Assembly: GCF_905221025.1 (NCBI RefSeq)
Contig: NZ_CAJNBL010000003.1
Location: forward strand, 1-34,689
DNA from: Candidatus Nitrotoga fabula
GTDB lineage: Bacteria > Pseudomonadota > Gammaproteobacteria > Burkholderiales > Gallionellaceae
Length of the DNA: 34,689 nucleotides
Reading direction: 5' to 3'
Of the stretch, positions 1 through 34,689 are shown one piece after another. The position numbers were made by a program, and so were the translations under genes. The notes beneath the pieces were generated by a model, which was not told the origin of the DNA, made no database searches, and worked only from the letters and a program-made list of their open reading frames with translations. Every line of letters starts with the position of its first letter. Within the stretch, counting starts at the first letter, position 1.

Positions 1-126
1 GTAGCTCAGGTCACGCTTGAGCGTAGCCCAGGATACGCCGAGCCGTTCCTGCAGTTCGATACGCGGAACGAATTTGCGGCCAGCCAGAGCCTGGTCTATC
101 TGGTAGATGCGTTCCATCCTGCTCAT
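1..126 (-). CDS. N-terminus of a WYL-type HTH transcriptional regulator (partial, runs off the left edge)
   Basis: Reading the minus strand from the ATG at 126 gives 42 codons open to the window edge, beginning MSRMERIYQIDQAL. The sequence continues with a helix-turn-helix of the type found at the start of WYL-domain/DeoR-like regulators, with the stretch ELQERLGVSWATLKRDL as the likely recognition region. Proteins of this family usually continue with a WYL ligand-sensing domain, which lies outside the window, so effector and targets cannot be judged. The next gene upstream on the other strand starts at about 781, leaving roughly 650 bases of non-coding DNA that may hold promoters for both. 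Confidence 0.75.
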   Translation of the reverse strand, partial: MSRMERIYQIDQALAGRKFVPRIELQERLGVSWATLKRDLSY

Positions 127-780
127 GAGGCTCTCCGCTGAAATGGCCAAAAATGCCGAGCGTATACCATGAGCCCGGGATGATCCTATCCGGACACAGA
201 AAAAAAGAGCGGGGAAATGGGTACCGTTCTGTGTTCTGGGTAGGAAATCCAGATCATTTTAAATTATATCGACCGTTTGGCAAAATTCCTGGACGTGCTT
301 TGTTGCTGGAGCACTTTACCTGCATGCTGAAGATTACAGGATGATCATGAACCCTGCGGGCAGATGCAGGATGACACGCCATTCCCCGAGCTGGGTGGAT
401 TGCACAGTAGAAGTCCCCTGCCCTGCTGCGGGAGGTTTTCGAGAATCAATGCACAAACCGGCAACATAAGGCCGCCTGCCGGGTTTCCTGTAGCTGACCC
501 CACTGCAATGCTTTCTGGCCCTGCAGAACATCAAAAAAATGGACTATACCCATCCATGATTGGAAAGCTGCGCGGAACCGGTTTACTATTCCGTTTGATG
601 ATAGGATGCCTGAGCGGCAAACCATGATCCGATTACACAAAATTCAGGACATTTCCCTTGGCATTGGATACCCCCCCAGGCGTAATTTACCCATTCGCAA
701 CGGATATCCGTTTTTGTTCCTGACATAGGCATATTAAAAGCAGATGAACCATTTTCAGAATCTGATTGGGAAGTTCGAGC
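127..780. other. Intergenic region with no convincing gene
   Basis: Short open frames exist on both strands, but none has a ribosome binding site together with a recognisable protein pattern. The stretch separates the WYL-type regulator (leftward) from the anti-sigma kinase gene (rightward), so promoters for both should lie here. I could not identify a clear -35/-10 pair. Confidence 0.5.
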
Positions 781-1269
781 ATGACTATGGAGAAACCTGA
801 AAATTCCATCCTGATGAAGAATACCGGGCGTAAAGAAGGTCAGGACAAGAAAGTTTTGCTCGACTGTCAGGTACCTTCACAACTCGAAGAAATCGAGAAA
901 CTGGCCGATGCCGTCAATCAGGTTTTACCGGATCCTGATCTGGCTTTCACGGCCAACCTGTGCCTGGAAGAATTGATATCCAACACCATTCTCCACGGTC
1001 TCAATGGAGCTGACGATCAGTTCATCCATGTTCAAATCAGTATTTCGAACGAATGGCTAGAAATCCTCCTCCGGGATAATGCGCCTCAGTTTGACCCTTT
1101 CATGCAAGCCCCCAAACCCAACCTGAGTCTGGATATAAACGAACGCCCGATCGGCGGTCTCGGTGTGCATATGGTGAAGACGCTGATGGACGTTGTCCAT
1201 GCTTCTTACGATGGCACAGGCAATTGGATTGTATTGCGTAAAAGCCTGCATCCCAAAACCACGAATTAA
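781..1269 (+). CDS. RsbW-like anti-sigma factor / serine kinase (HATPase_c_2)
   Basis: This 162-residue protein has the single-domain GHKL ATPase fold of RsbW/SpoIIAB anti-sigma kinases. The N box is EELISNTILHG (residues 63-73, with E64 and N68). The G1 box is RDNAPQFDP (98-106) and the G2 box is IGGLGVHMVK (124-133), so it appears catalytically complete. Family members bind a sigma factor or other target and are displaced by an unphosphorylated STAS antagonist, which they phosphorylate on serine. The likely antagonist is the STAS protein encoded convergently 21 bp downstream. I chose the ATG at 781, preceded by GGGAAG. A TTG at 766 and ATGs at 787 and 814 are alternatives, and the domain itself begins near residue 24. 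Its target is unknown because no sigma factor is encoded nearby. Confidence 0.85.
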   Translation: MTMEKPENSILMKNTGRKEGQDKKVLLDCQVPSQLEEIEKLADAVNQVLPDPDLAFTANLCLEELISNTILHGLNGADDQFIHVQISISNEWLEILLRDNAPQFDPFMQAPKPNLSLDINERPIGGLGVHMVKTLMDVVHASYDGTGNWIVLRKSLHPKTTN

Positions 1270-1290
1270 AAATTCTCCGGATACATTCAT

Positions 1291-1626
1291 TCAGACGAAA
1301 ACTGCAAGCGCCTCGGAAACAGAATCTTTCATTGTAAATACGGATGTAAAACCGCACATATCGAATACTGACCGGACATTGCCCTTGACGTTCGCTAGGC
1401 ACATCCGGCCACTTTTTTCATTCAGGAGCTTGGCCATAACCAGAAGTCCGCGCAAGCCTGCGCTGCTGATGTATTCCAGTTGTTCAAAATCGACGACAAA
1501 TTTAATATTCCCGCCAGAAATCATTTCCCGAATGTTTTTTTCATATTCTGGTGCTGTAACCGTGTCTAGCCTGCCGCTAACCGTCAGCACGGTGACATTA
1601 TTTTCTATTCTAGTCTGCAAATTCAT
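1291..1626 (-). CDS. STAS-domain anti-sigma factor antagonist (RsbV/SpoIIAA-like)
   Basis: A 111-residue single STAS domain. The hallmark stretch LEYISSAGLRGLL (residues 50-62) aligns with the phosphorylation loop of SpoIIAA, which places S55 at the phosphoserine position. The N-terminal strand pattern VTVLTVSGRLDT and the later VRSVFDMCGF are also typical. In known systems the unphosphorylated form binds the RsbW-type kinase and frees its target, while SpoIIE-type phosphatases remove the phosphate. It is the last gene of the minus-strand operon, starting only 5 bp after the stop of the ABC ATPase gene. It faces the stand-alone kinase gene across a 21-bp gap, so a complete phosphatase/antagonist/kinase set lies within 8 kb. 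Confidence 0.9.
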   Translation of the reverse strand: MNLQTRIENNVTVLTVSGRLDTVTAPEYEKNIREMISGGNIKFVVDFEQLEYISSAGLRGLLVMAKLLNEKSGRMCLANVKGNVRSVFDMCGFTSVFTMKDSVSEALAVFV

Positions 1627-1631
1627 AAATG

Positions 1632-2735
1632 TTATTCTTCGTGAGAGAGGTTTTTAACCTGGAATTCTAATCTGTTTTTACCGTTATGCCACTGATAGTC
1701 TATGCTTTCAGTCAGGTTCTTGATAATCGTAAATCCCAAATCATCGGTCAATCCATGGCTATCCAGCGGATTCGCCTTCTCCCCGGTGCTTTCACAGATC
1801 AGATCAAGGCGCCTGCTCTTTTCCGAATAGGCTATGGTCATATCCAGGATCATCTTACCCAGATAGGGAGCATAGATCTGCAGCAATTCTTCAATCAGCA
1901 GGAGCAGGTTGTACCTGGTCTTCTTTGGCAGTATCTGTTTCTCACAGAAAGCTTCAATTTCAGCATTCATGGCATACAGATCGTAATCGGGCGAAAGAAT
2001 GCGCCAGGTAAAACTGAGCGTTCTGTTGATGAATGCCCTGGTTTTATCCTTCTGCGGATTCTCGAAAATCTCGTCCGGGGTTCCCTCTTCGAAGATCAAT
2101 CCTTCATCCATGTATAACACCCGGTTGGATACATCACGGGCAAAATCCATTTCATGAGTAACGATTGCCATGGTTATTCCCTCCCTGGCGAGGCGGCGGA
2201 TCACCGAGAGCACTTCCCTGACCATGGTTGGATCCAGCGCCGAAGTCGGCTCGTCAAACAAAATAATCTCCGGTTCCATGGCCAGGCAGCGGGCAATCGC
2301 CACTCGCTGTTGCTGTCCTCCGGAAAGCTCTTCCGGATAGTTTTCTGCTTTCTCGGCAAGCCCGACCAGTCGCAACAGTTCAAGAGCCTTGGTTCGGGCC
2401 GCTTCCTTGCTCATTCCACGCAACCGGATCGGCGCGATGGTCAGGTTTTCCATCACGGAAAGATGGGAAAAAAGATTGAATGACTGGAACACCATATTCA
2501 TTTTCTGGCGGATTTTAGCCACGTCGGCTTTCTTGTCCAGAATGTTCACGCCATCAATATAAATGGACCCACCGCTAGGATAATCGAGCAGATTGAGGCA
2601 ACGCAGCAAAGTGCTTTTCCCGGTACCGGAAGGACCGATAATAGAGACAATCTCCCCTCTTTTGATTTCAGTGTTGATGTCCTTGAGCACGACTAGATCA
2701 CCAAACTTTTTTGAAAGATGCTCGATCCGGATCAT
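1632..2735 (-). CDS. Polar amino-acid ABC transporter ATPase fused to a degenerate RsbW-like ATPase domain
   Basis: Residues 1-240 form a standard GlnQ-type ABC ATPase. They contain Walker A GPSGTGKST (34-42), Q-loop Q84, signature LSGGQ (137-141), Walker B ending in E162 and H-loop H194. Family members of this type end near residue 245. Here about 125 extra residues follow, and they resemble an RsbW/SpoIIAB-like HATPase domain. IEELLQIYAP (281-290) sits where the N box should be, and DDLGFTIIKNL sits where the G2 box should be. The usual N-box asparagine is replaced by isoleucine (I287) and the GGLG of G2 is DDLG, so this domain probably does not act as a kinase and may instead bind the STAS protein. 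The ATG overlaps the stop of the permease gene by 4 bp (ATGA), which implies translational coupling and a shared complex. Confidence 0.9.
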   Translation of the reverse strand: MIRIEHLSKKFGDLVVLKDINTEIKRGEIVSIIGPSGTGKSTLLRCLNLLDYPSGGSIYIDGVNILDKKADVAKIRQKMNMVFQSFNLFSHLSVMENLTIAPIRLRGMSKEAARTKALELLRLVGLAEKAENYPEELSGGQQQRVAIARCLAMEPEIILFDEPTSALDPTMVREVLSVIRRLAREGITMAIVTHEMDFARDVSNRVLYMDEGLIFEEGTPDEIFENPQKDKTRAFINRTLSFTWRILSPDYDLYAMNAEIEAFCEKQILPKKTRYNLLLLIEELLQIYAPYLGKMILDMTIAYSEKSRRLDLICESTGEKANPLDSHGLTDDLGFTIIKNLTESIDYQWHNGKNRLEFQVKNLSHEE

Positions 2736-5700
2736 TTTCTGGCTGCCTTTTGCCGTTTGTATTTCGGGCTGGTAGCCCGCTCAAGATTTTCCAGTAGCTG
2801 CATCATAATCCATGCGATTACGAAATACAGGATCGCCACCATGACCAGCGGGAAAAAGGCATCAAAGGTACGACTGCGAATGATATCGCTGGCCTTGGTG
2901 AGATCCTGGACTGCAATATAACCGACAATGGACGTCATCTTGACCAGTGAAATAAATTCCCCCTTATATACCGGTAGAATACGCTGCACAGCCTGCGGAA
3001 GAACAATATAGACAAACGTCCTGAACTTGCTGAAACCCATGGCGATACCCGCCTCGACCTGACCTTTTCCGACCCCCTCAATGCCTGACCGGAAGATTTC
3101 AGAAACATAGGCACCAAAATTCATCCCCAGTGAAATAATCGCAACCAGCACCGGGCTGATATTGACCGATGCAAAGACCACATAAAAAATCAGCATCAGC
3201 AAAACCAGAACCGGCGTTCCCCGGATAACGTTGATATAGATCCTGGCAGGCAGATTGAGAACCTCCCTCTTTGACATCCGCATAAAGCAGATCAGCGCAC
3301 CTAGCAGCGTTCCCAGGATCGACGCAAAGATGGAAATGACCAGGGTGGTCTTCAGCCCGTCCCAGATCAGGAGATACCGATTTTCCTGAATGATGTTGCT
3401 GTAGAAACTGTTGCTCACCCTTGCGATGAATGATGGAGACCCGGTTGCCGCGCTGGGCTCGGCACCATACGCAGCAATATTCTTCCTGAGAGCGAAAACC
3501 TTGGTGGCCATCTCATAATACGAATCGGAAAAATGAATCTGTTTTTTTCTTTCTTCCGTGATATAGATCGAGCTGATCACCATGTCGACTTTGCCAGAGG
3601 AAACCGCAGCAATCAGGCTGCCGAAATCCATGTTGGAATACCGGATTTCCTTCCCCAGATACGCCGCAAATCTCTGTGCAAGCTCGATATCCAGTCCGAC
3701 CAGCTGATTATCCAGCACGGCTGCGAAAGGGAATCCATTATCGCTGATGCCCACAACCATCACGCCGTTTGTTTTGGAGTTTTTGATGACCGGCATGCGC
3801 GTTTCGCCTTTTTCCATCCAGCGATGAATCATGTCCGCATAGACGCCGCTTTGCCTGATCTGCGATAAAAACTGATTAAATTGATCTCGCAATGCTTCAT
3901 TGTCTTTTTTGAATCCTGCTCCAACCGGGAACGAAAACAAGGAATCCCCCAATAACCCCAGGGTATCGTCCTGGCGCATAATTTCGCGCAGGGGATCGGC
4001 ATCAAACAGAGCAGCATCCACCTTGCCTGACTTGACCGCCAGTGCGACATCTGCGGGAGATTTATACTGGAGAATCGTGGCATCCGGATAATGTTTCGTT
4101 GCATACGTGTCATGCGCGGAGCCAACCAGCACTCCAATTCGCTTGTCTTTCAGGTCTGCGGCCGTAGCAAGCATGGCCCCCCGATTTTTCGTGACATCGT
4201 TTTTCCTGGCAGCCGTTCCATATCCCACATCCATACCGGAAGGTGAAGACTGTCTGACCAGGGCTGAAATATCATTTTCAATGTACGGAAGGGCGAACGA
4301 CACCAGGGTTTTACGCTCTTCCGTCACATTAAAATTGGAAAGAGCAAAATCAATTTTGCCTGACTGTAGCGCAGGGATCAGGCTTTCAAAATTCATGTCT
4401 ATGATCTCGATTTTTTTCCCAAGACGCGACCCAATGAGCTCTCCGAGCTCAACATCCAGGCCAGTCAATACACCATTCGCCAGGAATGAAAAGGGTTCAA
4501 TGGTGGCGCTCGTCCCCATTCTCAGTATCCCCTTGCTGCGAGTAGCATTTACCGGGGCGATCTGCGGCGTAATCTTGTATTTGGCATCAATCCATTTCGC
4601 TCTCAGGTGCTGCAGGATTTGTTCCTGTTTCAATTCGGATAACACCCTGTTTATTTCGGACAGCAACTGCGTATTATCTTTCCGGATGGCGGCGGCAACT
4701 TCCAGCACATCCACTCGTTCATCCAGAATCACCAGGTCCGGGTTTTTCTCAACAAGATTCAACAGCACGCTTTTGTCATAGACAAAGGCATCGGCCTTGC
4801 GGCTCTTGACTGCAATAGCCACATCCGCTGCGGAAGTGAACACCTGAAATGTTGCGTTCGGGAAACGCCTGCGGGCGGCCAGGTCTCCGGCGGAGCCATT
4901 CAAAACACCAATTCTCTTGCCGTCAATATCCTGTAGTTGCGATATCTCATGACCGCTGCCCGATGGGGTTGAGGACAACAACGGCATTTCCGCAGCAGGC
5001 TTTTTGACCAGCATGACCTGGGCATTGTCATAATAGGGCTGCGTAAAATCGACAAATTTTCTGCGTTCCTCCGTTGCAGTCATGCCAGTCACGATCAGAT
5101 CCACCTTGCCTGATTGCAGCGCTGGAATCAGGGCCATGAATTTCATGTTCAGAAATTCGACCGGTCTTTGCAGCCTGGCGCCGATAATACGTGCAAGCTC
5201 ACCGTCATGTCCGGTTACCCGGCCATTTTTGTCCACAAAGCTGAATGGCTCCCTTGTGGCGCTGACGCCTATTTTTAGCGGTTCTCCAGTAGTGGGAAGC
5301 GTTAAGTCAAGTTCTTCATAAGGGGTCAAATCCGGTTTGAACCAGCGCTTTTTCATGGATTCCAGCGTTCCGTCGCTCTTCAGCTCGGCGATAATCCGGT
5401 TCAAAGTGGTTAAAAACTCATCATTGCCTTTTCTCAGCGCGATCGCGGTAGCCTCGTGATCCAGCGGCTCGAGTAGCACCCTGAATTCCGGATTTTTTTT
5501 CGAAACTTGAAGAGCCGCAGGGTATGCCGTCACAATCGCATCGAGCTGACCGGATTTCATCGCGGCAACGGCATCCATCACATCATCAAAACTTTTGACG
5601 TGCGCATCTGGGAACCGGTTTATAACAATCGCTTCGCCGGTTGAACCCGTCATCGCGCCGATTCTTGCATTTTTTGCATCCTCAAGGCTGGCAATGACCA

Positions 5701-5794
5701 TTTCATTTTTTTTACAACCGCTGAAAATAGCGATTACCGTCAGCAAGATCAGCCAGAACAGCGAAGCCTTTTTCGTGTACGCAATGCTGATCAT
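2732..5794 (-). CDS. Multi-domain amino-acid-binding / ABC permease fusion (GlnP-like) with split binding domains
   Basis: A 1020-residue fusion that begins with a lipoprotein-type signal (hydrophobic 12-24, then FSGC with C27). Residues about 40-155 resemble only the second half of a type II periplasmic binding protein. Residues 170-402 and 422-662 are two complete SBP_bac_3-type domains, each with the PFSF near the start and TEER in the hinge region. Residues 677-771 are only the first half of a further domain. A permease domain follows (about 805-1005) with an EAA-type loop near 914-940. It resembles GlnP of Gram-positive GlnPQ systems, where tandem binding domains are fused to the permease, but the half-domain arrangement is unusual. 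Polar amino acids are the likely substrates; the exact ligands cannot be read from sequence. It starts 1 bp after the phosphatase stop and overlaps the ATPase start. Confidence 0.9.
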   Translation of the reverse strand: MISIAYTKKASLFWLILLTVIAIFSGCKKNEMVIASLEDAKNARIGAMTGSTGEAIVINRFPDAHVKSFDDVMDAVAAMKSGQLDAIVTAYPAALQVSKKNPEFRVLLEPLDHEATAIALRKGNDEFLTTLNRIIAELKSDGTLESMKKRWFKPDLTPYEELDLTLPTTGEPLKIGVSATREPFSFVDKNGRVTGHDGELARIIGARLQRPVEFLNMKFMALIPALQSGKVDLIVTGMTATEERRKFVDFTQPYYDNAQVMLVKKPAAEMPLLSSTPSGSGHEISQLQDIDGKRIGVLNGSAGDLAARRRFPNATFQVFTSAADVAIAVKSRKADAFVYDKSVLLNLVEKNPDLVILDERVDVLEVAAAIRKDNTQLLSEINRVLSELKQEQILQHLRAKWIDAKYKITPQIAPVNATRSKGILRMGTSATIEPFSFLANGVLTGLDVELGELIGSRLGKKIEIIDMNFESLIPALQSGKIDFALSNFNVTEERKTLVSFALPYIENDISALVRQSSPSGMDVGYGTAARKNDVTKNRGAMLATAADLKDKRIGVLVGSAHDTYATKHYPDATILQYKSPADVALAVKSGKVDAALFDADPLREIMRQDDTLGLLGDSLFSFPVGAGFKKDNEALRDQFNQFLSQIRQSGVYADMIHRWMEKGETRMPVIKNSKTNGVMVVGISDNGFPFAAVLDNQLVGLDIELAQRFAAYLGKEIRYSNMDFGSLIAAVSSGKVDMVISSIYITEERKKQIHFSDSYYEMATKVFALRKNIAAYGAEPSAATGSPSFIARVSNSFYSNIIQENRYLLIWDGLKTTLVISIFASILGTLLGALICFMRMSKREVLNLPARIYINVIRGTPVLVLLMLIFYVVFASVNISPVLVAIISLGMNFGAYVSEIFRSGIEGVGKGQVEAGIAMGFSKFRTFVYIVLPQAVQRILPVYKGEFISLVKMTSIVGYIAVQDLTKASDIIRSRTFDAFFPLVMVAILYFVIAWIMMQLLENLERATSPKYKRQKAARK

Positions 5795-5795
5795 G

Positions 5796-7733
5796 TCAGG
5801 CGATTCCCTTTTTTGCCATTTTTATCGCCAGCATGGTAATGTCGTCGGATTGCGGCGCTCCGTTGGCATGCTGTGCCACCTCAGAACTGATGAAATGAAT
5901 CATTTTTGCCAGATCATCCCGTGGGGCGCCCTGCAACGCTTTCAGCATCCTCTCCTGACCATACAGGGCATCCTCCGGATTCTTTGCCTCCGTCACGCCA
6001 TCGGTGTAAAGAAACAGGGTGGCATCCGGCTCCAGGGTTAGCCGTTCCGTCACAAACACCGTTCCGGACAGGGCGCCCAGCATCAACCCCGGTTTTGGAG
6101 TGAGATACCGCACTCCATGTGAATCGAGAATCAGCGGCGGGTTATGGCCGGCATTGGCATAGCGTACATCCCCGGTCGTAATATCCAGAATAGCGCAGAA
6201 TACCGTGGTGAACATGCAGTTTTCATTATCCAGCGCAAGTATGTTATTGACAGAGGATAGAATCTTGTCCGGCTCGCCCAGCCGCTGGCCTTCAGTCTTC
6301 AGGAGGGTTTTGGCCACCATCATATACAGTGCAGCGGGAACCCCCTTGTCTGAAACGTCCGCAATGAGGAAGCACAAATGGTTCTTGTCGATGAAAAAGA
6401 AGTCGTAAAAGTCCCCCCCTACCTCTTTGGCTGGAACCATGGATGCGTAGATATCAAATTCGGGGTGATCGGGAAAAGGAGGGAAAATGCGCGGCAACAA
6501 ACTTGCCTGGATATTGGTCGCAACCTTGAGCTCGCTCTGGATACGTTCCTTGCTGGCGGTCGTCTCGGTCAGGTTCCTGATGTATTCCTTAAGCGACTCC
6601 CTCATTACCTGGAAGTTGTGCGCAAGCTCCCCAACCTCATCATTGGATCGCGTCGCTGGCAATTCCACGTCAAAATGTCCCGCAGCGATCTCATCCGTCG
6701 CTCCCGTCAGCAATCGCAACGGTTTTATGATCGTCCTGGCAATGTAGATTACCACCAGTGTCAGCAGCAGAATCCCGACAAAACCCATCATCATCATGGT
6801 CATGCTTAATTTCCTGACATTCTCCAGGAGCTCCTCCTCCGGGAAAACAACAGCAAGAGTCCACCCTGTCGAAGGAATCGGCGTGTAATACATCCAGCTG
6901 TCGAAACCTACCAGGCTTTGATAATGGATGAAGCCTGTTTCGCCCCGGATCATTTTCTTGCCCAGCTCCCGCAGTGATGGGTCATTGCGCCCCTCCGCGA
7001 TGCTGAAAAATGTCTCATTCATGATGGCATCCTTCATGGGATGGGCCAGAATCATTCCATTGCGGGAAAGCAAAGCTGCATAACCGGTTTTGAGAATCTT
7101 GATCGAGGAGATCAGTTGGGTCAGGGAATCGAGGGAAATATCTGAAATCACAATTCCCTTGAGCTGTTTTCCACTGGCGGTATCCTTGTAAAAGGGAACC
7201 GAACAGGTAGACTTCAGAATATTGCCAGCACCTTCATCAAAATAGGGTTCACTCCATTCCAGCTTACCCAGCTCCCGCGGAATCTGGTACCAGTCCCAAT
7301 AGGGATAGGGGAAATCAAGATAGGCTTTTTCCAGTCGCCTGAAGGAAATTTTTCCATTTTCACGGTAGAAATAGGGGGCATACAAATGCGATGCAGCGTT
7401 GAAGGCATAAGGCTCAAAGGCCACGCCCGCGCCAGAGATTTCCGGATTTTGTTCAATGCTGGATCGGATCAACGTGAGCAATTCCCGCTCGTTATGCGGG
7501 CTGGTTTCCAGCGAACGAGCGATTCCTTCCGTAACTTTGGCAACCGCCGCCAGTTCCGTTTCTACCCGGTGAACCAGCGACATGGCAAGATTCCGCGAAT
7601 TGCTCTCCAGCTCCTGCTGCAGAATGACGCGGGACTGGTAATAATTATAGCCAAGCGTCAGGGCAAAGATGACTGCGTTAAAGAGCGAGATCACCAGAAC
7701 AAATTTAACGACGATACTATTTTTGAACGGCAT
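5796..7733 (-). CDS. Membrane sensor phosphatase: dCache-HAMP-SpoIIE (RsbU-like PP2C)
   Basis: A 645-residue protein. TM1 lies at about 8-29, a periplasmic double Cache sensor at 40-305, TM2 at 311-333, HAMP at about 334-386, then a short linker helix and a SpoIIE/PP2C phosphatase domain (405-640). Metal-binding residues are visible in GGDFYD (D441), IADVSDKG (D459), YTDGVTE (D578) and SDDIT (D630/D631), so it should be active. RsbU-type enzymes dephosphorylate STAS antagonists; the STAS protein at the end of this operon is the obvious substrate. The Cache domain has YWDWYQIP where amino-acid-binding dCache domains typically show an Arg before WY, so a plain amino-acid ligand is uncertain. 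GGAGG lies just upstream of the ATG, and the start overlaps the previous gene by 17 bp. Confidence 0.92.
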   Translation of the reverse strand: MPFKNSIVVKFVLVISLFNAVIFALTLGYNYYQSRVILQQELESNSRNLAMSLVHRVETELAAVAKVTEGIARSLETSPHNERELLTLIRSSIEQNPEISGAGVAFEPYAFNAASHLYAPYFYRENGKISFRRLEKAYLDFPYPYWDWYQIPRELGKLEWSEPYFDEGAGNILKSTCSVPFYKDTASGKQLKGIVISDISLDSLTQLISSIKILKTGYAALLSRNGMILAHPMKDAIMNETFFSIAEGRNDPSLRELGKKMIRGETGFIHYQSLVGFDSWMYYTPIPSTGWTLAVVFPEEELLENVRKLSMTMMMMGFVGILLLTLVVIYIARTIIKPLRLLTGATDEIAAGHFDVELPATRSNDEVGELAHNFQVMRESLKEYIRNLTETTASKERIQSELKVATNIQASLLPRIFPPFPDHPEFDIYASMVPAKEVGGDFYDFFFIDKNHLCFLIADVSDKGVPAALYMMVAKTLLKTEGQRLGEPDKILSSVNNILALDNENCMFTTVFCAILDITTGDVRYANAGHNPPLILDSHGVRYLTPKPGLMLGALSGTVFVTERLTLEPDATLFLYTDGVTEAKNPEDALYGQERMLKALQGAPRDDLAKMIHFISSEVAQHANGAPQSDDITMLAIKMAKKGIA

Positions 7734-8739
7734 TCGCCCTCCAGACGAAATCGCGGTATGCGGGATATTTTCGAATCAATCCGTTTTCTTGCATGACAAG
7801 GCCCACCGCCTCGTAATCCTGCTCTGCAAGGAAGCCCATTTTCCCCGTGGGTCTGACCGGCATCATCAGGTCACGCATCCGGTCCAGCATCCATTTCTGT
7901 TGCACACGGTTGGCGGGCAGATGAGCCTCGCGCATATATTTAATAACGATATCCAGTGTTTCATCCGGGTGATCGAAGGCATATCGCCACCCTTCCAGCG
8001 ACGCATCGACAAAGGCGGCAGCCAGCGAAGGATCCTTCTGGAGGGTCTTGTTCATCGTGTAAATCCCGTCTTCCAGAAAATTCATTCCCTGATCCCGGAG
8101 GAACATGACATTCAATTCCTCCGGGTCGATTCCGGAATTGATGATGGTGTGATACTCGTTGTACCACATGGCTGAAGTCACATCGATGCCACCGCGCAGA
8201 AAGAGATTGACAGAGTGGGACTGGCGTACTTCCCGAACCTTGGTACGGTTCCTGGCGAAGATCGCCCGGGGCGGGATAGACACGTCCCCTTCCCACAACC
8301 CCACCTTTTTACCTTCCATGTCTGCAATGGAGTGGATACCGGAAGTTTTTCGGGAGATCAGCATCATCGACGACCGCTGGTTAATCTGGGCCAGGTTTAC
8401 GAGATGGGTACCCGCAATCCGGTGCTGCAATGCGGTAGTCAGCCACAGTACGGCAAAATCGGTGGTACCTTTCCGCAGGGCATCCGCAGGGGAATGTCCC
8501 GGCCCGGCCCTGAGAATTTTAAGATCAATCCCGTACCGGGCATAGATTCCCTTCTCCAGAGCCACGTAATACCCGGCAAACTGGGCCTGCGGGCTCCACA
8601 GCGGCATCAGGGTCGCACTCTTCAATGGCGTGCCAGCGGCAACAAGCCGGGGCAAGAAAAAAACTGCAAGCAGCAGGACGAAAATCCATGAGATGAGCAG
8701 GTACGATTGACGCCGGGTTTGATTCGGATACCAGATCAT
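7717..8739 (-). CDS. NMT1/THI5-like ABC-type substrate-binding protein
   Basis: A 340-residue protein with one N-terminal hydrophobic segment (about 14-34) ending near VAAG, either a signal peptide or a membrane anchor. The body follows the NMT1/THI5 pattern. A first stretch, LWSPQAQFAGYYVALEKG, is followed by YGIDLKI, a SPADALRKGTTDFAVLW segment, and a second lobe starting MEGKKVGLW. Relatives bind pyrimidine or thiamine precursors, taurine or sulfonates, so the ligand here is open. It is the first gene of the operon and overlaps the SpoIIE phosphatase start by 17 bp. It does not belong to the same binding-protein class as the polar amino-acid domains in the 1020-residue fusion, so it may act as a ligand-sensing accessory to the Cache phosphatase rather than feed the permease. 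An AGGGGGG stretch precedes the ATG. Confidence 0.85.
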   Translation of the reverse strand: MIWYPNQTRRQSYLLISWIFVLLLAVFFLPRLVAAGTPLKSATLMPLWSPQAQFAGYYVALEKGIYARYGIDLKILRAGPGHSPADALRKGTTDFAVLWLTTALQHRIAGTHLVNLAQINQRSSMMLISRKTSGIHSIADMEGKKVGLWEGDVSIPPRAIFARNRTKVREVRQSHSVNLFLRGGIDVTSAMWYNEYHTIINSGIDPEELNVMFLRDQGMNFLEDGIYTMNKTLQKDPSLAAAFVDASLEGWRYAFDHPDETLDIVIKYMREAHLPANRVQQKWMLDRMRDLMMPVRPTGKMGFLAEQDYEAVGLVMQENGLIRKYPAYRDFVWRANAVQK

Positions 8740-9260
8740 GCAATAAATCCCCCCTGATTTCCCTTCTTCACTCCGCCAGGACAGTTCTTATCTTATCGAA
8801 TGCAACCGAATCATCAAAGATTACATACAATTCCAACTCAGGAACACTGGCAATCATCCCGCGTAGCCTACTGTAGAACAGTATCGCTGTGTTTGCTTAA
8901 TATATCCAGTAAATTTACCGCTGAACGGGCAGTGCTTCCGTCAAACAAAATGGAAACAACCTGAACCCTCACCTTTTTATTAGTTTCTGTTAACCCAGTT
9001 TGAACGTATCTAAGATAAGCACGAAATGTATGAATGACAGGAATATGACATCAAGTTTTTCAAAGCAGGAGGAGAAGCGACGGAACCCATTGAACCGTCA
9101 GAACAGACGTTCACCTTCATTTTCCTTGCGATACATGGCTAGATCGTATTCCCAGAGTGGTTGCTGGTTGGATTTTGGCGGGGTCACCGGGATATATCCC
9201 GGATCAAGCGACAGTTGGTGAATTAAGTCAAGCGATGGGAATTGCCCCTGGAATGTGGAA
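8740..9260. other. Intergenic region upstream of the partner-switch/transporter operon
   Basis: About 520 bases without a supported gene. The promoter for the five-gene minus-strand operon should lie in the part nearest 8740. Two weak open frames (around 9000-9221 and 9098-9343) overlap each other on opposite strands. The leftward one begins beyond the terminator hairpin at 9271-9300, so neither was accepted. Confidence 0.5.
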
Positions 9261-9300
9261 CAAAAAAAGAAAAGCCCTATCAGCCAAATGATAGGGCTTT
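9261..9300 (-). terminator. Intrinsic terminator for the S74-like gene
   Basis: AAAGCCCTATCA (9271-9282) and TGATAGGGCTTT (9289-9300) form a perfect 12-bp stem with a 6-base loop. On the minus strand the stem is followed by a T-rich tract (complement of 9261-9270). This places a rho-independent terminator 67 bp downstream of the S74-like gene and insulates it from the operon beyond. Confidence 0.9.
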
Positions 9301-9367
9301 CCCACTGGCCCGGTTTCTCATTTTTGCGGGATAATCTGGCCATAAATGGCCCCGCTTGCCCGGAAAG

Positions 9368-9745
9368 TTATGCGTTCAGAGGAGTGGTTGAAACAGCTTT
9401 TACTGAATCCATGCCGGTTTCATTCCAAAGCTCCAGGGTTGTCATCCTAAGGCCGAGCCTGGAATAATCGACTGCATAGAATCCGTCTGCCCGGATACTG
9501 ACGGCATCCTTCCATTCCGAATGTGCAAGCAGATCCTGCGCCATTACCCCCACAAAGGTTTCATTCGACCAGATATACTGGAAAGAGTATATCTTCATCC
9601 CGTCTGCAAGTGTTAATAGCAATTGAATCTCTTTTTTACAGCGAGCGTCTGACTCCTGAGGTTCTTTACCTCCACCAACTTTAGTCGCCAGCGCCTTAAA
9701 TTTAAAAGAACCGTAAGGAGCCAGCAGGGATACGCCATTTCGCAT
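9368..9745 (-). CDS. Small protein with an endosialidase-chaperone (peptidase S74)-like domain
   Basis: A 125-residue protein. The C-terminal 90 residues resemble the intramolecular chaperone domain found at the end of phage tail spikes. ESDARCKKEI (31-40) matches the Ser-Asp cleavage region, followed by FVGVMAQDLL (64-73) and AVDYSRLGLRM (91-101). In phage proteins this domain aids trimer folding and then cleaves itself off at the Ser-Asp site. Here there is no spike, only a 31-residue leader containing SLLAPYGSFKFKALATKVG. I placed the start at the second ATG because GGAG lies 7 bases upstream of it. An ATG 12 bases earlier overlaps that ribosome binding site. The gene is a single transcription unit with its own terminator. 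Its leader motif recurs in the 46-residue peptide at 30091-30231. The function is unknown. Confidence 0.75.
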   Translation of the reverse strand: MRNGVSLLAPYGSFKFKALATKVGGGKEPQESDARCKKEIQLLLTLADGMKIYSFQYIWSNETFVGVMAQDLLAHSEWKDAVSIRADGFYAVDYSRLGLRMTTLELWNETGMDSVKAVSTTPLNA

Positions 9746-10051
9746 TTTTTTCTCCATTTATCAATTTGTATCGTTAAGGAAAATCATTCTGGATAATTTG
9801 CTATCGTGGTTGAGAACCGAGTCTTCTGCGCATGTTATCAGAAGTTTGTGCCGAATTTGCTTATTGGTGGGAAATGGCTTCAAAAATTCAGTTTATTATT
9901 TACTTGAGATATCCAGTTAGCATTCTCCCACCTTGAGGTGTTTGGCTAAAATTAATTGATTCAAGCCCGAAATGCAATTTTAAATATAACTTTTAATCCT
10001 TTTCCATTTCCTGATGCCGGCTGTAGAAATCAGACCGATATCATACGCCCC
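9746..10051. other. Intergenic region without a recognisable gene
   Basis: About 300 AT-rich bases between the S74-like gene, which is transcribed leftward from here, and the end of the antiporter gene. It should contain the promoter of the S74-like gene. No hairpin or coding pattern stood out. Confidence 0.45.
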
Positions 10052-11029
10052 TTATGCAGATTGACCGAATACCGTGCTGATCAGGTAGACTATATAGCCG
10101 ACGTAACAAGCCAGCAATGCTGCGCCCTCAATGCGGTTTATACGTCCCATGCCCCTGAACCCGTATCCTATGAAGAACAGCGACAAGGTCAGTGCAGCCA
10201 TCACCAGAATGTCTCGACTGAAAATCTCCGGCCCTACTGCCATCGGGTGAATCGCACCGGCAATGCCCACCACTGCGAGAGTATTAAACAAGTTGGAACC
10301 CAGGACGTTGCCCAGGGCGATATCATGTTCGCCTTTGCGCGCGGCAATCACTGACGAGGCCAGTTCCGGCAGCGAGGTACCCACCGCAACGATGGTCAAG
10401 CCGATGATCAGGTCGCTGACCCCGAACCCTCGAGCGATTTCTACTGCACCCCAGACCAAAAGACGGGAGCTCACGATGAGTAACGCCAGCCCCACCACCA
10501 GCCAGAAGACCGCACGGCGAATCGGCATTGCGTGAACTTTCAGCTCCTGCTCGATCTCTCTTCCCAATGCATCCTTCTTTTTTCGCAGACCCTGCCAGAG
10601 GGTCCAGGTCATCAGGCCGGCAAACACGGTCAGCAGCACGATCGCATCGAGACGGGTGATTTTCCCATCCCAGAGTTGCCATGCCGCCAGGGCCGTTACT
10701 ACCGTGAGGATGGGCAGCTCCTTGCGCAGTATCTGCGAATGTACGGCGATGGGACTGATCAAGGCTGTCACCCCCAGAATCAGGGCGATATTGGTGATAT
10801 TCGAACCATAGGCGTTACCCAGCGCAATGCCCGGGTTACCCTGCAATGCAGCCAGTGCCGACACCACCATCTCCGGTGCGGAGGTGCCAAACCCAACGAT
10901 CACCATGCCGATCAGAAGGGGCGGCATACCGAAATAGCGGGCAGTGGATGCCGATCCCTCGACAAAACGATCGGCGCTCCAAACAAGCAGCGCAAGACTG
11001 AAAATTACGGTAAAAAAAGCCAGGGTCAT
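10052..11029 (-). CDS. Calcium/sodium antiporter, CaCA superfamily (YrbG-like)
   Basis: A 325-residue inner-membrane protein with the two inverted alpha-repeats of the cation/Ca exchanger superfamily. The first contains GFGTSAPEMV and ALGNAYGSNITNI. The second contains AVGTSLPELASS and ALGNVLGSNLFNT. The conserved acidic residues (E of APEM and LPEL) and asparagines (GSN) that line the cation site are present in both repeats. Length and pattern match bacterial YrbG-type proteins, which are assigned to Na/Ca exchange mainly by family; the physiological substrate is inferred. It appears to be monocistronic. The ATG at 11029 has no strong Shine-Dalgarno sequence. Confidence 0.9.
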   Translation of the reverse strand: MTLAFFTVIFSLALLVWSADRFVEGSASTARYFGMPPLLIGMVIVGFGTSAPEMVVSALAALQGNPGIALGNAYGSNITNIALILGVTALISPIAVHSQILRKELPILTVVTALAAWQLWDGKITRLDAIVLLTVFAGLMTWTLWQGLRKKKDALGREIEQELKVHAMPIRRAVFWLVVGLALLIVSSRLLVWGAVEIARGFGVSDLIIGLTIVAVGTSLPELASSVIAARKGEHDIALGNVLGSNLFNTLAVVGIAGAIHPMAVGPEIFSRDILVMAALTLSLFFIGYGFRGMGRINRIEGAALLACYVGYIVYLISTVFGQSA

Positions 11030-11253
11030 AGGTCAGATTTAAGCCGTGGGGGGATAGTGTCGATATCAACAAGCTTGTTCATTACAAATTGTGATATCTA
11101 TATTCATTTTCTCTTCGATCCGTGAATCGATGCGTTTATCAACGCCAAACTGAGGTGACGTTTTTTTGCGTAATTCTCATTACACCCAATTTCAATCCGG
11201 TCAGGTCGGACCACACCAGAGCATAGACCGAGAATCGCTGCGCGAGATTCACG

Positions 11254-13629
11254 CTAGTATGGCCACACCCAGTCGCGGATCTCCGGCATGTCTTCGCCGT
11301 GACGGCGAATGTATTCCTTGTGTTCGATCAGTTTCTCACGCAGTTTCTGCCGGACATAGGCAGCCGCCGCGCCGAGCTGGGGCAGCCGGTCAATGACATC
11401 CATTGCCAGATGGAAACGATCCAGATCATTCATCACCACCATGTCGAACGGCGTGGTGGTGGTGCCTTCTTCCTTGTAGCCGCGCACGTGCAGGTTGTGG
11501 TGATTGGTACGGCGGTAAGCGAGACGATGAATCAGCCATGGGTAGCCGTGATAAGCAAAGATAATCGGCTTATCAGTGGTGAACAATGTGTCGAACTCTT
11601 TGTCGGGCAGGCCATGCGGATGTTCCGACGGTTGTAACAGCCGCATCAGGTTGACGATGTTGACCACGCGCACGCGCAGCTGCGGAAACTCCCGACGCAG
11701 GATGTCCACTGCCGCCAGTGTCTCCAGCGTGGGGATGTCGCCGGCGCAGGCCATCACCACGTCCGGCTCTCTGCCCTGATCGTTGCTGGCCCATGCCCAG
11801 ATACCCAACCCTTCCGTGCAGTGCCTTACCGCGGTGTCCATGTCCAAATACTGCAACTGCGGCTGCTTTCCAGCGACGATGACGTTGACGTAGTCACGCG
11901 AGCGCAGGCAGTGATCAGCCACGGAAAGCAAGGTATTGGCGTCGGGCGGCAGATAGACGCGAATGATTTCGGCTTTTTTGTTCACTACATGGTCAATAAA
12001 ACCGGGATCCTGATGCGAGAAGCCGTTGTGATCCTGGCGCCAGACATGGGATGTGAGCAGGTAATTGAGCGAGGCGATGGGGCGGCGCCAGGGAATGTGG
12101 CGCGTCACCTTAAGCCATTTGGCGTGTTGATTGAACATCGAGTCGACAAGGTGAATGAAGGCCTCGTAGCAGGAGAAAAAGCCGTGGCGGCCAGTGAGCA
12201 GATAGCCCTCCAGCCAGCCCTGGCAGGTGTGCTCCGACAGTATCTCCATCACGCGGCCATCAGGATCCAGATGATCGTCGTCAGCATAGCGCTCAGCCAG
12301 CCAAGTGCGGTCAGTAGCCTCAAACAAATCTCCCAGGCGGTTAGAGGCGGTTTCGTCCGGGCCGAATACACGGAAATTACGGTGGTCGGCATTTTTCCGC
12401 ATGATGTCGCTCAGGAAGCGGCCAAGGGCGCGGATAGACTCGACGCTGGCGGAGCCTGGCCTGATCACGGCAACCGCATAGTCGCGAAAGTCGGGCAGGC
12501 GCAAAGCCTGGAGCAGCAGACCGCCATTGGCGTGCGGAATTGCCGACATGCGCTGCGGGCCGCGTGGTGCCAATGCCATGATCTCTGGGCTGGGTCGCCC
12601 TTGAGCATCGAATAGTTCCTGGGGCCGGTAACTTTGCATCCACTCCTGCAGCAGGATGATGTGTTCCGGTTTTTCGCGCAGTTCGCCAAAAGGTACCTGA
12701 TGCGAGCGCCAGTAGCCCTCAGTTTTCTTGCCATCCACGCTCTTTGGACCGGTCCAGCCCTTGGGCGAGCGTAAAATAATCATCGGCCACTGCGGGCGCG
12801 TTGCGTCGCCCGTGCTGCGGGCGTGGTGCTGGATCAGGCGGATGCGCTCAAATGCCACATCCAGGGTGGCGGCCAGCTGCTGGTGCATCTGCGCCGGATC
12901 GGATCCCTCGACGAAAAACGGCTCGTAACCGTAACCACGCATCAGGGACTCAAGCTCCTCTCGCGAAATGCGGGCGAGCACGGCAGGATTGGCGATCTTG
13001 TAGCCGTTCAGGTGCAGAATCGGCAGCACGGCTCCGTCACTGATGGGATTGAGAAATTTGTTGGAATGCCAGGCAGTGGCCAGTGGGCCAGTTTCTGCCT
13101 CACCGTCGCCAATAACGCAGGCTACCACCAGATCCGAGTTGTCAAAAGCGGCGCCGAAGGCGTGACTGAGGGCATAACCCAGTTCGCCGCCTTCGTGAAT
13201 TGAGCCCGGCGTCTCCGGCGCCACATGGCTAGGCACTCCGCCAGGAAAGGAAAACTGCTTGAACAGCCGTCTCATGCCCTCGCCGTCCAGCGAGATGTCC
13301 GGGTAGGTTTCGCTGTAAGTGCCTTCCAGCCAGGCATTGGCCAGCATCGCAGGACCGCCGTGGCCAGGCCCGCAAACATAAATCATATTGATATCGCGCT
13401 GACGGATGATGCGATTCAGGTGCACATAAAGGAAATTCAGCCCCGGTGTGGTTCCCCAGTGGCCGAGCAATCGCGGTTTGATATGTTCCACTGTGAGCGG
13501 CTTCTGCAACAGCGGATTGTCGAGCAGATAGATTTGACCGACGGACAGATAATTGGCTGCACGCCACCAAGCATCCATCTGCGCCAGTTCGGTCGCGTTG
13601 AGCGGGAGAGCGGGATTATGCATAGTCAT
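11254..13629 (-). CDS. xfp: D-xylulose-5-phosphate/fructose-6-phosphate phosphoketolase
   Basis: A 791-residue thiamine-diphosphate enzyme that cleaves xylulose-5-P (and often fructose-6-P) with phosphate to acetyl-phosphate and glyceraldehyde-3-P (or erythrose-4-P). Phosphoketolase marks include [11 protein letters not shown] and CGPGHGGPA near the N-terminus, the ThDP-binding [14 protein letters not shown], and HQDPGFIDH and [13 protein letters not shown] further on. The length fits the family (about 790-830). I set the start at 13629, where GAGGA lies 7 bases upstream; an upstream in-frame extension would run back into ackA. The ackA stop is 10 bp before this start, so the two are co-transcribed. 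Together they convert pentose phosphate to acetate with substrate-level ATP, or supply acetyl units, and they can draw on Calvin-cycle intermediates. Confidence 0.96.
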
Positions 13630-13639
13630 GGCAACTTCC

Positions 13640-14830
13640 TCAAGCAGTTGTGATGAAATCAAGTGCAATACGGGCAATCTCCAGTTCCTCATCGGTAGGG
13701 ATTACCCATATCTGAACCGGGCTGTCGTCTCGAGAGACGCAGCGTTCGTCGGTGCCTTCAGCGCCATTACGTGCACTATCGAGGTGGATGCCGAACAGCT
13801 CCAGTCCATTGCATGCGCGCTGGCGCATGTCGGCATCGTTTTCACCAATGCCGGCGGTAAAAATCACCGCATCAACCCGCCCCAGCGCGGCGCTGTAGGC
13901 GCCAATGTATTTCTTCAGGCGGTAGCCGGCAACATCCAGTGCCAATTGTGCATCGGCATCTCCTGCGGCGGCGTGGGCCCGCACGGTACGCATGTCACCG
14001 CTTCCGCATAGGCCGTGCAGGCCGCTCTCGAAAAACAACATTCGTTCGACTGCAGTGACATCGAGACCGGTCTGCCGCATCAGATAAAACGGTACTGAGG
14101 CATCAATATCGCCGCAGCGCGTGCCCATCACTACACCCTCCAGCGGTGTCATGCCCATAGAGGTGTCGATGCTGCGACCGCCCTGCACCGCCGTCACGCT
14201 AGCGCCGTTGCCCAGATGCAGTACGATCAGGTTCAGCTCCTCGATCGGACGATCCAGCCATTTGGCGGCACGCCGGCTGACGTATTGCACGGATGTGCCG
14301 TGAAAGCCGTAGCGGCGCACTTGGTATTCATGCCAAGTCCACGCCGGCAAGGCATAACGCCAGGCACGTGGCGGCAGCGTATGGTGAAAGGCCGTATCGA
14401 ATACTGCCACCTGAGGTACACCCTGACACAGTGCAGTGGCCAGTTCGATACCTCGAAGATTAGCCGGGTGGTGCAGCGGCGCCAGCGGCGTGAGTTGGCG
14501 CAACTCCTCCAGGCTGGCGGCATCGATCAACAACGGTGTACGGAATCGATCACCACCATGAACCACGCGATGACCAACGACGCCCAGTTGCGTGGGATCG
14601 GCAACGATGTCGTGCTGCGTCAAAAGATGAAAAACCCGTTGCAAGGCAATCCGGTGATCAGGCGCGGCACCGGGCCATTCATTCTCGCCGCCCGCCCACG
14701 TCAGACGCAGCCGGCTGTCAGGCTGACCGATGCGCTCCACCATGCCACCGGCCAGCCAATACAGATCACGGTCGGAAAATACCTTGAATTTAAGCGACGA
14801 ACTGCCACAGTTGAGTACGAGTATTTTCAT
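13640..14830 (-). CDS. ackA: Acetate kinase
   Basis: A 396-residue ASKHA-fold kinase interconverting acetyl-phosphate + ADP and acetate + ATP. Motifs seen are the N-terminal [52 protein letters not shown] and, near the C-terminus, FTAGIGEND. The ATG at 14830 gives the usual start [12 protein letters not shown]; a longer frame adds 12 residues without family support. The ribosome binding site is weak. It is the first gene of an ackA-xfp operon, and acetyl-phosphate produced by the phosphoketolase next door is its natural substrate. No phosphotransacetylase gene is in the window. Confidence 0.96.
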
Positions 14831-15209
14831 GAGCAGGTACCAAAGCCGGGGGCAGACTTCATACACATCGGTTGTGGCCTTCTCGTAGGCTATTTTAAGA
14901 ATATACCTCCATTGGCATCATGGCAAGCAGATCAACTTCAAATACAATGATGACGGCGACCAATTCGCTTAGCACCGCCGGACCCAACAGACTTGGCGGC
15001 GGGGCGATTCATAGCCTGGCCTGGAGCTGGACTCCTGTAATTTTCTGGATACAACCGGGAACCATTATCCTGTTACGCATACCATATTGTTATATCTCTG
15101 CTCAATCGTAACAGGTAACAACAAGAAGCTATGCACACATTAGAACCCATGGCAGGCTTTACGTTTGTCTGGCGTTCCGATCGATACCAAGCCGCTATTC
15201 ACTCCACAT
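14831..15209. other. Divergent intergenic region (ackA promoter side / secreted protein gene)
   Basis: Nearly 380 bases between the leftward ackA-xfp operon and the rightward secreted protein gene. It must carry both promoters. No coding sequence is supported. Confidence 0.5.
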
Positions 15210-15974
15210 ATGAAACCCGTTTTTAGACCTTACCATATAGCAGGAATATTTGCTTTCTTTTCATGGAGCATCGCCTGTTCGAGCTTGAGTCATGCGGATT
15301 TTGTCGAAGGGGATGCAGCACTCAGCAGTGTTACTCCCCATATTCCAGAACCGCTATTATTCGACCTGGTCAGACCACTGGGTTCACAGAAGGGGGAGAT
15401 GGAAGTAAATGTATTCACTCATCAGTATCCAGGCAAAGGGGCGCTGGAATGGGCCCCAGAAATTGAATATGTATTTACTGATGGTTACGCGATCGAATTC
15501 GAATTACCCTCAGAGAACTCCAGCCTTGAAGATTACAAAGTTGCATTGCAGGGCACATTCTATGCTACCCCCAATGCGCTTATGGTTCACGGCTGGCAAG
15601 TGATCGCCAAAAAGAATCGTGACGCCGGGCAATATTCTGCGGACGCGCTTTACATTAACGGATACCGGCTGTCCAATGCATGGAGTACTCTGAATATGCT
15701 GGGCGCAAGGCATACCGGGCTGGACGGGAATGGAAAAACAACGGTCTTGATCAACAACAATTTATTTTATGATTATTCACAACGCCTTACCTATGGTATC
15801 GAATTGAATCATGAAATCGATCCCAAAGGTCAATGGCGCTATCGCGCAACCCCGCAGATTCACTTTGATTTCAACCAAAATATCACCTTGCAAGCCGGCC
15901 TTGGTGTTTCCACATTAAATGAAAAAAAGAGCGTAGAACCCATATTCTCAATGCGCTTAATTTATGCACTGTGA
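15210..15974 (+). CDS. Secreted beta-rich, probably outer-membrane, protein of unknown function
   Basis: A 254-residue protein with a signal peptide (MKPVFRPYHIAGIFAFFSW followed by a cleavage context SHA-DF near residue 35). The mature part alternates polar and hydrophobic residues, ends in an aromatic-bounded strand (MRLIYAL), and contains patterns such as FDYSQRL- and YRATPQIHFDF-like strands. This is typical of small outer-membrane beta-barrels or MetA-like proteins. I do not recognise the family with certainty. I used the ATG at 15210 because it starts the signal peptide cleanly, although a TTG at 15165 would add 15 residues and no good ribosome binding site marks either. It is divergent from ackA-xfp and convergent with the lipoprotein gene downstream. 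Confidence 0.65.
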   Translation: MKPVFRPYHIAGIFAFFSWSIACSSLSHADFVEGDAALSSVTPHIPEPLLFDLVRPLGSQKGEMEVNVFTHQYPGKGALEWAPEIEYVFTDGYAIEFELPSENSSLEDYKVALQGTFYATPNALMVHGWQVIAKKNRDAGQYSADALYINGYRLSNAWSTLNMLGARHTGLDGNGKTTVLINNNLFYDYSQRLTYGIELNHEIDPKGQWRYRATPQIHFDFNQNITLQAGLGVSTLNEKKSVEPIFSMRLIYAL

Positions 15975-16071
15975 ACCTCAACAAACCTGCTTCGGCCGGA
16001 TCTGCTGGTTAATCTGCACCCCAGAACCACAAAACCCATACACTTTCCAGCATCAAAACTGCAGGTCTTAA

Positions 16072-17145
16072 CTAACGGCTGATGGAATAATTAATATTGG
16101 TTCCTTGTACCGGGGTATGGCTGCCCTGAAGTGCAAGCAACTGGGACAACAGGGAAAATGTTGCCTTTGTATCCAAATCATTGTCCTGAATCCAGAACCA
16201 TGCGTTTCGATATCCCACACCCACAGCCGCATTATCAGGCTCTATCTGGCTGGAGTGAACGCGGAAAATCCCGGACAACATATCCTGCCAGTCAAAAGGC
16301 AGGTTGTTGTGATCCAGCGTGCGCGTTACCCTGCCTGCTTCCATGTCCACTGGAGGGGCTTCTACACCCTGGGACAAATAATTCATGGATGCGATAAGGG
16401 AGCGGGTTGCAAAGGTAATGACATCCCCTCCTCCAACACCACCAATCCCGGGGACAATTTTATAGCGGTTACCCTGCGGATTTAGCCTCAAAATACGCTT
16501 GAATGCACGCACATCTTCGTCATTTTCTACCCCAGGCACAAACCGAAGTTCCATGCTTGCCCCTGCCCCTTCTGGCAATTGACCCAATTCAACCAGCTTA
16601 CGTACCTGTAGCACACGAAGATGCTTGAGCGCAGCACGAAAATCCCGAAATTCCGGTTCACGCAATGGTGTCGGTCCTGATGCAGTCGGAGCATTTTTAA
16701 TACCATTGATTTCATGCAGTGTGACGGCAAGCACCCTTTCCACAGACCAACCTGAATTAACCAGCAACACCAGCATATCCAGCGATAACGGGGTCATCAT
16801 CTTGCGTACAAATTTTTCTCCATCCAACGGAGAATAAAATACAGTCGGCTTTTCAGAAAACATAACCGTCCCGCTCAAGCTCCCGCTATTTGCGCCACCC
16901 GCTGGTAATAATGCGCTCGCAGACATCCCTCGGCTGAATTCCACGCTGGAAGCCACTTTTTCCACACTCAGGAAATAAGGAGTGTCACGGTACCTGAGGC
17001 GAACCAGGTTAAGCAGCAATTCCTGTTCATTGGTTCGTTGAATCACCACATTGTATTCTGGTCGCGTTATGCTCAATGCATCCGGGCCATGATAACTGCA
17101 GCCAAAAAGCATGAGCAAAACAACGAGCAAACCTATTCTCTGCAT
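16072..17145 (-). CDS. Lipoprotein of unknown function
   Basis: A 357-residue protein with a clear lipoprotein signal. MQRIGLLVVLLMLFGC gives a lipobox LFGC with the lipidated cysteine at residue 16. The mature protein is soluble-looking, with stretches such as IQRTNEQELLLNLVRLRYRD (after the signal), an Ala/Gly-rich segment and a conserved-looking central VRKLVELGQLPEG. I recognise the N-terminal pattern as that of conserved proteobacterial hypothetical lipoproteins, but no function is known to me. An in-frame ATG five codons upstream is possible. The gene is transcribed towards the secreted beta-rich protein gene. An IS1111-type element lies about 190 bp upstream of its start. Confidence 0.7.
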   Translation of the reverse strand: MQRIGLLVVLLMLFGCSYHGPDALSITRPEYNVVIQRTNEQELLLNLVRLRYRDTPYFLSVEKVASSVEFSRGMSASALLPAGGANSGSLSGTVMFSEKPTVFYSPLDGEKFVRKMMTPLSLDMLVLLVNSGWSVERVLAVTLHEINGIKNAPTASGPTPLREPEFRDFRAALKHLRVLQVRKLVELGQLPEGAGASMELRFVPGVENDEDVRAFKRILRLNPQGNRYKIVPGIGGVGGGDVITFATRSLIASMNYLSQGVEAPPVDMEAGRVTRTLDHNNLPFDWQDMLSGIFRVHSSQIEPDNAAVGVGYRNAWFWIQDNDLDTKATFSLLSQLLALQGSHTPVQGTNINYSISR

Positions 17146-17344
17146 TGCAGTTAACCACACTGAAATTTAAGCTCCCTCACCTTGGGTGGATATTTTTCAT
17201 TTTTACAGCCTGCAGCAATGATTGATGCAGGTGATTGCCCCACTTTACCAGACAGATTAGATTATGAGTTCTATCGTGTTCTCTGAAAGAGGATATACAT
17301 AAGTCAATACAGGGCGGCTTATCCGTTTACATACATGGACGCCC

Positions 17345-17643
17345 ACTTTTGCCAAACTTTCAATCCACGATTTTGAGAAGGTACAGATTGCAGCCATACA
17401 TCCGGATTTTGTGTGAAGCGCATTGCTTCTATCCCTGATGGAATTTGCTGACCAGTGCTCCCATCACAAAAGCGATCTTTATGATCGGTGTAAACGCCGG
17501 AGTTATCTGGTCACGGTCTAACCTATCTTGCCATCATTTCATGATTGCCTGTGCAATCGGTAGAACTACTCCTTAATTTCGCAATGGATGAGCATGGTCG
17601 CCAACACCGTCTTACCCAGCCGTCTCGGTCACGCTGTGGCAGC
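17345..17643 (-). ncRNA. Candidate bridge/seek RNA region of the IS1111-type element
   Basis: IS110-family recombinases are guided by an RNA encoded in a non-coding end of the element, and in the IS1111 subgroup this lies between the recombinase stop and the right end. This element has almost 300 non-coding bases there with no supported ORF, which is far more than needed for an end alone. The assignment rests on position and family knowledge; I did not resolve the RNA fold or its target- and donor-binding loops. Confidence 0.4.
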
Positions 17644-18669
17644 TTATGCTGACGCAGTGTGATCAGGGCGGAATATTCCGTCCTTTACCAATAGCGCCCA
17701 TACAATTCTGGCATTTTTGTTCGCCAGCACCACGGCGGCAATGTTCTTGTTGCGCCGCGCCATCAATTTCTTGAGCCAGCCATCGGGCTCCGCTTTGTTC
17801 TCAGCAACACGTATGACGGCCCTTGCGCCGTGTATCAGCAATGTGCGCAGAAAAGTATCTCCTCGCTTACTGATACCGAGCAGTGTTTGCTTGCCGCCAC
17901 TGGAGTTCTGTTTTGGAACTAGTCCCATCCACGCCGCCATCTGGCGAGCATTCTTGAATTCTCTGGCATCGCCAACACTTGCCACAATGGCGCTCGCCGT
18001 GATGGGTCCAATACCAGGCACAGCTTCCAGTCGCTGACTGGCTTCATTCTCTTGATGCCAGTATTTGATCTGCACTTCCAATTCCCTTACCTGACGGTCC
18101 ATTTCTTTCAGGCTGTCGGTCAGGCGCTCAAGGAGTTTCCGTATCGTGCCAGGCAACCCATTCTCGGCATCCTCCAGAATCTCCGGTATGCGCTTGGCAA
18201 CGGCAGTAATTCCTTTCGGGACTACGATGCCGAACTCCAAGAGCAATCCTCTGATCTGGTTGCCGTGTGCCGTTCTGGCTTTCACGAAGCCTTGCCTCGC
18301 CCGATGTACCGATAGAATCGCTTGCTGCTCAACGTTTTTAATGGGTACAAATCGCATATTGCGCCGATTCACGGCCTCGCTGATAGCTTCCGCATCGGCT
18401 GCATCATTCTTGTTGGTCTTCACATACGGCTTCACAAACTGCGGTGCCATGAGTTTGACCGTATGACCAAACTCCTCCAGCTTTCTTGCCCAATGATGTG
18501 CACCACCGCATGCCTCCATGCCAATCAGGCAAGGTTTTAAATTAGCAAAGAACTTTGCCATCTCGCTCCAACGTAGCTGCTTGCGCAGCACTGTCTTGCC
18601 CTGCGCATCTGCAGCATGCACCTGGAAAACATCTTTGGCCAAATCCAGGCCTATCGTAGTAATATTCAT
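17644..18669 (-). CDS. IS110-family (IS1111-type) transposase/recombinase
   Basis: A 341-residue DEDD recombinase. The N-terminal RuvC-like domain shows GLDLAKDVFQVHA with the first catalytic Asp, then LIGMEACGGAHHWAR (Glu) and KNDAADAEAI (Asp-Asp region). The C-terminal Tnp_20 domain has LEAVPGIGPITASAIVA, followed by MAAWMGLVPKQNSSGGK, which contains the conserved serine. No frameshift or stop is seen and the length is normal, so it is probably functional. The start at 18669 is preceded by a GGGG stretch; a frame 11 codons longer has no family support. Confidence 0.95.
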   Translation of the reverse strand: MNITTIGLDLAKDVFQVHAADAQGKTVLRKQLRWSEMAKFFANLKPCLIGMEACGGAHHWARKLEEFGHTVKLMAPQFVKPYVKTNKNDAADAEAISEAVNRRNMRFVPIKNVEQQAILSVHRARQGFVKARTAHGNQIRGLLLEFGIVVPKGITAVAKRIPEILEDAENGLPGTIRKLLERLTDSLKEMDRQVRELEVQIKYWHQENEASQRLEAVPGIGPITASAIVASVGDAREFKNARQMAAWMGLVPKQNSSGGKQTLLGISKRGDTFLRTLLIHGARAVIRVAENKAEPDGWLKKLMARRNKNIAAVVLANKNARIVWALLVKDGIFRPDHTASA

Positions 18670-18751
18670 GACAGACGCCCCTTTCAGTTTTAGTGGTCTC
18701 AACGAACCACTACTTTGGCACCTTGATGCCGTTTCTGGAAGTAGGCGTCCA

Positions 18752-19125
18752 TTCCATTACAAAATTCAGGAAACCCCCATCCAACCTACCTGACCTGCGT
18801 CTCTCAAAATTGTACTTCAAACTTGAATCCGCCGGTCCTTTCCTGCCGTCATTTTTTGTAAGCGCACCAATTGCAGGCATTTTTCGACAGCAATGGCACT
18901 ATCATCGTGCAAGCCAAATTTAATTCACAATATCTATACAACAACCTATTGATTTAAATTGAAAAAAATTATGGCATTAATATTGCTTATAACCAAGCAT
19001 CATAATCAATGAACTGATTCAGATTTTAGTTTGTGTGTGGCTGTTTCTTCCGGCATGGCAGTCACGGCTGCCTTGAATATTCTCTTAGCCATGGAAATTA
19101 TGCGCATGGCGTAAAGGTGACGAAA
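18752..19125. other. Intergenic region between the IS element and the FNT channel gene
   Basis: About 370 bases, AT-rich in the second half, without a supported gene. The promoter of the FNT channel gene should lie here. The IS insertion leaves this region intact as far as can be seen. Confidence 0.45.
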
Positions 19126-19938
19126 ATGGATTACGTACAACCTATCAAGTTAATTAAACAACTTATTGTTGTGGGAGAAATAAAAGCATCTCTCAGTGTT
19201 CTGGACATGTTGCTTCGAGGGTTTCTTTCCGGAGTACTGTTGGGTTTTGCGACTGCACTTGCATTCAAGGTCTCAGATGGATTTACGGGAGGCGCGGCGG
19301 CACTGACAATGGGCGTAATATTCCCTGTCGGCTTCGTGATGATCGTGCTGCTCGGATTGGAATTGGTTACAGGCAGCTTCGCGTTGCTACCAATGAGTGT
19401 CGCGGATGGGAAAATAAGTAGCAGAGAAATGTTACGAAACTGGTGCTGGGTTTTTCTAGGAAATTTGTTGGGCAGCCTGTTTTTTGCTGTGTTGCTGGCC
19501 TTGACACTGACTGGAGCTTCGCCAGTCCCGGGTGGCCGCTTGACAGAAAAAATTATTGCGGTTGCCCAGGCTAAAACGCTTGCTTACCAGCACGCAGGTT
19601 CCATCGGCTGGCTCGCTGCTTTGATCAATGGCATCCTTTGTAACTGGATGGTGACTTTAGGGGTAGTGTTAGGCTTGATCTCTACGTCAACTATTGGAAA
19701 AATAATTGCTCCCTGGCTGCCAATCATGACATTTTTTGCACTAGGATTTGAACATTGTGTCGTTAATATGTTTGTAATACCTGCCGCAATTCTATTGGGT
19801 GCTGATATCAGCGTTTATCAATGGTGGTTCTGGAATCAAGTTCCGGTCACTTTGGGAAATTTAATTGGAGGTTCGATTTTTACCGGCATGCTCTTATATG
19901 CGACCTATGGCAGAGCAAATAAACATGGCCAATTGTAG
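19126..19938 (+). CDS. Formate/nitrite transporter family channel (FocA/NirC-like)
   Basis: A 270-residue inner-membrane protein of the FNT family, which forms pentameric channels for formate, nitrite or related monovalent anions. Visible marks are GLELVTGSFALLPM (the omega-loop region), NWCWVFLGNLLGS, NGILCNWMVTLGVVLG and ALGFEHCVVNMFVIP with the pore histidine at about H210. The start at 19126 is supported by AAAGGTGA just upstream; a longer frame adds 31 unsupported residues. In an ammonia oxidiser a nitrite export or uptake role would fit, but the sequence does not separate NirC from FocA. It is monocistronic, followed by a short hairpin. Confidence 0.9.
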   Translation: MDYVQPIKLIKQLIVVGEIKASLSVLDMLLRGFLSGVLLGFATALAFKVSDGFTGGAAALTMGVIFPVGFVMIVLLGLELVTGSFALLPMSVADGKISSREMLRNWCWVFLGNLLGSLFFAVLLALTLTGASPVPGGRLTEKIIAVAQAKTLAYQHAGSIGWLAALINGILCNWMVTLGVVLGLISTSTIGKIIAPWLPIMTFFALGFEHCVVNMFVIPAAILLGADISVYQWWFWNQVPVTLGNLIGGSIFTGMLLYATYGRANKHGQL

Positions 19939-19958
19939 GCAGTTGTGGCGCATCAATT

Positions 19959-19985
19959 TGACGGCCATTGGAATGATGGCCGTCA
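19959..19985 (+). terminator. Hairpin after the FNT gene, possible terminator
   Basis: GACGGCCAT (19960-19968) and ATGGCCGTC (19976-19984) form a perfect stem, extendable by one T-A pair, with a 7-base loop, 21 bp after the FNT stop. No T-tract follows, so it is either a weak/rho-dependent terminator or a 3'-end stabilising structure. Confidence 0.4.
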
Positions 19986-20120
19986 CAATAGAATAAATGC
20001 GGGTTTTGCGCTACTGTAAAATTGCAGTGAATTTTTTGCAATTATTGCAGTTTTTAACAAATACCCAATCAGGTATTCTTCAATCAGACCTTGCACGTCT
20101 ATTTGAATCGGCGCTATCTG

Positions 20121-21455
20121 CTAATGCGGTTTGAAAAACTTATCGTGAATACGCCGCGTGGTACGCCAAACTACCCATATCACGACCGGAACCATGAATC
20201 CGGTTGCCAGTTCCGGATGAATCGGCAAACCGGCCGCCTTAGCGGCTTTGCTCACATACAATAGCAAGCTGATGACATAATACGAAATCGCCGCGATCGA
20301 CAAACCTTCGACAGTACTTTGCAACCTCAATTGCAATTCCTGCCCGCGCGATAATTTTTCCAGCAATTGCTGATTCTGCGCTTCAGTCAAAATATCGACA
20401 CGCGTGCGCAGCAAGGCACTGGCGCGTGAAACGCGTGCGGATAAATAACTCATGCGCTGCGCGGTCGCCTCAACCGTTGCGATTGCCGGGGAAAGACGCC
20501 GTTGCATGAACACCCCGATGGTTTGCGTGCCCGGCAAGGCTTGTTCCCAGAGTTCAGCGATGCGTTGCGTGACCAGCTTGCTATAAGCTTGCGTCGCAGC
20601 AAAACGATAGGCATGTTCTACCGTCGCACGCTCAACGCGCGTGGCCAGGGAAATCAGGGTATCCAATAATTCTTGATCGGAAGCCGCCTTATTTTCCAAT
20701 TGTGCGGTAATTTCGGCTAACTGCTGCTCAGCACTGGTCAATTCGGGAATAAGCTGTTTGGTTACAGGTAAACCGCGCAAAGCCATCAACCGGTAAGTTT
20801 CAATCTCCAGCAGACGCTGCGAAATACGCCCTGCGCGCGTCTCGGATGCATCAGCCGGCATGATCACCAGCATGCGTTCAAATCCGCTGGGGCGCAACAT
20901 AAAATCCGTCACAGCCAATGAGTGCCCTTCTCTGCCGATCAACGAAGCCACCACAGGGTTTCCGCCAAACCACTTGCGTGCCTGCATGAGCAATTCATCA
21001 GGCTGATTCAGATCACCAGACACCAATGCCAGCTTGACCGCGGCAAAAGTGCGGCCAGGAATTTCAGCCAGCCATCCTCGCGGTAACGCCAGACAAGAAA
21101 GCAATTCCGGATCCGTTGCTCCCAATTGAGCCACTTCCGGTAAATGCTGCACCAGCGTATACCTTGTGAATTCAGTATGACGCTCCCAGCGCAAGGTATA
21201 TCCAGGCAATCGCAGACGCAGAAAATTATTCTGCAATTGTTCGAGCATCAACGTCTGCTGTCCTGGAAGGTGACGCAAATGATCGCATTCCTGTTCGCGC
21301 GTGATACCTGCATTAATCACCACAACATAAATCACTAACGCAGGTAAGCGGATGCGCTGACTAGGCCGGGCATGCACCTCATTGTGCAGCAAAACACGTT
21401 GCGGATCGTTGTCAGGCAGCAAATCGGCCGAATCGGAATTGATACTTGAGTGCAT
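20121..21455 (-). CDS. DUF3422 family membrane-anchored protein
   Basis: A 444-residue protein recognisable as DUF3422 by the N-terminal LLHNEVHARPSQRIRLPAL, the central RGWLAEIPGRTFAAVKLA, and the C-terminal pair of hydrophobic segments (ISYYVISLLLYVSKA and GFMVPVVIWVVWRTTRR) preceding HDKFF. A long helical, coiled-coil-prone region (about 230-370) lies before the membrane part. DUF3422 proteins are common in proteobacteria, and no function is established to my knowledge. The ATG at 21455 was chosen over a TTG three codons earlier. It stands alone, convergent with the FNT channel gene. Confidence 0.85.
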   Translation of the reverse strand: MHSSINSDSADLLPDNDPQRVLLHNEVHARPSQRIRLPALVIYVVVINAGITREQECDHLRHLPGQQTLMLEQLQNNFLRLRLPGYTLRWERHTEFTRYTLVQHLPEVAQLGATDPELLSCLALPRGWLAEIPGRTFAAVKLALVSGDLNQPDELLMQARKWFGGNPVVASLIGREGHSLAVTDFMLRPSGFERMLVIMPADASETRAGRISQRLLEIETYRLMALRGLPVTKQLIPELTSAEQQLAEITAQLENKAASDQELLDTLISLATRVERATVEHAYRFAATQAYSKLVTQRIAELWEQALPGTQTIGVFMQRRLSPAIATVEATAQRMSYLSARVSRASALLRTRVDILTEAQNQQLLEKLSRGQELQLRLQSTVEGLSIAAISYYVISLLLYVSKAAKAAGLPIHPELATGFMVPVVIWVVWRTTRRIHDKFFKPH

Positions 21456-23532
<2,077 letters not shown>

Positions 23533-23553
23533 CCGTAATCAGGAGAAAAAATC

Positions 23554-23988
23554 ATGATGACAAATACAGGGAATCACCTTACGCAAGGCCAGTTTTCTTT
23601 CTTGCCTGCTTTAACCGACCAGCAGATTTCCGCACAGATAAAGTATGCGCTGAATCATAACTGGGCTATCGGGATTGAATATACGGATGATCCGCACCCG
23701 CGCAATACCTATTGGGAAATGTTCGGTAATCCAATGTTTGATTTGAAAGACCCGGCCGGCATTCTGCTCGAGATTAACAATTGCCGAAAAACCTTTCCAA
23801 ATCACTATATCCGCGTGACGGCTTTTGATTCTACCCGCGGTGTGGAAAGTCTGAAGATGTCATACATTGTTAACCGCCCCAAATCAGAGCCTGGTTTTGG
23901 TGTGGTACGTCAGGAGAGGGAAGGAAGAAATATTAGTTATACCATTCACTCTTACGCGACGGACAAGTCAGAAGGGGAAAGATACTAG
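23554..23988 (+). CDS. cbbS: RuBisCO small subunit, red-type
   Basis: A 144-residue small chain with TQGQFSFLPALTDQQI near the N-terminus, NHNWAIGIEYTDDPHPRNTYW, and the C-terminal extension typical of red-type small subunits (from about residue 115), which forms a beta-hairpin in the L8S8 complex. It lies 21 bp after cbbL with AGGAG upstream of the ATG, so the two are co-transcribed. A perfect hairpin follows the stop at 23996-24029. Confidence 0.97.
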   Translation: MMTNTGNHLTQGQFSFLPALTDQQISAQIKYALNHNWAIGIEYTDDPHPRNTYWEMFGNPMFDLKDPAGILLEINNCRKTFPNHYIRVTAFDSTRGVESLKMSYIVNRPKSEPGFGVVRQEREGRNISYTIHSYATDKSEGERY

Positions 23989-23995
23989 CAACCAA

Positions 23996-24029
23996 ATTCT
24001 CTCCCTTCACTCTGGTGAAGGGAGAGAAT
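23996..24029 (+). promoter_or_regulatory. Perfect 15-bp hairpin between cbbS and cbbX
   Basis: ATTCTCTCCCTTCAC (23996-24010) pairs exactly with GTGAAGGGAGAGAAT (24015-24029) around the tetraloop TCTG, starting 8 bases after the cbbS stop. There is no T-tract after it, so it is more likely an mRNA-stabilising or partial-termination structure than a full terminator. It could set cbbLS expression far above cbbX. Confidence 0.7.
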
Positions 24030-24247
24030 CAAATTGCATCTTTGATACCGGCTACCGTACAAAATAATAAAACCATAGCGCTAATGCTAGGCAATCATGC
24101 ATCACCATGAAATCCGGAAAACTCAGTACTTCCGGAAATCGGTTGGCTGATCGAGTGGGTGAATCTACATGCCTATCGATCAATCAAGTTTTATTTTTTT
24201 ACAGAATCATTCTGAATTCTGGGACATTTGTATAGGAAGGATACACT

Positions 24248-25186
24248 ATGAACAATCCATCTGAAAAAGACCTGAATCCGGTTGAAAGCATATCGATTGA
24301 CCTGGATGCTGAATTTCGTGAATCCAATATCCGAGAAATACTGGACAAGCTGGATCGCGAACTGATCGGCCTAAAACCGGTAAAAACCCGCATAAATGAA
24401 ATTGCCGCCTTGCTCCTTGTGGATCGTGTACGCAAACAGATCGGCTTATCTGCTGGCGCGCCAAGCTTGCATATGTGTTTTACCGGGAATCCGGGCACGG
24501 GCAAGACAACCGTGGCGCTGCGTATGGCGGAAATATTGCATCGTCTTGGCTATGTCAGGGAAGGACATCTGGTATCGGTAACAAGGGATGATCTGGTGGG
24601 CCAGTATATTGGGCACACTGCACCAAAAACCAAAGAAGTGATCAAACGGGCCATGGGAGGCGTTTTATTCATCGACGAAGCCTATTATCTTTATAAACCG
24701 GAAAATGAGCGCGATTACGGCGCTGAATCCATCGAGATTTTATTACAGACGATGGAAAATAACCGCGATGACCTGGTTGTTATTCTGGCCGGATATCAGG
24801 ACCGGATGGACAAGTTTTTCCAGAGCAACCCTGGCATGCGCTCGCGAATCGCGCATCACGTGGATTTTCCGGATTATGGACCAAATGAACTGGTTGCTAT
24901 TGCCAAGCTGATGCTGGCAGCACAAAACTACCGCTTCAGTCCCGATGGAGAAAAAGCTTTTGAGGAATACATCCGGTTACGCATGACACTGGAATATTTT
25001 GCCAATGCCCGCTCGGTGAGGAATGCGCTAGACCGGGCCCGGTTACGCCAGGCCAACCGGCTATTTACCCAAGGGAAAAAAACACTCACCAGCATTGATC
25101 TGATGACTATCGAGGCGGAAGATATCCGGGCCAGCCGGGTTTTCCTGGAGGGCAAGCTGGATCATACGGCAGGTGCCATCTCATAA
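24248..25186 (+). CDS. cbbX: CbbX, AAA+ RuBisCO activase of red-type enzymes
   Basis: A 312-residue AAA+ protein with Walker [10 protein letters not shown] (80-88), Walker B VLFIDE (139-144) and the pore-loop stretch [11 protein letters not shown] around Y120. CbbX hexamers pull on the RuBisCO large-subunit C-terminus to release inhibitory sugar phosphates, and they are found with red-type RuBisCO. The gene lies 260 bp downstream of cbbS and has AGGAAGG before its ATG. The space, filled partly by the hairpin, allows separate control. Its stop is 2 bp before a short ORF. Confidence 0.96.
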
Positions 25187-25188
25187 AA

Positions 25189-25362
25189 ATGCACATGATT
25201 CCCTGTACGTTAAAAGTCAGGAAAACGGATACTCATGCTTCCATTTCGTGTTTTTACAAAAATGAAGTCGGCTGGCGGCATGACATCGAAGCGACGCAGT
25301 ACGGAAAGCGGCGGCATCGCAAGCTCATACTGCGGCCGGGCGGTAGGGATACATTGCAATAG
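25189..25362 (+). CDS. Possible 57-residue basic small protein directly downstream of cbbX
   Basis: An open frame of 57 codons starts 2 bp after the cbbX stop and ends 11 bp before the ribbon-helix-helix gene start. The predicted protein has a Cys/aromatic middle (SISCFYKNEVGW) and a very basic end (YGKRRHRKLILRPGGRD). No clear ribosome binding site precedes the ATG, though coupling from cbbX would be possible, and a second ATG two codons on is equally possible. I do not recognise it; it may be a relic. Confidence 0.35.
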   Translation: MHMIPCTLKVRKTDTHASISCFYKNEVGWRHDIEATQYGKRRHRKLILRPGGRDTLQ

Positions 25363-25373
25363 CAGGAGTAGCC

Positions 25374-25622
25374 ATGAATAAGGAATTAAAGACGGAGACG
25401 TTGAACTTGCGCGTATCTTTGGGGATTAAGCAGGCTCTTAGAGGTATAGCTGAACGCGAAAATCGAAGTATGGTCAATGCCCTTGAATGCCTGGTAACGG
25501 ACTACTACAAACGGAACAAAATCGAACTGCCAAAAGCAACGAAAGAGAGCCGCAGTGCTCATGCAAACATGAGTGGTCAGGAACAGGATGAAGAGAAAAG
25601 CGAATTCTCAGGCTTTTGGTAA
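25374..25622 (+). CDS. Ribbon-helix-helix DNA-binding protein (Arc-like)
   Basis: An 82-residue protein whose first 50 residues follow the ribbon-helix-helix pattern: a strand TLNLRVSLGIKQALRG followed by ENRSMVNALECLVTDYY, as in Arc-type repressors and plasmid or toxin-antitoxin antitoxins. The C-terminal tail is charged and probably disordered. AGGAG lies upstream of the ATG. No toxin of matching type is evident next door; the nearest candidate is the broken Fic gene that converges from the right. It may be a free-standing repressor or an orphan antitoxin. Confidence 0.75.
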   Translation: MNKELKTETLNLRVSLGIKQALRGIAERENRSMVNALECLVTDYYKRNKIELPKATKESRSAHANMSGQEQDEEKSEFSGFW

Positions 25623-25794
25623 ACCTTACGCCCCCTGAAATTGACAAGCAGATTCAAGCTATCGAAGACGAAAATACTGCTCAGAAAAAATCAAATAGAT
25701 ACTGTCTGCAAAGAAAATTTTTCACTACTGGATTTCGCAGTCTGGAGCGGCAACGTGAAAGCATTCTTAGAAGTTCTTTGAGTCACCCGGGTTT

Positions 25795-26112
25795 CGGGAG
25801 GTTATCCCGTACGTGCCAGTGCAGTTTGGGCTCTACAAACCCTTAGGGAGGGAGGCAGCCACCCGCTTCTGATCAACCATGACATCGATGTGCCGCGGCA
25901 GTTTCTGCATTGATATCCAGTTTTTCATCCATAAAGAATTCATACAAAAAACCAGCCCTTCTGGCATCTTCACCCGCCGTAAGCTCATCGACGACCCAGG
26001 CAATCCATTCCAACAAATCGATTGTTCCAAATAGCTGCGAAAGCAATTCCAGGTATAGAACATCATGCTTGAGATGAAAAATCAGGCAGCCACCGCCAAT
26101 AGCTAAACGCAC
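25795..26112 (-). pseudogene. Fic-family protein remnant (N-terminal part, frameshifted)
   Basis: Reading leftward from 26112, the first frame gives HDVLYLELLSQLFGTIDL and then ARRAGFLYEFFMDEKLDI. This matches the region before the catalytic core of a Fic subgroup, in which a pattern like ARRAGFLYEWLTGKRLD is common. The reading frame then shifts: RHIDVMVDQKRVAASLP fits the following YIDVLDP segment, and a third frame gives HWHVRDNLPKPG where family members have RVRDNLLGTP. The catalytic Fic motif is absent. It is a decayed gene, cut at its start just before the DUF1993 stop. Confidence 0.6.
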
Positions 26113-26118
26113 TCTATT

Positions 26119-26628
26119 TTAAAAGGTTCCCATATAATCCCCCTTGCCCACGTTCAGGCCATTGTGCCGCAGAATCGCATAGGCTGAAGTCACATGGAAA
26201 AAAAATTGCGGTAAGCCATAGCTGGTCAAATACGCATGTCCAAGCAATTTTTTCTCTTTAGGTGTGCCCGGACGCAGTACGATTTCCCGTGTCTCGCTGC
26301 CTTCAAATTGCGCGGGTGTCAGGCTTTCGATAAATAACAGCGTTTTTCCAATCCGTTCCTTCAGCTCAGTGAAATTTCCTTCATGGTCGTCAAACGCCGG
26401 TACTTCCACACCCGCTAATCGGGCAGACACACTCTTCGCAAAATCGGCGGCAATTTGCACCTGGCGAATCAAGGGAAACATGTCCGGATATAACCTGGCC
26501 TCCAGGAGTACGGTCGGATCAATTTTTTTCTCCGCAGCATAGTCTTCTGCCTTGGTTAAAATATTGCGCAGGCTGTTTAATAACTGTTTGAAAACAGGGA
26601 CAGATGTGGTGTACATATAAGTGGTCAT
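26119..26628 (-). CDS. DUF1993 family protein
   Basis: A 169-residue protein with the DUF1993 pattern. YTTSVPVFKQLLNSLRNILT near the N-terminus is followed by RLYPDMFPLIRQVQIAADF, VPAFDDHEGNFTELKERI and the C-terminal YGLPQFFFHVTSAYAILRHN. Members adopt a DinB-like four-helix fold; no activity is established. The start at 26628 matches family length, and the in-frame sequence upstream (to 26787) has no family similarity. It sits about 150 bp downstream of the BLUF-PsiE gene on the same strand and could be co-transcribed. Confidence 0.85.
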   Translation of the reverse strand: MTTYMYTTSVPVFKQLLNSLRNILTKAEDYAAEKKIDPTVLLEARLYPDMFPLIRQVQIAADFAKSVSARLAGVEVPAFDDHEGNFTELKERIGKTLLFIESLTPAQFEGSETREIVLRPGTPKEKKLLGHAYLTSYGLPQFFFHVTSAYAILRHNGLNVGKGDYMGTF

Positions 26629-26779
26629 AAAATTTTTCCGGTTCAATGAGTTAATTACGATGATTTCGTTACATTTCATCACGTCATCACGCAGATTCAA
26701 ATATGAAATATCAACGCTTGACTTGAAGAATTTCTGAATGGGTATTGTCTCATAACGATCGGGAAAATCAGACAGACTG

Positions 26780-27649
26780 CTAGTCATGTTTTTTAACCAG
26801 AATATAGGTTATTCCCAAAGCAACCAGCACCAGAGCGGAGGCGCTTACGTATTCCGGAGCTAGATGCGTATAGTCAAAGACGATTATTTTTCGGGCAATG
26901 GCCATCAATGCCGTAGCGATGACCAGCTTGACCGGAATTACGTCACTCCGAATGTAAACCGTGATGTTCAGAAAAATTTCGATGGCGATCAAAACTGCCA
27001 GAAAAGAACCGAATGTTTGCAGCAGGTCGTTGGTACTAATCAGGAAATATGGCGAGTTACTGATTTTAACCCAGATGGTATGTACCACTTCCAGAATGCT
27101 AAGCAGGATCACGAGGACCATTAACATGGACAGGAATTTCACGCCCATCCGTATCGTGCGGTTCAGATTGCGGATAAACGGATCTGCATGCTTCATCGGC
27201 AGCTCTTCATGGCTTTCGGCACTCACCTGCTTTACCAGCTGGCTGCGCAAATAAGCCAATAATGGGCCGATAATGTTTTTATGGGCGGCAAAACCGGCAG
27301 GGTTAAAGGCATGCTCGAAAAAATCATTCATCCCTTCTACCTGACTGAGCTCCTTGGGATCAATTTTTTCAAATCCCATGCTCCAGTACGGAAAAGACCG
27401 TTCGCTGATGTTCAGTTTTTCAAGGAGCGTGCAGTCCTGATGGCGCGGATCTTTTTCGATGATCTTGAAAAGCTTTTCCACGGCCTCTTCCCCGCCTTCC
27501 AACACCTGGAAAAACGTCCCTTTTGAATACAGCAGGATTCCGGTAATATTGTTTGCGTCGTTATTCTTCCGGCATTGTTTCAGCAAGGACAGCAGATCCT
27601 CCGGGCTCCAATCGCGTTTAGTGGTACTGGCATAGGTCAGTCTGATCAT
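26780..27649 (-). CDS. BLUF blue-light sensor fused to a PsiE-family membrane domain
   Basis: A 289-residue protein. Residues 1-95 are a BLUF flavin photoreceptor domain with Y6 (RLTYAST), NNITGILLY (33-41), FFQVLEGG with Q48, and FPYWSMGF with the Trp/Met pair. These are the residues that form the flavin hydrogen-bond switch. After a linker, residues about 160-288 form a four-helix PsiE (phosphate-starvation-inducible E) membrane domain. PsiE has no clear biochemical function, so the output is unknown; the domain order suggests that blue light regulates a membrane protein. The start at 27649 is supported by GAGGGGG upstream; a longer frame adds 36 residues before the domain. Confidence 0.88.
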   Translation of the reverse strand: MIRLTYASTTKRDWSPEDLLSLLKQCRKNNDANNITGILLYSKGTFFQVLEGGEEAVEKLFKIIEKDPRHQDCTLLEKLNISERSFPYWSMGFEKIDPKELSQVEGMNDFFEHAFNPAGFAAHKNIIGPLLAYLRSQLVKQVSAESHEELPMKHADPFIRNLNRTIRMGVKFLSMLMVLVILLSILEVVHTIWVKISNSPYFLISTNDLLQTFGSFLAVLIAIEIFLNITVYIRSDVIPVKLVIATALMAIARKIIVFDYTHLAPEYVSASALVLVALGITYILVKKHD

Positions 27650-27980
27650 GGTCTGCCCCCTCTCTGGATCAATTGGGACGATTTCCCGGAATTTCGGTTT
27701 TTCCTTATCCTGGATTTCATGGGCATGATAGCAAAATCGCAGATGATCAACCTGCATCCATCTATTTCATTTAAACAAATCACCTTGTGTATGAAATAAG
27801 CCCAGACAAAATGGAGTGATGATCGAACGCTGTTTAACCCGCAACGGGAATTCCTGGAATTAAATTTACGTCCATTTAATCATCCACATGACCATACAAC
27901 GGTTGCCCTACTACCCACGGCTGAATCAGTAAAGCGACATCTGCATAAAAGATGCGCGCAAGCCCATTGAATGGCGTATG

Positions 27981-29345
27981 TCACAAAAGCATGGTTTTTA
28001 GAATCAGGCCGATGCCTGCACATGCGGCAATCACATGAATCACGTTGCGCTTGAAACGGAACAATGCAACTGCTGCACCAAGTGCAATCAAAGCCGAAAC
28101 CCAATCAAAACCACCGTTAAATCCCTTTGGCCAAAGGACGTGGTAGCCGAAGAACAACGCCAGATTCAAAATCACACCAACCACGGCGGCGGTAATGGCC
28201 GTCAGTGGGGCTGTAAACTTGAGTTCATTATGTGTACTTTCCACCAGTGGCCCCCCCGCCAGAATGAACAGGAAGGACGGCAGAAAAGTAAACCACGTCA
28301 CAATGCTGGCCGCGACTGCTCCCGCGAGGAATAAGGCATCCGGCCCAAACAGCGCCTTGACGTAACCGCCCACGAAACCGACAAATGCCACCACCATGAT
28401 CAGCGGCCCCGGAGTGGTTTCACCCAATGCCAGGCCATCGATCATTTGCGTAGGTGTAAGCCAGGCGTAGTGACCCACCGCACCCTGGTACACATAGGGC
28501 AACACGGCATAAGCCCCGCCGAAGGTCAGCAAGGCTCCCTTGGTAAAAAACCATCCCATCTGCGTCAAAGTATGGTTCCAGCCATAGAACGCAGTCAAAG
28601 CCCCCATTGGCACCAGCCACAACAAAGCTCCTGCCACGACAACGCGAAACAAACGGAACCAGCGGAACTTTACATGCTCTGGAGGCGGCGTGTTGTCATC
28701 GATGATTGCAGGGCCAAATGCCTTGCCGGCTTTGCCGTGACCGTCGCCAATCCTGAATTTTTCGGGTGCAATCCGCCCGCCAGCATAGCCCAGCAACGCA
28801 GCGCCAGCAACAATAGCCGGAAAAGGGACATTTGCTGCAAAGATGGCGATGAAAGAAACAATTGCAATACCCCACAGCCAATTGTTCTTGAGAGCGCGCA
28901 AACCGATACGATGCGCAGCCTGCACAACGATGGCTGTTACCGCAGGCTTAATGCCATAAAACAGGCCAGCAACAAGAGACATCTCGCCAAAGGCGATGTA
29001 CACCCATGACAGGATAATCAGAATCAACAGCGAGGGCAGCACAAATAGCACACCAGCAACGATGCCACCCCAAGTTCTATGCATCAGCCAACCGATATAG
29101 GTTGCCAGTTGCTGCGCTTCCGGGCCGGGTAGAACCATGCAATAGTTAAGCGCGTGCAAAAAGCGCCGCTCGGAAATCCAGCGTCGGTTCTCGACCAGTT
29201 CCTGATGCATGATCGAGATCTGCCCGGCAGGACCACCAAAGCTGATAAAACCTAACTTTAGCCAGAAGACGAACGCATGCCAGAACCCGACGGGTTGTGG
29301 CATGGAGACTGTTGCCGCGTCCTCTCTGGTGACTAATTTATTCAT
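27981..29345 (-). CDS. chrA: Chromate transporter, ChrA (CHR) family
   Basis: A 454-residue membrane protein of two homologous halves, as in long-chain CHR proteins. The first half has LKLGFISFGGPAGQI and LPGPEAQQLATYIGW; the second has TKGALLTFGGAYAVLPYV and ALGETTPGPLIMVVAFVGF. CHR proteins export chromate by a proton- or sulfate-linked mechanism. The ATG at 29345 gives the family N-terminus. The open frame continues upstream only because it runs through an IS end read backwards. That IS end begins 15 bp before the start codon, and I see no strong ribosome binding site at a normal distance. The native promoter region may therefore have been replaced. Confidence 0.9.
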   Translation of the reverse strand: MNKLVTREDAATVSMPQPVGFWHAFVFWLKLGFISFGGPAGQISIMHQELVENRRWISERRFLHALNYCMVLPGPEAQQLATYIGWLMHRTWGGIVAGVLFVLPSLLILIILSWVYIAFGEMSLVAGLFYGIKPAVTAIVVQAAHRIGLRALKNNWLWGIAIVSFIAIFAANVPFPAIVAGAALLGYAGGRIAPEKFRIGDGHGKAGKAFGPAIIDDNTPPPEHVKFRWFRLFRVVVAGALLWLVPMGALTAFYGWNHTLTQMGWFFTKGALLTFGGAYAVLPYVYQGAVGHYAWLTPTQMIDGLALGETTPGPLIMVVAFVGFVGGYVKALFGPDALFLAGAVAASIVTWFTFLPSFLFILAGGPLVESTHNELKFTAPLTAITAAVVGVILNLALFFGYHVLWPKGFNGGFDWVSALIALGAAVALFRFKRNVIHVIAACAGIGLILKTMLL

Positions 29346-29360
29346 GTTGTTCAGATGGTA

Positions 29361-29530
29361 TGGACGCCTCCCCCGGCAGCGGGGAGTGGCACACCGGCAC
29401 GAGGGGATCCTCGCTGTAACGGCATCAATGTGCCAAAGTGGAGAAGCTGAACCCAACCACTTGAACAGGAGGATCCGAAATGAAGAATAACGTAATCGGC
29501 ATGGACATTGCAAAGAATGTATTTCAATTG
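29361..29530 (+). mobile_element. Truncated IS1111-type element: left end and first codons of the transposase
   Basis: The terminal TGGACGCCT (29361-29369) and subterminal CGGCATCAATGTGCCAAAGT (29420-29439) match the left end of the complete element at 18751. A transposase start follows at 29480 with GGAGG upstream and the sequence MKNNVIGMDIAKNVFQLA, the usual beginning of an IS110-type recombinase. About 17 codons in, the similarity ends and a di-heme peroxidase sequence begins. The right end and any guide RNA are gone, so the element cannot move by itself. Confidence 0.85.
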
Positions 29531-29928
29531 GCTGCGTGTCCTGTCACAACGGCGTGGGGGTCGGGGGTTCTTCATTTCAGAAATTCGGAATTTTTGAAGA
29601 ATACTGGAAACATACAGGCAGCCCGACCATTGATGAAGGCCGTTTCGCTGCTACACAAGAACCTGCCGACAAGTACGTATTCAAAGTACCGAGTCTTCGC
29701 AACGTCGCCATGACGCCGCCTTATTTCCATGACGGTTCAGTCGCCACCTTGCCCCAGGCGATACGGGTCATGGGGAAAATTCAGCTCGGTAAGATGCTCA
29801 ACGATCAGGAAGTTCGCAACCTGACGGCATTCCTCAACAGCCTGACAGGAGAGCAGCCCACAAATTTCGTCTCAGAACCAGTATTGATGCCACAGGCGTT
29901 CTCAACGTCTCATGCAGAAAGCAATTAA
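29530..29928 (+). pseudogene. C-terminal fragment of a di-heme cytochrome c peroxidase (MauG/CcpA family)
   Basis: The fragment begins with the heme-binding GCVSCHNGVGVGGSSFQK (CXXCH intact) and continues with FGIFEEYW, VPSLRNVAMTPPYFHDGS and LNDQEVRNLTAFLNSLTGE, which are typical of the electron-transferring half of bacterial di-heme peroxidases. The N-terminal half with the peroxidatic heme and the signal peptide is missing, because the IS1111 remnant abuts it at about 29530. The peroxidase is read in a different frame from the transposase codons, so no fusion is made. A GTG at 29536 could start a truncated protein, but it would lack export. Confidence 0.85.
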
Positions 29929-30040
29929 ACTTTCTCTGCCGGATTTTAGCGTTTACAGGAATTCTGCCTTCATTGGCAAAGGAAAAGGACCGCGCTCCTG
30001 CAACACGCTATGAACGATGGCGATACGGCTTTCTGTTTCC

Positions 30041-30071
30041 AGGTCGGCTGCGCTCTTCACGCTGCCGACCT
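30041..30071 (+). terminator. Hairpin downstream of the peroxidase fragment
   Basis: AGGTCGGC (30041-30048) pairs with GCCGACCT (30064-30071), and after one mismatch the stem continues by two more pairs. A modest T-rich stretch follows on the plus strand. It may be the original terminator of the peroxidase gene; it also lies 20 bp beyond the end of the small peptide gene on the other strand. Confidence 0.45.
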
Positions 30072-30090
30072 GAATTCATTTTTAAAAATG

Positions 30091-30231
30091 CTAAAGAGTT
30101 TTCCCGTCACCCGGTGGCGGTGACGGTGGCGGTGCCGGTGTTGGTGCATTGGCACCAACTTTAGTAGACAATTTAGTGAACTTCATAGACCCATAAGGTG
30201 CCAATAAAGCCATATTCTTTTCATTAAACAT
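30091..30231 (-). CDS. 46-residue peptide with an LLAPYGS/TKVG leader motif and a Pro-rich tail
   Basis: The peptide starts at 30231 with AAAGG upstream. Residues 9-26 (LLAPYGSMKFTKLSTKVG) match residues 7-24 of the S74-like protein encoded at 9368-9745 at 14 of 18 positions. After the motif comes ANAPTPAPPPSPPPGDGKTL instead of the S74 domain. It therefore looks like a stand-alone version of that leader, with no hydrophobic signal. The role is unknown. It lies on the same strand as the LodA/LodB-like operon, about 680 bp downstream, with no gene between. A longer frame starting at 30294 lacks a ribosome binding site. Confidence 0.55.
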   Translation of the reverse strand: MFNEKNMALLAPYGSMKFTKLSTKVGANAPTPAPPPSPPPGDGKTL

Positions 30232-30915
30232 AATTACCCTTTCAAAAACAACATTTGCAAATAATTGCACCCAATACTTTTTCAAGTATATCAAGAAAGT
30301 TAAAATGCGTAACTTCCATGAATCATGATTAAAATTACTTTACTATCAAACAATTAATTACGCAAGAACAAGTCACACGAATTTCAATCAAGATAGTAAG
30401 TCATTCCCAAAATGACCCAGAGTCTGCACGCCTCTCGCCAGCGCAAAAGGACAAACCAGGTAATCTCCGGACAACCACACCAGTTTTTACCCTGCTAAAT
30501 TATTGATGGTAAAGATCATTTGCAATGGCCCATTAACTGCGGGTGGATCTGTCTGGTATACAGTTCCACAATGCCGCCGGATACATTGATCAACCAGGGG
30601 TCGTGTCCCATTGGCCCGCCGTAACGCAATCAACAAGGGCAAGGCACTCTGGTGACGAAAACAGTACAGTTATTTTCTGTGTTCGGAATAGCCAACCTGA
30701 TGCTGGCGAGATGGGGAGTCCGTCTATCCTGAGATGCGAAAATTGACAGTACAGCCAGGTCATATCCGGTCATAAAATGGAATAACTAGTGATGATTGAT
30801 TGAAACTGATCGGGTACGCTGAACATACATAAATGAACCGAGTTCTTCAGCGCATCCTAAAAACCAAATCAGATCTCCCCTACCCAAGATCAATGGAAAG
30901 ATGCTTCACTCCCAG
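30232..30915. other. Intergenic region between the small peptide gene and the LodB-like gene
   Basis: Almost 700 bases. A 67-codon frame near 30543-30746 (plus strand) has no recognisable pattern or ribosome binding site. The AT-rich part next to 30232 probably contains the promoter of the small peptide gene. Nothing else was identified. Confidence 0.45.
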
Positions 30916-32082
30916 TCACCAGCAGCTAGACCCGGGAGATACCATAATCTCATTACTGCTCCAGGTGCGGGGACGCATTGGCGTTGACCGACGCTTCCAA
31001 AATTGACTATCCGCCCAACGCTTTTCCTGTCGATAATACTCATGCCGAATGCCCAGGTAATCAGTAAAAATGCTTTCTATGTCTTCAATTACTTTCTGTA
31101 GAGGTTCACGATCCCCCTCGAGAAACCTGGCAACGGCTAACCCCAGGATCCAACCCTGCCGGATGCCTTTTACAATCCCTTGCCCGGACAACGGGTCAAA
31201 TGAAAAAGCGGCATCTCCAATGGCAATCCAGTTTTCGCCATGAATTTTGGGTAAACGTTGAGTCGCTGCGGAACAGAATGACATTTTGCCTGGCTTGAAA
31301 TCTGCCAATAGCGCCAGAATGTTTTTTGCCTCTGAAATATTGTTATCCCACTCTGATTCTGCAGAGTGACACCCCCGTTTAAATAAATCAGCGTCGGTAA
31401 AAAGAGTACAGACCAGCGTGCCTGAAGACAGGGAGCACAAATACCACCACCCAATGCTGCAAGGTTCGATTAACACACTGGTCATGCTGGCATGTTTGCT
31501 TGAAGAAGCAGATTCAAATCTTCTCGTAATGGCAATTTGAGAGTCGAATCGAATGACGCGCTCGCCCCTGTTTCTGGCAAACACAGCCCCCCTTCCTGAT
31601 GCGTCCACGATAAATCTGGAACGCAACTTCCCGTTGCCATGTTGATTTCTGAATAACAGGTACCAAGCCCCATGTGTAGGCAAGGACTGCAGGAATTTAC
31701 CATTCGTCAGGATGGTTACCCCTTTGGACATTGCATGTTCAGCGAGTCTTTGATCAAATTCTGGTCTGGAAAGATTTAGCCCAAAACCGAAGGGGTGAAA
31801 TAGATAATCAGTCTGGCTTTCTTCACCAGACCAAAAGGAACGAATCCCACTAGACTTAAGGTGCGCTGGGCAATCCAGAACATCGTTAGCCGGCAGACCA
31901 ATGTGCAACAGAGAAGATAGTGCAGAAGGAGAGATATGCTCACCATAACGAGTGCCGGTATAATCACCTTTTTCGATGACTGCCACTTGCAACCCAACGC
32001 TTGCAAGGGCGAGGGCAGCAGATAAACCTGCTGGCCCCCCACCTAAAATACAAACATCAAACTGAATATCAGGAGTCACCAT
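30916..32082 (-). CDS. LodB-like FAD-dependent oxidoreductase (putative CTQ-maturation flavoprotein)
   Basis: A 388-residue flavoprotein of the tryptophan-halogenase/geranylgeranyl-reductase-like superfamily. The FAD-binding Rossmann motif is VCILGGGPAGLSAALAL (GGGPAG at 14-19), ending in AVIEKG, and the second FAD contact is WIAIGDAAFSFDPLSGQG. Its start overlaps the end of the LodA-like gene by 14 bp, so it is co-translated with it. In characterised systems LodB is needed to form the cysteine tryptophylquinone (CTQ) cofactor in LodA. The pairing here supports that role but sequence alone does not prove it. The start at 32082 was chosen because the frame upstream lies inside the previous gene. 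Confidence 0.85.
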   Translation of the reverse strand: MVTPDIQFDVCILGGGPAGLSAALALASVGLQVAVIEKGDYTGTRYGEHISPSALSSLLHIGLPANDVLDCPAHLKSSGIRSFWSGEESQTDYLFHPFGFGLNLSRPEFDQRLAEHAMSKGVTILTNGKFLQSLPTHGAWYLLFRNQHGNGKLRSRFIVDASGRGAVFARNRGERVIRFDSQIAITRRFESASSSKHASMTSVLIEPCSIGWWYLCSLSSGTLVCTLFTDADLFKRGCHSAESEWDNNISEAKNILALLADFKPGKMSFCSAATQRLPKIHGENWIAIGDAAFSFDPLSGQGIVKGIRQGWILGLAVARFLEGDREPLQKVIEDIESIFTDYLGIRHEYYRQEKRWADSQFWKRRSTPMRPRTWSSNEIMVSPGSSCW

Positions 32083-33649
32083 TGATGGGTTCTGGTGGTA
32101 TTGGCTGACGTTCACTTTCAACGTACTTTGTACCTTTACGAACAATAAAACCCAATTCAGTCCACCATTTAACCATATCCGATTTGCCGTTCACTCCCCG
32201 TGAAAATGGCACTCTGTTACCATCGCCTGCAGTTACCTCAACGGGTCTCTGGGCAGGCCACCAAAAATCACCGCACTCTTCGAAATCCGCCTGCCAGGGC
32301 AGCGCCATTCGTTCCGTTAAGAAGCCAGCTGGATGTCGCGGGTCAATCCGGAATGGCTCAATATAAGTTTCTCTCTGTGCGATTAAATAGGTGGCCTCAA
32401 TCCCTGGATAAAAGGGGCCCCCGATGCAGGCTTCCAAGGCAGCTCGGGTTAGCGCGGCAGGTTGCATGTCCAGCGGCAGTTTTTTTATTTCGACGAAGTT
32501 TGGCTCGCCATCCCAATCAGCAACAAAATTTCCCTCCGCCCATCTCTTCATCATGGTGTATTGCAATGCCGTGAGCGCCGCGTATTCATATCGACTGGGG
32601 TCATCAGGATCTACGCCACTATACAATCTTGGCATATTTTTAGGAGGATCAGGAAGCACTTCAGATCGTGGAGCCGAAGTATTCGGCGGCACAAGTTTAT
32701 TAAAGACACGTTCACGTGCCGAGCGACTTGCATCAGAATTGTCTGCCATTGCATTTATCCGGGACGGATCAAGAAAATTCCCCGCTCCGCCATGATAACG
32801 CTGCCCACCTTTGAGAACCCAGGATAACAAATACGTTCTTTTTAAAATTGGGAAAATATCGGCGGTAAAGGACGGGACTCTGGACATTAGTTGCGGTGTA
32901 AAGTCGCGTGCTACAACATTCAGCGCTTGATCGTACCAGGTAACAACATTATCAATCTCTGGAGCATAGGATGGAGGTGCAACAAGCACCCATGCACCAC
33001 CTTCAGCGATTACAGGTTCAGTACCATCCATTTTGATGGTTGCCGTAACTGAACCATCAGAAACGCTATCGTACCATCCGTCATTATTTGCGAAACCATA
33101 TAGACTACTATTTAAAGGTGACCTGGATTCGCCCGGACCGCCAATAACCAGCAACCGTCCTTTGCTATCGGTCGATATTTTTGCTAACTTGACGCGAGCG
33201 TTTCCCTCGATATTGCCGTTTTTTATAAAGTTGATTTCCCCGGATAACTCTTTCGCACACGATAATTTACCGGAAATGGATTGCGGCAGGCTATCAATCA
33301 CCAGCCCTGATCGGTCATAGTCCCTGTTCCTTGGGGTTGCAGTTGATCCACCCGGTGGAAATATTCCGCCAGCGGCTTTTCTGTTCACCAGTTGAATTGA
33401 CCACTCAATGGATGTACCTTTTTTCAGGGTGACTTCACGTATGCAGTTTTCCTTTCCGAACTCGTCTCGTTCGAATTGATAGACACGAAACCTGACAGCC
33501 TGAGGTTTAATTTTCTTTTCGGGTGTCTTGTCACGATATGGGCCTGAAGGGGCAATTCCAGGACTTTCCGGACCAAGAAAGTAATCTGCATCACTATTAC
33601 CGATACGCGCGATACCGATCGCAGGAAATATTTTATAGACAATTGCCAT
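32069..33649 (-). CDS. LodA/GoxA-like CTQ-dependent amino-acid oxidase
   Basis: A 526-residue protein with the family N-terminus VYKIFPAIGIARIGNS, DGWYDSVSDGSVTAT in the middle, and the C-terminal ALEACIGGPFYPGIEAT and ALPWQADFEECGDFWWPAQRP. By motif, C408 and W452 should form the cysteine tryptophylquinone cofactor. Characterised relatives oxidise free amino acids (the lysine epsilon-amino group, or glycine) and release hydrogen peroxide and ammonia, the latter of obvious interest in an ammonia oxidiser. The protein is shorter than LodA (about 700 residues), which fits other sub-groups of unknown substrate. There is no classical signal peptide. AGGAGA precedes the ATG. It is the first gene of a two-gene operon with the LodB-like flavoprotein. 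Confidence 0.85.
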   Translation of the reverse strand: MAIVYKIFPAIGIARIGNSDADYFLGPESPGIAPSGPYRDKTPEKKIKPQAVRFRVYQFERDEFGKENCIREVTLKKGTSIEWSIQLVNRKAAGGIFPPGGSTATPRNRDYDRSGLVIDSLPQSISGKLSCAKELSGEINFIKNGNIEGNARVKLAKISTDSKGRLLVIGGPGESRSPLNSSLYGFANNDGWYDSVSDGSVTATIKMDGTEPVIAEGGAWVLVAPPSYAPEIDNVVTWYDQALNVVARDFTPQLMSRVPSFTADIFPILKRTYLLSWVLKGGQRYHGGAGNFLDPSRINAMADNSDASRSARERVFNKLVPPNTSAPRSEVLPDPPKNMPRLYSGVDPDDPSRYEYAALTALQYTMMKRWAEGNFVADWDGEPNFVEIKKLPLDMQPAALTRAALEACIGGPFYPGIEATYLIAQRETYIEPFRIDPRHPAGFLTERMALPWQADFEECGDFWWPAQRPVEVTAGDGNRVPFSRGVNGKSDMVKWWTELGFIVRKGTKYVESERQPIPPEPINGDS

Positions 33650-33832
33650 GCATGTTCTCCTAATGTTGGGTCAACCGGCAACTCCGTGAATGAGCGCCCA
33701 TTAAGTAATTAATTCTATATCGTAAATCTACGTACATTACGTGTTGATGGCATGTTATGGCCCCGAACCCATCTTATGGCTCCAAACCAAAGAGTTCCAC
33801 CATTTTTTGTTATGTTTCTGACACTATATACT

Positions 33833-34001
33833 ATACACACCTCACTCAAGAAGAACGATATCAGATTTATGCCTTGAAAATGACAGAACATGAACAGTCA
33901 AGATTGTCGGCATACTGGAATGAGACAGATCCACCATCGCTAAGGAATTAGCCCATAACCTGGGCCAGATCGACTATCGACCCAGGCAGGAACAACTTAC
34001 G
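33833..34001 (+). pseudogene. Decayed IS30-family transposase start
   Basis: The frame reads YTHLTQEERYQIYALKMTEH, the classic IS30 N-terminus. After EQS it shifts frame, and the next frame continues IVGILE, then a TGA where CGA is expected, and [22 protein letters not shown]. This is the HTH region that normally follows. It is thus inactivated by a frameshift and a nonsense change. The remnant ends at about 34001 and joins in frame to the YecA-like coding sequence. Confidence 0.75.
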
Positions 34002-34433
34002 GTAGAGGAACGTCGCGAATTGTTCCCGATCTGGTGTACCCGTACCTATCGTGGCAAGGAGTACGATGATGCAGAAGGCTGGGCATATGGCTTCGTCGAA
34101 GGCATGAAGCTATGCTGGAATGACTGGAAACCGATGCTGGACACCCCGGAAGGGCAGGCCTGGTATCGCCCGATTGGTCTTTTAGGAAAGGACGATTTTG
34201 GGCCAGACCAACATGAGCTGACCAAAACTCCACCTCGCCGCGACAAGCTTGCACGGCAGATCCCCGAGGCGGTTGTGGCAATTTATGAATATTGGCTCCC
34301 GTTCCGGCAGGCAGTATATGAGCGTGAAACCGCCAAATCCATGCAACCCAAGGTGGGACGCAACGACCCATGCCCGTGCGGAAGCGGCAAGAAATTCAAG
34401 AAGTGCTGCGGGCTGGCCGCCAATCTTCATTGA
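34002..34433 (+). pseudogene. N-terminally truncated YecA/UPF0149-like protein with a SEC-C zinc motif
   Basis: The open frame continues from the IS30 remnant into [18 protein letters not shown], then [21 protein letters not shown], which matches the central part of UPF0149/YecA proteins. It ends with a SEC-C metal-binding motif [19 protein letters not shown] (Cys-X-Cys with a Cys-Cys pair). The first part of the family domain is missing, replaced by the IS30 fragment, and the stop at about 33933 in the fused frame blocks any longer product. A TTG at 34020 could start a 137-residue protein, so it may still be expressed in truncated form. Confidence 0.7.
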
Positions 34434-34689
34434 TGGGGGCTTGAGCTGGTCAAACCGCAGCTAAGTGGCCAGAATCAAAATGATTTTTGACCCCCGCCTA
34501 ATTCATGCGCACAATTTAAATTACTAAAAAACAATTGGTTAGAATTTACCCCGCTGTGCCGCAGAAATATCCTGTTCATTTCATGGAACAATTTCAGCTT
34601 GTGGGTAATTTCAGGTTATGGGTAATCTGGAAAATCTTGCTGGGTGCCAGTCCGGCCATGTTGGAAAAAAATCCCCTGATCCTTTCGAA
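34434..34689. other. Non-coding right edge of the window
   Basis: About 250 bases with no open frame or structure I can support. The sequence is AT-rich in its first half and may be the edge of further IS debris. Confidence 0.35.

Follow-up and report, generated by a model that had tools for sequence, protein, structure and literature searches.

To what output is a partner switch connected when its genes lie within an operon for an amino-acid ABC transporter? This question is raised by a window of 34,689 nucleotides from Candidatus Nitrotoga fabula (the whole stretch of DNA analysed), in which a SpoIIE phosphatase, a STAS protein and an RsbW-like kinase are encoded together with an importer (Table 1). 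We addressed it computationally, through the gene set and its recurrence, the linkage to SpoIIE, the predicted fold and motif loss of the ATPase tail, the kinase motifs and the STAS serines. The answer proposed here, in which our confidence is about evenly divided, is a partner switch with the transporter as output: dephosphorylated STAS protein would dock on the tail and gate the importer.

Organisation of the operon

The five minus-strand genes overlap or abut and a kinase gene converges on them, as the preliminary description of this DNA had it, and Pfam backs each of the six identities given there. The NMT1 and SpoIIE genes overlap by 17 nt, followed by a gap of 1 nt to the SBP-permease gene, which overlaps the ATPase gene by 4 nt; a gap of 5 nt separates the latter from the STAS gene, and 21 nt lie between the convergent STAS and kinase genes. 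The NMT1 protein is likely the periplasmic partner of the SpoIIE sensor. NMT1 genes also adjoin dCache-SpoIIE genes in L011, L035–L044 and L046, none of which showed a tailed ATPase.

Table 1. Features of the operon and of the convergent kinase gene (positions within the window).
Feature	Position	Strand	Evidence
NMT1/THI5-type solute-binding protein	7717..8739	-	Pfam NMT1, E 5.6e-37
dCache-HAMP-SpoIIE (PP2C) phosphatase, membrane sensor	5796..7733	-	Pfam dCache_1 1e-19, HAMP 7e-16, SpoIIE 2.9e-51
SBP array fused to permease, 1020 aa	2732..5794	-	Pfam, four SBP_bac_3 stretches and BPD_transp_1
C-terminal half of circularly permuted SBP, residues 22-152	5339..5731	-	residues 29-152 match AncQR (PDB chain) residues 104-231
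N-terminal SBP half beside permease, residues 681-797	3404..3754	-	profile positions 2-103
Amino-acid-type ABC ATPase with C-terminal RsbW-like tail	1632..2735	-	Pfam ABC_tran, E 2.6e-36
RsbW/SpoIIAB-like tail, ATPase residues 236-367 (~130 residues)	1635..2030	-	AF2 model, PDB matches, motif census
STAS protein, SSAGL serines Ser54/Ser55	1291..1626	-	Pfam STAS, E 2.1e-20
Stand-alone RsbW-like kinase, convergent with operon	781..1269	+	Pfam HATPase_c_2, E 4e-20

The components found are those of an Rsb-type switch, namely a SpoIIE/PP2C phosphatase, a serine-bearing STAS protein and a HATPase kinase with the N and D residues. The SpoIIE gene of the window is the sole SpoIIE match in its 2.3 Mb genome, and the kinase is the only one of three HATPase_c_2 matches above cut-off in this genome that lies in a short (167 aa) frame. 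The N-box Asn, the G1 Asp and a GGLG motif are present in the kinase; an alanine replaces its G1 glycine, a substitution found in 3 of 42 kinase rows. The 20 STAS rows taken from tailed-ATPase loci, of which one is a duplicate gene, all keep both serines.

The ATPase tail resembles RsbW but lacks the kinase motifs

A C-terminal RsbW-like domain had been ascribed to the ATPase from its letters. Pfam gave no HATPase match in the window tail at E≤0.01; support for the claim comes from the predicted fold, a profile and matches in relatives. The AF2 model of the tail (pLDDT 87.8) retrieved UsfX, RsbW or SpoIIAB in Foldseek rows 1–18 (E 8e-6 to 1.3e-3, TM by query 0.51–0.70), and all 16 PDB rows at E≤1e-3 were RsbW/SpoIIAB-type family entries; the predicted fold is of the GHKL type and closest to anti-sigma kinases. 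A six-row tail profile gave weak matches to frames as long as a stand-alone kinase and at the ends of frames as long as SpoIIE, and its one match among PDB sequences had an E-value of 0.3. In two close relatives Pfam HATPase_c_2 did match the tail, at E 1e-4 in G556:C101 and E 6e-4 in G555:C119, though neither hit passed the curated threshold. An ordinary ABC C-terminus is ruled out by the fold together with close ABC ATPases with frames of ~250–270 aa in the same genomes.

The N-box asparagine and the G1 aspartate are catalytic in RsbW/SpoIIAB kinases. Of 55 distinct tails, 13 had the N-box asparagine, none the G1 aspartate and none both; the window tail has neither. Both residues were kept in 40 of the 41 stand-alone kinases encoded in the fetched loci and in all 26 kinase domains of SpoIIE fusions. 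A second active kinase is ruled out by this census. What remains conserved in the tails is the pair of N-box glutamates, together with aspartate 252 and a C-terminal asparagine. Judged by its sequence, the tail looks like a pseudokinase relative of RsbW/SpoIIAB, and because an RsbW-like fold is combined with lost kinase motifs, it is to be read as a putative docking domain and not as a second kinase. The ATP site and lid appear to be lost, and the ability to bind STAS protein may have gone with them.

Recurrence of the gene set

The preliminary description made its proposal depend on finding these genes together in more than one strain, and the gene set does recur. A Methylovulum metagenome-assembled genome (MAG; L031) carries five of the six genes at 68–81% identity, and a Desulfobacteraceae MAG (L033) carries all six at 73–80% identity, including a convergent kinase in the equal place. 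The Methylovulum operon showed no neighbouring kinase; two kinase matches in short frames occur at other sites of this MAG. Inside the unit no other genes were found in the window, L031 or L033, the flanks being only partly classified. The importer is the sole candidate output within the unit, which supports the gating reading.

A search with the single tail sequence returned only the window genome in its own family (1/158 genomes) and phylum (1/398 genomes); two further Pseudomonadota with the tail, L031 and G568, surfaced later. With the profile (E≤1e-10), matches were obtained in 44 of 149 Synergistota genomes, in 9 of 148 genomes of the L075 family and in 4 of 247 genomes of the L033 phylum, counts that include, where drawn, six genomes supplying or leading to profile loci. 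L031, G568 and these many matches in other groups rule out a strain-specific oddity. By record titles, tailed ATPases occur in six phyla, and they form one clade (SH-aLRT 97) when ABC columns alone are used, in a quick tree with long control branches. The tail had no match in plasmids, and viral contigs gave no confirmed match to the ABC, SpoIIE or NMT1 queries. In the L013 neighbourhood an annotated substrate-binding gene adjoins SpoIIE, with no ABC ATPase in the table; the L012 neighbourhood led nowhere.

Linkage of tailed transporters to SpoIIE

In 34 Synergistota genomes, SpoIIE genes were found within 12 kb of 16 of 59 tailed ATPases, but of none of the 91 ATPases that lacked a tail match; the rows of the tail profile came from loci found through SpoIIE, which biases this comparison in favour of linkage. 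In all 18 linked cases the nearest SpoIIE lay on the same strand. For 16 of the 29 loci found by the tail, neither SpoIIE nor STAS was present in the stretch read, and a weaker tail class was linked to SpoIIE in 2 of 34 cases. A chance neighbourhood is ruled out by the Methylovulum and Desulfobacteraceae copies and by the within-genome control.

Similar tails, which had escaped the preliminary description, are borne by MATE and EamA transporters encoded close to SpoIIE, most of these loci having been found through SpoIIE.

Proposed mechanism and relation to known systems

For the gating reading we envisage the following sequence of events. Ligand sensed by the NMT1 protein, the dCache domain or both would set the activity of the SpoIIE phosphatase. 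Going by the protein families, a STAS serine would be phosphorylated by the convergent kinase and the phosphate removed by SpoIIE. Dephosphorylated STAS protein would then bind the dead RsbW-like tail and alter dimerisation or the ATPase cycle, and import would be turned on or off without transcription.

This reading is favoured by the predicted RsbW-type fold of the tail, by motif-less tails alongside separate kinases that keep their motifs, by the single tailed clade, by the SpoIIE linkage and by the MATE and EamA tails. It is disfavoured by the unlinked tail loci (16/29), the weak tail class, the missing kinase beside the L031 operon, the alanine at the G1 glycine of the window kinase, the SpoIIE-biased tail profile and the chance that STAS binding went with the ATP site and lid.

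A further argument in its favour is the MlaFB precedent of a STAS protein on an ABC ATPase. According to the available part of the report on the E. coli system (PMC7367683), MlaB binds the ATPase MlaF, whose stability and assembly depend on it, and the phosphomimetic variant Thr52Glu bound more weakly in a pull-down. MlaFEDB pairs a STAS protein with an ABC ATPase, as may the window, where the two genes are neighbours. It differs in being a lipid transporter with MlaB on the nucleotide-binding domain of MlaF; that part of the report mentions no RsbW-like tail, SpoIIE phosphatase or kinase and does not demonstrate phosphorylation of MlaB. In SiaABCD of Pseudomonas aeruginosa, the phosphatase SiaA and the kinase SiaB set the phosphorylation of SiaC and the output is an enzyme (PMC7647112, available part), the diguanylate cyclase SiaD, to which SiaC binds (PMC8457831, available part). 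The PDB entry of SiaB-SiaC, 6kko, was also retrieved with the tail (E 7e-3). SiaABC works as a partner switch with an enzymatic output; the window switch is proposed to act on a transporter. The accessible text on SiaABCD describes neither a transporter nor a pseudokinase fused to the target. RsbU/RsbV/RsbW and SpoIIE/SpoIIAA/SpoIIAB share with the window the three families, the STAS serines and the N and D residues of the kinase, but their known outputs are sigma factors (PMC8256260, available part), whereas the window has a dead RsbW-like domain on an importer ATPase. The preliminary description knew of no system joining a partner switch to an ABC importer. None built on ABC, MATE or EamA transporters was found in the open-access literature searched. 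MlaB-MlaF and SiaABC, as far as their reports were available, are precedents that qualify the statement.

An unlikely alternative to gating casts the transporter as the sensor. Its turnover or ligand load would expose or hide the tail, which would compete with the active kinase for STAS protein, and free STAS protein or kinase would control a target encoded elsewhere, for instance a sigma factor (the classical Rsb output) or an enzyme. Several partner switches lack an identified target, and the available part of a 2021 review names non-canonical STAS proteins with unknown targets (PMC8256260). Many tailed ATPases are also without nearby switch genes, as a dispersed sensor could be; however, the units of the window, L031 and L033 hold no other gene, and no second SpoIIE was found in the genome of the window.

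RsbW/SpoIIAB proteins form dimers, and the tail might simply be a dimerisation or stability domain that kept the GHKL interface and lost partner binding, with the SpoIIE clustering due to shared regulation. The many tails unlinked to SpoIIE would fit, but we consider this distinctly unlikely, given a linkage in excess of the within-genome control and the occurrence of this tail type on MATE and EamA proteins with SpoIIE genes nearby.

RsbT also shares the RsbW-type fold. An RsbT-like tail that binds the SpoIIE phosphatase itself and reports the transport state would agree with the adjacent SpoIIE and importer genes and with the activation of RsbU through RsbT binding (PMC12143880, available part), but is very unlikely, as the window SpoIIE has its own dCache-HAMP input and its type accompanies NMT1, STAS and kinase genes with no importer seen beside them in L035, L037 and L040.

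Returning to gating, tail and switch genes in several phyla suggest that cells may turn transporters on and off by a switch known mainly from gene control. One can speculate further, with less confidence than not, that the pseudo-RsbW tails of no fewer than three transporter superfamilies (amino-acid ABC, MATE, EamA/DMT) are STAS docking ports for a general post-translational control of transporters, and that PP2C/RsbW cassettes, partly acquired ready-made, are transport switches across many phyla, with permuted SBPs in the ABC branch. In the window the genes nominate the switch target directly, because a dead kinase copy is welded to the transporter. If transporter control of this kind is real, many bacteria of gut and sediment would have their transport gated quickly by serine phosphorylation, and MlaFB-style STAS-ABC regulation would be one case within a wider class.

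The importer and its permuted binding domains

The combination of SBP_bac_3 domains, BPD_transp_1 and an intact ATPase marks, from sequence, an importer of the polar amino-acid ABC family. In the ATPase the Walker and signature motifs are intact (GPSGTGKST, LSGGQQQ, DEPTSALD), and PDB sequence matches of the importer comprise AncQR, many amino-acid SBPs and the amino-acid permease 4yms. In GlnPQ-type importers, binding domains are fused to the permease. The window importer is similar in that its SBP_bac_3 domains and amino-acid-type permease form one protein and that an ABC ATPase gene adjoins; it differs in the RsbW-like tail and in the circular permutation of its SBPs, a structural oddity separate from the switch that the preliminary description had missed. 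The 501-aa protein of L141 carries a single, minimal permuted SBP domain. In the window protein, SBP profile positions 105–228 are found at residues 22–152, positions 1–228 at 174–402 and again at 425–660, and positions 2–103 at 681–797, ahead of the permease at 802–1000. The order of the array is accordingly an SBP C-half, two full SBPs and an SBP N-half, followed by the permease.

The operon and its genes

The preliminary description had set out six genes between 781 and 8739 of the window; open reading frames and Pfam domains were found at each of these positions (see table). Neighbouring operon genes either share 17 or 4 nt or are separated by 1 to 5 nt, and 21 nt lie between the STAS and kinase genes. 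The 2.3 Mb genome holds one SpoIIE match and six HATPase_c_2 matches, three of them above cut-off; of these three, only that of the window kinase is in a short frame, against frames of 444 and 461 aa for the others. This kinase keeps the N and D residues and has alanine at the G1 glycine. The STAS serines are conserved in 20/20 STAS rows, one row being a duplicate. Genes for acetate kinase, RuBisCO large chain, a chromate transporter and LodA-like proteins lie elsewhere in the window.

Features of the window and of related loci (MAG, metagenome-assembled genome; SBP, solute-binding protein)
Locus	Feature	Position	Strand	Evidence
Window	NMT1 binding protein	8739-7717	minus	ORF, Pfam
Window	dCache-HAMP-SpoIIE	7733-5796	minus	ORF, Pfam
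Window	SBP-permease fusion (permuted SBP_bac_3)	5794-2732	minus	ORF, Pfam
Window	ABC ATPase with tail	2735-1632	minus	ORF; Pfam for ABC part
Window	STAS	1626-1291	minus	ORF, Pfam
Window	RsbW-type kinase	781-1269	plus, convergent with operon	ORF, Pfam
Window	IS110-type transposase	17644-18702		
L055	MATE with C-terminal HATPase_c_2, near STAS and SpoIIE	8805-10640		Pfam
L061	as L055	7613-9397		Pfam
L098	as L055	7399-9117		Pfam
L204	as L055	12714-14465		Pfam
L052	as L055	1121-2947		Pfam, below cut-off
L207	as L055	12124-13878		Pfam, below cut-off
L213 (Synergistota)	EamA-type transporter with tail-like C-terminus, directly upstream of SpoIIE	398-2236		tail profile
L050 (Synergistota)	as L213	7205-9004		tail profile
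L036	NMT1-SpoIIE-kinase-STAS set, then importer with ABC_sub_bind proteins	4144-7239		
L039	as L036	7017-11027		
L094	STAS fused to APH-like phosphotransferase domain, SpoIIE in locus	11536-12723		
L209	as L094	362-1525		
L216	as L094	3108-4304		marginally below Pfam cut-off
L140 (Geobacteraceae MAG)	Bmp/PnrA-type binding protein, between tailed ATPase and STAS	1553-2605		

The ATPase tail

The C-terminal tail of the ABC ATPase (residues 236-367) had been described as an RsbW-like domain. Pfam saw no HATPase match in it at E<=0.01, but the predicted fold supported the assignment. Modelled on its own with AF2 from six sequences, the tail reached a pLDDT of 87.8 and a pTM of 0.82 (whole ATPase, pLDDT 78.6), and its first PDB matches, from E 8e-6, were UsfX-RsfB, RsbV/RsbW and SpoIIAB entries, followed by Rv1364c and SiaB-SiaC, with histidine kinases coming after these. 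Because of this order, the tail is, as modelled, of the anti-sigma kinase kind. The tails of two close relatives were matched by HATPase_c_2 with E 1e-4 and 6e-4, below the curated cut-off. Six tails were combined into a profile (A5). Across 50 genomes it gave strong matches to the tails of ABC-sized frames, and weak ones (about E 1e-4 to 1e-10) to frames the size of stand-alone kinases and to SpoIIE-sized frames at their ends.

In kinases of this family the N-box asparagine and the G1 aspartate are catalytic residues. The G1 aspartate occurs in 0/55 and the N-box asparagine in 13/55 distinct tails; both are kept in 40/41 distinct stand-alone kinases, 26/26 SpoIIE-fused kinase domains and 4/21 other fusions (56, 42, 27 and 22 rows, respectively, before deduplication). 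The tail kinase appears dead. Conservation of the two N-box glutamates (54/55 and 55/55), Asp252 (54/55), Gly318 (52/55) and Asn354 (51/55) across the distinct tails suggests that selection acts on the tail despite the loss of its ATP site.

Linkage of tailed ATPases to switch genes

Loci L031-L109 were found through SpoIIE and are uninformative on linkage. Twenty-nine loci retrieved with the tail profile were read over 9-18 kb: nine from the family of L075, three from the phylum of L033 and 17 of the 74 rows from the phylum of L050 (Synergistota). SpoIIE was present in 11/29, with two of these eleven (L204 and L205) overlapping and sharing one SpoIIE; SpoIIE or STAS was present in 13/29, and neither was found within the stretch read in 16/29. 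Among the SpoIIE matches listed for the L050 phylum, 18/74 tail rows had SpoIIE within 12 kb (16/40 strong and 2/34 weak tail matches), and the nearest SpoIIE lay on the strand of the tail gene in 18/18.

Within 34 of the 44 tail-bearing genomes, 16/59 tailed ATPases versus 0/91 without a tail match were SpoIIE-linked among the matches listed (Fisher p 8e-8, with kinship ignored and a profile seeded from SpoIIE-found loci). Of the 91 ATPases without a tail match, 57 occupy frames no longer than 310 aa, and weaker tails may be present in a few of the remaining 34; the SpoIIE and ABC ATPase lists are best rows, and broken contigs mask linkage in both groups. At the genome level, counted by eye among the matches listed, SpoIIE was matched in 42/44 tail-bearing genomes versus 52/105 without a tail match (p 2e-8, with the same kinship and seeding limits).

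Tails on other transporters

Relatives include proteins of 570-630 aa that carry a tail-like C-terminus near SpoIIE. Nine of ten proteins tested with Pfam were MATE transporters; the tenth (332 aa) had no Pfam match. HATPase_c_2 was found at E<=0.001 in five of the nine, two of these below cut-off, and the tail of the remaining four was seen by the tail profile only. The L204 protein matched HATPase_c_2 with E 7e-19. A STAS gene lies near 8/9, and none was found near the MATE protein of L062. The ABC tail led to L204, L207 and L213, and SpoIIE to the remaining MATE and EamA loci, so that for the latter a nearby SpoIIE carries no independent weight. In an alignment, the N and D motif residues are conserved in the L098 and L204 MATE tails. 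The L039 importer additionally has BPD_transp_2 and a 270 aa ABC ATPase; this locus also encodes a second STAS-containing protein of 418 aa.

The importer as putative output

The importer is most likely the output of the switch. SpoIIE and the kinase would set the phosphorylation state of STAS, and unphosphorylated STAS would dock onto the pseudokinase tail; the direction, the ligand and all binding steps we infer. An active kinase with a dead copy on the target would be what such a switch requires if its target has to bind STAS and yet leave it unphosphorylated. Rival readings are that the transporter acts as sensor, that the tail acts RsbT-like on SpoIIE, or that it serves dimerisation only. 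A bolder reading of the importer as output would be a general layer of transporter control.

The preliminary description knew of no system welding a partner switch to an ABC importer. The main text of a STAS review (PMC8256260) has no word starting with 'abc'. Related systems are described: the STAS protein MlaB binds the ABC ATPase MlaF, with phosphoregulation suggested and not demonstrated (PMC7367683), and SiaC is the substrate acted on by SiaA and SiaB (PMC7647112) and binds the cyclase SiaD (PMC8457831).

Circularly permuted binding proteins

Among SBP-permease fusions, 33 distinct and complete ones share one layout: the C-half of the SBP profile (positions 85-117 to 227-228) opens the array, and the N-half (to position 94-117) closes it, with the permease following directly; the L156 row repeats L101. 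Two further fusions, cut by contig ends, are consistent over the part present. Minimal fusions have one permuted SBP, and 16/16 separate SBPs printed from six loci also run from C-half to N-half. In L141, a 501 aa fusion with one SBP domain, residues 167-260 align with 12-105 and residues 24-146 with 105-231 of the PDB chain AncQR, so that its SBP is, judged by alignment, a circular permutation at the hinge. Residues 29-152 of the window fusion align with 104-231 of AncQR. The permutation of separate SBPs rests on the SBP profile, since for one separate L213 SBP only the N-half matched PDB sequences. A misplaced start hiding an N-half in the window fusion was ruled out by a lipoprotein-like signal, read by eye, immediately ahead of the C-half. 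Either the two end halves of an array may pair, or each unit may be permuted. Beyond the window, permuted SBP_bac_3 domains were found at L141, L148, L153, L159, L229, L206, L207 and L228, and at L050, L142, L213, L215, L216 and L217.

Recurrence across genomes

A SpoIIE-alignment scan of one genome per species (84,980 species) gave, as best 80 matches, 79 distinct loci, so that counts are lower bounds. The gene set recurs in the order of the window: a Methylovulum MAG (L031) has the five operon genes with 68-81% identity, and a Desulfobacteraceae MAG (L033) has all six, including the convergent kinase, with 73-80%. In eleven loci (L035-L044, L046) the NMT1 gene lies immediately 5' of dCache-SpoIIE with no tailed ATPase in the locus; STAS and kinase are also present in 7/11 (L035, L036, L037, L039, L040, L044, L046) and were not seen in L038 and L041; L042 and L043 stop at or just past SpoIIE. 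The same four genes (NMT1, dCache-SpoIIE, STAS and kinase) occur on a Thiodictyon plasmid (L011).

At E<=1e-10, and with already-known carriers included, the tail profile matched 9/148 genomes of the L075 family, 4/247 of the L033 phylum and 44/149 of the L050 phylum. Judged by record titles, the genomes with tailed ATPases belong to Pseudomonadota, Thermodesulfobacteriota, Bacillota, Synergistota, Cloacimonadota (G594) and Fibrobacter (G602); most are MAGs, where binning errors are possible. In the window's own family, a single-sequence search of 157 further genomes found no tail. A tree restricted to ABC columns places 54 tailed ATPases in a single group (SH-aLRT 97) against 40 untailed rows; the window groups with L031 and L033 (SH-aLRT 99). 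Near-alike copies in different classes, with none found by that single-sequence search in the family, point to horizontal transfer.
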